DNA of 64,000 bases, taken from assembly GCA_037721215.1 (NCBI GenBank), contig JBBJNV010000022.1, positions 1 to 64,000 of the forward strand, read 5' to 3'. Below are positions 1 to 64,000 of this stretch, piece after piece. The DNA is from Gemmatimonadaceae bacterium. GTDB taxonomy: Bacteria > Gemmatimonadota > Gemmatimonadetes > Gemmatimonadales > Gemmatimonadaceae. The position numbers and the translations under genes are program-made. How positions within the stretch are numbered: the stretch's first letter is position 1; every line of letters starts with the position of its first letter. A model generated the notes under the pieces. It made no database searches, was not told the DNA's origin, and saw only the letters and a program-made list of their open reading frames with translations.

Positions 1-1346
<1,346 letters not shown>

Positions 1347-1442
1347 TGAGCGGCGGCGGCGCCACCGGGACCGTAACGGTCAGCACCAGGACGGGCATCG
1401 CAGCCGGCCCAGCCGCGCGACACCGCGATCCCCTCCACCGCG

Positions 1443-1943
1443 CTAGACGCTGGAGGCAGACTTTTCCGAGTAGCGTCGCCCGGTCAGGGACAGAACAAAA
1501 CCAATCACGCTTATCACCGCGATCACAAGAAACGGGGTGCTGACGCCCGATGTGCCGGCGAGAACGAGCGGCTTTGCCTGCCCGACGAGTCTCGACACGA
1601 AAAAGTGGGCGACGATCACCGCATACATGAGTGGTATCATCGCGCGATAGCGGAACAAGACCAGCACGAATAGCGATGCCAGCAGAAGCTGCTCAACCCC
1701 CATCCGCGCGAAGAGCCCAACAACGTTCTGAGCGGCGGATGCGGGATAGGTATCGAGCGGGATCGTGGAGATCGACTGCGCCCCGCCATCAGACCTGAGC
1801 AGGTGGGTGAGGCTCGTGGATATCTTGATCAGGATGATCGGGACGAAAAGCCAGAGCCCCGCAGGGTGACCGCGATAACGGTTGTCGATGCGTGCAGGAA
1901 ATATTCGATTGAGCACGCGCGACTTTTCAACCATAAGCAGCAT
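1443..1943 (-). CDS. Small four-helix membrane protein of unknown function
   Basis: About 166 residues if translation starts at the ATG at 1943 (MLLMVEKS); ATG codons at 1934 and 1976 are alternatives. Four hydrophobic segments are visible: around the WLFVPIILI stretch, the LLLASLFVLVLF stretch, the MIPLMYAVIVAHFF stretch, and FLVIAVISVIGFVL near the end. I recognise no family motif. The start overlaps the 3' end of glpD by 17 bases, which suggests co-translation with it. Any role in glycerol metabolism is only inferred from this overlap. Confidence 0.6.
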   Translation of the reverse strand: MLLMVEKSRVLNRIFPARIDNRYRGHPAGLWLFVPIILIKISTSLTHLLRSDGGAQSISTIPLDTYPASAAQNVVGLFARMGVEQLLLASLFVLVLFRYRAMIPLMYAVIVAHFFVSRLVGQAKPLVLAGTSGVSTPFLVIAVISVIGFVLSLTGRRYSEKSASSV

Positions 1944-3447
1944 CGATCGCAAATATCCGCCCCACTTCTGCAGCATACAACTCTACGTGCGCCGTTTCCT
2001 CAATCTCACTCCACCCGAGAACTGGCGCCATCAACCCAGCAACCGCGCCGGCCACGCCGATACCGTGATCCCGCGTCTCGAACGCAACATGCGTCCGCCT
2101 TACCAGGACATCCCCCACAGTAACCGCCATCTCATGTCGAACCGCAAACTCGACGTCCCCAAAAGTATATGGGAGCCCATATACTAAACCGCGACGCAGA
2201 ACGGGATCACTTTTCGCCATGCCGCCAACTCGCTGACGACGATCCTCCCCCGGCAGCGGCTCCTCAGCAGTAAAGACACCGGTCAACCCACTGGCCCCGC
2301 CCGCCACCCCGCCCACCTCGCCACTCCGGAGCAGTTTCACAGCCTCCTCCACAACCTCGGCGGCCATCGACCGATACGTGGTCAACTTCCCCCCGCTCAC
2401 CGTGATCACCCCAGGCGCGTCCTCCGCAATCCGATGCTCCCGCGAGATCTCCGACGGATCAGCACCACTCGCCGCCGCAGCCAGCGGCCTTATCCCCGCC
2501 CACGCAGCAACGACATCTTCTTCGGCCAGCTCCGCGTCAGGGAAATAGGAATTCGCCGCCGCAAGCAGATACTCCACATCCGCTTCACTCGCTCGCACCT
2601 CGTCCGGCACGGCATCAGTGAACGTATCGGTCGTCCCGACAATGGTCTGCGTCCCCGACGGCAAGACGAACATCACCCGCCCATCCACCGGATTCACCAT
2701 CGTCACCGCGCCACGATTCCCAACCCGTTCCGCCGGCACGGTGATATGAACCCCCTTGGTACCCTTCGCCTGCCAGGGCCCGGTCGCACTCACGGTCACC
2801 CGCGCGCTCACACGCACCTCGGCATCACCGAGTTCATCCCTTACCACCGCGCCATCCACCCGCCTTCCTATCCACGTGGCAGGCACCACCCGCGCGTAAT
2901 TCACCGCCACCGCACCATGCTCCACCGCACTCAACACATTCGCCAGCGTCAGCCGCACATCATCTGTGGCCGCATCGTGATAAGTCGCGCCCCCAACCAA
3001 ACCGTCCCTCCGCAACATCGGCTCATGCTCGACAATGCTCTCGACATCAAGCCCATGATGCTTCCTCGACCCGCGCGACCCCGCCAGCACATCATACAAC
3101 GCCAACCCTGCCCTCAATTTCCACCTCGGCAGTCTCGCCCCCCGGTACACGGGCCAGGTGAACTCGAGCGGCTTCACGAGATGCGGCGCAATCCGCATCA
3201 ACACCTCGCGCTCGCGCACGGATTCACGAACCAGCGCTATCTCGCCATGTTCGAGATATCTGATTCCGCCATGCACGAGCCGCGACGAGCGGCTCGATGT
3301 CCCACTTCCCCAATCGCCCTTGTCGACAATCGCAACGCTCAGCCCGCGCATCGCCGCATCTCTCGCGATCCCCGCCCCCGTAATACCACCACCGATCACC
3401 AGCAGGTCAAAACGACGGCCCTCGAGGGCGGCGAACATTGCGCGCAT
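1927..3447 (-). CDS. glpD: Aerobic glycerol-3-phosphate dehydrogenase
   Basis: A 506-residue FAD-dependent dehydrogenase that oxidises sn-glycerol 3-phosphate to dihydroxyacetone phosphate and passes electrons to quinone at the membrane. The N-terminus carries the dinucleotide-binding motif GGGITGAGIARDAAMRG. It is followed by the GlpD signature stretch SSRSSRLVHGGIRYLEHGE. SGGKLTTYRSMA lies near residue 360 and is typical of the DAO-type C-terminal part of this family. Length is normal for GlpD. No glpK or glpF is adjacent; the only co-directional partner is the small membrane protein that overlaps its stop. Confidence 0.93.
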   Translation of the reverse strand: MRAMFAALEGRRFDLLVIGGGITGAGIARDAAMRGLSVAIVDKGDWGSGTSSRSSRLVHGGIRYLEHGEIALVRESVREREVLMRIAPHLVKPLEFTWPVYRGARLPRWKLRAGLALYDVLAGSRGSRKHHGLDVESIVEHEPMLRRDGLVGGATYHDAATDDVRLTLANVLSAVEHGAVAVNYARVVPATWIGRRVDGAVVRDELGDAEVRVSARVTVSATGPWQAKGTKGVHITVPAERVGNRGAVTMVNPVDGRVMFVLPSGTQTIVGTTDTFTDAVPDEVRASEADVEYLLAAANSYFPDAELAEEDVVAAWAGIRPLAAAASGADPSEISREHRIAEDAPGVITVSGGKLTTYRSMAAEVVEEAVKLLRSGEVGGVAGGASGLTGVFTAEEPLPGEDRRQRVGGMAKSDPVLRRGLVYGLPYTFGDVEFAVRHEMAVTVGDVLVRRTHVAFETRDHGIGVAGAVAGLMAPVLGWSEIEETAHVELYAAEVGRIFAIDAAYG

Positions 3448-3484
3448 TCTGGAAAGATACCCCCCACCTCTCTAACTTCCGGCT

Positions 3485-4783
3485 ATGCCCACCTTTGGAA
3501 ACGGAAGGAGAGTCGCAATCGTCGCCGGTGTCCGAACACCCTTTACCAAAGCCGGCACAGCATTCAAATCCATTTCTGCAATTGACCTCGGCAAACTCTG
3601 CGTAGCCGAGCTCATTCAGCGCACCAACCTCGACGGCTCGGAAGTCGAAGCGCTGGTGTTCGGAACGGTTGTCCCTTCCGTAATCGCTCCGAACATCGCC
3701 CGCGAAGTGGCACTCATGCCGCTGCTCCCGAAAGGGGTTCAGGCTTTCAGCGTGAGCCGCGCCTGCGCCTCGGCGAACCAGGCAATCACCGACGCCGCCG
3801 ACCAGATCGCACTCGGCCACATCGACGTCGCCATCGCCGGTGGCGCCGAGTCGCTGTCGAGTGTGCCAATTCTCCACTCCGCGGGAATGGCCGAAGCTCT
3901 GGTGCTCGCGTCAAAGGCAAAGTCTCTTCCTGCGCGCCTGAAAGCTCTGGGCAGGATCCGCCCGAAAGATCTGGTGCCGGTCACGCCAGCCATCGCCGAA
4001 CCTTCGACCGGCGAATCGATGGGACAAAGCGCCGAGAAGATGGCGAAGATCAACGATATTTCCCGCGAGGACCAGGACCATTTCGCACTCCGGTCGCACC
4101 GTCTCTCCGCGGCAGGCACAACTGACGCCCGGCTCACAAACGAGATGATGCCGGTGTATGTCCCGCCCGGTTTCGAAAGCGTGGTGACCAGCGACAACGG
4201 CATCCGCGGCGACACGAGCTACGATCTGCTCGCGGCACTCAAACCGGTGTTCGATCGCAAATACGGAAGCGTCACCGCCGGTAATGCATCGCCTCTCACC
4301 GACGGCGGCGCATGCGTACTCCTAATGAGCGAGCGAAAAGCAAAAGCCCTCGGCTACGAACCAATGGGCTACATCCGGTCGTACGCGTACGCTGCACTGG
4401 ATCCCGGTGAACAGTTGCTCCAGGCACCGGTACTCGCTGCTCCTGTCGCTCTGTCACGCGCTGGCCTGACCCTCGACGATATCGATCTCGTCGAAATGCA
4501 CGAAGCGTTCGCGGCACAGGTGCTGTCGAACCTGCGCGGATTCGAATCAAAGGAATGGGCGGCACGCGCGGGATTTTCCAGACCGGTGGGCGAAGTCGAT
4601 CAGTCACGCCTCAATGTCATGGGCGGATCGATCGCGATCGGACATCCCTTCGGAGCAACCGGCTCGCGAATCACCGTGACTCTGCTCAACGAGCTCGAGC
4701 GGCGCGACGGACAATTCGGACTCATGACGGTCTGCGCCGCGGGCGGAATGGGTTTCGCGATGGTCCTGGAGAGAGACGCGTGA
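3485..4783 (+). CDS. fadI: 3-ketoacyl-CoA thiolase, FadI type
   Basis: A 432-residue thiolase that cleaves 3-ketoacyl-CoA with CoA in the last step of beta-oxidation. The nucleophilic cysteine is C94 in SRACASANQA. H387 in GHPFGATGSR and C417 in CAAGGMG complete the active site. HEAFAAQ at 339 replaces the NEAF of FadA-type thiolases, which points to the FadI branch. Its stop overlaps the GTG start of the next gene in a GTGA tetranucleotide. The two therefore form a translationally coupled trifunctional pair, as in E. coli fadIJ. Confidence 0.93.
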   Translation: MPTFGNGRRVAIVAGVRTPFTKAGTAFKSISAIDLGKLCVAELIQRTNLDGSEVEALVFGTVVPSVIAPNIAREVALMPLLPKGVQAFSVSRACASANQAITDAADQIALGHIDVAIAGGAESLSSVPILHSAGMAEALVLASKAKSLPARLKALGRIRPKDLVPVTPAIAEPSTGESMGQSAEKMAKINDISREDQDHFALRSHRLSAAGTTDARLTNEMMPVYVPPGFESVVTSDNGIRGDTSYDLLAALKPVFDRKYGSVTAGNASPLTDGGACVLLMSERKAKALGYEPMGYIRSYAYAALDPGEQLLQAPVLAAPVALSRAGLTLDDIDLVEMHEAFAAQVLSNLRGFESKEWAARAGFSRPVGEVDQSRLNVMGGSIAIGHPFGATGSRITVTLLNELERRDGQFGLMTVCAAGGMGFAMVLERDA

Positions 4784-6966
4784 CCTCGCCCTACGCGCTC
4801 ACCACCGAAATCCAGAACGGTGTCGCCGTCATCACAATCGACCTGCCTGGCGAGCCGGTCAACAAGTTCAACAAGGCAGTGAAGGATGAATTCGTGGCGC
4901 TTTTTGACCGCCTCGAGCGCGACCTCGAAGTTCGTGCCGCTGTACTTCTGAGCGGCAAAACCGACAGCTGGATCGCGGGCGCCGACATCGAAGAGTTTCT
5001 CGAGCTCAAAACGGCCGATGATGCCGCACGGCTGAGCCACGACGGACAGCTGCTCCTGGAATCGATCGAGCGAATGCGAACGCCACTGGTCTGTGCAATT
5101 CACGGCGCCTGCCTCGGAGGCGCCCTCGAAGTGGCGCTGGCGGCGCACTACCGCATTGCCACCGACCACCCGAAAACACTGCTCGCGCTTCCCGAAGTTC
5201 AGCTCGGTCTCATCCCTGGCGCGGGCGGCACGCAGCGATTGCCGCGCCTGATAGGCATACGCGCAGCGCTCGACATGATTCTCACGGGAAAGAATGTCCG
5301 CGCGAAGAAAGCACTGCAAATCGGACTGGTGGACGAAGTCGTGCATCCGGCAATACTTCGACGAGTCGCCGTTCAACGTGCAAACGAGATTGTTTCCGGC
5401 GTACGCAAACACGAAAAGCGGGACGTGGGTGTAACGGCATTCCTCCTCGACGAGAATCCCGCCGGCCGGCTCGTAGTGCTGCGACGGGCGAAAGACGAAA
5501 CTCTGAAGAAGACGGGCGGCAACTATCCGGCACCGCTCGCGGCAATCGAGTCGGTCGCCGCAGGATATTCCGGCGGTCCGGGCCACGGCTATCGCGAAGA
5601 ATCCCGGCTCTTTGGAGAAATGGCCGCGACCGATGTCTCGAGGCAGTTGATCTCACTGTTCTTTGCAACCACGGCGCTGAAAAAGGATTCGGGAGTGCGC
5701 CTCTCACCGGGCGAATCACAGCCGCAACCCGCTCCAATCGACAAGCTCGGCGTGCTCGGATCCGGCTTCATGGGAGCGGGAATAGCATCGATCGCCCTGC
5801 AGCAGAACACCCTGGTGCGGATGAAGGATGCCGATCACGGCCGCGTAGCAAAAGGCTTCGCGGCGGTGCGGGACGTATTGAAGGAACGGCTGACAAAGAA
5901 ACAGGTAACGCGCGCCCAATACTCGGACATGATGTCCCTGCTCGGCGGGACAGTCGACTACTCCGGCTTCGGCAATGTGGATCTCGTGATCGAGGCGGTA
6001 TTCGAAGACCTCAAAGTGAAACACGAGGTACTCCGGGAGGTGGAAGCCGTCATACGGCCGGACGCGATTTTCGCGTCCAATACCAGCACCATCCCGATAA
6101 CTAAAATCGCAGAGGTCTCGGAGCGGCCGGAACGGGTGGTCGGAATGCATTTCTTTTCGCCCGTTCACAAGATGCCGCTGCTCGAAGTGATCACGACTTC
6201 CATCACCGACCCCGACGTGACAGCGACCGTGGTCGCGTACGGCAAAAAACTCGGCAAGACTGTGATTGTCGTAAACGACGGACCCGGCTTTTATGTCAAC
6301 CGCATCCTGACTCCTTACATCAACGAGGCCGGACGTCTTCTCGATCAAGGCGCGGGTGTCGACGCCGTGGACCAGGCGCTCGTCAGCTGGGGTTTTCCAG
6401 TGGGGCCAATCACCCTCGTCGATGAGGTGGGTCTCGACGTAGGCGCCAAAGCAGGAAAGATCATGCATGAAGCGTTCGGCGAGCGATTCGCGCCGCCGTC
6501 TTCACTGCAGGCGGTGGTAATTTCGGGTCGGTACGGACGTAAAGTCAGGAAAGGCTTCTATCTCTACGACGACGCCGGCAAGAAAGGGCAGGTGGATCAG
6601 ACAGTCTACGAGCTGCTGCGTCCATCACGAGCGTCGGCTGGCGCCAATGGTGGGTCGGCAGTTCAGACCTCTATCGACGCCCTCGAGATCCAGCAGCGCA
6701 CCGTGATGCCGATGCTGAACGAAGCAGCGCGATGCCTGCACGAAGGCGTCATCGATTCGCCACGCGATGGCGACGTCGGCGCGGTCTTCGGCTTCGGGTT
6801 CCCACCGTTCCGCGGCGGCCCGTTCAGATACATCGACTCGCTCGGCGTCGACTACGTTGTCAGTCAGCTTCAGGGATTGAACGACCGATTTCCGGGACGG
6901 TTCCAACCCGCTGAACTGTTGACAGAGATGGCGCGCCGGGGCGAGCGATTTTATCCGGAGTCGTGA
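4780..6966 (+). CDS. fadJ: Multifunctional fatty-acid oxidation subunit alpha (hydratase / 3-hydroxyacyl-CoA dehydrogenase)
   Basis: The best start is the GTG at 4780, inside the stop of fadI; this gives 728 residues, the usual FadJ size, although the frame is open farther upstream. The N-terminal half is an enoyl-CoA hydratase (crotonase) domain with an IAGADIEEF oxyanion region and a PGAGGTQRLPRL stretch. The second half is a 3-hydroxyacyl-CoA dehydrogenase with NAD motif GSGFMGAGIA, the HFFSPVHKMPLLEV stretch holding the catalytic His, and two C-terminal helical domains. It hydrates enoyl-CoA and oxidises the product for the FadI thiolase. Confidence 0.94.
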   Translation: MTSPYALTTEIQNGVAVITIDLPGEPVNKFNKAVKDEFVALFDRLERDLEVRAAVLLSGKTDSWIAGADIEEFLELKTADDAARLSHDGQLLLESIERMRTPLVCAIHGACLGGALEVALAAHYRIATDHPKTLLALPEVQLGLIPGAGGTQRLPRLIGIRAALDMILTGKNVRAKKALQIGLVDEVVHPAILRRVAVQRANEIVSGVRKHEKRDVGVTAFLLDENPAGRLVVLRRAKDETLKKTGGNYPAPLAAIESVAAGYSGGPGHGYREESRLFGEMAATDVSRQLISLFFATTALKKDSGVRLSPGESQPQPAPIDKLGVLGSGFMGAGIASIALQQNTLVRMKDADHGRVAKGFAAVRDVLKERLTKKQVTRAQYSDMMSLLGGTVDYSGFGNVDLVIEAVFEDLKVKHEVLREVEAVIRPDAIFASNTSTIPITKIAEVSERPERVVGMHFFSPVHKMPLLEVITTSITDPDVTATVVAYGKKLGKTVIVVNDGPGFYVNRILTPYINEAGRLLDQGAGVDAVDQALVSWGFPVGPITLVDEVGLDVGAKAGKIMHEAFGERFAPPSSLQAVVISGRYGRKVRKGFYLYDDAGKKGQVDQTVYELLRPSRASAGANGGSAVQTSIDALEIQQRTVMPMLNEAARCLHEGVIDSPRDGDVGAVFGFGFPPFRGGPFRYIDSLGVDYVVSQLQGLNDRFPGRFQPAELLTEMARRGERFYPES

Positions 6967-7024
6967 TCGTGTACGCGGTGTATCACGGTGCATGACAAAC
7001 CACGTTTTGCAAACCAGACCAATG

Positions 7025-9211
7025 ATGCGTAACTGTTTCAGATCACTGATGCTTGCCGTTCTCGTGCCGCTTGCTGCCAGTGCGCAGGGTGGGGCATCGA
7101 TGCTGACAGTCGATAGAATCTTTGCCGGACGCGACTTCCAAAGCGCTCCTTTGCCCTCGATCCACTGGCTCGCCGACGGCAAATCATATCTGGGCACAAA
7201 GTCGAACGCGGCGGGGGGCAGTGACTTCGTGCGGGTCGACCTGGCGACGGGCCAGACGACACTGCTCGTCGATGCCAGTGCAATCGTTGGAGCCGCCGGC
7301 AAGCGTCTGGACATCGAGAACATTGACCTGTCTTCGGATGAAACGAAGGCACTGCTGTTTCACGACTCCGAACGGGTATGGAGACAGAACACGCGCGGCG
7401 TGTATCACGTTCTGGATATCGCCTCCAGGCGGATCGTACCGATTTCGACGAAGCCCGGTTTGCAGATGTTCGCGAAATTTTCCCCCAACGGCAGGCAGGT
7501 TGCTTTTGTGCGCGGAAACAATCTTTGGGTCTCGGATCTTGCGGGAGGGGAACGCCAGCTGACCACTGACGGCAGCGAGACGATCATCAACGGCACCACC
7601 GACTGGGTTTACGAAGAAGAGTTCGGCCTCAGCGACGCCTTCCGCTGGAGTCCTGACGGGCGCCGGCTCGCATTCTGGAGATTCGATCAGTCCGGAGTGC
7701 CGTCGTTTCCGATGGTGGACGAAACAGGGCTTTATCCGGCAGTAGCACCGCTTCGCTACCCGAAAGCCGGTCAACCGAACTCCACCGTTCGTCTCGGCAT
7801 CATTTCTATCGCCAGTGGCGCGACGAAATGGCTGCAGGTTGCAACCGGGCCGGATGTCTACATACCGCGAATGAACTGGGCAGGGAATGACAGCGTCGTC
7901 GTGATGCGAATGCCGAGGCGGCAGAATCGTTCGGAGCTGCTGATGGCGAGCGCGGTAAGCGGTATAACCCGCGCAATGGTCACTGACTCGGACTCTGCAT
8001 ACGTCGATGTCGAGGATCCGGTGTGGATTGGGGACGGCCGCCAGTTTCTCTGGTTGAGCGACCGCAGCGGATGGCGCCAGCTGTATCTACATGATAGAAG
8101 TGGCAAGCTCGTACGCCAGGTCACGCAGACCGGATCTGATGTGCTTGGAGTGGTCAAGGTCGATGAGCCGCGCGGGACCGTCTACGTTCAGGTCGCCGCC
8201 CCCAACGCCACGCAGCGGCAGGTTTTCAGGTATTCGCTGAACGGCGGACCGGGCACGCGAGTGACGCAGGGCGATGGCTCACATACGCTCAACGTCGGGC
8301 CCGGCGGACGCTACGCCATCGATACGCATTCGAGTTTCGGCATCCCCTCAACGATGTCGCTGCAGGAGTTTCCCTCGATGCGCCGGGTGCGCGTAATCGA
8401 AGACAATGCTGCGCTAAAACAAAGGCTCAGTGCGACTGGCATACGCGCCGGCGGTTTTTTCCGATTGCCGGCCGCCGATGGTACGACCATGCTCGATGCG
8501 TACCGGCTGGTTCCCTCGACGTTCGACAGTACGAAAAAATATCCTGTGCTGATGTATGTATATGGTGGACCTGCATCGCCTCAGGTAAATGACTCGTGGG
8601 GCGGGACGCGTTACCTGTGGCATCAGTCGCTCACGCAGAAGGGCTACGTCGTAGTGGTGGTCGACAACCGCGGCGCGGCGTGGCGTGGCCGGGATTTCCG
8701 GAAGATGACGCAGAATCAGCTGGGTAAACTGGAAAGCGACGATCAGATCGCCGCCGCACGCTGGCTCGGGCAGAGAAGCTGGGCGGACAGCGCCCGCATC
8801 GGCATCTGGGGGTGGAGCTACGGCGGGTACATGACGGCAATGGCGACCATGAGAGGCGGCAATCTGTTCCGGATGGGTATGTCAGTTGCACCTGTAACTG
8901 ACTGGCGGCTTTATGACACCATCTACACGGAACGCTTCATGTGGACTCCGCAGGATAATGGCGCCGGCTATACCGCGTCGGCTCCGCTCACACATGTCAA
9001 CGGTTTGACGGCGAAGTTTCTGCTCGTGCATGGGCTGGGCGACGACAATGTACATCCGCAGAACTCCGTGCAGCTCATGCAGAAGCTTCAGCTTGCGCGG
9101 AAACCGTTTTCGCTGATGCTGTACCCGAACAAGACGCATTCGATTTCCGGTGCCGGTGGCACGCTGCATCTCTACGACACGTTGACGCGATTTGTTCTCG
9201 AGAACCTCTAG
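7025..9211 (+). CDS. Secreted S9 family dipeptidyl peptidase (DPP IV-like)
   Basis: A serine exopeptidase expected to release dipeptides in the periplasm or outside the cell. From the ATG at 7025 (adjacent ATG at 7022) it has about 728 residues and begins with a Sec signal peptide (MRNCFRSLMLAVLVPLAASA). The first two thirds form the DPP IV beta-propeller, including an EEEFGLSDAF segment like the Glu motif that binds the substrate amino terminus. The C-terminal catalytic domain carries GWSYGG (Ser about 598), GLGDDNVH (Asp) and KTHSI (His). It precedes an M14 peptidase, so the pair probably handles peptide nutrients. Confidence 0.9.
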   Translation: MRNCFRSLMLAVLVPLAASAQGGASMLTVDRIFAGRDFQSAPLPSIHWLADGKSYLGTKSNAAGGSDFVRVDLATGQTTLLVDASAIVGAAGKRLDIENIDLSSDETKALLFHDSERVWRQNTRGVYHVLDIASRRIVPISTKPGLQMFAKFSPNGRQVAFVRGNNLWVSDLAGGERQLTTDGSETIINGTTDWVYEEEFGLSDAFRWSPDGRRLAFWRFDQSGVPSFPMVDETGLYPAVAPLRYPKAGQPNSTVRLGIISIASGATKWLQVATGPDVYIPRMNWAGNDSVVVMRMPRRQNRSELLMASAVSGITRAMVTDSDSAYVDVEDPVWIGDGRQFLWLSDRSGWRQLYLHDRSGKLVRQVTQTGSDVLGVVKVDEPRGTVYVQVAAPNATQRQVFRYSLNGGPGTRVTQGDGSHTLNVGPGGRYAIDTHSSFGIPSTMSLQEFPSMRRVRVIEDNAALKQRLSATGIRAGGFFRLPAADGTTMLDAYRLVPSTFDSTKKYPVLMYVYGGPASPQVNDSWGGTRYLWHQSLTQKGYVVVVVDNRGAAWRGRDFRKMTQNQLGKLESDDQIAAARWLGQRSWADSARIGIWGWSYGGYMTAMATMRGGNLFRMGMSVAPVTDWRLYDTIYTERFMWTPQDNGAGYTASAPLTHVNGLTAKFLLVHGLGDDNVHPQNSVQLMQKLQLARKPFSLMLYPNKTHSISGAGGTLHLYDTLTRFVLENL

Positions 9212-9262
9212 AGTTGCGATGTCCCCGGCGAGAGTGTGAGGTCATGCGTGGCTGCGGCGGAT

Positions 9263-9305
9263 GGGACACCGAGACCACCGGGACCACCGAGGCCAGCGGG
9301 ACACT
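9263..9305. repeat. Short GACCACCGAG-type degenerate direct repeat
   Basis: Three imperfect copies of a 9-11 base unit around GACCACCG(G/A)G lie just upstream of the M14 peptidase start. Translated in frame they read as alternating His, Arg and Asp, which is not credible coding sequence for a signal peptide. It looks like a small intergenic repeat. Confidence 0.35.
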
Positions 9306-9317
9306 GAGCTTGACGGT

Positions 9318-10994
9318 GTGCTCGTGACACTCGTGCGTAGCGGGATTGCGGCGGTGAGTCTCGCGATGATGACTGCGTGTGGCTCGGTAATGATTGGCGG
9401 GTCACCGCCGGGTCCGCGAACCCGTGCGGAGCGAACGGCGTATCGGGAGACTTCGCACTACGCCGATGTGGTGGCGTTCATCGATTCACTGAAAGGCCGG
9501 CCGGGGCTGACGTTCGGATCGATCGGGCGCACCAGCGAGGGACGCGAGATTCCCTACGTCATTGCTTCGAGGCCGCAGGTCTCTACTCCCGACGAAGCGA
9601 GAAAGCTGGGCAGGCCGGTCGTATACGTGCAGGGCAACATCCACGCGGGCGAGATCGAGGGCAAGGAAGCACTGCTCTCGCTGCTGCGGGATCTGAGCAA
9701 CCCACGACGCCCCAACGCGCTCGACTCGGTAATCCTCATCGCGGTTCCCATTTACAACGCTGACGGAAACGAAAAGTTCGGGTCGCAGGATACCACCCGC
9801 GGATCGCAGAACGGCCCCGAACAGGTGGGTGTGCGACCGAACGCTCAGGGACTCGATCTCAATCGCGATTACATCAAGGCTGAGGCTCCGGAAACGCGCG
9901 CTTCGCTGGCAATGTTCAACGCCTGGAATCCCGATGTGTTCGTGGACCTGCATACCACCAACGGCAGCTATCACGGTTACGCTCTCACGTATGCGCCGCC
10001 GCTCCATCCTTCGTCACCCCTAGGCGCGTTTACACGTGACTCGCTATTGCCGGTGCTGCGTGAGCGAATGCGCTCCCGACGCCGCTTCGAGACTTTCGAC
10101 TACGGCGACTTCGTCTCGGCTGACACACTCTCGAAGGGATGGGTAACGTTCGATTCTCGTCCGCGATTCGGCACCAATTACTACGGGCTCCGCGGGGGCA
10201 TCAGCATTCTGAGTGAGGCGTATTCGCACGATCCGATGCAGCGCCGAGTTGCATCGACGTATGCATTTGTGGGAGAGATACTATCGCTCGTGGGGGAGCA
10301 GGCGTTGCAGATCAAGTCAATGACGCAAGCCGTTCGCTCGAGCGCTATCCGCAATGACGCTGCGATTTTCCCGGGCGACGACCGGATCGGCAACGACCTC
10401 CACGACGACCGACGGAGAGCGGCTCTCCGCTCAACCATGCGCGCCGCACCTTACTTACAAGGGGTCGTTGCAGAGATTGTCGAGCGCACAAGCGACTCCG
10501 CCCGGACACAACCCGGCGTTCCGAAAGGGCGCCGCCGAACGGGTCGCTTTACGACAGTACAGATGTCAGTCTACGACCGATTCGCACCAACACTCTCGGA
10601 AAAGAAATTCGGTAGCTATTTCATCGCCAGGGGCGATACGCAGGTTGTCGGGGCTTTGCGGCGACACGGCGTCTCAGTAAGTACGCTCTCGCGTGACTGG
10701 CGCGGGCCTGTGCACTTTTTCAGGATCGACTCAGCGGCGGCGTCAGCTCGGCCATTCCAGGGGCACCGTGAGATGCGCATCGACGGTCGGTGGATACAAA
10801 CGGAACGGACAATTCCAGCGGGATCGTTCCTCGTCCGCACCAATCAGCCGCTCGGTCTTCTTGCTTTCTACATGCTCGAACCCCAAAGCGACGACGGTCT
10901 CGTCACTTGGAACTACTTCGATGCCGCTGGGAAGCCCGGAGCCGAATTCCCGGTGCTGCGCACCTTTATCCCACTGCCGCCACTTTCCCAATAG
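9318..10994 (+). CDS. M14 zinc carboxypeptidase, probable lipoprotein
   Basis: A metallocarboxypeptidase of the M14 family. Zinc ligands are visible as H-x-x-E in GNIHAGEIEGKE and a later His in VDLHTTNG; NRDY supplies a substrate-binding Arg, and SEAYSHD holds the probable catalytic Glu. I chose the GTG at 9318 because it leaves a compact lipoprotein signal ending in MMTAC; the frame is open from 9261 but that extension encodes an unlikely His/Arg/Asp-rich repeat. GTG at 9324 or 9333 is also possible. The C-terminal 250 residues match nothing I recognise. It follows the dipeptidyl peptidase on the same strand. Confidence 0.85.
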   Translation: MLVTLVRSGIAAVSLAMMTACGSVMIGGSPPGPRTRAERTAYRETSHYADVVAFIDSLKGRPGLTFGSIGRTSEGREIPYVIASRPQVSTPDEARKLGRPVVYVQGNIHAGEIEGKEALLSLLRDLSNPRRPNALDSVILIAVPIYNADGNEKFGSQDTTRGSQNGPEQVGVRPNAQGLDLNRDYIKAEAPETRASLAMFNAWNPDVFVDLHTTNGSYHGYALTYAPPLHPSSPLGAFTRDSLLPVLRERMRSRRRFETFDYGDFVSADTLSKGWVTFDSRPRFGTNYYGLRGGISILSEAYSHDPMQRRVASTYAFVGEILSLVGEQALQIKSMTQAVRSSAIRNDAAIFPGDDRIGNDLHDDRRRAALRSTMRAAPYLQGVVAEIVERTSDSARTQPGVPKGRRRTGRFTTVQMSVYDRFAPTLSEKKFGSYFIARGDTQVVGALRRHGVSVSTLSRDWRGPVHFFRIDSAAASARPFQGHREMRIDGRWIQTERTIPAGSFLVRTNQPLGLLAFYMLEPQSDDGLVTWNYFDAAGKPGAEFPVLRTFIPLPPLSQ

Positions 10995-11007
10995 TCCTCA
11001 GGTTCAG

Positions 11008-11952
11008 ATGCTTCGTAACGCTCTCCTTTATCTCTCGAATCAGCCGCGGGTTTTCAGCTTCGTCCGTCACAATCGAATGGCAAACAGCTTCGCCGGGAGA
11101 TTCGTCGCCGGCGAGACGCTCGATACTGCGCTGGCGGCCGTCAGGCAGCTCAACGCGAAAGGCATCACGGCCTCGCTTGACCTCCTTGGCGAAAGCGTTC
11201 GCAACGAAGGCGAGGCACGTGAATCTGCCCGGCAGTACATGGAAATGCTGGAACGCATCAAATCCAGCGCGCTGGATGCAAACGTCTCGGTAAAGCTTAC
11301 CGCGATGGGGCTCGACATCTCCGAGAATCTCTGCGTTTCCAACCTGCAGGATATCCTCGACCGCGCCAGAGATTACAAGACCTTTGTGCGCCTGGACATG
11401 GAGGGCAGTGCCTACACCGCGAAAACTCTCGAGCTGTTCTATGAACGGCTTTATCCATCCTACCGCGCGAATGTCGGCATCGTTCTGCAGAGCTACCTGT
11501 ACCGCACTCAGGGCGATGTCGAACAGGCAAACATCGCCGGCGCAAGGGTGCGCATCTGCAAGGGTGCATACAAGGAGCCGGAAACTGTTGCGTTTCCCGA
11601 AAAAAAGAACGTCGATCAGTCATACGTCAGAGCGATGCACTCGTTGATGCTCGACGGACATTACCCGGGTATCGCGACCCACGACGAAGTGATCGTCGCC
11701 GACGCGAAGAGGTTTGCGCGCGAGCAGGGAATCGCAAACGACAGGTTCGAATTCCAGATGCTGTATGGAGTTCGCCGCGACCTGCAGGAGCAGCTCGTAA
11801 AAGAGGGTTACCGCATGCGAGTGTACGTGCCCTTCGGCACCCAGTGGTATCCCTACCTCATGCGCCGGCTGGCGGAGCGGCCGGCAAACATGGCGTTCAT
11901 CACCGGGAATGTCATCAAGGAGATGGTCGGCAGCCGCCGCCGCTTGCGATGA
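11008..11952 (+). CDS. Proline dehydrogenase (PutA PRODH domain, monofunctional)
   Basis: A 314-residue FAD enzyme oxidising L-proline to pyrroline-5-carboxylate, delivering electrons to the quinone pool. The beta/alpha barrel carries RICKGAYKEP with the flavin-site Lys, FEFQMLYG, and the proline-binding stretch YLMRRLAERPAN near the C-terminus. Length matches the short monofunctional PRODH of Gram-positive and Deinococcus type rather than the long PutA. The ATG at 11008 is favoured since homologous sequence begins there (MLRNALLYLS). The pyrroline-5-carboxylate dehydrogenase is not in the window. It overlaps the next small gene by ATGA. Confidence 0.92.
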   Translation: MLRNALLYLSNQPRVFSFVRHNRMANSFAGRFVAGETLDTALAAVRQLNAKGITASLDLLGESVRNEGEARESARQYMEMLERIKSSALDANVSVKLTAMGLDISENLCVSNLQDILDRARDYKTFVRLDMEGSAYTAKTLELFYERLYPSYRANVGIVLQSYLYRTQGDVEQANIAGARVRICKGAYKEPETVAFPEKKNVDQSYVRAMHSLMLDGHYPGIATHDEVIVADAKRFAREQGIANDRFEFQMLYGVRRDLQEQLVKEGYRMRVYVPFGTQWYPYLMRRLAERPANMAFITGNVIKEMVGSRRRLR

Positions 11953-12335
11953 GCCAGTTTCTTCCTGCGGACCATGCAAAGGGTGACGCGAACACGGTCG
12001 GTGGCTATGCGGCGGTCCACGCCCGCCCGCCTGCGTTCGAGGGCCGGGACGGCGCGTCGTACAGCGTCGAGATAATGACCGATGCCACCGGTGAAAGAGA
12101 GCGGCCGTTCGCGGGATACCTGTTGTTCGTGCGATGGGCAACCGGCGATCCTGTTGCCGCCGGGCACGTAGAGACGGATTATCTCTGCTACGCCGAGACA
12201 GAAGCCGAGGTGCGCGAGCAAATTGGCGGGATGCAGTTGAATGACGCGCGCGGACAGCTTGACTCTGTCGTCGCCGGCCGCGCTGCGTCTGGCCGGCCGT
12301 GGTGGGAAGCGATGCGCGATGAGACCGCGCAGTGA
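11949..12335 (+). CDS. Conserved-looking hypothetical protein
   Basis: 128 residues, starting in an ATGA overlap with the proline dehydrogenase stop, so probably co-translated with it. The middle part (FAGYLLFVRWATGDPVAAGHVETDYL) looks like a compact alpha/beta domain with an acidic helix after it. No signal peptide or membrane segment is seen. I do not recognise the family. Codon use looks like its neighbours, so it is probably a real gene. Confidence 0.6.
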   Translation: MSQFLPADHAKGDANTVGGYAAVHARPPAFEGRDGASYSVEIMTDATGERERPFAGYLLFVRWATGDPVAAGHVETDYLCYAETEAEVREQIGGMQLNDARGQLDSVVAGRAASGRPWWEAMRDETAQ

Positions 12336-12366
12336 CCATTCGATACGATGATGTTCGCGTGATTCA

Positions 12367-13371
12367 GTGAGCTTCGAACACGAAGCAGAGGGGCCGGACG
12401 CAAACCGCAAGCGTGGCGTCGTAATGGCCGGGACGGGCGGCATCTGGCAGGTACGCACGACCGATGCTGAAACCCACGATGTCTCGATACGAGGCCGGCT
12501 CAAGAAGGAAAGCGATACTGCACTCAAGCTCACCGTCGGTGATGCCGTCTGGCTCGAGCGCGACTCGGCCGGAGACACCTGGGCCATCGCTGAGATTCTG
12601 CCGCGGAAGTCGCAGCTCGCGCGACGCATGCCCGGTGGCGGACACGGGGAGAGAATCGTCGCCGCGAACATTGACCAGGTAATCGTCGTGTTTGCCGCCG
12701 CCAAACCGGAACCGCATGTCCGGATGATGGACCGCTTTCTCGTAATCGCCGAGGGGAACGATCTGGAAGCAAGAATCGTTATCAACAAGATCGATCTCGT
12801 CGATCAGGCAGAAACCCGCGAGCGATTCCGGGATTACGAGCGCGCGGGGTACGCCTTGCACTTCACGAGCAGGAAAGAGGGTATCGGCCTCGAAGAGCTG
12901 CATGACGCCCTGGCTGGCCGTACATCGGTGCTGAGCGGACCCTCCGGCGTTGGAAAATCATCGCTGTTGAACGGGATGTACCCGAGCCTCAACCTGCGCG
13001 TTGGAGAAATCAGCGAATCGGTAAACAAGGGGCGGCATACGACGGTTGGTGCGGTACTGCATCCGCTCCCCGACGCCGGGTACGTAGTTGATACCCCCGG
13101 GCTTCGCGAGGTGGGAATGTGGGGGATGCCGTCCGAGAATCTCGACGCATGCTTTCCGGAATTCCGGGCCGCAATCGGGGAGTGCAGGTTTTCGGACTGC
13201 ACTCACACGGCGGAGCCTGACTGCGACGTGCGAACCGGTGTCGCCAAGGGTGAGATCAGCAGCGAACGGTACGAAAGCTATGTGAAGCTAAGACAGGAGC
13301 TCGAGGATACGGAGAAAAAGTGGGCGACGTACAAACCGACCCCGGTTGGGGGGAAGAAGCGCGGGCGGTAG
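12367..13371 (+). CDS. rsgA: Ribosome small-subunit GTPase RsgA
   Basis: A 334-residue circularly permuted GTPase that assists late 30S subunit maturation. An N-terminal OB fold (residues about 20-85) precedes the GTPase motifs in permuted order: NKID (140-143), then the P-loop GPSGVGKS (191-198), GRHTT (222-226) and DTPG (242-245). The C-terminal zinc site is formed by C273, C278, H280 and C286. The start is GTG at 12367. A basic tail (GGKKRGR) follows, plausible for rRNA contact. No ribosome-biogenesis partner is adjacent. Confidence 0.94.
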   Translation: MSFEHEAEGPDANRKRGVVMAGTGGIWQVRTTDAETHDVSIRGRLKKESDTALKLTVGDAVWLERDSAGDTWAIAEILPRKSQLARRMPGGGHGERIVAANIDQVIVVFAAAKPEPHVRMMDRFLVIAEGNDLEARIVINKIDLVDQAETRERFRDYERAGYALHFTSRKEGIGLEELHDALAGRTSVLSGPSGVGKSSLLNGMYPSLNLRVGEISESVNKGRHTTVGAVLHPLPDAGYVVDTPGLREVGMWGMPSENLDACFPEFRAAIGECRFSDCTHTAEPDCDVRTGVAKGEISSERYESYVKLRQELEDTEKKWATYKPTPVGGKKRGR

Positions 13372-13461
13372 ACGAGAACTGGATGAGCGGGGGGCACATC
13401 GCTCAGGCTCACTGCCAAAGTGCCTTAGTCAATTTGCTTGAGCAGGGCCTGCGTCCCGAGG

Positions 13462-14736
13462 TCATCTGGTAACCGCCGCAAGAAACCTCTCGATCGCGTA
13501 CGTACTCATCTGCCCGCACGGCCCGCTGAAATTGAAATCGCACCCGTGGCGGCCCCAGGGAATCTCCAGATACAAATGCTGCCGGCCGGCCGCCGCAAGC
13601 CTTTCCGCAAGCATCTGGCTCTGCGCGGGGAAAATCAGCTCGTCGCGCGTTCCATGAATGAGCAGCGTCGGAATTGTATGGGACCCCACATAATTGATCG
13701 GCGACGACGATGCATAGGCCTCCGGAACCGTCGCCGGCGTGCCGCCAAGGAAACCCTCGAGAACTCCCCGGCTGTCGAACACCCGTGGCTTTGAAGGATG
13801 GTCGTATCCGTACTTCTGATCTGATGGCGCATAGAATCCCACCACCCCGCGAATGGCTGGATCATTGCCCCGGTACGCCTCGAGCAGCGCGAGCTGGCCG
13901 CCCGCTGATCGCCCGATCAACACCATCCTGGACGGATCGATGCCGAACTTGCCGGCGTTCGTCTTCAGATACGCGATGGCGGCACTTACGTCCTCGCTTG
14001 CGGCGGGATGCGGATGGTCCGGAGCCAGGCGGTAGCTGATCGCCGCAACCCCGAAGCCCCGCGCGGCCAGGTACCGGTTGAGGGGTGCAAGATCGGTACG
14101 CAACCCGCCCCTCCATGACCCACCATGAATCATTACAACGACCGGCGCAGCAGTTGCTCCGCCCGCGGCTGCCGTTGATCGATCTCCAGCCCGGTACAAG
14201 TCAAGCCCGAGTGGCGTACCGTTCCGCACGACGTAGACGTGAGTTGTTACATCCACCGACGGAGACCGTACTCCGCGGAACAGATCTCCGCCACGAATCG
14301 GCGCGCGGCGGCTCGGCGCATCAGGCCCGCTTCGAGGACTGATCTCGCAGCCGGCTCCACGCCCCACCGGGGACGTCACGTTGCCGTTCCCTGCCGGCTG
14401 AGATTGCACCCTGCCGTCTCCCGTCGCCGTGCAACCAAACGCAATATCGAGCCGCGCCGGCAAAGCACGCGCAATCGGTATCGCCCTCACAAGTGGAGAT
14501 AAAGCGAGCATCATCGTGACGACACTGAACGCAGCGCCGATCCGGCCCAGACCACTGCCACTCCAACCCGGGAGCAGCGGAATGAGCGCGATCAACGCTA
14601 GCACATGTCCCCATTCGGTGACCGCGATGGAGAGCTTCCAGAGATTATATGTGGGCTCGGGAAATACAGCGAGCAGCGACGCCAGAAAAAGAAGGATTGC
14701 GAAGATCAGCCGGAGCGCCGGGATCATATCACCCAC
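13462..14736 (-). CDS. Membrane-anchored alpha/beta hydrolase (esterase/lipase, BD-FAE-like)
   Basis: 424 residues. The N-terminal 100 residues contain about three hydrophobic segments (IFAILLFLASLLAVF, HVLALIALIPLLPGW, GAAFSVVTMMLALSPLV). A Gly/Ser/Pro-rich linker follows. The C-terminal catalytic domain carries the oxyanion motif HGGSW, the nucleophile GRSAGG, an Asp in GTRDELIFP and a His in WGRHG. This layout matches esterases of the HSL/BD-FAE type. Substrate unknown. The frame has several in-frame starts; the first Met at 14736 is used as it begins the membrane domain. Confidence 0.78.
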   Translation of the reverse strand: MGDMIPALRLIFAILLFLASLLAVFPEPTYNLWKLSIAVTEWGHVLALIALIPLLPGWSGSGLGRIGAAFSVVTMMLALSPLVRAIPIARALPARLDIAFGCTATGDGRVQSQPAGNGNVTSPVGRGAGCEISPRSGPDAPSRRAPIRGGDLFRGVRSPSVDVTTHVYVVRNGTPLGLDLYRAGDRSTAAAGGATAAPVVVMIHGGSWRGGLRTDLAPLNRYLAARGFGVAAISYRLAPDHPHPAASEDVSAAIAYLKTNAGKFGIDPSRMVLIGRSAGGQLALLEAYRGNDPAIRGVVGFYAPSDQKYGYDHPSKPRVFDSRGVLEGFLGGTPATVPEAYASSSPINYVGSHTIPTLLIHGTRDELIFPAQSQMLAERLAAAGRQHLYLEIPWGRHGCDFNFSGPCGQMSTYAIERFLAAVTR

Positions 14737-14817
14737 ACTTGCCTCAACACGAGGTGAATCCGGTCTTGTTTATGAGCGATTCCGCACCGAAGGGCGTGAT
14801 GTCCGATTCTCACCCGA

Positions 14818-15273
14818 TCACGCGGGTGTGGCTTCCTTCTCCAATTCCAGTTTCAGGTTCCACACCACCGGAATATCGCGCGACATAGAGTCACGAACCG
14901 AACAATATTTTGTCACGGCGAGTTCGATTGCCCGCTCGGCCTGAGTGCGCTCGATGCCACTACCGGCGATCGTGAAATCGAGGGTGACGTGGCTCAGGCG
15001 GCGCGGAGTGCCATCGACCCGCTCGCCGATGACATTTACATCGAGCGATTGAACGGGCGTCCGGCGCTTTGCGAGGATATCCACCACATCCACCGATACG
15101 CAAGACGCGAGTGCTCCAAGGAGCGCGTCCACCGGACTCGGCCCGGCGACGCCATCCCCGTCGAGCAGAACCGCGGGACGACCGCGGTGTCCCGCGCTGA
15201 ATCTGCGACCACCTTTCCACTCGACCACCACTTTTGCCGGCTTGCCCACTTTTGGGTTCACTGCCGATGTCAC
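14818..15273 (-). CDS. OsmC family peroxiredoxin-like protein
   Basis: 151 residues from the GTG at 15273, which lies in a GTGA overlap with the stop of the rhodanese gene and has a strong Shine-Dalgarno AAGGAGG upstream; the ORF extends farther upstream only through the neighbour. The two reactive cysteines of the OsmC/Ohr fold are visible in LASCVSVD and TKYCSVRD. Members reduce organic hydroperoxides or fatty acid peroxides with thiol cofactors. Coupling to a sulfurtransferase suggests a redox or sulfur role. Confidence 0.88.
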
Positions 15274-16184
15274 TTCGGGCCTCCTTTCTCGATCGGCGCC
15301 CGAACCGCATTTCCCCACTCAGTCCAGCTTCCATCGTAGTTACGAACCTTTTCGTAGCCAAGCAGCCGTGTGAGAACAAACCAGGTGTGTGACGACCGTT
15401 CACCAATCCTGCAGTACGCAACGATGTCATCATCGGGCTTGAGCCCCTGCTCCTTCTCATAGATATCACGCAGTTCGTCAGCCGACCTGAATGTTCCGTC
15501 GCTGTTTGCGGCGCGGGCCCAGGGAACGCTGCGAGCCCCGCGGATATGACCGCCCCGCAGCGTTCCCTCCTGCGGATACTCCGGCATGTGAGTCTTCACG
15601 CCACTGAACTCATCCGGCGAGCGGACGTCCACCAGCGGTTTGCCGTTTTCAGCGTGCTCGCGTACTTCATGAAAAAACGTGCGGATTGCTTCATCGGAAC
15701 GTGGCTGAGCCCTGAAATCGGTGGGCGCAAATGACGGAACATCAGTGATCATGTCCCGCCCCTCCTGCTCCCACTTGATCCGACCGCCATCCAGGAGCTT
15801 CGCATTCGTGAATCCGAAAAGCTGGAAAACCCAGTAGGCGTAGGCAGCCCACCAGTTGTTCTTGTCACCATAGAAGATGACGGTTGTGCTCTCATCGATG
15901 CCCTTCGCGCGGAGCAGCCTCTCGAACTGCTCGCTCGTGATGTAGTCGCGCTGAACGGAATCGTTCAGATCCTCATGCCAGTCCACCTTCTGCGCGCCCG
16001 GAATATGGCCAGTGTCGTAGAGGAGCACGTCCTCATCGCTTTCGAGAATGCGAATCGCAGGATCGTCAAGGTGTCCGGCAAGCCATTCTGTCGTCACCAG
16101 TGCCTCGGGGTGGGCATAGCCCTTTTGAACGATTGCTGGATCGGCCGGTAGACGTGACGGGTTGCGATATGGTGTGCTGGTCAT
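15270..16184 (-). CDS. Two-domain rhodanese (thiosulfate/3-mercaptopyruvate sulfurtransferase)
   Basis: 304 residues from the ATG at 16184, preceded by CGGAGA at a good distance; an upstream Met at 16217 lacks such a site. An inactive N-terminal rhodanese domain holds DTGHIPGA near residue 55. The catalytic C-terminal domain contains [17 protein letters not shown] and the active-site loop [10 protein letters not shown], whose Cys accepts the sulfur. The CRIGERS loop resembles thiosulfate-type rather than mercaptopyruvate-type (CGSGVTA) enzymes. It donates sulfane sulfur to a thiol acceptor. It is translationally coupled to the OsmC gene downstream. Confidence 0.9.
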
Positions 16185-16334
16185 TTGCGATCTCCGAAAG
16201 GCTGAAGTCAGAAACAATCTTCGTCATTCGCAACTGTCAACCTCGCCCGCACGCTGGCATCTTTCGAGATGGGACAATACAGGCACCATGTCTTCGTCTG
16301 CACGCTCGAGCCCGCGCCACAGAGCGCATAAGCA

Positions 16335-16691
16335 ATGCCCGCCGCTGAACCGTTCGATGCGCCGTTCATGGAGGCCTACTCACACCACGTGCTGGTGTGC
16401 ACGGGTAGTTTCTGTTCGCCCAACCGGCAGGGCAGGGCGCTGTACTCGCAACTTGCCTCTTTGCTTCAGCGCGAAGGCCTTCTCTTCGGCCCCGCTCGTG
16501 TGAAGCGCGGCGAGACACCCTGCCTGGGGGTCTGCATTGGAGGGCCGATTGTGGTGGTGTATCCCGATGGAATCTGGTATGGAGGGGTAACTCCGGAGCT
16601 TCTCGAACGAATCGTTGTGGAGCATCTAAAACGGGGCCAGGTGGTTGAAGAAGCTGTGTTTCATCGTCTGAGGGCCGAGTCCGGTGGTTGA
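16335..16691 (+). CDS. Thioredoxin-like [2Fe-2S] ferredoxin
   Basis: 118 residues. Four cysteines in the spacing of the thioredoxin-like ferredoxin family are visible: C22 and C27 in VCTGSFC, C63 and C67 in CLGVC. GGPIVVVYPDGIWYGGVTPE and the helix IVVEHLKRGQVVEE follow, which is the standard family layout. These proteins bind one [2Fe-2S] cluster; the physiological partner is usually unknown. It is divergent from the rhodanese operon, which could hint at a shared redox role, but that is inference. Confidence 0.85.
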   Translation: MPAAEPFDAPFMEAYSHHVLVCTGSFCSPNRQGRALYSQLASLLQREGLLFGPARVKRGETPCLGVCIGGPIVVVYPDGIWYGGVTPELLERIVVEHLKRGQVVEEAVFHRLRAESGG

Positions 16692-16772
16692 CCGTGGGTC
16701 GGCCAAAGCCTGAATCTGGCATGCCTTCTGCCAATCGATATTCCTGTAGTTTCCTCTGACCCCGGAGTGGCA

Positions 16773-16955
16773 ATGGCAGACGATCGCGAACTTATCGAGC
16801 CCAACGAAGGCGACAAGCGCTACGTGAGGCGTGACAAGGAAGGCAAATTCACGGAGAGCGACGACTTGAACCGCTCACTGTCGCAGGACAACAACCAGAA
16901 ATCGAAGACCGACTCGGAATCAGGGCAGGGCGACAGGGGCGACAGCAACAGATAG
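16773..16955 (+). CDS. Small highly charged hypothetical protein
   Basis: 60 residues, starting at the ATG at 16773 with GGAG five bases before it. Very polar: Asp, Glu, Lys, Arg, Ser, Gln and Asn dominate, with a KRYVRRDKEGKFTESDDL core and a low-complexity Ser/Asp tail. It is probably disordered. Not recognised; a stress-related or nucleic-acid-associated role is conceivable only by composition. Confidence 0.5.
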   Translation: MADDRELIEPNEGDKRYVRRDKEGKFTESDDLNRSLSQDNNQKSKTDSESGQGDRGDSNR

Positions 16956-17046
16956 CAGCCCGCGCGTCCGGATTTCCCGTGGGCGGAGGGGGCATCAACC
17001 CTTCGCCCGCTTCGTTTGAGTGCCCCGGGCTTTTACATTGCAGTCA

Positions 17047-17382
17047 ATGCCCATTCCGTACAACCCGCGGCGCCTTGCACTCGGGGCGGCTCAGAGGTTC
17101 ATCTTCGACGGCCGCGATCCCGAAACCATGCTGGAGCGCATTTCGGGCATTGACAAGCATGGCAACATCTTGCCACCCGACCCTGACACCGCCGAGCGCA
17201 TCATGTCACGCCCCCGCGACCGCATCCTGCAGAACCTGGACGAGATGTACAGCGAAGCCTTCGAACGTGCCAGAGAGAGCGGCGACAAGTCGCAGATGAC
17301 TGTGCTTGATTTCGCATACCGGCGCGAGCAGCTCTACTTCGAGGTGCTCCTGGATGTGCGCGACGCCCTGGAGCGGCGCTGA
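17047..17382 (+). CDS. Hypothetical soluble protein
   Basis: 111 residues from the ATG at 17047. It reads as helical, with two predicted helices at the C-terminus (LQNLDEMYSEAFERARESGD and VLDFAYRREQLYFEVLLDVRDALERR). No cysteines, no signal peptide, no membrane segment and no motif I recognise. It lies 50 bases upstream of the TerC-family gene in the same direction and may be co-transcribed. Confidence 0.55.
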   Translation: MPIPYNPRRLALGAAQRFIFDGRDPETMLERISGIDKHGNILPPDPDTAERIMSRPRDRILQNLDEMYSEAFERARESGDKSQMTVLDFAYRREQLYFEVLLDVRDALERR

Positions 17383-17432
17383 CTGGAGAAAAAGTTTGCT
17401 GGCAGCCACGTTAGCCGCGTGACCGGGCGCGA

Positions 17433-18365
17433 ATGAGCGGGCAGGCGCTGTTCTTCGCATTCAACGTCGGAGTCCTGGCGGTTCTGGCCATCGACCTCGG
17501 TGTTTTCCACAAGAAAGCTCACATCGTCAGCGTCCGGGAAGCCGCCACGTGGAGCTCTGTCTGGATTGCGCTTTCACTGGGTTTCGCTGGAGTCATATAC
17601 TGGCTCCGTGGGCCTCAGCCGGCGCTGGAGTTCGTCACCGGCTATCTGATCGAGTACTCGCTCTCGATCGACAACATCTTCGTCATCGTCCTGATCTTTT
17701 CGTATTTCAGGATTCCGGAGAAGTATCAGCACCGCGTGCTCTTCTGGGGGATTATCGGCGCCCTGCTCATGCGCGGGGGCATGATAGCGGCCGGTGCCTT
17801 CCTGATTGAGCGGTTTCACTGGATCATCTACGTATTCGGGGCATTCCTGGTGTTTACAGGAATCCGGATGGCAACCCACGACGAGACCGATATCGAGCCT
17901 GAGGCGAACCCGGTGCTCCGCCTGGTGCGCCGGCTGCTACCGGTGACTCACGACTACCGTGGCCAGAACTTCTTCGTGCGCGAGGCGCCGAAACGGGGAG
18001 AAGCCGTTGTATTGATGGCGACCCCGCTCTTCGTCGTGCTCGTTCTGGTCGAGACTACCGATCTTATCTTCGCCGTCGACTCGATTCCGGCTATCTTCGC
18101 CATCACCAAGGATCCCTTTCTCGTCTACACGTCGAATGTCTGCGCAATTCTGGGCTTGAGATCGCTCTATTTTCTTCTCGCCGGGGTGATTCACAAATTC
18201 CACTATCTCAAGCTTGGCCTGGCCGTCGTGCTCACGTTCGTCGGAGCCAAGATGCTGCTGAGTGGCGTCTATACGATTCCGACGATTATATCACTCCTTG
18301 TGATTGCCGTGGTTCTGACGCTGGCCGCGGTAGCGTCAGTAATGTTTCCCAAAAAAACCATCTGA
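17433..18365 (+). CDS. TerC family integral membrane protein
   Basis: 310 residues with about nine transmembrane helices. The family signature is clear: EYSLSIDNIFVIVLIF around residue 75 and VETTDLIFAVDSIPAIFAIT around residue 208, with acidic residues inside helices that are thought to bind metal ions. TerC-like proteins (Alx/YjbE/MeeF type) are linked to manganese export or tellurite resistance and, in some bacteria, to metalation of secreted enzymes. The leader is only 50 bases, and I see no manganese (yybP-ykoY) riboswitch in it. The substrate cannot be assigned here. Confidence 0.9.
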   Translation: MSGQALFFAFNVGVLAVLAIDLGVFHKKAHIVSVREAATWSSVWIALSLGFAGVIYWLRGPQPALEFVTGYLIEYSLSIDNIFVIVLIFSYFRIPEKYQHRVLFWGIIGALLMRGGMIAAGAFLIERFHWIIYVFGAFLVFTGIRMATHDETDIEPEANPVLRLVRRLLPVTHDYRGQNFFVREAPKRGEAVVLMATPLFVVLVLVETTDLIFAVDSIPAIFAITKDPFLVYTSNVCAILGLRSLYFLLAGVIHKFHYLKLGLAVVLTFVGAKMLLSGVYTIPTIISLLVIAVVLTLAAVASVMFPKKTI

Positions 18366-18562
18366 GTGGCGCCCAGCGGCTGATTCCACCCAGCTGAGCC
18401 GCCCGCGTCTGCCCGGTCTGGCGGAACCGCGCCCGGCCCCTGCCGCCAGTCCCTCTCCCCGGACGCACAAACATGTGGCGACGCCAGCCGGAGACCTGTA
18501 GTTTGAGGGACTGAAATCTACCGAACCCCTTAATCCCGCTCTGATCCAGAGAAGGAGGCCGC

Positions 18563-19570
18563 ATGCTCGACCATTTTCCCCGCCCGGCTCGGCTCGCGGC
18601 GGTGCTTGCATTGCCTTTCGTTGTCGCCGCGGCATTTCCCGTGGCCGATGGAACTACCTACGAGTTCATCGTCAAGTCGCAGAGCCCGCAGAGCGGCAAC
18701 AAGGAAACCGTGACCATGCGCGGACGCGGAACGGTTGCGGGTAACGATGCCCGCCTTGACATTGTGGATGCATCAGTCGCGGGCAGCTCGGGAGCGTTTG
18801 GAGGCAAGGGTTCATACTTTCTCGTACTTGACCGTGGCGCGAAGATGCTCCTCGTCGATCCCAGCCAGAAGTCGTACATGGCGTGGGACATGGCAAGCAT
18901 GTTTGCCGGGATGAGCAAGGTGGTAAATGCTGTTGGAGGGCTCGTGAAGATGGAAATGTCCGACGTCAGGATCGACGCGCAGGACATGGGTGCCGGACCG
19001 AAGATTCAGGGTTACACCACCAACCACGTGCGGATGACTCAGAATTATACGGTCAACGCCAAGGTGTTCGGCCGCTCCTCGAAGACGCGGAGCGAAACGA
19101 CGACGGACTATCACTTCGCGCCGGCTCTGAGGAGCCTGTCGAACCCGTTCGTGTCGAACAGCCAGTCCATGGCGATGTTGTCGCAGATGGACATGTTCAA
19201 CAACCCTGACTACAAGCGACAGATGACGGCGGCCAACGCCAAAATCCAGTACGGTGTTCCGCTCAAGTCGGTATCGAGAACCGTTTCAACTGACGACAAG
19301 GGCAAGCAGCAGGTGAGCATCGTCACCAGCGAGATGGTGAACTTTGTGAAAAGCAACGTGCCCAGCTCGACGTTTACGGTTCCGGCCGGCTATCAAATGG
19401 TCGAGATGCCGAATCTCGGTGCAACAGCATCGAATGGAAAGCCCGGTTTCAATGCCGATTCAGTCGCCGCCGAAGCGAAGCAGGGAGCGAAGGAAGGCCT
19501 GAAAGAAGGTGTGAAGGAGGGCGCGAAAGAGGCCACCAAGGCCAAGCTTCGAGGTATCTTCAAGCGCTGA
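18563..19570 (+). CDS. Secreted protein with KEG-repeat tail (DUF4412-like)
   Basis: 335 residues with a good Shine-Dalgarno (AAGGAGG) before the ATG. The N-terminus ends in a signal peptide (LAAVLALPFVVAAAFPVA). The body has beta-rich segments such as YFLVLDRGAKMLLVDPSQKSYMAWD, which resemble DUF4412-type outer-membrane or periplasmic proteins. The last 50 residues form an alanine-rich helix with the repeat KEGLKEGVKEGAKEATK, an 11-mer-like amphipathic pattern seen in LEA-type proteins. A strong hairpin follows. Function unknown. Confidence 0.6.
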   Translation: MLDHFPRPARLAAVLALPFVVAAAFPVADGTTYEFIVKSQSPQSGNKETVTMRGRGTVAGNDARLDIVDASVAGSSGAFGGKGSYFLVLDRGAKMLLVDPSQKSYMAWDMASMFAGMSKVVNAVGGLVKMEMSDVRIDAQDMGAGPKIQGYTTNHVRMTQNYTVNAKVFGRSSKTRSETTTDYHFAPALRSLSNPFVSNSQSMAMLSQMDMFNNPDYKRQMTAANAKIQYGVPLKSVSRTVSTDDKGKQQVSIVTSEMVNFVKSNVPSSTFTVPAGYQMVEMPNLGATASNGKPGFNADSVAAEAKQGAKEGLKEGVKEGAKEATKAKLRGIFKR

Positions 19571-19600
19571 ACCTTGGGCTTACAAGCAAGTGAACACATC

Positions 19601-19632
19601 AGACCGGCCCGCCCTGCACGGCGGGCCGGTCT
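19601..19632 (+). terminator. Strong GC-rich hairpin, probable terminator
   Basis: A perfect 13-bp stem, AGACCGGCCCGCC and its complement, encloses a 6-base loop (CTGCAC), about 30 bases after the stop of the gene ending at 19570. There is no T-run after it, so it may be a rho-assisted or 3'-protecting hairpin. Confidence 0.7.
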
Positions 19633-19702
19633 GCGTTCTGCCAACTGGTGCAGCTAGATTCAATCGGACGCAGTCCCGGTCCCGCCAACCCCGTTTCCAT
19701 TC

Positions 19703-19906
19703 ATGCGCTCATTTGCCCGGCTGATCCCGTTCCTCGTTGTCGTGATCGCACTGCTCGCCCTCTATCAGTTTTATGGCGCTTTCCTCGCGGCAGGCGCTGG
19801 CAACTGGCCATTCGCCGCTTTCTACGCGCTGTTCGGGTTCGCCGGGTTCGTGCTGGTAAGGGCACTCTGGACTCACCGCAAAGGGCTGAATCGGTCTGAT
19901 GCGTGA
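19703..19906 (+). CDS. Small two-helix membrane protein
   Basis: 67 residues. Two hydrophobic helices are visible: LIPFLVVVIALLALYQFYGAF and FYALFGFAGFVLVRALW, with a basic tail (HRKGLNRSDA). Its end overlaps the start of the DUF4112 gene by eight bases, so they are likely co-translated. Unrecognised; a helper or small accessory membrane protein is possible. Confidence 0.55.
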   Translation: MRSFARLIPFLVVVIALLALYQFYGAFLAAGAGNWPFAAFYALFGFAGFVLVRALWTHRKGLNRSDA

Positions 19907-20420
19907 TCCCGCTGCGCCGCTAGTGCGCGACGCCGACGGCCGGGTCGTGAACCTGCCGATGGCTTCGGACGACAAGGCTGCACGCGTTCGATCGCTCGCG
20001 CGCCTGCTCGACTCTGCGGTACGTATCCCAGGCACCAACATCCGGTTCGGCCTCGATTCGCTGATAGGAGTCGTGCCGGGTATTGGCGACGTCGCCGGTG
20101 CGGCATTCTCCGGCTACATCGTCCTTGCCGCCGCCCGGCTGGGTGTGCCGGCTACGGTTCTCACCCGGATGCTGGTCAATCTCGCTACCGACGCCGCCGT
20201 GGGTGCGATACCGCTCATCGGCGATCTCTTCGACGTCAGCTTCAAGGCCAACACGCGGAACGCCGCGCTTCTCGACCAGCACCTCGGCGCTCCATTGCCC
20301 GGGAAAAAGGCGAGCCGTTTGACAATCGTGGCGGTCGTCGGCGGGCTTGTTCTGCTCGCCGCTGGTGCCGTCACTCTGACGGTCCTGCTGTTTCGAGGAT
20401 TAAATGCACTCATCACCTGA
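19899..20420 (+). CDS. DUF4112 family membrane protein
   Basis: 173 residues. The segment beginning at ARLLDSAVRIPGTNIRFGLDSLIGVVPGIGDV, followed by a second IPLIGDLFDVSFKANTRNAALL segment, is the hallmark of DUF4112, a poorly characterised bacterial membrane protein family. A single C-terminal helix (LTIVAVVGGLVLLAAGAVTLTVLL) anchors the end. The reaction or partner is unknown. It overlaps the upstream two-helix protein and precedes an RNA helicase by 6 bases. Confidence 0.82.
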   Translation: MRDPAAPLVRDADGRVVNLPMASDDKAARVRSLARLLDSAVRIPGTNIRFGLDSLIGVVPGIGDVAGAAFSGYIVLAAARLGVPATVLTRMLVNLATDAAVGAIPLIGDLFDVSFKANTRNAALLDQHLGAPLPGKKASRLTIVAVVGGLVLLAAGAVTLTVLLFRGLNALIT

Positions 20421-20426
20421 CGAACA

Positions 20427-21842
20427 ATGACCGCGTCCTTCTCGCCGCTTCATCTGGACCGAAGCCTCCTTACGGGCCTCAAGGAACTGGGCTTTACGCG
20501 GCCAACGCCGATTCAGGCTGATGCAATTCCCCCCGCGCTCGAAGGTCGCGACGTTCTTGCCTGCGCATCGACGGGCAGTGGCAAGACAGCCGCGTTTCTG
20601 CTGCCGATTCTTCATAACCTGATCGAGCGGCCGCGCGGAAAGACGCGGGCGCTTGTAATCACACCGACACGCGAGCTTGCCGCGCAGATAGTCGAACAGC
20701 TGAATGCTCTTGCCATGCACACGCCGGTAACGGCGTGGGCGATTATCGGGGGAGTGGGAATGGGCCCCCAGGAGCACGCATTCCGGAGCGGAACTGATGT
20801 GCTGGTAGCGACCCCGGGTCGGCTGCTCGACCACATGAAGTCATCCTACGCGAAGCTGGACGGAATCGAATACCTCGTTCTCGACGAAGCAGACAGAATG
20901 CTCGACATGGGATTCCTGCCCGATGTCCGGCGCATTCTTCGGGCGATACCGTCCAAACGACAGACGTTTTTCTTCAGCGCGACAATTCCGGCTCCAATCG
21001 CCACCCTGGCGAGCCAGATGCTGCACAATCCGGTTACGATCAATCTCGATCGCACGTCGGCACCGGCGGTGGGCATCACGCAGGCGTTGTATCCGGTTCC
21101 CCAGGAACTAAAATCGTCGCTGTTTCTCGAGCTTCTCAAGCGTGGAGAAATGAAGGAAGCGCTCGTCTTCACGCGCACCAAGCATCGGGCCAATCGGCTG
21201 GCGGAATATCTGGTGCGTAACGGCATCAAGGCCGAGCGCATCCATGGCAACCGGTCGCAGCCGCAGCGCACCGAGGCTCTTGCCGGATTCAAGAGCGGCA
21301 AGTACCGGGTGCTGGTGGCAACCGACATCGCTGCCCGTGGCATCGATGTCGAGGCGCTGGGCCATGTCGTAAACTTCGATGTTCCGCCGGCTCCGGAGGA
21401 CTACATCCATCGCGTAGGTCGCACTGGCCGCGCTGAGCTCACGGGCGAGGCGTTTACCTTTGTTGCGCCCGAAGAGGAAGGCGATGTGAAGGGAATTGAG
21501 CGCGCGATCGGCCGCAGGTTGCCACGCGTCACGCTTCCCGATTTCGATTATGCGGCCAGAACTGCGCAGCGGCTGGAGATTCCGATCGCCGAGCGAATTG
21601 CGGGAATCAGGGCGAAGAAAGCGGAGGACCGTGCGCGCAGTGCAGCAAAGAAACAGCGGCAGGCGGGTGGTGCCGGAAGCAGTGGTGCTGGTACAGGCGG
21701 ACCGTCTGCGCTTTCCAGTAGTGGCAGCGCACGTTCTGGTGGCAGCGCACGTTCCGGCGGCGGCGGGACAAGTCGAAGTTCCGGCGGCGCGGCAAGCGGA
21801 CGGTCTGGTGGAAGCTCGAACCGTGGCGGTCGTACCCGGTAG
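20427..21842 (+). CDS. DEAD-box RNA helicase, RhlE-like, with Gly/Ser-rich tail
   Basis: 471 residues. RecA1 holds the Q motif (FTRPTPIQADAI), motif I (ASTGSGKT), PTRELAAQ and DEAD (LVLDEADRML). SAT is FSATI. RecA2 has IHGNRSQPQRTEAL, ATDIAARGIDV and HRVGRTGRAE. The C-terminus is a Lys/Arg-rich segment followed by a Ser/Gly-rich tail with Arg residues (RGG-like), suited to RNA binding. RhlE-type proteins act in RNA turnover and ribosome assembly. A second RhlE-like gene sits at 39872; the two are not close duplicates. Confidence 0.9.
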   Translation: MTASFSPLHLDRSLLTGLKELGFTRPTPIQADAIPPALEGRDVLACASTGSGKTAAFLLPILHNLIERPRGKTRALVITPTRELAAQIVEQLNALAMHTPVTAWAIIGGVGMGPQEHAFRSGTDVLVATPGRLLDHMKSSYAKLDGIEYLVLDEADRMLDMGFLPDVRRILRAIPSKRQTFFFSATIPAPIATLASQMLHNPVTINLDRTSAPAVGITQALYPVPQELKSSLFLELLKRGEMKEALVFTRTKHRANRLAEYLVRNGIKAERIHGNRSQPQRTEALAGFKSGKYRVLVATDIAARGIDVEALGHVVNFDVPPAPEDYIHRVGRTGRAELTGEAFTFVAPEEEGDVKGIERAIGRRLPRVTLPDFDYAARTAQRLEIPIAERIAGIRAKKAEDRARSAAKKQRQAGGAGSSGAGTGGPSALSSSGSARSGGSARSGGGGTSRSSGGAASGRSGGSSNRGGRTR

Positions 21843-21936
21843 CGGTTGCGCGTAGCATATCGCGGATGGATGAATCCGTTATCCGGCGGTTGCGCGTACG
21901 AAACAGCATGATACATTCGCCACAAATCACAAGATC

Positions 21937-22674
21937 ATGTTACTGACCCGGCTCATCCAGGCAGGCTGTGTCCTCGCCGCGTACTCGCTCGTTGGCGTGC
22001 ACATTTCGCGGCTCGCAGAAGCGTCGGCGATCCTGCAATGGTATCTGCCGCTGGCGCTTGCCGCGGCGTGGGTCGCTTCGGACCTCGCATCAGGGGTCGT
22101 CCACTGGATTGCGGATAGCTGGGGAAGCCAGCAGACACCGATTGTCGGGCCCCGCTTCCTCCGGCCGTTCCGCGTTCACCACATCGACCCTGAGGACATC
22201 CTCCGACGCGGATTTGTTGGCCTGAACGGCGATGTCGCGATCGTCACGCTTCCGATTCTGGTCGCCGCATTTGCGATTCCCCTTACAGGCGGATTCGGCA
22301 AACTCATTGCCCTCTTCATCGTGTCGATGTCTGCGGTAGGCCTTCCGACCAATCAGGTCCACCAGTGGGCGCACATGCCGCATCCCCCGAAGTTTGTCGG
22401 ATGGCTTCAACGCAAGGGATTTATCCTGAGCCGCGAGGAGCATGTCGAACATCACACGTCTCCATTCGCGATGAATTACTGCATCACCAATGGCTGGTGC
22501 AATCGCGCGCTCACGAAGATCGATTTCTTCCGCCGAATGGAGAGCATCATCACGCGAGTTACAGGTGCGGTACCCCGCGCTGACGAAATGGTGATGACAC
22601 TCAGCGACTCCGCGCCGCGCCGCGTGCAGGATGAGGCACCTTCACGGGACGTGCCCGAGCGCATGATAGCCTGA
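21937..22674 (+). CDS. carF: CarF/TMEM189-like desaturase (putative plasmanylethanolamine desaturase)
   Basis: 245 residues with several membrane helices. The His-rich signature of the CarF/PEDS1 (TMEM189) family is present: VVHWIADSWGS (H56), FRVHHIDPEDI (H81, H82), QVHQWAHMPHPP (H142, H146, H149) and EEHVEHHTSPF (H169, H172, H173). In Myxococcus CarF and human PEDS1 these His residues bind the diiron centre that introduces the vinyl ether bond of plasmalogens using oxygen. This points to aerobic ether-lipid desaturation. No ether-lipid synthesis genes are visible nearby. It ends convergently with the E1 gene, 3 bases apart. Confidence 0.86.
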   Translation: MLLTRLIQAGCVLAAYSLVGVHISRLAEASAILQWYLPLALAAAWVASDLASGVVHWIADSWGSQQTPIVGPRFLRPFRVHHIDPEDILRRGFVGLNGDVAIVTLPILVAAFAIPLTGGFGKLIALFIVSMSAVGLPTNQVHQWAHMPHPPKFVGWLQRKGFILSREEHVEHHTSPFAMNYCITNGWCNRALTKIDFFRRMESIITRVTGAVPRADEMVMTLSDSAPRRVQDEAPSRDVPERMIA

Positions 22675-22676
22675 AA

Positions 22677-24797
22677 TCAGTAGCTGGAAATCGCCCGGTA
22701 CGCCACCTTGAAATCCTCGATCTGGGGCAGAATCGCATCCTCGAGCTGCGGCGCATAACCGACGAACGTATCGGTTGACGCCACGCGCATTACCGGCGCA
22801 TCGAGCCAGGCGAAGCACTCATTCGCGATTTCAGCGGCAATCTCGGCGCCGTATCCCCACGACATTGAGTCTTCGTACGCGACAATTACCCGCGATGTTT
22901 TTTTGACGGACTCGAACACCGTCTCCTGGTCCCACGGATTAAGCGTTCTGAGATCGATCACCTCGACTGAGATCCCCTCCTCGGCAACTGCATTCGCGGC
23001 TGTTATCGCGCGCTGCAGCGTTGCGCCGTAGGTGATGAGGCTGACATCCGTCCCTTCTCGCACGACCTTTGCCTTGCCGAAGGGAATCATGAAGTTGGGC
23101 CCGGGGTTCGCGCTCTTGTTGTAAGTCTGCCGGTACAGGTGCTTGTGCTCCAGAAAAATCACGGGGTCGTCGCAGCGGATGGCCGTTCTCAGCAGGCCGC
23201 TGGCATCGAGCGCTGTTGCGGGACAAACCACCCGTAGGCCGGGACAGTGCGTGAACAACGACGCGCCCGTCTGTGAATGATAAAGGGCTCCCCGGATATA
23301 GCCGCCATAGGTCGTACGAATAACGACGGGCGCCGAAAACGTGTTGTTCGATCTCCAGCGCATTGTCGCCAGCTCGTCCCGAATCTGCATGTAAGCAGGC
23401 CAGATGTAGTCGAAGAACTGTACTTCGACGACTGGCTTGAAACCGCGGATGGCCAGCCCGATGGCACGGCCGACGATGTTTGCTTCCGCCAGTGGCGTAT
23501 TGTACACGCGCGCGCCACCGAACTCGCGCTGAAGACCCCACGTCACCTTGAAGACGCCGCCTTTGCCTTTGACCTTGTCGAGATGCTCCTCGCGTGAAAC
23601 ATCCGCGACGTCTTCGCCGAACATCAGCATTTTCTCATTACGCCGCATCTCATCCTTCATGCAGGCGTTGAGTAGATCCACCATCGTCGTCGGATCGCCG
23701 GTGAACTGCGGATCATCCTCGGTATCGAACTGCTCGCTACGCGGATCCACATCCGGCGAATAAACAGCGTAGTGAATCGTATCGGCGCCGGGCTGCGGTT
23801 GCGCGAGAGCATCGTCGGTAGCGGCGAGAACAATTTCGTCGACTTCCGCCGCAACACGCTCCAGCTCCTCATCCGTCGCATGCCCTTCGGCAACGAGCCA
23901 CTTCGGAAAGACGACGATCGGGTCGCGAGCGGCGTCGGCATCACGCTCCCCAGCCGGCCGGTACATCGTCTCGTCGTCGGAGAGCGAATGCGAATAGGGC
24001 CGAATGACTTTCGCATGCACCAGCGCAGGTCCTTTTCGCGACCGTGCGTATTCCACCGCACGGGTCATGACCTCGTGGCTGGCGACGAAATCGCAGCCAT
24101 CGACTTCCTCGATCAGAAAATTCGGAAACGATCGTACCAGTTTCGAGATTGAACCGCCGGCAGTGTTCACCTCCACTGGAACCGAGATCGCGTAGCCATT
24201 GTCTTCCACGAGATACACGATGGGGAGCTTCAGGTTCGCGGCGGTGTTGAGCGATTCCCAGAATTCTCCCTCGCTGGTGGTTCCATCACCGGTGCACACC
24301 AGAACCACCTCATCGTCCTGAAACCCTTCGGTAATCCCGAGAAGCTTCGCGCGAAGCGTCGCTTCGGCTGAGCCAACGGCCTGCAGGAACTGGGTGCCCG
24401 TAGGTGACGACGCCGACACGATGTTGTAATCCTTGTGCCCCCAGTGGCTCGGCATCTGACGACCACCGGAGGCGGGATCGATTGCCGCACCGACGGCTTC
24501 GTAAAGCATTTCTGCCGGCGTCACCCCCAGTTGGAGGCAGAGCGCGCGATCGCGATAGTATGTGTAGAACCAGTCGTAGGCGGGACGGGCCACCATCGCC
24601 GCGGCCGTGAGAATCGCCTCATGCCCCGCGCCAGAGATCTGGAAGAAGATCTTGTTCTGACGCTTGAGCTGCACTTCCTTATCGTCAATCCGCCTCGACA
24701 GCAGCATATTCCGGTACGCTTGGACGAGCACGTCGGGGCTCAGGCCAGCGGGGGACTGCCGGGACGTCTTGCGATCGGGAATAGTTCTGGTTGCCAT
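22677..24797 (-). CDS. 2-oxoacid dehydrogenase E1, fused alpha-beta subunits
   Basis: 706 residues. The N-terminal half is the E1 alpha subunit with the thiamine diphosphate motif [13 protein letters not shown] (GDG, then a later N in VYLVEDN). The C-terminal half is E1 beta, with a LMFGEDVAD stretch after a variable linker of about 30 residues near residue 340. This fused arrangement occurs in branched-chain, pyruvate or acetoin dehydrogenases of several phyla; substrate choice is not evident. No E2 or E3 gene is next to it. It decarboxylates a 2-oxoacid and transfers the acyl group to lipoyl-E2. Confidence 0.92.
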
Positions 24798-24933
24798 CGG
24801 GCTCGTTGAAGAGTGCTGACGCTAATAATAGTGGCCGGAGTTGGGCGGGAACATGGCGCCAGTCGGCATGGTCATATCGAGTGGCTCAATTCTTGTCACA
24901 TTTCATTCCACGACTCACCAATGGAGACTTGCA

Positions 24934-25380
24934 ATGACACGTAAGACGACAAATCGAGCACTGCTCTTTTTCAGCGCAATGTTTCTCGTTGGCTGCGCTC
25001 AGGGTCCGCTCGCAAGTGAACAGCCGCCGCAGGACCCACCGCCTGGCTCGAATACCGGGATTGCCCCGGGCACCAAAGAGGGCGACTGGGCTGCGATTCT
25101 CCGTCTCGAGGAACGAGCCAAGGCGATAGCAAAGACCAATGGCTGCTCGGCGTCGACTGAATGCAGGGCTGCACCGGTTGGGAATCGCTCGTGCGGAGGC
25201 CCGCGATATTATCTGCCCTATTGCGCGAAGACGACGGATTCCACGGCGCTCTTTGCCAAGCTCGCTGAAGTGGCCAAAGCCGAGAATGAGTACAACCGCA
25301 AGTATCAGCTCATGTCGACCTGTGAATTCAGAACGCCGCCGGAGTTGGGGGTGGTGGCAGGGTCATGCGTGGCGAAGTAG
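24934..25380 (+). CDS. Small putative lipoprotein
   Basis: 148 residues from the ATG at 24934, preceded by GGAG eight bases upstream; longer starts in the same frame lack signals. The signal peptide ends in FLVGC, a lipobox, so Cys18-like lipidation is expected. The mature part is Pro-rich at first, then contains conserved-looking cysteines (NGCSASTECRAAP, SCGGPRYYLPYC, STCEFRTPP, GSCVAK), possibly disulfide-paired. I do not recognise the family. It stands alone, divergent from the E1 gene. Confidence 0.6.
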   Translation: MTRKTTNRALLFFSAMFLVGCAQGPLASEQPPQDPPPGSNTGIAPGTKEGDWAAILRLEERAKAIAKTNGCSASTECRAAPVGNRSCGGPRYYLPYCAKTTDSTALFAKLAEVAKAENEYNRKYQLMSTCEFRTPPELGVVAGSCVAK

Positions 25381-25452
25381 TGTTGTTGCTTCATCCCCTG
25401 CGGCTATCCCGCTCTCCAGGGTTGTGGGAACGCTGACGAGGTCGACCGCGTA

Positions 25453-27348
25453 TCAATAATCCACCGGCCTCAGATACGTCTCGCCGATAGCGCTATGACT
25501 CAGCATTGCGACGGTCGGCAGCTTCCGCTTCCAGTGCGTTGACGAGAGCCGCTTGTGCACGAGATCGACTTCATCAGCCGTGAATCCGTGTGCCTCTGCA
25601 TCCGCCCGGGTGTAACCGTTTACGAGCCAGTTCAGAATCTGATCGGCGCGCGCGTAGCTCAATCCGAAGTCGCCCTCGTCGGTCTGGCCCTCGATGAGGT
25701 CGGCCGACGCGGGTTTACCAACGATTTCCTCCGGTACACCCAGGTGACGCGCGAGCGCCCACACCTGCGTCTTGAAGAGATCGCCTAGCGGATTCACCGG
25801 CGGTGAATCGTCGGCGTGCCAGGTGAAATAGCCCATCAGCCGCTCGGTCTTGTTGCCGGTGCCAACAGGTAGCGCGTGGTGTTTGGCCGAGAGGTCAAAT
25901 AGCGCGATCATGCGCATTCGTGCCATGACGTTGCCCCTTCGGGCGGGGCCAGCGTCCGGCTCACTGGAAAGGTAGCCATCCACGGCCGGCGAGATATCTA
26001 GAGTGCGGCCATCAATACCCAGCATGTCGATGACGAGCTCGGCGTGCGCCAGCGAGTCGGCGCTCGAGGTGCGATAGGGCAGTCGAACGCCAATCACGTT
26101 CGAGGGTCCGAGCGCCTTTGCCGCAAGCCAGGCCGTCACTGCCGAATCGACGCCGCCAGAAATACCGATGACGCCCTTTTTGAAGCCGCGACGGCCAAGA
26201 TCTTCCCGCAGAAACGACACCAGCCAGTCGGCCGTCAGCGCCGGGTCGATGTCAAGCGGTGGCGGCCCGATTACAGAAGCGGTTGCAGAAACGACGATGA
26301 CAGTGGAAGCCGCCGTGCCACTTGATGCATTTTTTCCAACTGGCGTGCGGCCCGACGTCATCGGTTGCTTGAGCCCGCTGGACACGATCCCCACCGGCGA
26401 CGCACCGTCGCTGGACGGCGGATCGTATGCGAGTGGCAGCGGCTCGTTGATCTGGATCTTGCCGATAGTACGTATCAGGTGGGGCAGCATTGTCTGAAGG
26501 TCGGTGAGCAGCGGCAGCTCAACACGTGCCCTCGTGAGGTCGGAAGTATCGAGCGTCACTGTTGCGATCGACTCATCCCAGAGCGGTGCCCTCAGCTTCA
26601 CATCTCCTCTCGGCCCCGCGACTACCGAGCCACCTGGGAAGGTCTTGCCTCCTTCCGCCCCCACCAGTTGAACGAGTGCGGTGAACACGCCATGCTCAGA
26701 TGATATGTCACGAGCGAGTCGCTCCCAGCGCTCGAGACTCGCCGGGCCTGCATGATCATCGCTGCGCGGAAAAAGTCCGCGCGCGGGAGACGCCGAAGGA
26801 ACGAAGATTATCTGCGCTCCGTCGAGTGCCGCGATCGTCGCCGACATGCTGTGCCACGCATCTTCGCAAACGAGTATCGCCGCGCGACCCCAGCTGGTGT
26901 CGAACGCCCGGATCTCGAACCCGCGATCGACGAATCGCTCCTCGTCAAACAATCCATACGTCGGAAGAAATACCTTGCGATGCACATGCCTAACTATCGG
27001 CGAGTCCCCGCCAAGCGTTACGTACAGGGCGCTGTTGTAGATTGAATTGTTCCAGATCTCGTAGAACCCGAGGCCGACATCCATTGGCTCACAGGATGGA
27101 ACGGCGGCGTTATATCGCGCGCTCAGGTCGCGAACGAGTGTTCCGGCCGTGACTGCGTGGTCGCGAACTCCTCCTTCGAGGAAGTACCCGCTTACGGCGG
27201 TCTCCGGCAGAAATGCCACCTGTGGTCGTGGCGACAGTGAGTCGAGCTGGGCAAATATTTCGCCCAGATGTTCGAGGTTGCCGCCGTAATCGCCCTTGAC
27301 GGGTTTGAACTGTACGATTGCCAGGTGAACGGATTGATGCATTGCCAT
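25453..27348 (-). CDS. nadE: Glutamine-dependent NAD+ synthetase
   Basis: About 631 residues from the Met at 27348 (27342 is an alternative; farther upstream the frame is only a shadow). The N-terminal nitrilase-type glutaminase domain shows the Glu (LPETAVSGYF), Lys (HRKVFLPTYG) and Cys (ILVCEDAWH) triad. An extended linker follows, then the synthetase domain with the PP-loop SGGVDSAV and the KTERLMGY region. It converts nicotinate adenine dinucleotide to NAD+ using ammonia from glutamine. Its start is divergent from, and overlaps, the penicillin-binding protein gene. Confidence 0.94.
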   Translation of the reverse strand: MAMHQSVHLAIVQFKPVKGDYGGNLEHLGEIFAQLDSLSPRPQVAFLPETAVSGYFLEGGVRDHAVTAGTLVRDLSARYNAAVPSCEPMDVGLGFYEIWNNSIYNSALYVTLGGDSPIVRHVHRKVFLPTYGLFDEERFVDRGFEIRAFDTSWGRAAILVCEDAWHSMSATIAALDGAQIIFVPSASPARGLFPRSDDHAGPASLERWERLARDISSEHGVFTALVQLVGAEGGKTFPGGSVVAGPRGDVKLRAPLWDESIATVTLDTSDLTRARVELPLLTDLQTMLPHLIRTIGKIQINEPLPLAYDPPSSDGASPVGIVSSGLKQPMTSGRTPVGKNASSGTAASTVIVVSATASVIGPPPLDIDPALTADWLVSFLREDLGRRGFKKGVIGISGGVDSAVTAWLAAKALGPSNVIGVRLPYRTSSADSLAHAELVIDMLGIDGRTLDISPAVDGYLSSEPDAGPARRGNVMARMRMIALFDLSAKHHALPVGTGNKTERLMGYFTWHADDSPPVNPLGDLFKTQVWALARHLGVPEEIVGKPASADLIEGQTDEGDFGLSYARADQILNWLVNGYTRADAEAHGFTADEVDLVHKRLSSTHWKRKLPTVAMLSHSAIGETYLRPVDY

Positions 27349-29394
27349 GAAGTTGTCATTCACTCGCGGCGCGGGCAACTGTCGCTCGCGCTCGCACTCT
27401 CGATCGCCATGTGCGCGCCGGCCGTGGCCCTCGCACAGCGATCCACCGAGCCGTGGCGGATTGTTCCGCAACCGCAATCGTCTCAGATCTTCGCCCGGGA
27501 CGGGTCACTTCTCGCCGAGATTGGTAATCAGATCCGAACCAGTATTTCGATCCGAACTCTTCCGAAGTACGTTCCGCAGGCGTTCGTCGCAATCGAGGAT
27601 CAGCGGTTCTACCAGCACGATGGCGTCGACGTGGTCGGTATAGCCGGCGCAATCAAGGACAACATCCTGGGAGACCGCAGGGGAGCAAGCACGATCACGC
27701 AGCTTCTCGTCGGCAACATGCACCCGGACATCATCGACCGAACCGACAGAACTCTTGGCCGCAAGCTGCGCGAGCAGGCAGCCGCGCGCGAGATGGAAAA
27801 ACGTTACAGCAAGGAACAGATTCTCGAGGCGTTTCTCAATCAGATCAGTTTCGCTCACGGGTATTTTGGAATCGAAAGCGCCGCTCGCCATTACTTTGGC
27901 AAGCCCGCGTCGAGGCTGTCACTGGCCGAGGCAGCAACGCTTGCGGCGATGCCCAAGGGGCCCGAGCTGTATGAACCGGTGAAGCACCCCGACCGTGTCA
28001 GAGAGCGGCGCAATACTGTCCTCGCCGTCATGGCACAGCAGCGTTTCATCACCCCCGCCCAGGCGCGCGCCGCGCAGAACACACCTCTGGTCACCGCACC
28101 CAACTACGGCGTTGCCGTGCCGGCGCCGTATTTCGTCAACGTCGTCAAAATTCAGGCACAGCGGGCGGGCGTACCGGTCACCGCCGGCGGTTACCGTATC
28201 TACACTTCACTCGATCCAGCGATGCAGGCAGCTGCAATCGCGGCGCTCGCCGAGGGCACCGCCGAAGTCGAGGCGCGTGCCGGTTACCGGCATCCGACTA
28301 CCGGCTCGGGCAGCGGCGGCTCGGAATACCTGCAAGGCCTGGTAGTGGCGATCGACCCCACGACGGGCGATGTACGCGCGCTGATTGGCGGGCGTGACTA
28401 CAACGATTCACAATTCGACCGTGCGGTGGATGCACGCCGGCAGCCTGGCTCGTCGTTCAAGCCGATAGTGTATGCCGCGGCGATTGCTGACAGTATTCCG
28501 CCGAACGCAATCGTCGGCGACACGGCGATCGCCATCCGATTGCCAAACGGAAGCTTCTATCGGCCAGACAATTCCGATAACGAGTATCTCGGTCCCATCA
28601 CGCTTCGGGAAGCTCTCTCGAAATCGCGAAACGTCGTCGCTGTCCAGATCGGCCAGCAGGTGGGAATCGATTCGATAACCGCCCTCGCCCGGCGAATGGG
28701 TATTCAATCGCCGGTTGCCCAGGTGCCGTCGAGCGCGATCGGCGCATCGGTCGTGCAGCCGCTCGATCTGGTCGCCGCATATACGACATTCGCCAACCTC
28801 GGCACACCCGTCGAGCCGCGATTTCTGCACCGCATCGAGGACCGTGCCGGAAAGGTCGTGCACTTCGCGCCAGTGCGCGCGTTGCCGCCGGCGCTCGACC
28901 AGCGCGCGACATTCGTCGTGCGGGACATGATGCGCGATGTCGTCGAGCGCGGTACCGCATCGTCCGTCCGCCGGTACCTTCCGGCGAGCATTCCCGTTGC
29001 GGGGAAGACCGGGACAACGAACGACAACACCGACGTCTGGTTTGTTGGGCTAACGCCCGATATCGTCGCGGGCGTGTGGCTCGGGTTCGACAAGCCGAAA
29101 ACCATAACTCCGGGCGCTGCGGGCGGGTCGCTTGCCGCACCCATCTGGGGAAAGATGATGGCCAGGTATTACGCGGCGGGGAGAGGCCGGTCGGCGTCGG
29201 AGCGCAGCGCCGAACGCTGGACTCCGCCACTGGGCGTTATCAGCGGCGAGCTGGACCGCGCAACGGGGCAGATGGCAACGCTCACCACGCCCGCGGAGCG
29301 ACGATACACAGAGTATTTCGTCGAGGGCACGGAGCCGGAAGCACTGCGTGCGGATCCGTGGAAGGTCTTCAGGTGGGGCCCGATCGGTTTCTAG
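27337..29394 (+). CDS. Class A penicillin-binding protein (bifunctional transglycosylase/transpeptidase)
   Basis: About 685 residues from the ATG at 27337. The start is uncertain: ATG 27409 would shorten it and upstream codons overlap nadE. An N-terminal signal anchor (SLALALSIAMCAPAVALA) precedes the GT51 domain, with catalytic Glu in VAIEDQRFYQHDGVD (about E87) and the second motif GASTITQLLVGN. The transpeptidase carries S-x-x-K in GSSFKP (about S372), SKSRN (S-x-N) and KTGTTND. It polymerises and crosslinks peptidoglycan. The domain order is that of PBP1A/1C-type enzymes. Confidence 0.9.
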   Translation: MHCHEVVIHSRRGQLSLALALSIAMCAPAVALAQRSTEPWRIVPQPQSSQIFARDGSLLAEIGNQIRTSISIRTLPKYVPQAFVAIEDQRFYQHDGVDVVGIAGAIKDNILGDRRGASTITQLLVGNMHPDIIDRTDRTLGRKLREQAAAREMEKRYSKEQILEAFLNQISFAHGYFGIESAARHYFGKPASRLSLAEAATLAAMPKGPELYEPVKHPDRVRERRNTVLAVMAQQRFITPAQARAAQNTPLVTAPNYGVAVPAPYFVNVVKIQAQRAGVPVTAGGYRIYTSLDPAMQAAAIAALAEGTAEVEARAGYRHPTTGSGSGGSEYLQGLVVAIDPTTGDVRALIGGRDYNDSQFDRAVDARRQPGSSFKPIVYAAAIADSIPPNAIVGDTAIAIRLPNGSFYRPDNSDNEYLGPITLREALSKSRNVVAVQIGQQVGIDSITALARRMGIQSPVAQVPSSAIGASVVQPLDLVAAYTTFANLGTPVEPRFLHRIEDRAGKVVHFAPVRALPPALDQRATFVVRDMMRDVVERGTASSVRRYLPASIPVAGKTGTTNDNTDVWFVGLTPDIVAGVWLGFDKPKTITPGAAGGSLAAPIWGKMMARYYAAGRGRSASERSAERWTPPLGVISGELDRATGQMATLTTPAERRYTEYFVEGTEPEALRADPWKVFRWGPIGF

Positions 29395-29588
29395 ACGCCA
29401 TGCCCGCCCTTTCATAGGGTTGCACGAACGAAACCCCGAAGAATTCCTGATCCATTCTTTTGCGGAATTCCGCGCTATTACTACGTAGCCTTACGTATTC
29501 TGCGAATTCGAACGATCGCCCAATATGCTGTCACGCTAACCGGCATGCGGGGATGCGAACAATCATTCTGTCTCTAGCTAACCTATCC

Positions 29589-31034
29589 ATGCAATCCTTC
29601 ACTCTGAAATTCGCGCGCGGTATCCGCTCCATTGTCCTCTCCACATTGGTCGCTGGCGCGTTGATGGCATCCGCCCCGGCAGTCCACGCGCAGGTGCGGG
29701 AACTGCCGGTGGCATTCGATAGTACCGGAAGAGTAGACGTGATAACTCCCCCACTTGCCGCCCGGCTGTCGCTCGACGCTGCGGTCTGGCCTGTAACTGG
29801 CGACTACCTTGATGCGCGCCTTTATTCTCTCGAAGACGCCACGCGATCGTTCGTTCTCGTTGTGCGCAGGCCGCAGGGAACGATCGACCGTTTTCCGCTC
29901 GATGCCATCAAGCGTGCACAGCTCGCGGGCGCGGTGGCTCGCGGCATCGCGCTGGCACAGTTGCGCATGGGGCCGGACAGCGCGCCGATGATGGTATCGG
30001 AGCCGGTGCGAGGGTTGTACGTCGTGAATCAGACCGCGCTCGGCGCCTTTCTCTACGGACCCGCAGCAGCGGCGATCACGGAAGATCCCGCCGCGGGTAC
30101 CGCGGCCTACCTGCTCGTCGCGGGAGGAACATTCTTCCTGGCCAACAACATCACGAAGAGCAAGCCGGTATCGCGGGCACAGAACCATTTGTCGTGGCAC
30201 GGCGCGCTAAAAGGCGCCGCAGCGGCAAATCTGGCGCTTTACGCGCTTGCCGGCGAAAATGAGGCCAGCGATCGATCGGCCGCGGCGGTGACGCTGGCCG
30301 GCGGCGTTGCAGGCAACGTCGCGGGCTTTGTTCTCGGCAAACCAATGACGGACGCCGAGGCGCATGGCACGTCTTATGGAATTACCGTCGCGGCTCTGAT
30401 GGCCACCGGCTTGATCGGCAGCACGGGATTGTTCGATGATGAAGGCAGCAGTCGTGTCGGTGCCGGGCTGGTCATCGGTGCCGGCATACTCGGCTATCCG
30501 CTCGGCCGCCGCTACGTGCGGCGTGCATCGTACAACGTGACAGCGGGCGATGTAGGTACTCTTCTTCCCGCCAGCTACCTCGGCGCCGCCGTTGCCGCTA
30601 TTCCGTTGGTGGATTCAAACGTGTCCGATGAAGCAGCGTCGGCCATTATCACCGCCGGATACGCGCTTGGCCTCATCGCCGGCGATCGGTTTCTTGTACG
30701 AAGCTTCGATCATACGGTCGCGGAATCGAGACTCCTTCAGCTGGGAACTCTTGCGGGCGGCCTGATCGGGGTAGCACTCCCGGTCGCCGCTCAAACCGAC
30801 GATGGAAGAGTCGTCCTCGCCGCAGCGACGGTGGGCGGGTACCTCGGGATGCTGCTGACTGAAAACCAGATCGCTCCGAGGCGGGCGGGGTCGCGAAGCG
30901 GGTCAGCCCTGGTGCCGCAGACGGTTGCGGCGGGGAACAAGTCGCGCCTTAATGTGAGCTTTTCGCCAACTGGGTTGTTGTTTGCGGGGATGGGCCGGCG
31001 GGGGACTTACCCGATCGTCTCCGCGGTGTTCTAG
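29589..31034 (+). CDS. Hypothetical secreted Ala/Gly-rich protein
   Basis: About 481 residues from the ATG at 29589, chosen because a Sec signal peptide (SIVLSTLVAGALMASAPAVHA) begins there; the ORF opens at 29460. The mature part has many short hydrophobic Gly/Ala stretches (GAGILGYPLG, GGYLGMLLT, AGGTFFLANN), suggesting either a membrane-embedded or a beta-rich outer-membrane protein. The C-terminus ends in an aromatic Phe (VSAVF), as outer-membrane barrels often do. No family is recognised. A hairpin separates it from lon. Confidence 0.55.
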   Translation: MQSFTLKFARGIRSIVLSTLVAGALMASAPAVHAQVRELPVAFDSTGRVDVITPPLAARLSLDAAVWPVTGDYLDARLYSLEDATRSFVLVVRRPQGTIDRFPLDAIKRAQLAGAVARGIALAQLRMGPDSAPMMVSEPVRGLYVVNQTALGAFLYGPAAAAITEDPAAGTAAYLLVAGGTFFLANNITKSKPVSRAQNHLSWHGALKGAAAANLALYALAGENEASDRSAAAVTLAGGVAGNVAGFVLGKPMTDAEAHGTSYGITVAALMATGLIGSTGLFDDEGSSRVGAGLVIGAGILGYPLGRRYVRRASYNVTAGDVGTLLPASYLGAAVAAIPLVDSNVSDEAASAIITAGYALGLIAGDRFLVRSFDHTVAESRLLQLGTLAGGLIGVALPVAAQTDDGRVVLAAATVGGYLGMLLTENQIAPRRAGSRSGSALVPQTVAAGNKSRLNVSFSPTGLLFAGMGRRGTYPIVSAVF

Positions 31035-31097
31035 GCGGGAGATCTACGTTTCCTTGGGTTCTGCTTTCACATACCGTTCAACGAGCTCCTCGCAGAA

Positions 31098-31129
31098 TCG
31101 GGAGGGCTTCCAGCCATCAGCCCTCCCGA
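31098..31129. terminator. Bidirectional hairpin between convergent genes
   Basis: An 11-bp perfect stem, TCGGGAGGGCT and its complement, encloses a 10-base loop in the gap between two convergent genes. No T-run is present on either side. Confidence 0.6.
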
Positions 31130-31153
31130 GTGTCTCTCAATATCGTTGACTCC

Positions 31154-33712
31154 TCAGGCCGCCCCCGCCATTGCCTCCAGCGGTTGCGGTGCCGCCTGCT
31201 CCACCGGAACCAGCGCAATTTTGAGTACCTCGCTGAGGGTCTCCACCGCATGGAAGCTCAACACGCTTCGTACTTCTTCGGGCACATCGTCGATATCGCC
31301 TTCGTTGGCCTTGGGGATGATGATGGTCTTGATGCCCGCCCGATGAGCACCAAGCACCTTTTCCTTGAGCCCGCCAATCGGCAACACCCGCCCCCGTAGC
31401 GTGATCTCACCGGTCATCGCCACATCGCGTCGCACCTCGCGGTCAGACATCTCTGATACCAGCGCTGTCGCGATCGCAATTCCCGCCGACGGACCGTCCT
31501 TTGGAATTGCTCCTGCCGGCACGTGGATGTGCGCTTCGATTGCCCCAAGACGATCCTTGGGGATGCCCAGCTTGGCGGCGTTGTTCGTGGCATAGGTGAA
31601 CGCTGCGCGCGCCGATTCCTTCATCACGTCGCCAAGCTGGCCCGTGAGAATCAGCGACACTGCGCCACCTGGCCCGACCTGCTCCGCATCGGTCGGCCGA
31701 CTGCCGTAATAGCGCCGAATCGACGCCTCGACGAACATGATATCGCCGCCCATCGGCGTGTAATACATGCCGGTCGCAATCCCCACCTCATTCATTTCCT
31801 GCGCACGCTCAGGGTGAACCTTGGGCCGGCCAAGAAGCTCGCGCACCTCGTCGGCAGTGATGATTGAGTCGACGATCTCGCCTGTCTCGCCGATGGCAAT
31901 CTTCCGCGCCACCTTCCGCGCGACCGCACCGAGCTGGCGCTCCAGCTGACGCACTCCACTCTCACGGGTGTAATTGGAAACGATACTCATTACCGCTTCG
32001 TCGGTGAATGCAGTGCCCTTGTCGCTGAGCCCAGATTCCTCGAGCTGCCGGGGAATAAGGTATTTCTTGGCGATCTCCGCCTTCTCCCGCTCGGTGTAGC
32101 CGGCAAAATCGACGACTTCCATCCGGTCGAGCAATGGACCCGGAATGTTCTGCACGAAATTTCCCGTCGCGATGAACAACACTTCGCTCAGGTCGAACGG
32201 AATGCCGAGGTAGTGATCGGTGAATGTGTCGTTCTGCGCAGGGTCGAGCACTTCGAGCAATGCGCTCGAAGGATCGCCCTGATATGACGTGCCGAGCTTG
32301 TCCACTTCATCCAGCAGAAAAACAGGATTCTTTGTCCCCGCCTGTTTCATCCCCTGAATGATTCTTCCGGGCATGGCTCCGACATACGTACGGCGGTGCC
32401 CGCGAATATCAGCCTCGTCGCGCGCCCCGCCGAGTGCAACGCGCACGTACTCGCGTCCCAGTGAACGGGCAATGGACTTGGCAATCGACGTCTTTCCGAC
32501 ACCCGGCGGACCGATGAAGAGCAGAATCGGGCCTCTGGCCATTGCGCGCGCCTTCACCTCTTTCTGATCCGTAATTACACGATCGCCGTCCATGCCTTCT
32601 GCCAGAGACGGCGTTGCGTCATCCCGTTCGGGCTCGAGTATCGACGCCGGCAGCTCGCCCTCCACCTCGACTTCCTTCGCGAGTTGCTGAGCACGGAGCT
32701 GGCGGACCGCCAGAAATTCCAGCACGCGGTCTTTCACATCAGTCAGACCATAGTGATCCTCATCCAGGACTTTCGCAGCATGGTTCAGATCGAGCTGATC
32801 GTCTGAACGGTCGTTCCAGGGAAGCTCCGCAATCCATTCCAGATAAGTCCGGATGACCTGCGCTTCCATCGACTCGCGTCCAGCCCGCTCGAGCCGTCCG
32901 AGCTCGCGCTCCACCTCGGAACGCGCATCCTTGCTCAGCTCGAGCTTGCTGAGTTTTTCGCGGAGATCGCTGATCTCCTTGCTCTGGTCGTCGTCGCCAA
33001 GCTCCTTCTGAATCGCCTTCATCTGCTCGCGCAGATACATCTCGCGCTGACGCTCACCAAGCTCTTCCTGAACCTGCGACTTGATGTCTTCCTGCGCTTC
33101 GAGCAGACCCACCTGGCGCTGCACATGCACGAGCACGCGGCGCAGCCGATCCTCGATGCTGAGTGTTTCAAGAAGGCCCTGCTTTTCAGGCACTGGCAGT
33201 TCGATATAGCCGGCCACGAGATCCGCAAATCTGCCGGGCTCGGTGACGGCGTCGAGAACCTGATGCACGACTTCCTCAGGCAGACCCCGGCGTTCGCCAA
33301 GCTCGGCAGCGCGTTCCCGCGTTTCCTTCTGGAGAGCGGTAAAAGCCGGATCGTTCTCGTTCACCGGGTTCATTTCTTCGGCGGGAACGATGATCGCGCT
33401 GAGATACCCGTCAGTTGTAGTGTACTGAAGTGCGGTGGCGCGTTGCTCGCCCTGGAGCAACAGCTGAACTCCGCCAAGGCCCCGCTGGACCTGCCCGATG
33501 CGCGCTATCACGCCCATCGAATAGAGTATGTCGGGGCTGGGCTCGTCGGTGTTGTCTCGCTGTGCAACTGCAAAGACAAGGCGATCGCCTTTCAGCGCCG
33601 ACTCGATGGCTCTGAGCGTGCCTGGCCTCCCGGCCGCAATCGGCGCGGTGAGACCGGGAAAGATTACTGTTCCGCGAAGCGGGAGTACGGGTATAGTTTG
33701 ACGCGGTGCCAT
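31154..33712 (-). CDS. lon: ATP-dependent Lon protease
   Basis: 852 residues. A LonN substrate-binding domain starts at PVLPLRGTVIFPG. The central AAA domain has Walker A GPPGVGKTS and Walker B FLLDEVDKL. The C-terminal serine protease domain has Ser742 in KDGPSAGIA and Lys (about 785) in GGLKEKVLGA, the Ser-Lys dyad. It degrades misfolded and regulatory proteins in the cytoplasm. The gene is single; a TTTCAAT box and a GGA Shine-Dalgarno lie upstream, but I see no CIRCE or clear heat-shock element. Confidence 0.96.
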   Translation of the reverse strand: MAPRQTIPVLPLRGTVIFPGLTAPIAAGRPGTLRAIESALKGDRLVFAVAQRDNTDEPSPDILYSMGVIARIGQVQRGLGGVQLLLQGEQRATALQYTTTDGYLSAIIVPAEEMNPVNENDPAFTALQKETRERAAELGERRGLPEEVVHQVLDAVTEPGRFADLVAGYIELPVPEKQGLLETLSIEDRLRRVLVHVQRQVGLLEAQEDIKSQVQEELGERQREMYLREQMKAIQKELGDDDQSKEISDLREKLSKLELSKDARSEVERELGRLERAGRESMEAQVIRTYLEWIAELPWNDRSDDQLDLNHAAKVLDEDHYGLTDVKDRVLEFLAVRQLRAQQLAKEVEVEGELPASILEPERDDATPSLAEGMDGDRVITDQKEVKARAMARGPILLFIGPPGVGKTSIAKSIARSLGREYVRVALGGARDEADIRGHRRTYVGAMPGRIIQGMKQAGTKNPVFLLDEVDKLGTSYQGDPSSALLEVLDPAQNDTFTDHYLGIPFDLSEVLFIATGNFVQNIPGPLLDRMEVVDFAGYTEREKAEIAKKYLIPRQLEESGLSDKGTAFTDEAVMSIVSNYTRESGVRQLERQLGAVARKVARKIAIGETGEIVDSIITADEVRELLGRPKVHPERAQEMNEVGIATGMYYTPMGGDIMFVEASIRRYYGSRPTDAEQVGPGGAVSLILTGQLGDVMKESARAAFTYATNNAAKLGIPKDRLGAIEAHIHVPAGAIPKDGPSAGIAIATALVSEMSDREVRRDVAMTGEITLRGRVLPIGGLKEKVLGAHRAGIKTIIIPKANEGDIDDVPEEVRSVLSFHAVETLSEVLKIALVPVEQAAPQPLEAMAGAA

Positions 33713-33868
33713 AATTATTCCGGATATTGAAACGAGTACATTTAGTGATGCGTCGTGTTACTGCATCGTTCAGTGATTGACCCACTCAATACTGCATCTT
33801 TCAAGCAACGGATTTACGCCATGGGGGCATGATTCGCAAATTTCGTATGTCGGGATGACGCGGGTACC

Positions 33869-35845
33869 ATGCCATTAAGACCTGATGACACCCTTGGGGC
33901 GCATGTAGCCACCGTTCTCGCGCCCAACTATGTGATCGACGGTGAGGTCGGACGCGGGGGCATGGGGATCGTCTATTGTGCGCGAGACAACCGTCTCAAG
34001 CGCAACGTCGCCGTCAAGCTGCTCCCTCCCGAGCTGGCGTTTCGCTCCGATATCCGCCAGCGGTTTCTCCGCGAGGCGGAGACAGCGGCGGGCCTCAGCC
34101 ACCCCAACATCGTTCCCATATACAACGTCGAGGAGCGCGAGAACCTCGTTTACTTCATCATGGCCTACATTGCCGGGGACAACCTGGCGACGCGGCTCGA
34201 GCGTCACGGCGCGATGGATCCCGCCGAGACCCGGCGCATTCTCCGCGAAGTCGCCGATGCATTGGGATATGCCCACAAGCGCAACGTCGTTCATCGTGAC
34301 ATCAAGCCGGATAACATCCTGCTGGATGCGGATACGGGTCGCGCGATGGTAACCGATTTCGGCATTGCGCGGGCCCTGACTGACCAGGGTGATTCGCGGC
34401 TGACGGCCACAGGCATGGCAATCGGGACCCCTGCGTACATGTCTCCGGAACAGTCAGCGGGCGAGTCGGAGATCGATGGCCGAAGCGACCTGTACTCACT
34501 GGGCGTGGTCGGATATCAGATGGCCTGCGGAGAACTGCCATTCAACGCTCCGAACACTCCGTCGATGCTGGTGAAGCACATGTCGGAGCGTCCCAGACCC
34601 GTTGATGAGCGTCGGATCGATCTACCGTTTGATCTGGCCCGAGTCATCATGATGTTGCTCGAAAAAGACCCGGCGAACCGACTGCCAAATGCGGAATCGG
34701 TGGTGACAGCGCTTACGAGCGGAATTATGCCGACGCTCATGGACAGAACGGCCTTCAACGCCCCTGAAGTACGGCCGATGGCGATGGCCGGAAGCTCGCT
34801 GCCGGCCAGTGCCGGGTTGCAACGTGGCGGGTCCGGGGCGCGCGCGCTGGCGGCTCCGCGGTCGACGGTGCCGTCGCCGGACGATATGGACCGGTGGCAC
34901 GCGGAGCCCGTCAAGAAGTTCAGGAAGAAACTTGCCCCTTATCTCGCCGTGAACGCCATCATGGTGCCGCTGTCGATATTTGCCGACGGCGGATTTCTTG
35001 TCGTTACCGGTTTCTGGTCAATCGGGATGGCGGTGAGTTATTCCAAGCTGTGGCAGGAGGGTTACAACTGGCGCGACGTGTTCCGCCAGCCGCGAGACCG
35101 GCTGATGTTCGACGTCGCTGCCGAAACCATCGACGATGCCCGGGCGTTGTTCGACGAGAGCAGACGTGAAAAGGTGCGCGAGCGCGCGCGGGCTCGCAGC
35201 AGCGGTGGAATGTTCGAACATGTGGAGTCTTCCGGCCGTCGTGTCGGCCCGGGAGGCCATATGACGCGATCGCCGCTTCCCGGCGAAACCGGCCCGGCCC
35301 GGCCATTGCCCGCGGACAATTCTCCGTACGGATCAGCGCTGGCGTCAGTGCGCATGGATCGGGACGAAATTCACCGGCAGCTTCAGACGATGACAAAGGA
35401 AGAGCGCGCTCAGATTCCCGATGTCGCGCAGTCCGCCGATGCCATTTACAGAAAGGCGATGCAGGTTGCGACGATTCTCGCCGAGCTTGATCTGCGCGAC
35501 AATCGTGACACCCCGGAATCGATCGAGAGCGAGATCACCCTGCTCGAAGGTCAGGCGAATCCGCTCGAGCACAGCGCAAGCGAGGATCGTGTCAGGCGCC
35601 TGGCGCATCTGAAACGGCAGCGCCGGGTAGTGGCGGATCTCGGAAAGCGTCGGCGCGAAGCAGAGACGAAACTGGAACACTGCCGCAGCCTTCTGCGAAG
35701 CATGCGACTGGAGCTGCTGCGTTATCGGTCGGCCGGGATGACCGCCGCTTCCAACGGTCTCACCATGGTCACCCAACAGGCGCAGGTGGTGGTAAAAGAG
35801 ATGGGATATCTCTCCGACGCCGCCGCTGAGGTCAACGCGCTCTAG
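33869..35845 (+). CDS. Hanks-type Ser/Thr kinase with 2TM module and coiled-coil tail
   Basis: 658 residues. The kinase domain (about 20-285) has the P-loop GRGGMG, K50 in VAVK, HRDIKPDN with D144, DFG (163-165) and GTPAYMSPEQ, so it should be active. About residue 356-396 is a pair of hydrophobic segments joined by a Gly-rich turn (the 2TM domain layout). The C-terminal 160 residues are charged and helical, probably a coiled coil (IESEITLLEGQ onward). Whether the kinase faces the cytoplasm depends on the 2TM topology. It overlaps the next gene by one base. Confidence 0.88.
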   Translation: MPLRPDDTLGAHVATVLAPNYVIDGEVGRGGMGIVYCARDNRLKRNVAVKLLPPELAFRSDIRQRFLREAETAAGLSHPNIVPIYNVEERENLVYFIMAYIAGDNLATRLERHGAMDPAETRRILREVADALGYAHKRNVVHRDIKPDNILLDADTGRAMVTDFGIARALTDQGDSRLTATGMAIGTPAYMSPEQSAGESEIDGRSDLYSLGVVGYQMACGELPFNAPNTPSMLVKHMSERPRPVDERRIDLPFDLARVIMMLLEKDPANRLPNAESVVTALTSGIMPTLMDRTAFNAPEVRPMAMAGSSLPASAGLQRGGSGARALAAPRSTVPSPDDMDRWHAEPVKKFRKKLAPYLAVNAIMVPLSIFADGGFLVVTGFWSIGMAVSYSKLWQEGYNWRDVFRQPRDRLMFDVAAETIDDARALFDESRREKVRERARARSSGGMFEHVESSGRRVGPGGHMTRSPLPGETGPARPLPADNSPYGSALASVRMDRDEIHRQLQTMTKEERAQIPDVAQSADAIYRKAMQVATILAELDLRDNRDTPESIESEITLLEGQANPLEHSASEDRVRRLAHLKRQRRVVADLGKRRREAETKLEHCRSLLRSMRLELLRYRSAGMTAASNGLTMVTQQAQVVVKEMGYLSDAAAEVNAL

Positions 35846-37068
35846 TGCACTGCAGAACGACAGTTGCCTGCGCTCTGATTGCGGCGGTAATCGCCGGCCA
35901 GGGTTGCGAAGATCGAGCCGGCGCCGCCGAACGCAACGGTAACGTCACGGAACGAAGCGCGGCCGCGGCCGCGGTTGCGATGTCGCCGTCGGCGAAGGCA
36001 CGCCGGGATTCTCTTGTCGCTGATTCCATCGCGCAATCGAAGATCGTGCGGGTGCCTACCCCTGACGTCGTCCGCGGCCTGTACGTAAACAGATGGGCCG
36101 CACTCGGTCAGAAAATGGGACAGCTCATCGAGGTTGCAAAAACGACCGAAGTGAACGCCTTTGTAATAGATGTAAAGGACGATCGTGGGTTCGTGCTGTA
36201 CAAATCACGGGTTCCACTTGCGATAAGCATCGGTGCCGACACCAACAGCACGATGGCCCACAGGCGCGTGCGCGCTCTTCTCGATACACTGACGGCGCAT
36301 GGGATTTATCCAATCGCGAGAATCGTTGTTGCGAAGGATCCGCTGCTTGCGAACGCCAGGCTCGACTGGGCGATCAGGCGGAAGGACAATGGCGAACCAT
36401 GGCTCGACAAGAATGGCCAGCCGTGGCTGGACCCGCATCAGCGAGCCGTGTGGCAGTATGCGGCGGACCTGGCGAAAGAGGCGTATGATCTGGGATTTGC
36501 GGAGGCGCAGTTTGACTACGTCCGATTCCCGGATGAGAAGCGGCTCGTCCGCGAGACTGTATATCCATTGGCAAAAGGACGCATACGAGCGCAGGTGATC
36601 CGGGATCAGCTGGCATTCATGCGCACCACTCTGAAGCCGCTCACGATGCCATTCACCATCGACGTGTTTGGCTTGACGGCAACCGATACCACCGACATGG
36701 GCATCGGTCAGAAATGGGAGATGTTCGTCGACCAGGCGGATGTGGTGCTGCCGATGGTGTATCCGTCGCATTTTGCGCCAGGCACCTATAAGATCGGAAA
36801 CCCCAATGCGCGTCCCTACGCTGTCATCGCCGCAGCCATGAAAGACGTGAAGCGCAGAACGGCCAACATTGCCGGCGCCGCGAAAGTGATTCCGTGGTAC
36901 CAGGATTTCACACTTGGCGCGCCGCGGTACGGGGCCGAACAGTTGAGGGCTCAGAAGAAAGCCGGATACGACAACGGGTTCCACAGCTGGATACTATGGA
37001 ACCCGGGAAGCCGCTATTCTGTCGGGGGCCTCGACCCGGAGAGCGCTATCCCCCGTAAGGGAAGCTGA
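35845..37068 (+). CDS. Putative glycoside hydrolase (GHL/DUF4015), lipoprotein
   Basis: 407 residues from a GTG whose G is also the last base of the kinase stop. A lipobox-like segment (IAGQGC) suggests anchoring to the outer or inner membrane. The rest is a TIM-barrel of the DUF4015 family: VRGLYVNRW, FVIDVKDDRG, YPIARIVVAKD, FDYVRFPDE and VLPMVYPSHF. The family groups with GH13-like hydrolases, but no substrate is known. Coupling to a membrane kinase suggests regulated envelope glycan processing; this is inference. Confidence 0.8.
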   Translation: MHCRTTVACALIAAVIAGQGCEDRAGAAERNGNVTERSAAAAAVAMSPSAKARRDSLVADSIAQSKIVRVPTPDVVRGLYVNRWAALGQKMGQLIEVAKTTEVNAFVIDVKDDRGFVLYKSRVPLAISIGADTNSTMAHRRVRALLDTLTAHGIYPIARIVVAKDPLLANARLDWAIRRKDNGEPWLDKNGQPWLDPHQRAVWQYAADLAKEAYDLGFAEAQFDYVRFPDEKRLVRETVYPLAKGRIRAQVIRDQLAFMRTTLKPLTMPFTIDVFGLTATDTTDMGIGQKWEMFVDQADVVLPMVYPSHFAPGTYKIGNPNARPYAVIAAAMKDVKRRTANIAGAAKVIPWYQDFTLGAPRYGAEQLRAQKKAGYDNGFHSWILWNPGSRYSVGGLDPESAIPRKGS

Positions 37069-37091
37069 CGCCCGCAGGGTCCGTCCCGGAA

Positions 37092-37511
37092 TCAGCTCTT
37101 TGAACGATTCGCCTTCCGTTGCTCCTGTCTGGATTTCATCGCCGCTACGTTGCGGTCGAAGATTGTCCGCTGGTCCGCAGTCAGAACAGCGCGCATCTCT
37201 GCCTGCTGTTTCGCCTGCATCTCCATCATCATCTTGCGCATCGCCGGGTCAGGCGGACCGCCCTTGGCGCCGTCGGGCATATGCTCCTGTCGCGCTTTCG
37301 CGGCATTCCTGCGAATCACTGTCAGCTGGTCCTGTTGCGCTGACGTAAGAGTTATTCCCTCAAAAAGCATCGCTTGCATTCTGCCGCGCATAGCACCCGC
37401 GCCTCTCTCCGATCCCTGCGCCGACCTTCCACCTGGCGCGCCCTGTGCTTCCGCCGCCGATGCGGAGGCACAAAGTGCCACGCTCGCAATCGTCAATCTT
37501 ATCCAGCTCAT
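37092..37511 (-). CDS. Small periplasmic Spy/CpxP-like protein
   Basis: 139 residues with a signal peptide (IRLTIASVALCASASAAEA). The mature part is helical, with an LTSAQQDQLTVIRRNAAKARQEHMP segment like the LTxxQ motif of Spy/CpxP chaperones. A second helix (MRKMMMEMQAKQQAEMRAVLTADQRTIFDR) contains several Met residues. Such proteins act as periplasmic chaperones or metal sensors; this is inferred from composition and the LTxxQ motif only. It ends convergently with the DUF4015 gene. Confidence 0.6.
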   Translation of the reverse strand: MSWIRLTIASVALCASASAAEAQGAPGGRSAQGSERGAGAMRGRMQAMLFEGITLTSAQQDQLTVIRRNAAKARQEHMPDGAKGGPPDPAMRKMMMEMQAKQQAEMRAVLTADQRTIFDRNVAAMKSRQEQRKANRSKS

Positions 37512-37814
37512 GAATTCTCCGATGTGGACTGTTCGAGTTGTATCCGTCGCACATCAGTACTCTCAAGTGCCCGGAAAGGTTGAGCGGCGCCATGCTGACC
37601 GCACCCAACCTTTGACGACTGCGGTTGGCAATTGTTAAGTCGTTCGCGCCAAACAACTTGCGGAGGGTGGTCTAGCGCCCTGTTCAAAAAGTGCTATTCT
37701 TACGCGCCACCACACGGCCAGTGTCCTGCTTTAGTCAATGGGCGCGGCGGGAACATGTCCATGAGGTGATGAAGTCTCACGCTTTTTCCACGATAAAGAC
37801 GTCGAGCGCAGACC
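37512..37814. other. 303-base intergenic region, no gene found
   Basis: No credible ORF. One weak promoter candidate on the plus strand is TTGACG at 37612-37617 with TTAAGT at 37635-37640 (17-base spacing), pointing toward the gene at 37815. No RNA structure was recognised. It is the only gene-free stretch above 300 bases. Confidence 0.4.
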
Positions 37815-38960
37815 GTGACCGTTCCCAGTTCCGCTGCCGAAATTTCTCTCACGCCGCCGGCGACGCCCGGCGAAACGATGACGTTCCCGCTGGGCTGGAT
37901 CTTCGACAATGCATCAGGTCCGATTCAATCCCGCGCGGCGACAGAAGTGGCAAGACTGCCGGAAGCGACGCTGCAGTCGCTCAACGGGCTCCCTTATATC
38001 TCGGGGCCCGCAATACGACTCGCGATAACGCAAAATGTCGATGGCATCTGGAACAATTCGATGCTGTCAGTGCCTCGGCAAGCGACAGATTTCACTAGTG
38101 TGGGCACCGTCCCGGCAGTACGCAGGCTGCTGGAATACGGATGGGACCGCGAATCACCGCCACTGGCGCTCGCGAGACGGCCGCTGTTTCGGCTGCTGGC
38201 CGAAGATAACGACCCCCGGTATCTGTTCGAGCTGGCTGCCAAGACGAAGGATGACGACTCGGTAAGGCGCGGCCGTCTTCATCTCCGCGAGGCCGCGGCG
38301 GCGACGCTTGCGCAGGCCGGATATGAGGCCGACCCCAGGCTTCGGGGCGCCGCGAGAAGAATCATGGAGCGCATCGATGCGTACCTGAGCTCGCCACTGG
38401 CGGAGAAGCCGTGGAAGCGTGTGGGCAATGTGCACGTCCTCTCGCCAGAGGTCACGCCACCGACGTTCTATTCGCTGACGATGCTCGCGCACATGCCGAT
38501 TTTCCGGCAGGAAAATTACACCGAGATGGAACGCATTTACGCCTATATCTCACAGCTCAATCCCCGTCAGGATCCAGTTCAGATGGTCGGGTCAAAAATG
38601 GTGGAGCAACCGAACTTCATCCTCGGCGACAGACTGCCACACAGAAATGCCGTTGAAGCCGACATTCCTTTCGCGCTGATGTGGCTGGAGACAATGGCCC
38701 GACTCGGATTCCTCAAACGAAATGAAAACTGGTTGAAAATGTTCGAACGGTTCGAAGATGATCGCGGCCGAAGCGGCGTCTGGCATCCGCACAAGGGCAC
38801 CAGTGTTCCCACAACGGCTAATCCCCGCGTCTGGCCGATGTTCCCTCTCGAGGATCTGACCGCGGGGGCGGCGATGGCAACAGGCGCCGCATGGGCTGAC
38901 GTGACATTCCGGATCGGATTGATCGGCAAGCTCATCGGCCGCGAGATCAAGATCATCTAG
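37815..38960 (+). CDS. Hypothetical helical protein
   Basis: 381 residues from a GTG at 37815. It reads as an all-alpha repeat protein (LRRLL-type stretches: LALARRPLFRLLAEDNDPRYLFEL, LREAAAATLAQAGYEADPRLRGAARRIMERI). No signal peptide and no cysteines are seen. The helical pattern resembles terpenoid-cyclase or helical-repeat folds, but I see no catalytic motif, so the function is left unassigned. It lies 13 bases upstream of the alpha/beta hydrolase. Confidence 0.5.
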   Translation: MTVPSSAAEISLTPPATPGETMTFPLGWIFDNASGPIQSRAATEVARLPEATLQSLNGLPYISGPAIRLAITQNVDGIWNNSMLSVPRQATDFTSVGTVPAVRRLLEYGWDRESPPLALARRPLFRLLAEDNDPRYLFELAAKTKDDDSVRRGRLHLREAAAATLAQAGYEADPRLRGAARRIMERIDAYLSSPLAEKPWKRVGNVHVLSPEVTPPTFYSLTMLAHMPIFRQENYTEMERIYAYISQLNPRQDPVQMVGSKMVEQPNFILGDRLPHRNAVEADIPFALMWLETMARLGFLKRNENWLKMFERFEDDRGRSGVWHPHKGTSVPTTANPRVWPMFPLEDLTAGAAMATGAAWADVTFRIGLIGKLIGREIKII

Positions 38961-38973
38961 GGCAGGCGGTCGA

Positions 38974-39885
38974 TTGGTTTTCCGTGGGCGCCTCTCGCCT
39001 GAAGAGATGTTCCCGGCCGGACATCCTGAGCTTCGGGTGTACTTTGCCCGCCTAGCTTCGGGGCTGCGAGTGCGGGTCGTGGAAGCGGGGAACGTGGATT
39101 CCCCATCCGTGCTGTTTCTTCCCGGGTGGGGCTGCTCGACCTACGTTTTCCGTGAAACACTGGGGCCGATAGCTGCCGCCGGATACCGCGCCATCGCCGT
39201 TGACTTGCAGGGGCACGGCCTCTCGGACAAGCCGGAGTCGGCAGCCAGTTATACCCTCGCCTCGATGCGCGGCCATGTCATCGATATTCTCGACACGCTG
39301 GGGCTTTACCAGGTGCGCCTCGCGGGACTGTCAATGGGCGCTGCGCTCGCGGCCCACGTCGCTGCCGAACTCCCGGAGCGAGTTCTGAAGGTGGTGCTGG
39401 TGTCGACAGTGGGATTCGACGGGGTTCCGGGTCTGAACTTGTTTCAGTCAACCACCCCCGCTTCTGCGATACCAATTCTACCGCGCATAGCAACCCGCGC
39501 CGTGCTCCGGATCATGCTCAATGGTGTCTATGGGAAACTGCGGCCCTTCACTGCGCGCGACGTAGACGAGTATTGGGCGCCCACTCAGTTTCCCGGGTTT
39601 ACACGCGCGATGCGTCATTTGCTGCACGAGTTCCCCTGGACTGCTGCCTTCCCAATGCTAACCATGCCTTGTCTGGTGATAACCGGGGCGTCAGACCATC
39701 TTGCTCGGCGCGGGACGGTCGAGGCCCGGGTGCGGGTGTGTCCCTCCATGGAGCTGATGGTAGTGCCTGGGGCCGGGCATGTTGTTTTCGATGAGGCTCC
39801 GGACCTGGTCAACAGCGCCATGGTTGATTTTTTCAGGGCCGATGGGGTCAAGGCTTATATTTCGACCCAGAATGACACCAGTTGA
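38974..39885 (+). CDS. Alpha/beta hydrolase
   Basis: Up to 303 residues. The start may be the TTG at 38974 or the ATG at 39007 (292 residues). The fold is clear: FLPGWGCSTY near the oxyanion site, the nucleophile GLSMGA, the acid Asp in TGASDHLARR and the His in PGAGHVVF. It resembles haloperoxidase or 3-oxoadipate enol-lactone hydrolase-type enzymes. Substrate unknown. Its 3' end overlaps the next gene's start by 14 bases. Confidence 0.8.
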   Translation: MVFRGRLSPEEMFPAGHPELRVYFARLASGLRVRVVEAGNVDSPSVLFLPGWGCSTYVFRETLGPIAAAGYRAIAVDLQGHGLSDKPESAASYTLASMRGHVIDILDTLGLYQVRLAGLSMGAALAAHVAAELPERVLKVVLVSTVGFDGVPGLNLFQSTTPASAIPILPRIATRAVLRIMLNGVYGKLRPFTARDVDEYWAPTQFPGFTRAMRHLLHEFPWTAAFPMLTMPCLVITGASDHLARRGTVEARVRVCPSMELMVVPGAGHVVFDEAPDLVNSAMVDFFRADGVKAYISTQNDTS

Positions 39886-41182
39886 GAAGAGGCGCAGCAG
39901 CAAAGCGGCGGCGAGCCCACCCGCACCGCTGGCTGCTCAGGCCGATTCATCATTGTTGAGCTTTGCGGATCTTGGCCTTTTGCCAGCATTGCTGGATGCT
40001 GTGCGCGATGCGGGCTATTCGAGCCCCACGCCGATTCAGCAGCAGGCAATTCCACTGGCGTTGCACGGGCGCGATCTGATAGCGCTTGCCCAGACTGGCA
40101 CTGGCAAGACAGCCGGCTTCACATTGCCGATCATCCAGCGGCTCATCGAGGGAAATACCGACGGCGCGCCTGCCCACCGAGTCCGCGTTCTGATTCTGAC
40201 ACCGACGCGAGAGCTCTGCATCCAGGTGGAGGAGAGCTTTCGCAAGTACGGCAGGAACACGGACCTTCGCGTTCTGCCGGTTTTTGGAGGCGTCGGTGTC
40301 GAACCACAAACCCGGGAGCTCAGGAAGGGGATTGACGTCGTCGTGGCGACCCCGGGGCGTCTGATCGATCATATGGAACGCCAGAACGTGGTATTTGACG
40401 ATCTCGAAGTGCTGGTGCTCGATGAGGCAGATCGAATGCTCGACATGGGATTCGCACCGCAGCTGAACCGGATAGTGGCGGAGGTGCCGCGGTTCCGGCA
40501 GACACTGCTGTTCAGCGCGACGATGCCGCCCGAGGTCGAAGCGCTCGCCCGCAAATATCTGCGCAAGCCGATCGTGGTCCAGGTTGGCCGGAGGTCATCT
40601 GCTGCAAGCACAGTAACTCATGCCGTTTACCCTGTGCCGCGCGATCGCAAAACAGAGCTTCTCGCCGAGTTGTTGAAGGAAAAGGGTATGGACTCCGTTC
40701 TCATCTTCACCCGTACCAAGCATGGCGCCGACAAGGTGGTGCGCCATCTCGAAGGAAAGGGGATCAGCTCCACAGCGATGCATGCCGACAAGTCACAGAT
40801 CGACCGGATGCGCGCGCTCGAGGATTTCAAGAGTGGCGAAGTGCGCGTGCTCGTTGCAACCGACATAGCCCAGCGCGGCCTTGATGTATCGGGCATCAGT
40901 CATGTCATCAACTATGATGTTCCGCAGCAGCCGGAAGATTATGTCCATCGTATCGGTCGTACCGGGCGCGCCGCGGCCACCGGCGATGCGTTCACCTTCA
41001 TGTCCCCGGATGAGATCGCCATGGTGCGCTCGATTGAGCGGATTATTGGCGAGCCGATTCCCCGCATTTCGGTGCCGGGGTATGACTTCGGCTCCGTCGC
41101 CAGCGCGCCGGGGGCGGAAAGTGAAACTGAAGTGCGCGAAGCGCCGGTGATGATGTCCCGCGGCCGCCGGACTCGCCGCTAA
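39872..41182 (+). CDS. DEAD-box RNA helicase, RhlE-like
   Basis: 436 residues from the ATG at 39872; the upstream ORF extension is a shadow of the hydrolase. Motifs are complete: Q motif (YSSPTPIQQQAI), AQTGTGKT, PTREL, DEAD (VLDEADRML), SAT (FSATM), ATDIAQRGLDV and HRIGRTGRA. It has a shorter basic tail (SRGRRTRR) than the helicase at 20427. Expected role is RNA unwinding in ribosome assembly or mRNA decay. It ends convergently with the pseudopilin gene, overlapping by 4 bases. Confidence 0.9.
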   Translation: MTPVEKRRSSKAAASPPAPLAAQADSSLLSFADLGLLPALLDAVRDAGYSSPTPIQQQAIPLALHGRDLIALAQTGTGKTAGFTLPIIQRLIEGNTDGAPAHRVRVLILTPTRELCIQVEESFRKYGRNTDLRVLPVFGGVGVEPQTRELRKGIDVVVATPGRLIDHMERQNVVFDDLEVLVLDEADRMLDMGFAPQLNRIVAEVPRFRQTLLFSATMPPEVEALARKYLRKPIVVQVGRRSSAASTVTHAVYPVPRDRKTELLAELLKEKGMDSVLIFTRTKHGADKVVRHLEGKGISSTAMHADKSQIDRMRALEDFKSGEVRVLVATDIAQRGLDVSGISHVINYDVPQQPEDYVHRIGRTGRAAATGDAFTFMSPDEIAMVRSIERIIGEPIPRISVPGYDFGSVASAPGAESETEVREAPVMMSRGRRTRR

Positions 41183-41598
41183 TTCCGGACCCGGCCGAGC
41201 CGGGATACGTAGATCGTGTCGGCAGCGTCATTGCGCTGAACCGTCATCGTGAAGTTGGCCGCACCGTATCCCACGCCGATCGGCGAATAGGTAATAGAGG
41301 CGCGGTTGGTGGTGATCCCCACGCCATGTGCCGCTGATATTTCGCGAATCGCCACGGTGTCCGCCTCGACGCGCACTACGATTATACCGCGGCCCGTATC
41401 GATCTCGAGCGTTGCCCGCGCGCCACGCACGATGGCGGCGTGGCGCGCGGTAGAGAACAGGGCAGCTATCTCAGTGACTGCTCCGCGCACCTGAATACGA
41501 TCGATGAACCCGCTCGCGCGCGGAAGCGTGACTGCCGCGACAATGGCAACGAGCGCGAGTGCAATTACCATCTCGATGAGATTGAAGCCCTGGCGCAT
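41179..41598 (-). CDS. Isolated type IV pilin-like protein (GspH/FimT type)
   Basis: 139 residues with a prepilin leader: MRQGFNLIEM and the hydrophobic helix VIALALVAIVAAVTL, cleaved after Gly before FNLIE by a prepilin peptidase. The rest is beta-rich (TARHAAIVRGARATLEIDTG), as in GspH/FimT minor pseudopilins. No pilus or secretion genes are adjacent, so it may work with a system elsewhere. The start is at 41598 with the leader intact. Confidence 0.75.
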   Translation of the reverse strand: MRQGFNLIEMVIALALVAIVAAVTLPRASGFIDRIQVRGAVTEIAALFSTARHAAIVRGARATLEIDTGRGIIVVRVEADTVAIREISAAHGVGITTNRASITYSPIGVGYGAANFTMTVQRNDAADTIYVSRLGRVRN

Positions 41599-41746
41599 CC
41601 ATCCACTCCTGGGGTTTGGAGGGATTTAGCCAATACCGCTGATTTAATGTCACCATCCCATCGCGCGGGGGCGCGCCGTGCTGCATCTTGAAAACCGCCC
41701 CCGGTTCGTTCGGACATCCCCTTTTCTCCTGTATCCTGCCGCGACG

Positions 41747-41977
41747 ATGAATATTTCGATCGAATACTGTACCGTTTGAAACTATGAACCCCGAGCCACC
41801 GGTCTGGTGGCTGAAATAACCAAACGCTACGCTGATGCCATCGTGACGCTGATTGCTTCGCACGGAGGCAGATTCGAAGTTCTGCTGGATAGCGTGCCAA
41901 TTTTCGAGAAGTCGAAGCTCGGGCGACACGCAAAGCCCGGGGAGATTCTTATGTTGATGGAGTCACGTGCAAGCTAG
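41747..41977 (+). CDS. SelW-like selenoprotein (Rdx family), in-frame UGA = Sec
   Basis: 76 residues. Codon 11, TGA at 41777-41779, falls in the motif EYC-T-V-U-NYEPRA, the C-x-x-U redox site of SelW/SelT/SelH-type Rdx proteins. Reading through the TGA gives an intact frame with the family's C-terminal half: GGRFEVLLDS, PIFEKSKLGRHAKPGEIL, then TAG at 41975. A bacterial SECIS-like hairpin begins 14 bases after the TGA. The fold is thioredoxin-like with an assumed thiol/selenol redox role. Standard ORF callers miss it. There is no strong Shine-Dalgarno before the ATG, so the start is slightly uncertain. Confidence 0.88.
41794..41812 (+). promoter_or_regulatory. Bacterial SECIS element
   Basis: A 7-bp perfect stem, AGCCACC with GGTGGCT, and a 5-base loop GGTCT, located inside the reading frame. 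The loop matches the GGUCU loop of the E. coli fdhF SECIS as I recall it, and the loop lies 21 bases after the UGA (18 in fdhF). It is the expected SelB recruitment site. Confidence 0.82.
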
Positions 41978-42129
41978 GCGCGCAAGCGTCCATTACTCGA
42001 TCAGAAAGTGTCCCTGTCGGGAGACATACCTGGCCAGCCAATGAGGCAACACAAGTTGCTAAGTCGATGCCCAGCAACGATATGTGTATTCCCGGCCAAC
42101 TGGCACCCCTCCTGCAAATAGAGGTCATC

Positions 42130-42516
42130 ATGAGAATCTTCACGTTCTCGCGGGTGACTGCGGGAAAGATCAATAGATGGCGTTTCGCCCTCTTCGGTGC
42201 CGGGATTCTGGCGTTGGGGAGCGAGGCGGGCGCTCAAGGCTTTCCGCGAGGACTCCCCCGGGGGATTCCCGGTGGATTTCCTCAGTATGAGCAAGGTGTG
42301 CCAGCCGCTTATCGCCCACCTGCCGGCATGTGCCGGATCTGGATTGACGGCGTTCCTGCGGGTCAGCAGCCAGCTCCAACCGACTGTGTTACGGCTGTGC
42401 GCAATCGTCCGGCTAACGGCACTGTGATTTTCGGCGAAGATGTTCGCCGCCGTGGAAAGGACAAGCCAAAGAAAGGCAAGTCCGACAAGGACGATTCGTC
42501 CACCCCTGGTTATTAA
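42130..42516 (+). CDS. Secreted protein with CRIWIDGVP motif (small paralogue)
   Basis: 128 residues with an N-terminal signal peptide (FALFGAGILALGSEAGA) and a Pro/Gly/Arg segment. The motif PPAGMCRIWIDGVPAGQQP ends in PTDC, giving C68 and C86 spaced 18 apart, possibly a disulfide. A Lys/Asp-rich tail follows. The same motif, with the same Cys spacing, occurs in the next gene 12 bases downstream, so the two are paralogues in one operon. Function unknown; an extracellular or envelope role is inferred from the signal. Confidence 0.65.
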   Translation: MRIFTFSRVTAGKINRWRFALFGAGILALGSEAGAQGFPRGLPRGIPGGFPQYEQGVPAAYRPPAGMCRIWIDGVPAGQQPAPTDCVTAVRNRPANGTVIFGEDVRRRGKDKPKKGKSDKDDSSTPGY

Positions 42517-42528
42517 CGGAGAATCAAC

Positions 42529-43365
42529 ATGAGGCGCTATTCAATTGTACTTGGACTCGTCGCGGCGACCGCGGCCACTGCACCGCTCGATGCCCAGGGC
42601 AGAGGTCGTAACGTTGACGGAATTCCACCGGGCCAGTATCCACCCGCCGGACTGTGCCGCATCTGGATCGACGGCGTTCCGCCAGGCAGACAGCCTCGCC
42701 CTACCGACTGCACTACTGCAGAGAGGAACCGGCCCCGGAATGCGCGGGTGATTTACGGCAGCAACACGCGGAACAACGATCGTCCTTACGATCGGAACGG
42801 AGACGGACGGATCGATGATCGTGACCGCGTATACGATCGCAATCGCGACGGGCGTATCGACGACCGCGACCGTGTTTACGATCGCAACCGTGACGGCCGG
42901 ATCGACGATCGCGATCGCAATGGGAGCAACAACGGCAGCAACGGGCCGTGGTGGGATCCCAATCGAAGCGGATCGGATAATCGCAACGACGGCGAATGGC
43001 GCCAGGAAGGCACCGACGGCAATGGTAATCGTATCTACGTTCGCCGCCGCGTTGACTCCAATGGCAGCGTTACCCTCGAGCGCGCACGACGCGATTCGTT
43101 TGGAAGGTATATCGTAGTCGACCGGCAGGTTCTGGGTCGTGACGGGCAGCACGGCAACGATGTCCGCCGTGACCAGAACGGAAACGTCATCTACCGGGAT
43201 CGTGACCGGGACAATGATGGCCGACGGAATTCCCGCGATCCATGGATCGACAGGGACCGCGACGGCCGGGACGATGACAATGACCGCCGGGTAGACCGGG
43301 ATCGCGACGGACGCGACGACCGTTCCAAGAAGGCAAAAAAAGAAAAGAAGAACAAGAACAAGTAG
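42529..43365 (+). CDS. Secreted protein with CRIWIDGVP motif and Asp-rich Ca2+-loop-like repeats
   Basis: 278 residues with a signal peptide (SIVLGLVAATAATAPLDA). The N-terminal domain repeats the Cys motif of its neighbour (GLCRIWIDGVPPGRQPRPTDC, C43 and C61). Then follow three 15-residue tandem units resembling dockerin/EF-hand loops (DRNGDGRIDDRD), and more Asp/Arg-rich sequence. The C-terminus is Lys-rich (KKAKKEKKNKNK). Calcium binding is inferred from the D-x-N-x-D-G-x-I-D-D pattern. A rho-independent terminator follows. Confidence 0.68.
   Translation: MRRYSIVLGLVAATAATAPLDAQGRGRNVDGIPPGQYPPAGLCRIWIDGVPPGRQPRPTDCTTAERNRPRNARVIYGSNTRNNDRPYDRNGDGRIDDRDRVYDRNRDGRIDDRDRVYDRNRDGRIDDRDRNGSNNGSNGPWWDPNRSGSDNRNDGEWRQEGTDGNGNRIYVRRRVDSNGSVTLERARRDSFGRYIVVDRQVLGRDGQHGNDVRRDQNGNVIYRDRDRDNDGRRNSRDPWIDRDRDGRDDDNDRRVDRDRDGRDDRSKKAKKEKKNKNK
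42787..42918 (+). repeat. Three tandem 45-base coding repeats
   Basis: Three consecutive copies of a 15-codon unit (about YDRNGDGRIDDRDRV; the third is one codon shorter), differing mainly at silent or near-silent positions. It lies within the secreted Asp-rich protein and explains a run of D-x-N-x-D-G-like loops. Confidence 0.85.
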
Positions 43366-43379
43366 ATCGCGAAGGACAG

Positions 43380-43415
43380 GGCCCCGGGGGGACGATTCCT
43401 CCCGGGGCCTTTTTT
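43380..43415 (+). terminator. Rho-independent terminator
   Basis: Stem GGCCCCGGG with CCCGGGGCC around a 12-base loop, followed by a run of six T residues. It ends the gene pair at 42130-43365, immediately before the DEIH helicase. Confidence 0.85.
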
Positions 43416-43432
43416 ATGCAAGTTGCCGGGTA

Positions 43433-46237
43433 ATGCGCACCGTTCGCGATCAGTTCCTGCCGCCAGACCACGATGCTTTCATCGCGGCCGACCCACCGAC
43501 AGGGCGCATTATCGTCATTGCACCAACACGCGCCGCATGCGAGACCATCGAGCTGGCGCTCGGGCTGCGATTGCAAACCGTTCTCGAACAGCAGCACGGA
43601 ACGGAGATCAGGCAACTTGCCGCGGCGGGCAAGGGGTTCGGAATCGTTGCGGGAACGGGTACAGGCAAGACGCTGTCGATCCGGCCGATCGCGGAAACGA
43701 TCCTGCGTACCCCCGACCTGCGTATCGGAGTGGTCAACCGGGAGCGTGAGGCCACTCCCGAGACGCCGACCTGGAACGTCATCATCGTCACCACCGGTAT
43801 TGCGCGCAGGTGGTTTCAGGACGGTGACATACTCGCATCCGACACGCTGATCGTCGACGAAATTCATCAGACATCCGCTGAGCTGGAGCTGTGTCTCGCA
43901 CTCGGCAAGCGGGTCGGGTGCAGGTTCATCTGGCTGTCGGCGACTGTCGACCCGAGCTTTTATGCGCGCTATCTGAATGCTGCCGAGGTATTGCAGAGCT
44001 CCGCTTTCGATCCTGCCCGCGCGGCAGAGGTAAAAGTCATTCGCAAGGATCCAGTCGAGTTCCTGGATGAACGGTTTCTGCTCAAGGTCATCAAGCAGCG
44101 CCGCGGGGTCGGAATGTTTTTGCCCACCCGCAAGGGTGTCGAAGAGGCAGCGGCGGAAGTGGAAACCCGATTCCCTCGCATCAACACCGCGTATTATCAC
44201 GGCGGTGAACCGGTGAGAATCATCCGGCCCTTTCTCGAGAGCGACGAGCGCAAACCCTATTTTCTGGCGATGACGGCCGCTGGCCAGAGCGCGCTGAATG
44301 TAAAAGGTCTTGATACCGTTGTGATCGATGACACACGGTTCGGCAACGTCATCGAACGCGGCAAGAACGTGCTCACGAAGATGCACCTTGGTGCGAACGA
44401 GATCCTGCAGATGGCCGGGCGCGTTCACGGCCGCGTCGAGGGAGGAAAGGTGTTCATCCTCTCCGACCGGGACATTCAGTTCGAAACGCTCCAGCCGACG
44501 GCACCCGAGTTCCAGCTGGCCGGAGATTCCGAACGGGTGGCGATGACGTGTGCGGATCTGGGGGTGGACGTGGAGAATCTCGACCTGCCGGTCCCTCTCG
44601 ATCGCGTCGCATACAAACAGGCAATCGCGCATCTGGAACGGCGTGGTGTGATCGAGAATGGGCGATTGTCGACATACGGCAAGTCAGTCGAAGCCCTGCC
44701 CGTGGACCGTGCGTGGGCCGAGCTTCTCGTGAACGCAGACGACGAGCTCGTGCCGTACATCGCGGTAATGAGCTCGGTGGAGTCGCTGCACCGAATGACT
44801 CGTGATGAGCGCGATCTGGCCGGCCTTGTAGTTCCCGGCAGCGATCACCTCACGGCGTATAATCTCTACGCCGAAGCGTTCACGCGCTGCGGCTACGTGG
44901 GCGAGGTTTATGGGCTGCCGAGGCAGCTTTTCGATGACAGCATTGAACAATGGGCAGAACGCCGCGGGGTTCTCGTTAAGGCGATCGAGGACGCGGCGCT
45001 GGGGATGGCGAGTGTGTTCCGTGGGCTGAAAATGGATCTTCCTGCAAAGATGCCCGTTGGACGCGACGATACGTTGAGAAAGTTTGCCGGGCTTCTCGCG
45101 CGTTTCATGCCGTTCGATCTTGTGATCGATGAGCGAACGAAGGATGGCGACGAGGCGCGGGTTTCGCGAACGAGCGTCTGCGGCAGCTGGGGTCCGATCG
45201 CCGGCGAGCTGAGATATTTCGCTGATCGGTCGGGCAATCCGCGCGCGGGTATCGAGGGCACACAGATTCCCATGCAGCTCATCCGCCGGTACGCCACGCG
45301 TGGGGTCTCCGATGTGGCGTACGATACGCGGCGGAAGGGCGGGCAGCTCGTGGTGCAGCGAACGCTTGAATACTTCGGGTTCGAGCTGGACCGTGATACC
45401 GAGCCGCTCGAGGAATTCCCGGAGGAGTTTGCCGGTCGCGCGCGGAAAGCGCTGGCAGAGTCGCTGGCGCGGGGGCAGGTGAAGCATGCGTCGGTGAAGC
45501 GGAACCGGGCGGCAATCGAATCGATTCGACAGGCGTACAGGCGGTCGGGCGGCGAAACGCCTCGTCTCGATCTCGCGGACGTGACTGCGTGGTATGAGCG
45601 GGGACTGGCCGGCATCAATTCGATGAATGACTTTCGAAACGCCCGGCTGACCCTCGACGCCGACGCGTTCTTACCACGTGAGACCCGGGACCTCTACGCG
45701 GCCCTGCCGGACAGCGTTCTCATTCGTGACCGCGAAATCGACATCGACTACGATGTCGAAAAAGCCGGGCAGTCGCTTGTCGCCGTGGCGCGGTTGAGGT
45801 TGCCTGAGAAAATCGCGCGGTCGATTGCCGAGGCGGAGCTGCCGGTTCTCGACCGCGCGTTGCGGTTCGTAGTGATACGCGGGCAGCGCGGCGCGATTCG
45901 GGCTGATACGCTCGATGAGCTCCAGGAAGTGCTGGCCAGGCCCTGGTCGCCGGATGAAGTGGACGATGATGCGCAGCCGGATGACACAACCTGGGACGAT
46001 GAAACGAGGGCCCGCGAACTGGCGCAAGGGTTGCGCAAGGGGCGGCGCGGGGGAAGGGGCAGTTCAGGAGACTCGCGGGGGCGGGAAGATTCATCGAAGG
46101 GCAGACCGCAGGTGCGCGGTGCGAAGCGATCAGGGCGTTCCGGTGGTCCGCGCGGTTCCGGTGGTTCTGGCGATTCCGGCGGTCCCGGCGGAAAGGGACG
46201 GGCGGGAGGCGGGAAGCGTAAGTTTCGCGGACGATGA
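43433..46237 (+). CDS. DEAH-like (DEIH) superfamily 2 helicase, large
   Basis: 934 residues. Walker A is GTGTGKT at 74-80 and motif II is DEIH at 142-145. A SAT-like motif (WLSATVD) follows, then a RecA2 segment with MAGRVHGR near 310-315 and long C-terminal domains. It resembles HrpA/HrpB-type RNA helicases but is atypical: the first 60 residues form a separate segment (RIIVIAPTRAACETIELALG). The tail is Gly/Ser/Arg-rich. Function is probably RNA related. It overlaps gmhA by ATGA. Confidence 0.75.
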   Translation: MRTVRDQFLPPDHDAFIAADPPTGRIIVIAPTRAACETIELALGLRLQTVLEQQHGTEIRQLAAAGKGFGIVAGTGTGKTLSIRPIAETILRTPDLRIGVVNREREATPETPTWNVIIVTTGIARRWFQDGDILASDTLIVDEIHQTSAELELCLALGKRVGCRFIWLSATVDPSFYARYLNAAEVLQSSAFDPARAAEVKVIRKDPVEFLDERFLLKVIKQRRGVGMFLPTRKGVEEAAAEVETRFPRINTAYYHGGEPVRIIRPFLESDERKPYFLAMTAAGQSALNVKGLDTVVIDDTRFGNVIERGKNVLTKMHLGANEILQMAGRVHGRVEGGKVFILSDRDIQFETLQPTAPEFQLAGDSERVAMTCADLGVDVENLDLPVPLDRVAYKQAIAHLERRGVIENGRLSTYGKSVEALPVDRAWAELLVNADDELVPYIAVMSSVESLHRMTRDERDLAGLVVPGSDHLTAYNLYAEAFTRCGYVGEVYGLPRQLFDDSIEQWAERRGVLVKAIEDAALGMASVFRGLKMDLPAKMPVGRDDTLRKFAGLLARFMPFDLVIDERTKDGDEARVSRTSVCGSWGPIAGELRYFADRSGNPRAGIEGTQIPMQLIRRYATRGVSDVAYDTRRKGGQLVVQRTLEYFGFELDRDTEPLEEFPEEFAGRARKALAESLARGQVKHASVKRNRAAIESIRQAYRRSGGETPRLDLADVTAWYERGLAGINSMNDFRNARLTLDADAFLPRETRDLYAALPDSVLIRDREIDIDYDVEKAGQSLVAVARLRLPEKIARSIAEAELPVLDRALRFVVIRGQRGAIRADTLDELQEVLARPWSPDEVDDDAQPDDTTWDDETRARELAQGLRKGRRGGRGSSGDSRGREDSSKGRPQVRGAKRSGRSGGPRGSGGSGDSGGPGGKGRAGGGKRKFRGR

Positions 46238-46803
46238 CAGAAACGTTCGACCAGCATTTCAGGCGGCATCAGCAGGTCGTCGAGGCGAGCCTTACAGCGC
46301 TGGCGCCGCACGCGCCGGCGGCCGCTGATGCAATAGTTCGCGCCTTGCGGGCGGGGAACATGATCATCGCTTTCGGCAATGGCGGCAGCTCCACTCAGGT
46401 GAGTCATCTGGCGGAGGAGCTCGTGGGCCGCTACAAGAAGACGCGGCGGCCATTCCCCGCCATATCGCTATCGGGCGACGCCGGGACGATCACATGCATC
46501 AGCAATGATTTCGGATACGAAACTTTGTTCGAGCGCCAGATCGAAGCCTTTGCCGGGCCGGGCGATGTTGCGGTGGGTCTTACCACCAGCGGAAAATCGG
46601 AGAATGTCACGCGGGCTCTCCGCGCTGCGAAGGTAAGGGGGGCAACGACGATCGCGCTGACTGGTGAGGCCGGACTGATCGGCGTGGATGCGGATCATGT
46701 CCTTGCCGTTCCGAGCGCCGATAGCGAACACATCCAGGAAGTTCATCTGATGCTGCTGCACTTCTGGTGCGCAGCCGTTGACGACACACTGGGCGGCGAT
46801 TGA
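46234..46803 (+). CDS. gmhA: Phosphoheptose isomerase (SIS domain)
   Basis: 189 residues. Features of GmhA: FGNGGSSTQVSHLAEELVGR (substrate phosphate-binding SIS motif), TTSGKSENVTRAL, and a C-terminal HIQEVHLMLLH that supplies zinc or active-site residues. It isomerises sedoheptulose 7-phosphate to heptose 7-phosphate for LPS or S-layer heptose. Other heptose genes are not in the window. Coupled with the helicase through ATGA, perhaps by chance. Confidence 0.88.
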   Translation: MTETFDQHFRRHQQVVEASLTALAPHAPAAADAIVRALRAGNMIIAFGNGGSSTQVSHLAEELVGRYKKTRRPFPAISLSGDAGTITCISNDFGYETLFERQIEAFAGPGDVAVGLTTSGKSENVTRALRAAKVRGATTIALTGEAGLIGVDADHVLAVPSADSEHIQEVHLMLLHFWCAAVDDTLGGD

Positions 46804-46864
46804 AACGTGGGGGCGGTCGCCGGTGGGCTAACGCGTCATGCCGACCTGTTCATGCATTGTCGCC

Positions 46865-47857
46865 CTAGGGACTGACGGCCTCACTCGTCTGCACCGCACC
46901 CGCGATATCGTCGGCAAGCGGCACTGGCTCGGTCGTGGAAAGTGCGTCTTCACGGTAAGTGATCCACCCCGTGGTTGAGTCAACCATCAGCTCGACTTCC
47001 GTCCCAAACGGAAGCGCGAGATTCGGCACCTCGTGGCCAGCGGGAAAATCCATCAGAATCGGTACTTCGAGGTCCGATAGAAGGTCCAGCAGGAAATCCT
47101 CGAACTCATCCTCCTCGGACCGGTCGAGCGAGAGGTGGCCAAAAACGATTCCCTTCACGTCCCTCAGCAGGCCGGCCGCGCGTAGATGAACTATCCGCTC
47201 ATCCGCGACGGACATCGGGTCGCGGGTCTCCTCGAGAAAAAGGATTGCGCCGCGGGTGTCGATCTCGTACGGAGTTCCAATCGACTGCTGAACCAGCGAG
47301 AGGTTGCCGCCGGTAAGCCGCCCCGTCGCGCGCCCGCGGTTAACGGCGCGCGACACTTCCCGGCCGAATCGGGTGGTGGGCCTCGGCGTCGTCAACGCTG
47401 TCAACAATGAGCTCATCGTCGGATCGCGTGCAACGGGAATGAGATCGTCCACTGTCGGCCCGTGAAATACTCTCAGCCCGCCCTGCCGCATAAGCCACAG
47501 ATGAAGCGCCGTAATATCGGAGTATCCGACGAAGATCTTCGGATTCAGGCGGAATATCTCCGGCTCGAGGTATGGAATCATGCGGGTCGCGCCATATCCA
47601 CCTGTGCTCCCGATTACCGCCTTGACCCTCGGATCGAGCCACATCCCCATGAAATTCGACGCCCGGCGTTCATCCTGATGCCGCTCGAATCTTCGCAGCT
47701 CGAGGATATCGGGATCGAGTATCACCTTATACCCTGCGCGTTCGAGAGCCTTCACTCCACGCGCGAGCTGCCCCTCCCGTGGGGAGTACGATGGAGCGAC
47801 CACGCCAATCGACTCCCCTTTGGCAATGGCGCGCGGCCGAGTCAGCGCTCGGGCCAT
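46865..47857 (-). CDS. LD-carboxypeptidase (S66 family)
   Basis: About 330 residues starting at the ATG at 47857 (an upstream Met at 47896 is less likely). VVAPSYSPREGQL, GSTGGYGATRM and the nucleophile region VGYSDITALHLWL (Ser) are typical of MccF/LdcA-type S66 peptidases; a late Glu (FLEETRD) and HEVPNLALP (His) complete the triad. LdcA removes the terminal D-Ala from muropeptide tetrapeptides in cytoplasmic recycling; MccF variants cleave microcin C. It is divergent from ispH. Confidence 0.86.
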   Translation of the reverse strand: MARALTRPRAIAKGESIGVVAPSYSPREGQLARGVKALERAGYKVILDPDILELRRFERHQDERRASNFMGMWLDPRVKAVIGSTGGYGATRMIPYLEPEIFRLNPKIFVGYSDITALHLWLMRQGGLRVFHGPTVDDLIPVARDPTMSSLLTALTTPRPTTRFGREVSRAVNRGRATGRLTGGNLSLVQQSIGTPYEIDTRGAILFLEETRDPMSVADERIVHLRAAGLLRDVKGIVFGHLSLDRSEEDEFEDFLLDLLSDLEVPILMDFPAGHEVPNLALPFGTEVELMVDSTTGWITYREDALSTTEPVPLADDIAGAVQTSEAVSP

Positions 47858-47941
47858 CACAGTATCGGTGATGTGTGCGTTGCCGTCTGCGGCCACGGCC
47901 GGAATCGGCGCGGGCGAATCGCGGTCACTAAATTGACTGAT

Positions 47942-49237
47942 ATGCCAGACTCGCGTTTAGAGAAATCATCACCGGGTGGCCCGCGGCCGACGGCTCTGTC
48001 AGCCGGGCCGCAAGTGGCGCCGGGGCCAGTCGCGAGTCCGGAAGTCTACTTCCGCAAGGGGTTCGGGCTCAAAGCCGATGTCCAGGGAGAGCTCGCCTCT
48101 GATTATAACGGGCGCCTTGTCGATCTGCTGCGGGAGCGCGATTTCACCCTGGTTTCGGGCGAAGTGACTCTGAGTCTGGCAAGGGAATTCGGCTTCTGTT
48201 ACGGAGTCGAACGGGCGGTCGATTACGCCTATCAAACCCGCCGCAAGTTTCCCGGCCGCCGGGTTTACCTGGCTGGTGAAATCATCCACAACCCGCATGT
48301 GAACGGCAAGCTGCGGGACATGGGAGTGGAGATTCTGGAGGTTGGCAGCAACGGCATCGACTACAGCGGCGTCATTGCCACAGACGTCGTGATCCTGCCG
48401 GCCTTCGGCGTAACCATTCACGATTTCGAGCGACTGCGGGAAATTGGGTGCGTGATGGTCGACACCACCTGCGGGTCCGTCCTCAACGTGTGGAAACGAG
48501 TCGAAGGTTATGCGCGGGACGGATTCACATCGCTGATTCACGGAAAATATTACCACGAGGAAACCAGGGCAACGGCATCGCAGGCGGCGAAGTATCCGAA
48601 CGCCCCGCACTTCGTGGTGCGGAACATGGAAGAGGCTCGCGTCGTGTGCGACTTCATCGAGGGCCGGGTGACGAATGAAAACATCATGAGTCGCTTCTCG
48701 CACGCAGCATCGGCGGGTTTCGATCCGGTGCGGGATTTCCAGCGGATCGGCGTGGCCAATCAGACGACAATGCTGGCTCGTGAATCACTTGCGATTGGCG
48801 GCGAAGTTCGCGAAGCGATGGCGCGAAGCAGGGGAGTCGAGTATGCAGCCGCAAACTTCCGCAGCTTTGACACCATCTGCAGTGCAACTCAGGAGCGTCA
48901 GGACGCCGTGGTGGAGCTGTTGCGGCAGCCCCTTGATATGGTCGTCGTAATTGGCGGCTACAACTCGAGCAACACCATTTCGCTCGCTGCTTTGTGCGCC
49001 GAGACCGTCACGGCGTATCACGTAGAGGATGCGTCGGCGATTGATCCCATGACAGCCAGTATCCGCCATCTCCCGCCCGGGTCAAAAACCGATGTGACCG
49101 CCACCGGGTGGCTCGCCCGGCCCGGGCCGGTACGCGTGGGAGTAACAGCCGGCGCGAGCACCCCCAACAACAAGATCGGCGACGCGGTAGCGAGGATTTT
49201 TGCTACTCGCGGGATAGATCCCGAAGCAATCAGATAA
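47942..49237 (+). CDS. ispH: 4-hydroxy-3-methylbut-2-enyl diphosphate reductase
   Basis: 431 residues, starting at the ATG at 47942; longer starts in the frame run into the divergent neighbour. The three [4Fe-4S] cysteines are C86 (EFGFCYGV), C177 (DTTCGSV) and C313 (TICSATQERQ). HGKYYHEETRATAS and the long length match the plant/cyanobacterial IspH branch, which has extended N-terminal and internal regions versus the E. coli enzyme (about 316 residues). It performs the last step of the MEP isoprenoid pathway. Confidence 0.92.
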   Translation: MPDSRLEKSSPGGPRPTALSAGPQVAPGPVASPEVYFRKGFGLKADVQGELASDYNGRLVDLLRERDFTLVSGEVTLSLAREFGFCYGVERAVDYAYQTRRKFPGRRVYLAGEIIHNPHVNGKLRDMGVEILEVGSNGIDYSGVIATDVVILPAFGVTIHDFERLREIGCVMVDTTCGSVLNVWKRVEGYARDGFTSLIHGKYYHEETRATASQAAKYPNAPHFVVRNMEEARVVCDFIEGRVTNENIMSRFSHAASAGFDPVRDFQRIGVANQTTMLARESLAIGGEVREAMARSRGVEYAAANFRSFDTICSATQERQDAVVELLRQPLDMVVVIGGYNSSNTISLAALCAETVTAYHVEDASAIDPMTASIRHLPPGSKTDVTATGWLARPGPVRVGVTAGASTPNNKIGDAVARIFATRGIDPEAIR

Positions 49238-49436
49238 TCGCGATGGGCCGGCGCTCGGTGCTGCGTGCTCGAGACGCTTGCTGCACGATGGCATTTGGCT
49301 GCGGGGTGGTAACGTGGGTGTCACTTGTTACTCCCGCCAATCGTCAAGACAGTGCTGGCGATTATCTTATCACGATGCGTCGTGAAACTTGTTTGCTTTG
49401 CAGGCGTACGACAGAAACAATTCCACGGAGGGAACA

Positions 49437-49655
49437 ATGGAGCTTCACGGAGTACCCGTTGCGCCAGAGCCACAGGCAGGCGCCCCGGGCAGTGTCGAAG
49501 AGACGCTGAACCTTGGTGCGTGGTTCCAGCGAAGCTGGACGACAGCCACAAGCATCAGTGGCCAAGGCGCGGATCTCGTCGGCAGCATTCTCAATCGATT
49601 TCGCGAGGCGGATGCACTTGCCTATGACAACGAAGGAGATCAGACCGACAACTGA
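49437..49655 (+). CDS. Small hypothetical protein with its own terminator
   Basis: 72 residues from the ATG at 49437, preceded by GGAGGGAACA (a good Shine-Dalgarno). Sequence is polar: ELHGVPVAPEPQAGAPG, then EETLNLGAWFQRSWTTATS and a helix (ADLVGSILNRFREADALAYD). No Cys and no signal peptide. It stands alone and a strong terminator follows, suggesting a separately transcribed gene. Function unknown. Confidence 0.6.
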   Translation: MELHGVPVAPEPQAGAPGSVEETLNLGAWFQRSWTTATSISGQGADLVGSILNRFREADALAYDNEGDQTDN

Positions 49656-49677
49656 CCTGTCAGACTGAGCAGTGAAA

Positions 49678-49706
49678 GAGCCGCCCGATGAGGGCGGCTC
49701 TTTTTT
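49678..49706 (+). terminator. Rho-independent terminator
   Basis: GAGCCGCCC stem with GGGCGGCTC, loop GATGA, and a six-T run. An AAA/TTT extension lengthens the stem. It ends the small gene at 49437-49655. Confidence 0.9.
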
Positions 49707-49758
49707 CCGCAGTGAACAATCGCTGAGCCTGAAGCGGTCCGGCTTGCTATAGTTCCTC

Positions 49759-50700
49759 ATGCCCATCGAGGTCTGCAAACGCGGATACAGAATGCCACTT
49801 GCTCACGATGGTGCGGCGATTCTGCCACGACTGCGGAGGCTTGCTGCAGTCGCATTTGTCATCAGCGCAGCAGGTTGTTCAGGCACGAAAGCTGTCGGTC
49901 CGACCATTTCTTCAGACCCGGTTGTCATCGCACACCGCGGGTCGTCCTACGCAGCGCCAGAGCACACGCTGGCGGCCTACGATCTGGCGCTCGCGGAAGG
50001 AGCGGATTACATCGAGCAGGACGTTCATCGCACGCGCGACGGCGTGCTGGTGGTCATACACGACTCGACCCTCGACCGGACGACGCGAGGACCCGCAGGC
50101 GCCTGCACTGGGGCCGTTTCGGACAAAACCCTCGCTGAAGTGAAAACCTGCGACGCGGGTGCGTGGTTCAATGCCCAGTATCCGCTGCGCGCGAATGCGG
50201 CGTACGTGGGACTTCGAGTCCCGACTCTCTCGGAGGTCATCGACCGCTACGGGTCGAGGACACGCTACTACATCGAGATCAAGGATCCCCAAAAGTACCC
50301 CGGCATCGAGGCAGCGCTCATCAAACTGCTGAATGATCGGGGACTTGGCGGGCCTGCGAACGGGCGGCCACGGGTTTTGATCCAGTCGTTTGATGCGCCA
50401 AGCGTGCGGCGCGTCCGAGAGCTGGATGCCGGAGTGGTGCTGATTCAGCTGGTCGGGCAGCTCTTGTCAGCCAAGGCGCCGGCAGCGCTCGATTCGATCC
50501 GTGCATACGCCTCCGGAATCGGGCCACACCGCTCGATTGTCGATCGCTCGTTCGTCGAGAGTGCACACTCGAAAGGGCTCCTCGTTCATCCCTACACGGT
50601 CGACGATCCGGCCGAGATGGCTGCATTGCTCGCGATGGGAGTTGACGGAATGTTTACCAACCGGCCCAGTCTGCTGAGAGGTTTGATCCCAGCCAGATGA
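49759..50700 (+). CDS. Glycerophosphodiester phosphodiesterase lipoprotein
   Basis: 313 residues (a start at 49792 is an alternative). A lipobox (ISAAGC) follows the signal segment. The GDPD catalytic pattern is visible: VIAHRGSSYAAPEHT (HRG and E), EGADYIEQDVHRTRDGVLVVIHD (metal Glu/Asp and second His) and YYIEIKD (Glu). It hydrolyses glycerophosphodiesters to glycerol 3-phosphate plus an alcohol, plausibly feeding glpD. The ATGA overlap with the next gene suggests co-translation. Confidence 0.9.
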   Translation: MPIEVCKRGYRMPLAHDGAAILPRLRRLAAVAFVISAAGCSGTKAVGPTISSDPVVIAHRGSSYAAPEHTLAAYDLALAEGADYIEQDVHRTRDGVLVVIHDSTLDRTTRGPAGACTGAVSDKTLAEVKTCDAGAWFNAQYPLRANAAYVGLRVPTLSEVIDRYGSRTRYYIEIKDPQKYPGIEAALIKLLNDRGLGGPANGRPRVLIQSFDAPSVRRVRELDAGVVLIQLVGQLLSAKAPAALDSIRAYASGIGPHRSIVDRSFVESAHSKGLLVHPYTVDDPAEMAALLAMGVDGMFTNRPSLLRGLIPAR

Positions 50701-51770
50701 TTTCGCGAATGCAGACTGTCACGCTTCTCGCCCTGACCGTCGTTCTCTCGGGTGCGAACTCCGTCGTCAGTGCGCAGCCAGGCGGTGTCACCCACATCGA
50801 CATGGTCCTGGCTCCGTCGCTCCGTGCTAACCTTGTGGGAGACCCGGATCGCAGGGCGGCAACAGTCTATCTGCCGCCAACCTACGGTACCCATCCCCGC
50901 CGCCGGTATCCGGTGGTCTATCTGCTCCACGGATTCGCCGCGGACCATCGCGCATTCATGAGGGGCGCGTATCAGAATCTCAACATCCGGTTGTCGATGG
51001 ACAGTCTCATCCGCGGCGGCACGATTCGCGAAATGATCGTCGTGACGCCGAATGCGCGAAATGCATACGATGGGAGCTTCTATTCCAACTCTCCCGTGAC
51101 AGGCAACTGGGAGGATTTCATCGTTCGCGACCTCGTCTCGCATATCGATCGCAGGTATCGTACAGTTCGCAATGCGAAAGGTCGCGGGATAGCCGGTCAC
51201 TCGATGGGCGGGTACGGCGCGCTGCGTATCGGCATGCGCCATCCCGAAACATTTTCCGCGATCTACGGGCTGAGCGCCTGCTGCCTTGCATGGTGGGGTG
51301 ACTCGCTCGATGCGGCCGCGGCTGCTCGCTGGCGGACAGCCATTGCGCTCGACGACAGGCAGAAATTCGCCAAGGCGGGTTTTTACACGAATCTCCTTTT
51401 CGCGCTCGCGGCCGTGAATTCTCCCAACGTCGCGAAGCCGCCGTTTTTCGTTGACTTTCCGTATCGTCTGTCGGGCGATAGCGTTGTTCTGGACAGCCTC
51501 GTGGCCACGCGATGGCGTATGGGACCCCTTACAATGGCGCACAGTCACGCTGCCTCCTTGCGAGGCTTGAGTGTCGCATTCGACGCCGGCAGCGCCGACG
51601 GGTTTCGCGACATTCCACTAAATGCCGCCGAGCTGGACAGGGTTCTGACCGGCCTCGGCGTGCCCCACATGTTCGAACTTTACGATGGCACTCACGGCAG
51701 CCGCATCCGGTCGAGGATCGAAACGAAGATGCTGCCATTCTTCTCCGCAAAACTGGGAGCTGCACGATGA
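50697..51770 (+). CDS. Secreted esterase D-like hydrolase
   Basis: 357 residues with a signal peptide (VTLLALTVVLSGANSVVSA). The Esterase D/feruloyl-esterase fold appears: RRYPVVYLLHGFAADHRAF (oxyanion), AGHSMGGYGAL (Ser nucleophile), AGSADGFRD (Asp) and GTHGSRI (His). Exact ester substrate unknown; homologues include S-formylglutathione hydrolase and feruloyl esterases, the secreted form favouring polysaccharide or lipid esters. Starts in an ATGA overlap. Confidence 0.82.
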   Translation: MISRMQTVTLLALTVVLSGANSVVSAQPGGVTHIDMVLAPSLRANLVGDPDRRAATVYLPPTYGTHPRRRYPVVYLLHGFAADHRAFMRGAYQNLNIRLSMDSLIRGGTIREMIVVTPNARNAYDGSFYSNSPVTGNWEDFIVRDLVSHIDRRYRTVRNAKGRGIAGHSMGGYGALRIGMRHPETFSAIYGLSACCLAWWGDSLDAAAAARWRTAIALDDRQKFAKAGFYTNLLFALAAVNSPNVAKPPFFVDFPYRLSGDSVVLDSLVATRWRMGPLTMAHSHAASLRGLSVAFDAGSADGFRDIPLNAAELDRVLTGLGVPHMFELYDGTHGSRIRSRIETKMLPFFSAKLGAAR

Positions 51771-53338
51771 ACCGGCGTACGGTTGCGATTGCAGGACATC
51801 TGCTGCTCGCGCGCAGCAACATGGTGTCCGCGCAGCCCAATGCGGCTCCGCCCAACATCGATCAGTTCGTCGAGCGTGTGATGCAGGAGTTCCGGGTGCC
51901 CGGCCTGAGCCTCGCGATCGTCAGGGACGGGAAGGTCGTTCTCTCGAAAGGTTATGGCGTTCGCACTCTTAAAGAAACGGCCCGGGTCGATGCCAGGACG
52001 CGCTTCGGTATTGCGTCGAACACCAAGATCTTCACCGCGACCGCGCTAGGCCTGCTAGTCGAAGAAGGGAAACTCGAATGGGACGCACCGGTAATCCGTT
52101 ACCTGCCCGGTTTCGCGATGTACGATCCTTACGTCACGCGCGAGCTCACTATTCGCGATCTGATGGTGCATCGCAGCGGGCTTGGACTCGGCGCCGGTGA
52201 CCTGCTGTGGTGGCCTGAGTCGACGTACGACCGCAAGGAAATCGTGAGGAGGCTTCGGTTCATCCCCCCGGCGACGTCGTTCAGGAATGCGTATGCGTAC
52301 GACAACGTGCTCTATACTGTCGCCGGCGAGGTGATCGAAGCGGTCTCCGGTTTGACCTGGGAGGATTTCGTCGACAAGCGGATTCTGGCAAGGGTCGGCA
52401 TGAGCGGCAGCAACGTTCGCCATTCCGGTGCGGGCAAGGACGACAATGTCGCAGGTACTCACGCGGAAGTGGACGGAACGCTCAGGCTCGTCCCACCTCT
52501 CATCAGTGACAACACCAATCCTGCCGGTGGCATCAACTCCAGCTCCGACGATATGGCCAGGTGGCTGATTGTTCAGCTCGACTCAGGTCGCCTCACAAAT
52601 GGTTCCCGCCTGTTCCAACCTGCGACAACGCGCCAGCTATGGACGATAGTCACGCCGATACCGGGCGGCGCGCCGGCACCCGAGCTCGCATTCCACCGAT
52701 ACAGTTTCAACGGATACGCGCTCGGCATGGGTGTCCGGGACTATCGCGGGCGCCAGATGCTGTCGCATACCGGTGGCCTCCCGGGGTATCTGTCGAAGGT
52801 GACCATGATTCCGGAGCTGCGGCTGGGCGTCGTCGTGCTCACCAATCAGGAATCCGGAAGCGCGTTCAACGCGATCTCATATCGAATCGTCGATCACTAT
52901 CTGGGTGTGGCGCCGGTGGATTACGTCGGCATCTACAGGAAGCTCGAAGACCGCGGCCGCGCGGCTGACGCCGCAGCGGAGAAAGCGGCGGTGACTGCGC
53001 GGGATACGTCGTCGAGACCGTCGCTGCCCCTTGCGGGATACGCGGGCAAGTACAGCGACCCCTGGTATGGCGACGTTAATATCGTTCTCGAGAATGGAAA
53101 GCTGTTCATGCGATTTGGTGCAACACCGTCGCTGACGGGGGAGCTCGTGCATTGGCAGCACGACACCTTTATTGCGCGATGGACCGACCGGACTCTGCGC
53201 GCGGATGCGTTCGTGAGTTTTGCGCTGAATCCGGATGCGACAATCGCGCGGGCGAAGATGCAGGGCGTGTCGCCGAACATCGATTTCAGTTTTGATTTTC
53301 AGGATCTGACGCTGAGGCCGGTGAAGGCGGGGAGGTGA
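51767..53338 (+). CDS. Secreted class C beta-lactamase-like serine hydrolase
   Basis: 523 residues from the ATG at 51767 in an ATGA overlap. Signal-like N-terminus, then the beta-lactamase/DD-peptidase domain with S-x-x-K (ASNTKIF), Y-x-N (YAYDN) and HTG (LSHTGG) motifs. The C-terminal 150 residues form a separate beta-rich domain (GYAGKYSDPWYGDV and onward) like the DUF3471 part of these proteins. Substrate could be a peptide or ester; beta-lactam hydrolysis is not implied. Confidence 0.87.
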   Translation: MNRRTVAIAGHLLLARSNMVSAQPNAAPPNIDQFVERVMQEFRVPGLSLAIVRDGKVVLSKGYGVRTLKETARVDARTRFGIASNTKIFTATALGLLVEEGKLEWDAPVIRYLPGFAMYDPYVTRELTIRDLMVHRSGLGLGAGDLLWWPESTYDRKEIVRRLRFIPPATSFRNAYAYDNVLYTVAGEVIEAVSGLTWEDFVDKRILARVGMSGSNVRHSGAGKDDNVAGTHAEVDGTLRLVPPLISDNTNPAGGINSSSDDMARWLIVQLDSGRLTNGSRLFQPATTRQLWTIVTPIPGGAPAPELAFHRYSFNGYALGMGVRDYRGRQMLSHTGGLPGYLSKVTMIPELRLGVVVLTNQESGSAFNAISYRIVDHYLGVAPVDYVGIYRKLEDRGRAADAAAEKAAVTARDTSSRPSLPLAGYAGKYSDPWYGDVNIVLENGKLFMRFGATPSLTGELVHWQHDTFIARWTDRTLRADAFVSFALNPDATIARAKMQGVSPNIDFSFDFQDLTLRPVKAGR

Positions 53339-53841
53339 ACCGAATGAAACTCCCCGGGGCCGGCATTCTCGCCGGACTGCTTTTCCTCCAAGGGTGCGAA
53401 CTGTTCACGGGCTGTACATACGAGCAACGGTCGGTCAAATCCTCAGGCATTGCCCTTGAAAACGGATTTGAAGCAGTGCACGCTGAGGTGGTGGTCGGGG
53501 CTGTTAGAGGACCTCTACGCTACAAGACACTCGAGCTCACCCTCCTGGGATCCGAGTTGAAGGGCCATATCCTGTCAGTCGCACTGGTGAAGTCGGATAA
53601 TCCAACGGACCGGTTGGTGGAGATACCATTGTATCAGGGCGCGACACTGCCAATCTCGAGCGGGAGCCTGAACCAGCGCCCTGGCGAAGAATCCCCCAAC
53701 CTCGGCGGACTTTACGAGATACTCGCCGCGAATCGGGGAACCTTAAATATCACTACCGATCTTGCCTCTCGACCACGCGTGCTTGTTACGCTGAGGGTAA
53801 CCAAAAAAACTGACTGGTTTCGCCCAAATAACTGCTATTAA
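53335..53841 (+). CDS. Putative lipoprotein
   Basis: 168 residues, GTG at 53335 overlapping the preceding stop; the ATG at 53344 is an alternative. The signal ends in FLQGC, a lipobox. The mature part has two further Cys residues (LFTGC and NNCY), possibly a disulfide. Predicted beta strands (LELTLLGSELKGHIL, VLVTLRVTK). Unrecognised. It belongs to the co-directional run of exported proteins from 49759. Confidence 0.55.
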   Translation: MNRMKLPGAGILAGLLFLQGCELFTGCTYEQRSVKSSGIALENGFEAVHAEVVVGAVRGPLRYKTLELTLLGSELKGHILSVALVKSDNPTDRLVEIPLYQGATLPISSGSLNQRPGEESPNLGGLYEILAANRGTLNITTDLASRPRVLVTLRVTKKTDWFRPNNCY

Positions 53842-53869
53842 GCCTGAGCGAGGTTCGTTACGGCCGGCG

Positions 53870-54118
53870 ATGGTGATCCGTCAATCGAGTATGCCAATAG
53901 CTGCCATATGGGTGCTGATCGCCGCTGTCGCGATGACGGCTTGCGCCGCGCCGCCCGCGAATACTCGGTCGAGAGAAGACATGACGCAGCGCGAGCGCGA
54001 CAGCATCGTCGGGGCCTCGGTGCTACCAGGGGCGAGGGGAGTGAGCTCGGCGCTCAAAGCGGCGGACATATCAGGGGCGCGAAACGCCGCGGTGGATCCG
54101 GCGAGTCAGGACAACTAA
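53870..54118 (+). CDS. Small putative lipoprotein
   Basis: 82 residues. Signal segment WVLIAAVAMTAC ends in a lipobox-like Cys. The rest is polar (REDMTQRERDSIVGASVLPG) with no recognised motif. Its stop lies just before a hairpin at 54131-54162. Start could be GTG or ATG near 53870-53891. Confidence 0.5.
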   Translation: MVIRQSSMPIAAIWVLIAAVAMTACAAPPANTRSREDMTQRERDSIVGASVLPGARGVSSALKAADISGARNAAVDPASQDN

Positions 54119-54130
54119 GCTAACGCCACA

Positions 54131-54162
54131 AGCCCGAGCTGGACAGATGCCAGCTCCGGGCT
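54131..54162. terminator. Hairpin between convergent genes
   Basis: Stem AGCCCGAGCTGG with CCAGCTCCGGGCT (one bulged C), loop ACAGATG. It sits between the lipoprotein gene and kamA. No T-run. Confidence 0.5.
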
Positions 54163-54214
54163 GATATGCGATTCGAACCCGCGCAACCAGCATGGCTCGG
54201 CCTGCTGAACCGAA

Positions 54215-55396
54215 CTACTCGCCTGAGGCTTTTCTGCGCCGCGGACGCATGCCCCCCACTTTCTTCGCGCGCTGAATTGAAACGACGCCGGATTCCGCGG
54301 CCGCAGCAGCCGCGGCGTCACGATCAGTGGCGTCCGCTGTCACAAGCTGCCGTGGCTGTTTGTATGTGAATCGCTGCCCCTGATAATTCCGGAATACCAC
54401 TTCGTCGTCGTTGATCTCCTCCACATACTCTGGCAGCAACGGCACCTTGCCCCCGCCACCCGGCGCGTCGATCACGAACTGCGGAACTCCGAGTCCCGAC
54501 GTCCAGCCACGCAGAGCCTGAATGATCTCAAGCCCTTTCTGCACGGTCGTCCGGAAGTGCTCGCCGCCCGCCACCTGATCGGCCATGTAGATGTAGTATG
54601 GACGCACCCGCGCCTTGAGCAGCTCGTGCATCAGCTTCATCATTACCTTCGGATCGTCATTCACTCCCTTCAAAAGCACCGTCTGGCATCCGAGTGAGAC
54701 ACCAGCCTTCGACAGCCTGTCGAGCGACGCGACCGCCGCCGGCGTCAGTTCATCCGGATGATTGAAGTGGGTGTTCATGAAAATCGGGTGATACTTCTGC
54801 ACCATCTCGCAGAACTCGGGCGTGATCCGCTCCGGCAGGTGCGAAGTTATGCGGCTGCCAATGCGGATGATCTCGATGTGCGGGATCGCCCGCAGTTGCT
54901 GGAACAGATATTCCAACCGCCGGTCGCTGAGCATCATCGGGTCGCCACCGCTCAAGATCACATCCCTGATCTCTGTGTGCTCACGCAGATACTGGAACGC
55001 TGATTCGTACTGATTGAGCGGAATCTTTTCGGGATCTCCGACCTTTCGCCTTCGGGTACAGAAGCGGCAGTATGTGGCGCAGACGGGACTCACGAGAAAG
55101 AGAGCCCGATCAGGGTACCGGTGCGTGATGTTCGGCACGGGTGAGTCGCCGTCTTCGTCGAGCGAATCGATGACCCCATCAACGACGTCCAGCTCCTCGA
55201 CGGTCGGTATGTACTGCTGCCACATCGGATCGCCGACTTCCTTTATCGCATCGAGCGCCGAGGGCGTGATGCGCATCTGGAAATTCTCGAACGCGGGGCG
55301 CAGCGCTTCGACATCGATAGCGTCGCCGAACTTCTCGCGCAGCTTGTCAAGAGTCGCAATGCTCTCGTCTTTCAGGATTCTCTGCCACTCGCTCAT
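54215..55396 (-). CDS. kamA: Lysine 2,3-aminomutase (radical SAM)
   Basis: 393 residues. The radical SAM cluster motif is C106-ATY-C110-RF-C113. The PLP-binding Lys is K317 in APGGGGKVP. D273 (MADQVAGGEHFRT) and D310 (FVIDAPGGGGK) align with the two Asp residues that bind the lysine side chain in the Clostridium enzyme as I recall it, so lysine rather than glutamate is the expected substrate. The product is L-beta-lysine. The C-terminus is a low-complexity Ala/Arg-rich tail. Its start overlaps the GNAT stop by ATGA. Confidence 0.88.
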   Translation of the reverse strand: MSEWQRILKDESIATLDKLREKFGDAIDVEALRPAFENFQMRITPSALDAIKEVGDPMWQQYIPTVEELDVVDGVIDSLDEDGDSPVPNITHRYPDRALFLVSPVCATYCRFCTRRRKVGDPEKIPLNQYESAFQYLREHTEIRDVILSGGDPMMLSDRRLEYLFQQLRAIPHIEIIRIGSRITSHLPERITPEFCEMVQKYHPIFMNTHFNHPDELTPAAVASLDRLSKAGVSLGCQTVLLKGVNDDPKVMMKLMHELLKARVRPYYIYMADQVAGGEHFRTTVQKGLEIIQALRGWTSGLGVPQFVIDAPGGGGKVPLLPEYVEEINDDEVVFRNYQGQRFTYKQPRQLVTADATDRDAAAAAAAESGVVSIQRAKKVGGMRPRRRKASGE

Positions 55397-55977
55397 TGTA
55401 CCATCACTCCGTGCGCTCCTCGCTCATTTCGAGCGGCAGCGCGGCTTTGCAGGCGTTTTATGAATGTGATCCGGTCGTCCGCTGGCGCGTAAAACTCATG
55501 CGCGACTGCGGCCTCGACGTACCCGCGGTGCATGTAGAAGCCACGCGTGGCGACATAATCGGATCGGGACGATGTTTCGACTACCAGCATTCTGGCGTTC
55601 AGTCCCTTGAGCCTTCGTTCAACCTCGGAAAGGAGGGTGGTTCCGCTACCTGCCCCCTGCGCGGCGGGATCGACGGCGATCCAGTACAGATCGTACGTGC
55701 GGTCAGTGCCGGGAGTGGGCCCGTAACAGGCAAAGCCGGCCAGTTCATCTTCCGGGGTGAAGGCGCCGAGGAAGAAGTAATCGGAACTGGCAGGAGGATG
55801 GTTCATTGTGCTCGCCTCGTTTGCAGCAAGCGCGCCAGCAGACTGAGCCAACGCCGAATCGAACAGCTCGATCGCAACTATTATTTCTTCGTCGCGGAAC
55901 ATGCCGGTTGCCTGGAGAATTGCACCGATCCGGTCTCGCCGGCCAGCATCGATCTCGCCGATTCTCATCACCGGCAT
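55393..55977 (-). CDS. GNAT N-acetyltransferase
   Basis: 194 residues from the ATG at 55977, which shares a base with the stop of the ATP-grasp gene (TGATG). The acetyl-CoA motif is WIAVDPAAQGAGSGTTLL; LVVETSSRSDYVATRGFYMHRGY and the C-terminal YAPADDRI segment follow, as in a GNAT subfamily that I recall next to Ddl-like ligases. Candidate acceptor: the beta-amino acid made by KamA or its conjugate (by analogy with AblB). This is inference from context. Confidence 0.78.
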   Translation of the reverse strand: MPVMRIGEIDAGRRDRIGAILQATGMFRDEEIIVAIELFDSALAQSAGALAANEASTMNHPPASSDYFFLGAFTPEDELAGFACYGPTPGTDRTYDLYWIAVDPAAQGAGSGTTLLSEVERRLKGLNARMLVVETSSRSDYVATRGFYMHRGYVEAAVAHEFYAPADDRITFIKRLQSRAAARNERGAHGVMVQ

Positions 55978-56990
55978 CAGCCAAGTCCCGACAACTTCAA
56001 TGAGCGAGTCCAGAGGTCCACGGACACGTCGGCGCGCGGTGCGAGCGCTAGTTCGCAAACGCGGCGGACGAGCATGTTGTAATCCATGCCCGCCACTCCG
56101 GCCATCCGCGCGAGACCCGCTCCCGGAGAGATGTCAGGATTCGGATTCACCTCCAGCAGCCAGGGGCGCCCCGAGCTATCGATGCGGAAGTCGGCACGGC
56201 CATAGCCCTGGCCACCCACCGCCTTCCAGGCGGCAAGCGAAATGCGTTCGAGCTCACGCGTCAACTCGGGCGCAAGATCGGCCGGGCATGAAGGGGTCGC
56301 TCCCAGATCTTCGTCGCTGCCCGTCACCCATTTCGACCGATACGAAACAATGCGCCACATACCCCGCGGCATGGCGCCAAAATTGATCTCCGCGATCGGC
56401 AGGATCTCATCTCCGACGATGCCGACGTTGACCTCGCGGCCGTCGATGTAGCGCTGAACGAGGATCTCCTCCCAACGTTCGTGCATCGCCTCAACCCGCG
56501 CCATGAGCGCACGTGTGCTCCGCACAACCGACCGTTGCTCGATGCCGATCGATGCATCTTCAGCCGCTGGTTTGCAGATGGACGGATAGCCGACGCTGGC
56601 GACATCAACCCCGCGTCGTGCCAGCGTCCAGCGTGGAACCGGCAGTCTCGCCCGGTCGAGAAGCGTGTTGACGACGTTCTTGCGGAGGCAGAGTGCGGTG
56701 GTGGTGCTCGAGCTCCCCGTGTAGGGAATGCCGAACAGCTCGAGTACCGAGATCACTACCGGCTCTAACGAGGCGACGCCATCGATTCCCTCGCAGAGGT
56801 TGAATACCAGATCGAATCTTGCGCGGCGCACACGTTCCACCCAACGGCCGTCCGGGTTGACCGGCACACGGACGTGGTCATGGCCCCAGTCAGAAATGGC
56901 ATCTTCAACCGCTTCGACCGCCCCGAGGATCAGCAGGTCGGGCTTGGCGCCGAGCGCTGATACTCCGTCAAACAAAATTCCAACTTTCAT
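55977..56990 (-). CDS. ATP-grasp ligase, Ddl-like (second)
   Basis: 337 residues. Starts KVGILFDGVS; ELFGIPYTGSSSTTTALCLRKN follows the Ddl pattern near residue 90-110. The metal-binding end GRADFRIDSSGRPWLLEVNPNPDIS carries the Glu and Asn of ATP-grasp enzymes. It differs from true Ddl by its short N-terminus and shifted active-site region, so a different amino acid or amine substrate is likely. It is coupled by TGATG to the GNAT gene. Confidence 0.8.
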   Translation of the reverse strand: MKVGILFDGVSALGAKPDLLILGAVEAVEDAISDWGHDHVRVPVNPDGRWVERVRRARFDLVFNLCEGIDGVASLEPVVISVLELFGIPYTGSSSTTTALCLRKNVVNTLLDRARLPVPRWTLARRGVDVASVGYPSICKPAAEDASIGIEQRSVVRSTRALMARVEAMHERWEEILVQRYIDGREVNVGIVGDEILPIAEINFGAMPRGMWRIVSYRSKWVTGSDEDLGATPSCPADLAPELTRELERISLAAWKAVGGQGYGRADFRIDSSGRPWLLEVNPNPDISPGAGLARMAGVAGMDYNMLVRRVCELALAPRADVSVDLWTRSLKLSGLG

Positions 56991-57096
56991 GCTCCGCCTC
57001 CCTGCCCGCTAGCCTGAGCGGCGCTGGTCAAAGTGATCTCCTGAACGAGCGACAATGTGTCGCCCGGTTAGTGCTGTGTCCGTTCCGGTATGACGA

Positions 57097-58245
57097 CTAA
57101 GCTGCCCTTGACCTGCTGACAGCCTTCACTGCACGACTGCCTGGCTGCGACTTGCCGAGCGCTACATGCTGCCGCGCGGCGGCCAGCTTCAGGCAGGTCT
57201 GAATCAGATCGTGGTAACTCATACCTGCCGCGCGCGCCGCTTTGGGAAAGCAGGAGTTGTCAGCAGGGTTGGGAAGTATTCCGGGAAGGGGATTCACTTC
57301 TATCACATTCGGCGCGCCGGCGGCATCGAGTCGCACGTCTATCCGCGACCAGTCGCGGCAGCCGAGCACACGATACGCGTCGAGCGTCACAGATTCGATT
57401 GCCCGCCTGAGGCGGTCATCGATGATGGCTGGACAATCAAACATCTTGAGCGGCTGCTGGGGACGGTCCCAGATCCACTTCGCCTCGAATCCGTAAATCG
57501 GAAGCGCGCCGTCAGGCAGCGACGCGAAGTCGATGCCAACGATAGGCAGAACCTTCGCGTCGCGTCCGTTGCCGAGCACCGCACAGGTGAATTCCGAGCC
57601 CGGAAGATATTCCTCGACGATTACCGGCTGACGATAAGTCTCGAGCAGGTAACCAGTCCGGGCGGCAAGCTCGGCGCGGGTCCGACAGAAGCTGGCTTCG
57701 GTAATTCCTTTCGAGGAGCCTTCACGGATCGGCTTGACGAAAGCCGGCAGTTGCAGCGAAGATGCAGGCCCGGCCAGGTCGGAGACCTCCGACACCACCG
57801 CAAACCGCGCTGTGGGAACGCCATGCCAGGTGAGAAGCTCCTTGGTGCGCGCCTTGTCGAGGCATAGTGCCAGGGTGAGTGGGTCGCTGGCAGTATATGG
57901 GATCCCATAGAATTCGCAGATTGCCGGGACGTGCCCCTCCCGGTTCACACCCTGGGTCCCCTCAGCAATGTTGAATACGATGTCGGGGCGGGTTTCGCGC
58001 AGCCGCTGGGGAAATTCCTCGGTCGCTTCGAGCAGGATCACTTCGCCCAGCTCCGAAAGTGCGGCGGCGACGGCGCCTATCGTCTCGCGGCTGTCCCACT
58101 CGGCGAACTCGTCGCTACTCGGCGGTTCCTCGTCCTGAGACGATTCGCTGTCGGCCGGGAAGGCGCTTCGAGCCGATGATTCGTCGGCTTTCCCCGGCTC
58201 GAAAGCCTCGGGTTTCTGATTGAAAGCGAAGCCGATTCGAGTCAT
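57097..58245 (-). CDS. ATP-grasp ligase, Ddl-like (first)
   Basis: 382 residues. The N-terminus has an acidic Ser/Glu-rich insertion (about residues 20-50). Then PDIVFNIAEGTQGVNREGHVP and EFYGIPYTASDPLTLALCLDKA mark the Ddl-like fold, with FVKPIREGSSKGI and IDVRLDAAGAPNVIEVNPLPGILP for the nucleotide and metal site. A different family member from the gene at 55977, so two distinct amide bonds may be made. It begins the operon, 28 bases or so after the promoter region at 58268-58317. Confidence 0.82.
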   Translation of the reverse strand: MTRIGFAFNQKPEAFEPGKADESSARSAFPADSESSQDEEPPSSDEFAEWDSRETIGAVAAALSELGEVILLEATEEFPQRLRETRPDIVFNIAEGTQGVNREGHVPAICEFYGIPYTASDPLTLALCLDKARTKELLTWHGVPTARFAVVSEVSDLAGPASSLQLPAFVKPIREGSSKGITEASFCRTRAELAARTGYLLETYRQPVIVEEYLPGSEFTCAVLGNGRDAKVLPIVGIDFASLPDGALPIYGFEAKWIWDRPQQPLKMFDCPAIIDDRLRRAIESVTLDAYRVLGCRDWSRIDVRLDAAGAPNVIEVNPLPGILPNPADNSCFPKAARAAGMSYHDLIQTCLKLAAARQHVALGKSQPGSRAVKAVSRSRAA

Positions 58246-58267
58246 TCGGTCGCTACGAAAAAGCGCT

Positions 58268-58279
58268 GTGAATATTCAC
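58268..58279. promoter_or_regulatory. Palindrome GTGAATATTCAC
   Basis: A perfect 12-bp palindrome just downstream of the putative promoter, near the expected transcription start and before the ATG at 58245. It could be an operator. Confidence 0.45.
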
Positions 58280-58288
58280 GTTGACGGG

Positions 58289-58317
58289 TATATAAACCAC
58301 GCGCGAATGTCACGCAA
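58289..58317 (-). promoter_or_regulatory. Putative promoter of the kamA operon
   Basis: On the minus strand TTGCGT (-35, 58317-58312) and TATATA (-10, 58294-58289) are separated by exactly 17 bases. The -35 match is weak (3 of 6). It lies 45 bases upstream of the first ATP-grasp start. Confidence 0.45.
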
Positions 58318-58336
58318 TCGTTAATCGCGACGATTG
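58315..58336. promoter_or_regulatory. Inverted repeat CAATCGT-N8-ACGATTG
   Basis: Seven-base arms (58315-58321 and 58330-58336) with an 8-base spacer, overlapping the -35 box of the putative kamA-operon promoter. Possible regulator site. Confidence 0.4.
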
Positions 58337-58489
58337 AAAAATATTTTGCCGGCGAGTTTTTTCTGTGAGGGAGCAGAGAGAAAACGAAGCGGGCACCGCC
58401 GAAAATTCTTGCGTGTTACCCGGCTGTTTCTCGCTCGCGACTTTTCAATCTCGATGATGCCGTCAGGCAGGGGGGAATCGCCAACCGCT

Positions 58490-59239
58490 TCACACTTTGT
58501 GATAGCTGATCCGGGCGGCTTCGGCCCGATCTGGCGCCTGATAAACTTCGAAGTCCGAGAAGAAGCCCGGCGCTTCGCGCTGAAGCAACCGAAGCATCGC
58601 AATCGCGCACCGGCGGATCTCGAATTCCGCGCCTTCGCTCGAACGGAGCTCGAGCATCGTCCGCCACGCACGCGCGTTGGCGGTAACGACGATCTTTGTT
58701 TCTGTAGAGTTTGGCAGGACTCCGCGTGCTGCCTCGCGCGCCATTTTCCGGCGATGAATCTTGTCGCCCACCCAGGAGTATCGCTGCATGAGCTGGTCGA
58801 CGAGTGCGACGTAGCTCTTCTGCGCCGATTCTATCTGCGCCTGCCACGCGGCTGAGAGACTTTCGTCACCGAGGATCGCTGGCGGCATCACGAAGTTTGC
58901 CTCGGACTCGTCGACGTATCGCTGAGAGAGCTGTGAGAAGCCGAAGCCCGCCCGATGGCGGACGAGCTCATGGGTCAGCGACCGGCTGACGCCCTCGAGA
59001 AGCAGCGAGTAATTCGCGTGCTCGAGTACGCTGCCGTGCCCCTGCTTCTTGATATTCTCGAGGTAATCCCTGGTCGCGCGGCCGGCTGGATTTTTCTGGC
59101 TCATGTAGCAGAGCCGCCCGGCGAATTCAGCGAGACGCTCACCGTCGGTGCTGTCTCCGAGCCAAGCAACAGGAAGATGCTCCGGCTCTGCGAACGACGG
59201 GCGAGAGAGAAGCGTGACGCGGGGCTCTAGAAAAATCAC
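58490..59239 (-). CDS. thyX: FAD-dependent thymidylate synthase
   Basis: 249 residues from a GTG at 59239. The ThyX motif (RHRxGxSxNExSxRY) is present as RHRAGFGFSQLSQRYVDE, with some substitutions (GF for Sx and Q for NE). FAD and dUMP-binding residues follow. It makes dTMP from dUMP using methylene-tetrahydrofolate, flavin and NADPH. No thyA is seen. The motif substitutions could affect activity and should be compared with close homologues. Confidence 0.86.
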   Translation of the reverse strand: MIFLEPRVTLLSRPSFAEPEHLPVAWLGDSTDGERLAEFAGRLCYMSQKNPAGRATRDYLENIKKQGHGSVLEHANYSLLLEGVSRSLTHELVRHRAGFGFSQLSQRYVDESEANFVMPPAILGDESLSAAWQAQIESAQKSYVALVDQLMQRYSWVGDKIHRRKMAREAARGVLPNSTETKIVVTANARAWRTMLELRSSEGAEFEIRRCAIAMLRLLQREAPGFFSDFEVYQAPDRAEAARISYHKV

Positions 59240-59288
59240 GGCGTGTGGGGGGAAATGCCAAAGGGGGGGAAGCGGAAGAGCCGCAAAG

Positions 59289-60956
59289 CTACTCGGCCTG
59301 ACCGAGCAACGAAAGCCGGGGGCGCGCGTATCCGCGTTCGGAGGATACGAGATCGAGCGCCGACCGCGCCGCAGGCGGAAGCGGCGGCAAAGCGGGATCG
59401 TACTTTATGTCGCCGAGTGACTGCTGGCCGGGAAGGGGAATCTTGACGCCGCGATTCAATACGCCGCGCGGATCGAACGCAGATTTCACCTGGGTAAAAA
59501 GGTGTAGTGTGTCCCTCGGCCACATCTTATAGAGGAGAGGCGTGCGAAGCCGCCCATCGCCATGCTCGCCGGCAAGTGTCCCGCCAAGGCTCGCGGTGAG
59601 CTGCACTACATCTTCCAGAAGCCCGGCAACGGAGTGACGCCAGTCGGCACGGCTCACGTCAATGAGCGGGTTCACATGCATGTGCGCGTCGCCCGCATGT
59701 CCGAAAATCACTCCTCGAATTCCCCGAGCCTCCAGCGCTTGCCGGACTCCGCGTACAAACGCAGCCAGGTTATGCGGAGGCACTGCGCAATCCTCGATGA
59801 ACTGCATCGATTTGAGCGACGGGTCGAGCCGCGAGAGAATCGGACTTGCCGCGTGCCGAAGCTCCCAGATCTCGCGTTGCTCCTCGGCCCTGACAGCGAC
59901 GCGAGTCATCGTTGCCCCTGCAGCGGTGAACGCGCCAGCCAGAACATGTGCAAAGTTGGCGGCGGCCCCGGGGGTATCTCCCTCGACTTCCGCCAGAAGA
60001 ACTGCTTCGGTGCCGAAAGGTATTTCGTCAAGTGCGACCACCCTGTGCAGCGCCGTGCCAGCCGGATCTGAGGCAACGTCCAGAAATGTGCGGTCGAGCA
60101 GCTCACACGCGCTGGATCCGCTTGCTCTCGCTTCCGCCGCCGCACTCACCGCACTTTCCAGCGAAGCAAACGCGGCGAGCACACCGCTCGTTGCGCCAGG
60201 GAGCGGTATGAGACTGAGCTTCACACCCACGATGACCACCAGCGTGCCCTCGCTCCCGACAAGCAGATCGACAAGCTCGCCGCTGGCAGCGTACTCGTTG
60301 AGGCCGTACCCGGATGACTCCTTGCAGACGCCGCGATGGTCGAGTGGCTCAGAGCGCGTTGCGGCAATAATCCCGTCCCGCGCCTCGCGGAGAAAACGCT
60401 CGATCGCGGGCACGCCCTCAGGCAACGGTTCCCCACGGGCGATCGTGGCCCGGGATCCATCCTCGAACACACAGTCGAGCGCCAGTACCCATGGCCGGGT
60501 CGCGCCATATTTGAGGGTCCGTGCGCCAGCGGCGTTTGTCGATGCCATTCCGCCGATCGTGCAATAGTTGCCGCTCGACGGGTCGACCGGAATTCGAAGG
60601 GCGTGCGTCCCGGCTATTTCGTTCGTCGCCCCACGCAACGCGCCCGGTCCCACCCACACACTGCGCGTCTCGCAGTCAACCTCGCCGATCTGGTTCATCC
60701 GGCTAAGGTCGACAATCACACCGGGCCCAATAGCCCCACCCGCCATGCTTGTCCCCGATCCGCGCGGGATAAGCGTCAATGATCGCTCGCTTGCCCACCG
60801 CACGATGGTGATCACATCGTTGGCGTCAGCGGGAACGCAGACCGCGGCCGGTACTATCCGGCCAATACCCGCCGCTTCCGAGTACACCGCCCGCGCATCC
60901 GGGTCGTCACGATACACTCCGCGAAGATCGCGAGGAGGCAGGTGACAGGCGGTCAC
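59289..60956 (-). CDS. FAD-binding oxidase, GlcD/D-lactate dehydrogenase type
   Basis: 555 residues. The FAD-binding PP-like region PRGSGTSMAGGAIGPGVIVDLSRMN (near residue 60-85) is characteristic of the VAO/GlcD family; the C-terminal cap carries FGHAGDAHMHVNPLIDV, a metal or substrate site typical of D-lactate dehydrogenases. It oxidises a 2-hydroxyacid (glycolate or D-lactate) to a 2-oxoacid. No GlcE or GlcF subunit is adjacent. It overlaps hbd through ATGA. Confidence 0.87.
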   Translation of the reverse strand: MTACHLPPRDLRGVYRDDPDARAVYSEAAGIGRIVPAAVCVPADANDVITIVRWASERSLTLIPRGSGTSMAGGAIGPGVIVDLSRMNQIGEVDCETRSVWVGPGALRGATNEIAGTHALRIPVDPSSGNYCTIGGMASTNAAGARTLKYGATRPWVLALDCVFEDGSRATIARGEPLPEGVPAIERFLREARDGIIAATRSEPLDHRGVCKESSGYGLNEYAASGELVDLLVGSEGTLVVIVGVKLSLIPLPGATSGVLAAFASLESAVSAAAEARASGSSACELLDRTFLDVASDPAGTALHRVVALDEIPFGTEAVLLAEVEGDTPGAAANFAHVLAGAFTAAGATMTRVAVRAEEQREIWELRHAASPILSRLDPSLKSMQFIEDCAVPPHNLAAFVRGVRQALEARGIRGVIFGHAGDAHMHVNPLIDVSRADWRHSVAGLLEDVVQLTASLGGTLAGEHGDGRLRTPLLYKMWPRDTLHLFTQVKSAFDPRGVLNRGVKIPLPGQQSLGDIKYDPALPPLPPAARSALDLVSSERGYARPRLSLLGQAE

Positions 60957-61840
60957 AATCCAAGCGCGCTTACCCGCGGCGGATCTTCTGCGTAATCATA
61001 AAAGCCTTTCCCGGATTTACGTCCGAACATCCCGGCAAGAACCATCCGCTTGAGCAGCGGCGGCGGCGCGTAGCGCTTTTCACGGTACTCGCTGAACATG
61101 ATCTCCGCGATGTTGTAGCAGGTGTCGAGCCCGACGAAATCCAGCAGGGTAAATGGTCCCATCGGATGGCCCGCGCCGAGCTGCATTCCCTTATCGATGT
61201 CCGCGACAGTCGCAACGTTACCCTCGAGAGCGCGAATCGCATCGAGCATATAAGGAACGAGCAGCAGGTTGACGACGAATCCCGAGCTGTCCCTTGCTTG
61301 GATCGGTTCTTTCCCAAGCGTCTGCACAAAGCCGAACGCCGTCGTGGCTGTCTCGTCGCTGGTGGTAATCGTGCGCACCACTTCGACCAGTTTCATCAGC
61401 GGAACGGGATTGAAGAAATGGAGGCCGAGCATACGATCCGGTCGCCCACTCGCCGCGGCCATTGCCGCAATCGTAAGGCTCGAGGTATTCGAGGCAAATA
61501 TCGTTTCCCCGCTACACATGTCATTCAGCTCTTTCAACAACCCATTCTTGAGCGTCAGATCTTCGGCAATTGCCTCGAGGATAATGTCACATTCGCCGAG
61601 CGCGCCGATGTCGCTCGTGAAGGCAAGTTTTGCCAATGCTGCATCGCGTTCCTCCGGAGTGACCTTTCCTTTCTCGATCCCCTTGCCGAGGACTTTCTCG
61701 ATGCTCCTGCGGGATGTTTCGGCGAGCGGGTCCGATATCTCTCTCACAATCGTCTCGAACCCCGCCTGTGCGCACACCTGCGCGATGCCGCTCCCCATCA
61801 GTCCACCGCCGAGTACTCCAACCTTTCTGATTTCGCTCAC
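60953..61840 (-). CDS. hbd: 3-hydroxybutyryl-CoA dehydrogenase
   Basis: 295 residues. The NAD motif is GVLGGGLMGSGIAQV; SNTSSLTIAAM, GLHFFNPVPLMKLVEVV (catalytic His and Glu region) and KSGKGFYDY at the end match the Hbd/PaaH family. It oxidises 3-hydroxyacyl-CoA with NAD+ or reduces acetoacetyl-CoA with NADPH. Coupled by ATGA with both the upstream membrane protein and the GlcD-like gene downstream. Confidence 0.92.
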   Translation of the reverse strand: MSEIRKVGVLGGGLMGSGIAQVCAQAGFETIVREISDPLAETSRRSIEKVLGKGIEKGKVTPEERDAALAKLAFTSDIGALGECDIILEAIAEDLTLKNGLLKELNDMCSGETIFASNTSSLTIAAMAAASGRPDRMLGLHFFNPVPLMKLVEVVRTITTSDETATTAFGFVQTLGKEPIQARDSSGFVVNLLLVPYMLDAIRALEGNVATVADIDKGMQLGAGHPMGPFTLLDFVGLDTCYNIAEIMFSEYREKRYAPPPLLKRMVLAGMFGRKSGKGFYDYAEDPPRVSALGL

Positions 61841-62649
61841 TTGATTCTCTGTGGGGAGCTGATGTGTTCAAGGCGATCCAGCGTCTGCTCGAGTGACATC
61901 TGTGCCTTCAGGACGAGCTGGCGGTGACCTTTCCCTATCTGGTAGCCAGCGCCCGCACCGGCGAGTGTCGGAAGTGCAGCGGCTGCCGCAAGCCAGAGCG
62001 CGAGCTCAGGCACAACCAGTGCTGCGCCAAGGGTCGCGACAGCACCGCTGCCAATGATCCCCGCCACAAGCGCCGAGCCCGCGACTCGGACGCGAGCTGC
62101 GCGGCTTTCGGAGATATCCGCATCGAGTCGCACGAGAACCCGATGGGCATCCACAGGGACCACCGTGCCCGCGACCTGGCTGGCGCGCGAGAGATGATAG
62201 CCGCGACCGCTGATGTTGAGGTTTTTCTGGATCGTATCCAGAAACCCTGATTTGGGCTCCCATGTGATGCGATCGGGAAAGCGGCGCTGGAGCCGCAGAC
62301 ATTCTTCGCGTTGCATCCAGTTGTCGAGAGCGCTGAGTACTTGAGGGGGAGTGCCACGCACGACACGGGATGCGGTTGCGATTGCCGGACCGGTGATGCC
62401 GGCGACGAACCCCTGTTCCTCCTGTACATCGATTCTCGACCGCTCCTCGGCCAGTGCCTGCGTGAGAGTGGTCTGGCTGATGCCCGCTTCCTTCCCGATC
62501 TCTATGAGTTGCGATTCGGTAAGCATCTCGCTCGCGTCTGCGCCGGAGTTCGCGACCTGCAGCTCGGCGGCACGAGCCAGTACGCGCTCGATGGCGGTGC
62601 GGTTGAGCGGAGCGCTTTTCGCAGGGAGGTTCGATGAATCGTCGGGCAT
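61837..62649 (-). CDS. Hypothetical membrane protein with helical N-terminal motif
   Basis: 270 residues from the ATG at 62649 (the ORF is open from 62856, but that extension lies over the divergent gene). The N-terminal half has ERVLARAAELQ and a LTESQLIEIGKEAGIS-like segment, seen before membrane domains of other bacterial proteins. Two C-terminal hydrophobic segments (ALVAGIIGSGAVATLGAALVV and LALWLAAAAALPTLAGAGAGY). Function unknown. Co-translated with hbd. Confidence 0.65.
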   Translation of the reverse strand: MPDDSSNLPAKSAPLNRTAIERVLARAAELQVANSGADASEMLTESQLIEIGKEAGISQTTLTQALAEERSRIDVQEEQGFVAGITGPAIATASRVVRGTPPQVLSALDNWMQREECLRLQRRFPDRITWEPKSGFLDTIQKNLNISGRGYHLSRASQVAGTVVPVDAHRVLVRLDADISESRAARVRVAGSALVAGIIGSGAVATLGAALVVPELALWLAAAAALPTLAGAGAGYQIGKGHRQLVLKAQMSLEQTLDRLEHISSPQRIK

Positions 62650-63136
62650 CACGCATAAAGTTAAGTGCGCTGCCCGGTCGCGGGGTTGGGCGCTCGGGTC
62701 GTGCCTCGTCGTGCCAGCCTGTGCCTCTGCTCCGGCAGCCTCCGGCGCTGATGATCCAGCGGCCTCAGTTGGCGTTGCAGCATCTCCACTTGTGGCCACG
62801 CTCAACGCCGTTAACTCCCGGGTGTTCGGTACCGTGCAGCTGACGCCGTCTGGCACCGACCGATCGCGCGTGGTGATCTCGATCCGCGGCGCGCCGATGA
62901 ATTCAGAGCTGCCGTGGGAAATTCGCGCCGGTCAGTGCGGCGAGGGTGGGCCGGCTCTGGGTCTCGAGGCAGTGTACCGTGTAATCAGCGCGCGGTCCGA
63001 TGGAACCGGAGAGCTTTCGCTAACGGTTCCAATGTCCATTCCGGCTGGCCCGGTTCATTCGGTCATCGCGCTTGCATCGCGGGCCGATCGGGATCGCGTG
63101 GTGTCCTGCGGAGTGCTCAGCCCGGCGGTTCGCTAA
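62634..63136 (+). CDS. Putative lipoprotein with apparent -1 frameshift
   Basis: The start ATG at 62634 has an excellent Shine-Dalgarno (GGGAGG four bases upstream), but that frame stops at 62841. The frame coding a credible secreted protein (LGSCLVVPAC lipobox, then FGTVQLTPSGTDRSRVVISI and SVIALASRADRDRVV) lies -1 relative to it and has no good start of its own. Adding one G to the GGGG run at 62682-62685 joins them as MNRRASRIKLSALPGRG then WALGSCLVVPAC. This fits a sequencing or assembly error, a true mutation, or slippage. The mature part has a few beta strands; function unknown. Confidence 0.55.
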
Positions 63137-63175
63137 ACAAATGTACGTAGAACAACACCAGTTATGCCTCTGACA

Positions 63176-63212
63176 TCCCGGGGGAGGCGAAAAACCGGGA
63201 GTTCGACTTTTT
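63176..63212 (+). terminator. Weak terminator candidate
   Basis: TCCCGG (63176-63181) and CCGGGA (63195-63200) form a 6-bp stem with a 13-base loop; a TTTTT run follows at 63208-63212. Low strength. Confidence 0.3.
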
Positions 63213-63242
63213 ACACCCCAGATTCCGATTGTCTATTTCATA

Positions 63243-63276
63243 AGACACTTGTCTGCTAAACAAGACATACGTATGT
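63243..63276. promoter_or_regulatory. Palindromic operator-like sites before the last gene
   Basis: AGACA-CT-TGTCT is an inverted repeat at 63243-63254, and ACATACGTATGT is a perfect 12-bp palindrome at 63265-63276, ending two bases before the ATG at 63278. They fit autoregulation by the winged-helix protein, inferred only. Confidence 0.5.
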
Positions 63277-63277
63277 T

Positions 63278-64000
63278 ATGACAGACACGAGACTCTTCAA
63301 TCCAACCCATTTCGTGAAGGCCCGCCTACCCCAATCGGCACTTCGTGCCCCATTGAATTCCATTCTCGGGGCGCAGGCGAACGTACGCGTGCTCCGAGAA
63401 CTTGTGATGGCGGGCATACCGCTTGCGGCAGGGGAGCTCGCACGCCGCGCCCGGCTCGGCCGTACCAGCGTGTACCCCGTCTTGAAAGGGCTGGAAGAAA
63501 CCGGCGTCGTTGCATTCGTGGGCGCAGGTGCACTGCGGCAAGTCAGCTTTCGCAAATCTCATCCACTTGCAAGACCACTGGCGGCGCTTTTTCAGGCAGA
63601 ACGCAGTCGGGTCGAACAACTCATTGAAACCCTTCGCGAACATCTACGGGACGTGCAACCCCCACCGATAGCAGCCTGGGTGGAGGGCCCGGTTCTGGCA
63701 AACGAAGATCGTCTCCTGGATTCGATACCACTGTTTGTGCTCAGTCATCCAAAAACCCTTCCTGCGATGGTCGATCGCATATCAAAAGAACTCGAGAGTA
63801 TTGAGAAAGTTTTCGATGTTCAGTTCGAGGTCCATGCTCAAACTCGAAGCGAGCTGAGTGCCAGGCCTCAGGAAGTATTGGACACTCTGAGCGACGTCAT
63901 CCTCCTGAGCGGTGTTCCTCCTGCATCACTGGTCAATGACCAAGTGCGCCCGTCGCGCAAAAGTCGCATGCACCAGGATCACGACAGCAACGCGCGCCGA
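63278..64000 (+). CDS. Winged-helix protein, 3' truncated, with degenerate nucleotidyltransferase-like part
   Basis: 241 codons are visible with no stop before the window end. Start ATG at 63278 (MTDTRLFNPTHF). The N-terminal helix-turn-helix is LAAGELARRARLGRTSVYPVLKGLEETGVV, of winged-helix type. The following part (AAWVEGPVLANEDRLLDSIPLFVL and VFDVQFEVHAQTRSEL) has the spacing of MNT-type nucleotidyltransferase domains, but the GS and D-x-D residues are replaced (GP and S-I-P), so it is probably catalytically dead. The C-terminus is missing. Confidence 0.65.
   Translation, partial: MTDTRLFNPTHFVKARLPQSALRAPLNSILGAQANVRVLRELVMAGIPLAAGELARRARLGRTSVYPVLKGLEETGVVAFVGAGALRQVSFRKSHPLARPLAALFQAERSRVEQLIETLREHLRDVQPPPIAAWVEGPVLANEDRLLDSIPLFVLSHPKTLPAMVDRISKELESIEKVFDVQFEVHAQTRSELSARPQEVLDTLSDVILLSGVPPASLVNDQVRPSRKSRMHQDHDSNARR

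Follow-up and report, generated by a model that had tools for sequence, protein, structure and literature searches.

A SelW-like gene predicted to encode a selenoprotein through an in-frame UGA in a Gemmatimonadaceae genome

The window analysed here is the whole stretch of 64,000 nucleotides from a Gemmatimonadaceae bacterium, and it carries a short gene of the SelW-like (Rdx) family among the following features.

41179..41598, minus strand: GspH/type IV-type pseudopilin, the divergent neighbour, found beside selW in many family members
41747..41977, plus strand: selW-like (Rdx) predicted selenoprotein gene, ATG to TAG, 76 residues, with selenocysteine (Sec) as residue 11
41777..41779, plus strand: in-frame UGA, predicted to be read as Sec (C8-x-x-U11); a conserved UGA, replaced by Cys (TGC) in one relative, genome G128
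41794..41812, plus strand: putative bacterial SECIS-like hairpin inside the coding sequence, 7 bp, loop GGUCU at 41801-41805
42067-43365, plus strand: two adjacent small predicted secreted proteins with the common motif PPAGxCRIWIDGVPxGxQPxPTDC

The pseudopilin lies in the same divergent arrangement at all 19 sampled loci where a pilin was found, the window included, and it marks orthologous selW loci, with no functional link implied. The second of the two secreted proteins possesses YDRNxDGRIDDRDRV-type repeats, neither protein had an NCBIfam match, and relatives of the pair occur close to selW in several genomes.

The gene starts with the ATG at 41747, has TGA as its eleventh codon and stops at the TAG of 41975-41977, and its read-through product is MNISIEYCTVUNYEPRATGLVAEITKRYADAIVTLIASHGGRFEVLLDSVPIFEKSKLGRHAKPGEILMLMESRAS. 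A preliminary description of the locus had read the same 76 residues, with EYCTVUNYEPRA around the TGA, and had placed them in the Rdx family by their C-x-x-U site; our translation is identical, and the family assignment was borne out by profile searches with Cys replacing U, where the protein matched Pfam Rdx (PF10262) at 58.5 bits (cut-off, 22.6) and TIGR02174 CXXU_selWTH at 44.2 bits (cut-off, 34.2). The match to NF041051 SelTWH_Campy, at 87.5 bits, fell below the cut-off of 88, which leaves the protein outside that equivalog. The redox motif, C8-T-V-U11, is located near the N-terminus, as the Rdx family requires, and its C and U columns are invariant across the alignment of relatives (A1, with U written as C). 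Downstream of the UGA, the uncorrected ratio of nonsynonymous to synonymous change is 0.23-0.45. The plus-strand frame has no entry among the table-11 open reading frames of at least 80 residues. Two longer antisense frames overlap selW on the minus strand (41471-41929 and 41565-41933), and these were rejected as unsupported, the plus frame being the one with ratios of 0.23-0.45. Judging from the sequence, 41747-41977 is a genuine SelW-like (Rdx) gene and not a chance frame, as the profile matches and the presence of homologues in 191 of 395 genomes of the phylum attest.

In those 191 genomes, the in-frame TGA is found in all but one of the best copies listed, the exception being G128, with Cys; a Pfam Rdx search of the same 395 genomes likewise returned relatives that nearly all carry the UGA. 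The conserved UGA aligns with a Cys of homologues, as is expected of a bacterial selenoprotein. A higher-scoring Rdx group with no internal stop was found in five genomes (G363, G212, G052, G195 and G071) and apparently represents another Rdx subfamily. A scan of named genomes with A1 recovered only four distant relatives, in bins of Thermodesulfovibrionales, Nitrospira/Nitrospirales and Verrucomicrobiales, because the query had C replacing U, and a plasmid search returned distant Rdx genes only.

Under the standard code, the gene would yield only a 10-residue peptide, as the preliminary description had pointed out while calling the downstream half conserved, a point that the ratios past the UGA bear out. 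The short peptide is what one would expect if the UGA were an ordinary stop, mutated from a Cys codon, in a frame that is now dead. We give such decay practically no chance, given that the UGA sits at the same codon phylum-wide, that purifying selection acts on both sides of it, that the Sec machinery is intact and that the hairpin following the UGA covaries. A sequencing error at the UGA was also considered and was rejected on conservation and on the machinery searches.

These searches were made in the source genome, which is 3.5 Mb in size and 96.6% complete. All four genes called for by a bacterial selenoprotein were found: selC, encoding a tRNA-Sec with anticodon TCA (70.5 bits; gathering score, 47), selB (341 bits; cut-off, 242), selA (527 bits; cut-off, 268) and selD (362 bits; cut-off, 125). 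The selD gene has an in-frame stop of its own.

L050:1501-2538 (G000:C32:30493-31530): selD, with one in-frame TGA within the active-site motif ARCAGUASKMGP

The position of this TGA in the active-site motif makes SelD of the source genome itself a predicted selenoprotein. The selD UGA is followed by a hairpin with a CGGGU loop, with a fold stability no better than that of shuffles. On contig C32, no more than about 10 bases separate the stop of selD from the start of the tRNA-Sec gene. A profile search of the source genome gave no match above cut-off for a formate dehydrogenase alpha subunit, and a covariance-model scan of it revealed no convincing second site of the selW hairpin type, the next matches scoring 16 bits or less as compared to 57.8 for the selW hairpin and the four inspected ones having no TGA where Sec would be encoded. 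Because the model is fitted to SelW and does not pick up the SelD hairpin, the scan is no proof against additional selenoproteins.

Across the phylum, selB co-occurs with the gene in 173 of the 191 gene-bearing genomes at a threshold of E <= 1e-62 (odds ratio 8.4, Fisher p = 5e-17, a value that is too small since the genomes are related by descent). Among the 18 gene-bearing genomes without selB at this threshold, tRNA-Sec was found in 14 and SelA in 13; only two had neither, namely G128, with its Cys, and G052, where the strong Rdx match has no internal stop. The absence of selB in the remaining genomes is best read as reflecting gaps in drafts. The preliminary description had supposed that the organism decodes Sec and had named selA, selB, selD and tRNA-Sec as the genes to look for; a genome without selB or tRNA-Sec, or relatives that all carry Cys without a SECIS, was to count against it. 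The opposite was found, with all four genes present, relatives that nearly all carry UGA and a covarying hairpin, and the supposition is supported accordingly.

Only the nucleotide sequence is known here, and a UGA could in principle be decoded as an amino acid other than Sec, by a change in the code or by near-cognate readthrough. This is highly improbable in our estimation: the UGA occupies the position of the redox Cys of homologues and a SECIS-like hairpin then follows, adjacent genes read normally under table 11, and a tRNA-Sec with the matching anticodon, TCA, is present.

The bacterial SECIS is described as a stem-loop just 3' of the UGA, its small apical loop containing a G (PMC1088965), and the selW hairpin fits this description. 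In the window, it folds at -12.9 kcal/mol (z = -2.8). Across 63 distinct UGA sequences from related genomes, 94.1% of the helix cells are paired; three pairs are changed on both sides, in 33 double-change cells (for example, ACC/GGT and TCC/GGA), and the covariation score is 0.252, as compared to 0.026-0.095 for partners slid by 1-3 columns; these figures overstate independence, as related genomes share ancestry. Pairing is lost at columns 18-36 in 10 of the 63 sequences and at columns 22-32 in 13 of them. Of 69 copies, all but one have AGT, GGT, AGG or GGG as the loop codon. A search of Rfam found no family matching the hairpin. The SECIS loop of E. coli fdhF also contains GGUCU. Among the 1,850 TGA triplets on both strands of the window, the selW TGA alone precedes a 7-bp helix and an RGK loop at its spacing, although this geometry was defined on selW itself and the uniqueness is descriptive.

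Both the conserved protein sequence in this region and the GC-rich genome would allow the hairpin to arise as a mere by-product of encoding a conserved RAxxLAAE helix in GC-rich codons, with SelB recruited by another signal. Codon usage speaks against this, since the 3' arm uses GCG for its Ala in 60 of 65 cases, versus 124 of 302 in the rest of the gene (Fisher p = 3.5e-15), and uses only CTG or TTG for its Leu; the compensatory changes noted above speak against it too. We regard a by-product as very unlikely; the GCG skew shows the RNA to be under constraint beyond that of the protein.

The selW loci of two relatives are as follows.

L113 (G128:C1:2893000-2901500): G128 selW locus, with Cys at the Sec site, syntenic with the window
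L086 (G121:C155:9300-10600): G121 selW, of the UGA type, with an altered hairpin loop

G128 is a complete, single-contig genome of genus g2, in which eight other members have the SelW gene together with selD of the UGA type, and it serves as a natural control. Its locus shares with the window a hydrolase, a DEAD-box helicase, the divergent pseudopilin, selW and a small secreted protein. The codon at its Sec site is TGC, selA, selB, selC and selD were all absent at the thresholds used, the hairpin loop has GCG in place of RGU, and this region shows no more folding stability than shuffled sequences. This pattern is what a true Sec codon predicts and what a decayed gene or a sequencing error does not; moreover, a Cys in the relative that lacks Sec machinery argues against decoding as another amino acid, and the loss of the loop in this same relative argues against a by-product hairpin. 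In G121, a draft that is 93% complete, the UGA is kept, the loop codon is GCG and not RGK, a tRNA-Sec is present and SelD is free of in-frame stops; neither selA nor selB was found in this draft. G121 may represent a Sec system in decay or simply a draft gap. It is conceivable, though doubtful, that the SelW-like protein, together with a Sec-type SelD, is the main reason for this lineage to keep its Sec system, with the replacement of Sec by Cys in SelW going along with loss of selA, selB, selC and selD. This reading draws on the lack of a formate dehydrogenase alpha match above cut-off and on G128 as its example.

Taken together, the gene almost certainly encodes a SelW-like (Rdx) thioredoxin-fold oxidoreductase whose UGA at 41777 is read as Sec by means of SelA, SelB, SelD and the hairpin. 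SelA and SelD would produce Sec-tRNA-Sec, and SelB would bind the mRNA hairpin just 3' of the UGA and bring the charged tRNA to the ribosome, where the UGA would be decoded as Sec and translation would continue to the TAG at 41975. We infer both the insertion of Sec at residue 11 and the binding of the hairpin by SelB from sequence. By analogy with the family, the Cys8-x-x-Sec11 pair would then perform reversible thiol/selenol redox chemistry.

No new mechanism is revealed by these results. What they add is a well-supported, phylum-wide set of Sec-encoding SelW genes, which would be interrupted at the UGA by standard gene callers, along with a clean SECIS consensus for the phylum. They also provide a natural experiment within one genus, Cys for Sec with loss of the machinery, that bears on why bacteria retain or abandon selenocysteine.

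Comparison with known structures points to the same family. AlphaFold2 models of ten relatives (mean pLDDT 95) show the thioredoxin-like Rdx fold, with the predicted C-x-x-U in the loop that joins strand 1 (2-8) to helix 1 (14-27), a placement shared with thioredoxin-fold redox proteins. The best PDB matches were the SelW-related 2fa8, 2obk, 2oka, 2p0g, 2ojl and 3dex (query TM 0.83-0.89), followed by human MIEN1 and then, at lower significance, by mouse SelW. The proteins from Agrobacterium (2fa8), Vibrio (2p0g) and Pseudomonas (2obk) share the fold (TM 0.84-0.88) at about 26-36% identity; their chains are somewhat longer than the window protein, and 2fa8 and 2p0g have CxxC where it has CxxU. 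Mouse SelW (2npb) shares the fold class, but only 15% identity. The mouse protein has CxxU, and the eukaryotic SECIS sits in the 3' UTR. The SelT/SelW/SelH family (seleno)protein model NF041051 was matched over nearly its full length, half a bit below cut-off. A literature search on Gemmatimonadota and selenoproteins found nothing on the SelW-like family. Bacterial SelW-like selenoproteins of pfam10262 share with the window gene the family, the CxxU and a UGA with downstream SECIS, and the papers on them deal with lineages other than the window's phylum (PMC1088965, PMC1794560, PMC9312934). CxxU SelW-like proteins outnumbered every other selenoprotein family in the Sargasso Sea set in 2005 (PMC1088965); a 2006 paper lists them for several bacteria (PMC1794560), and a 2022 review includes them under pfam10262 with CxxU (PMC9312934). 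The SelW-like family has been known since 2005, and the window gene is a well-supported additional member of it.
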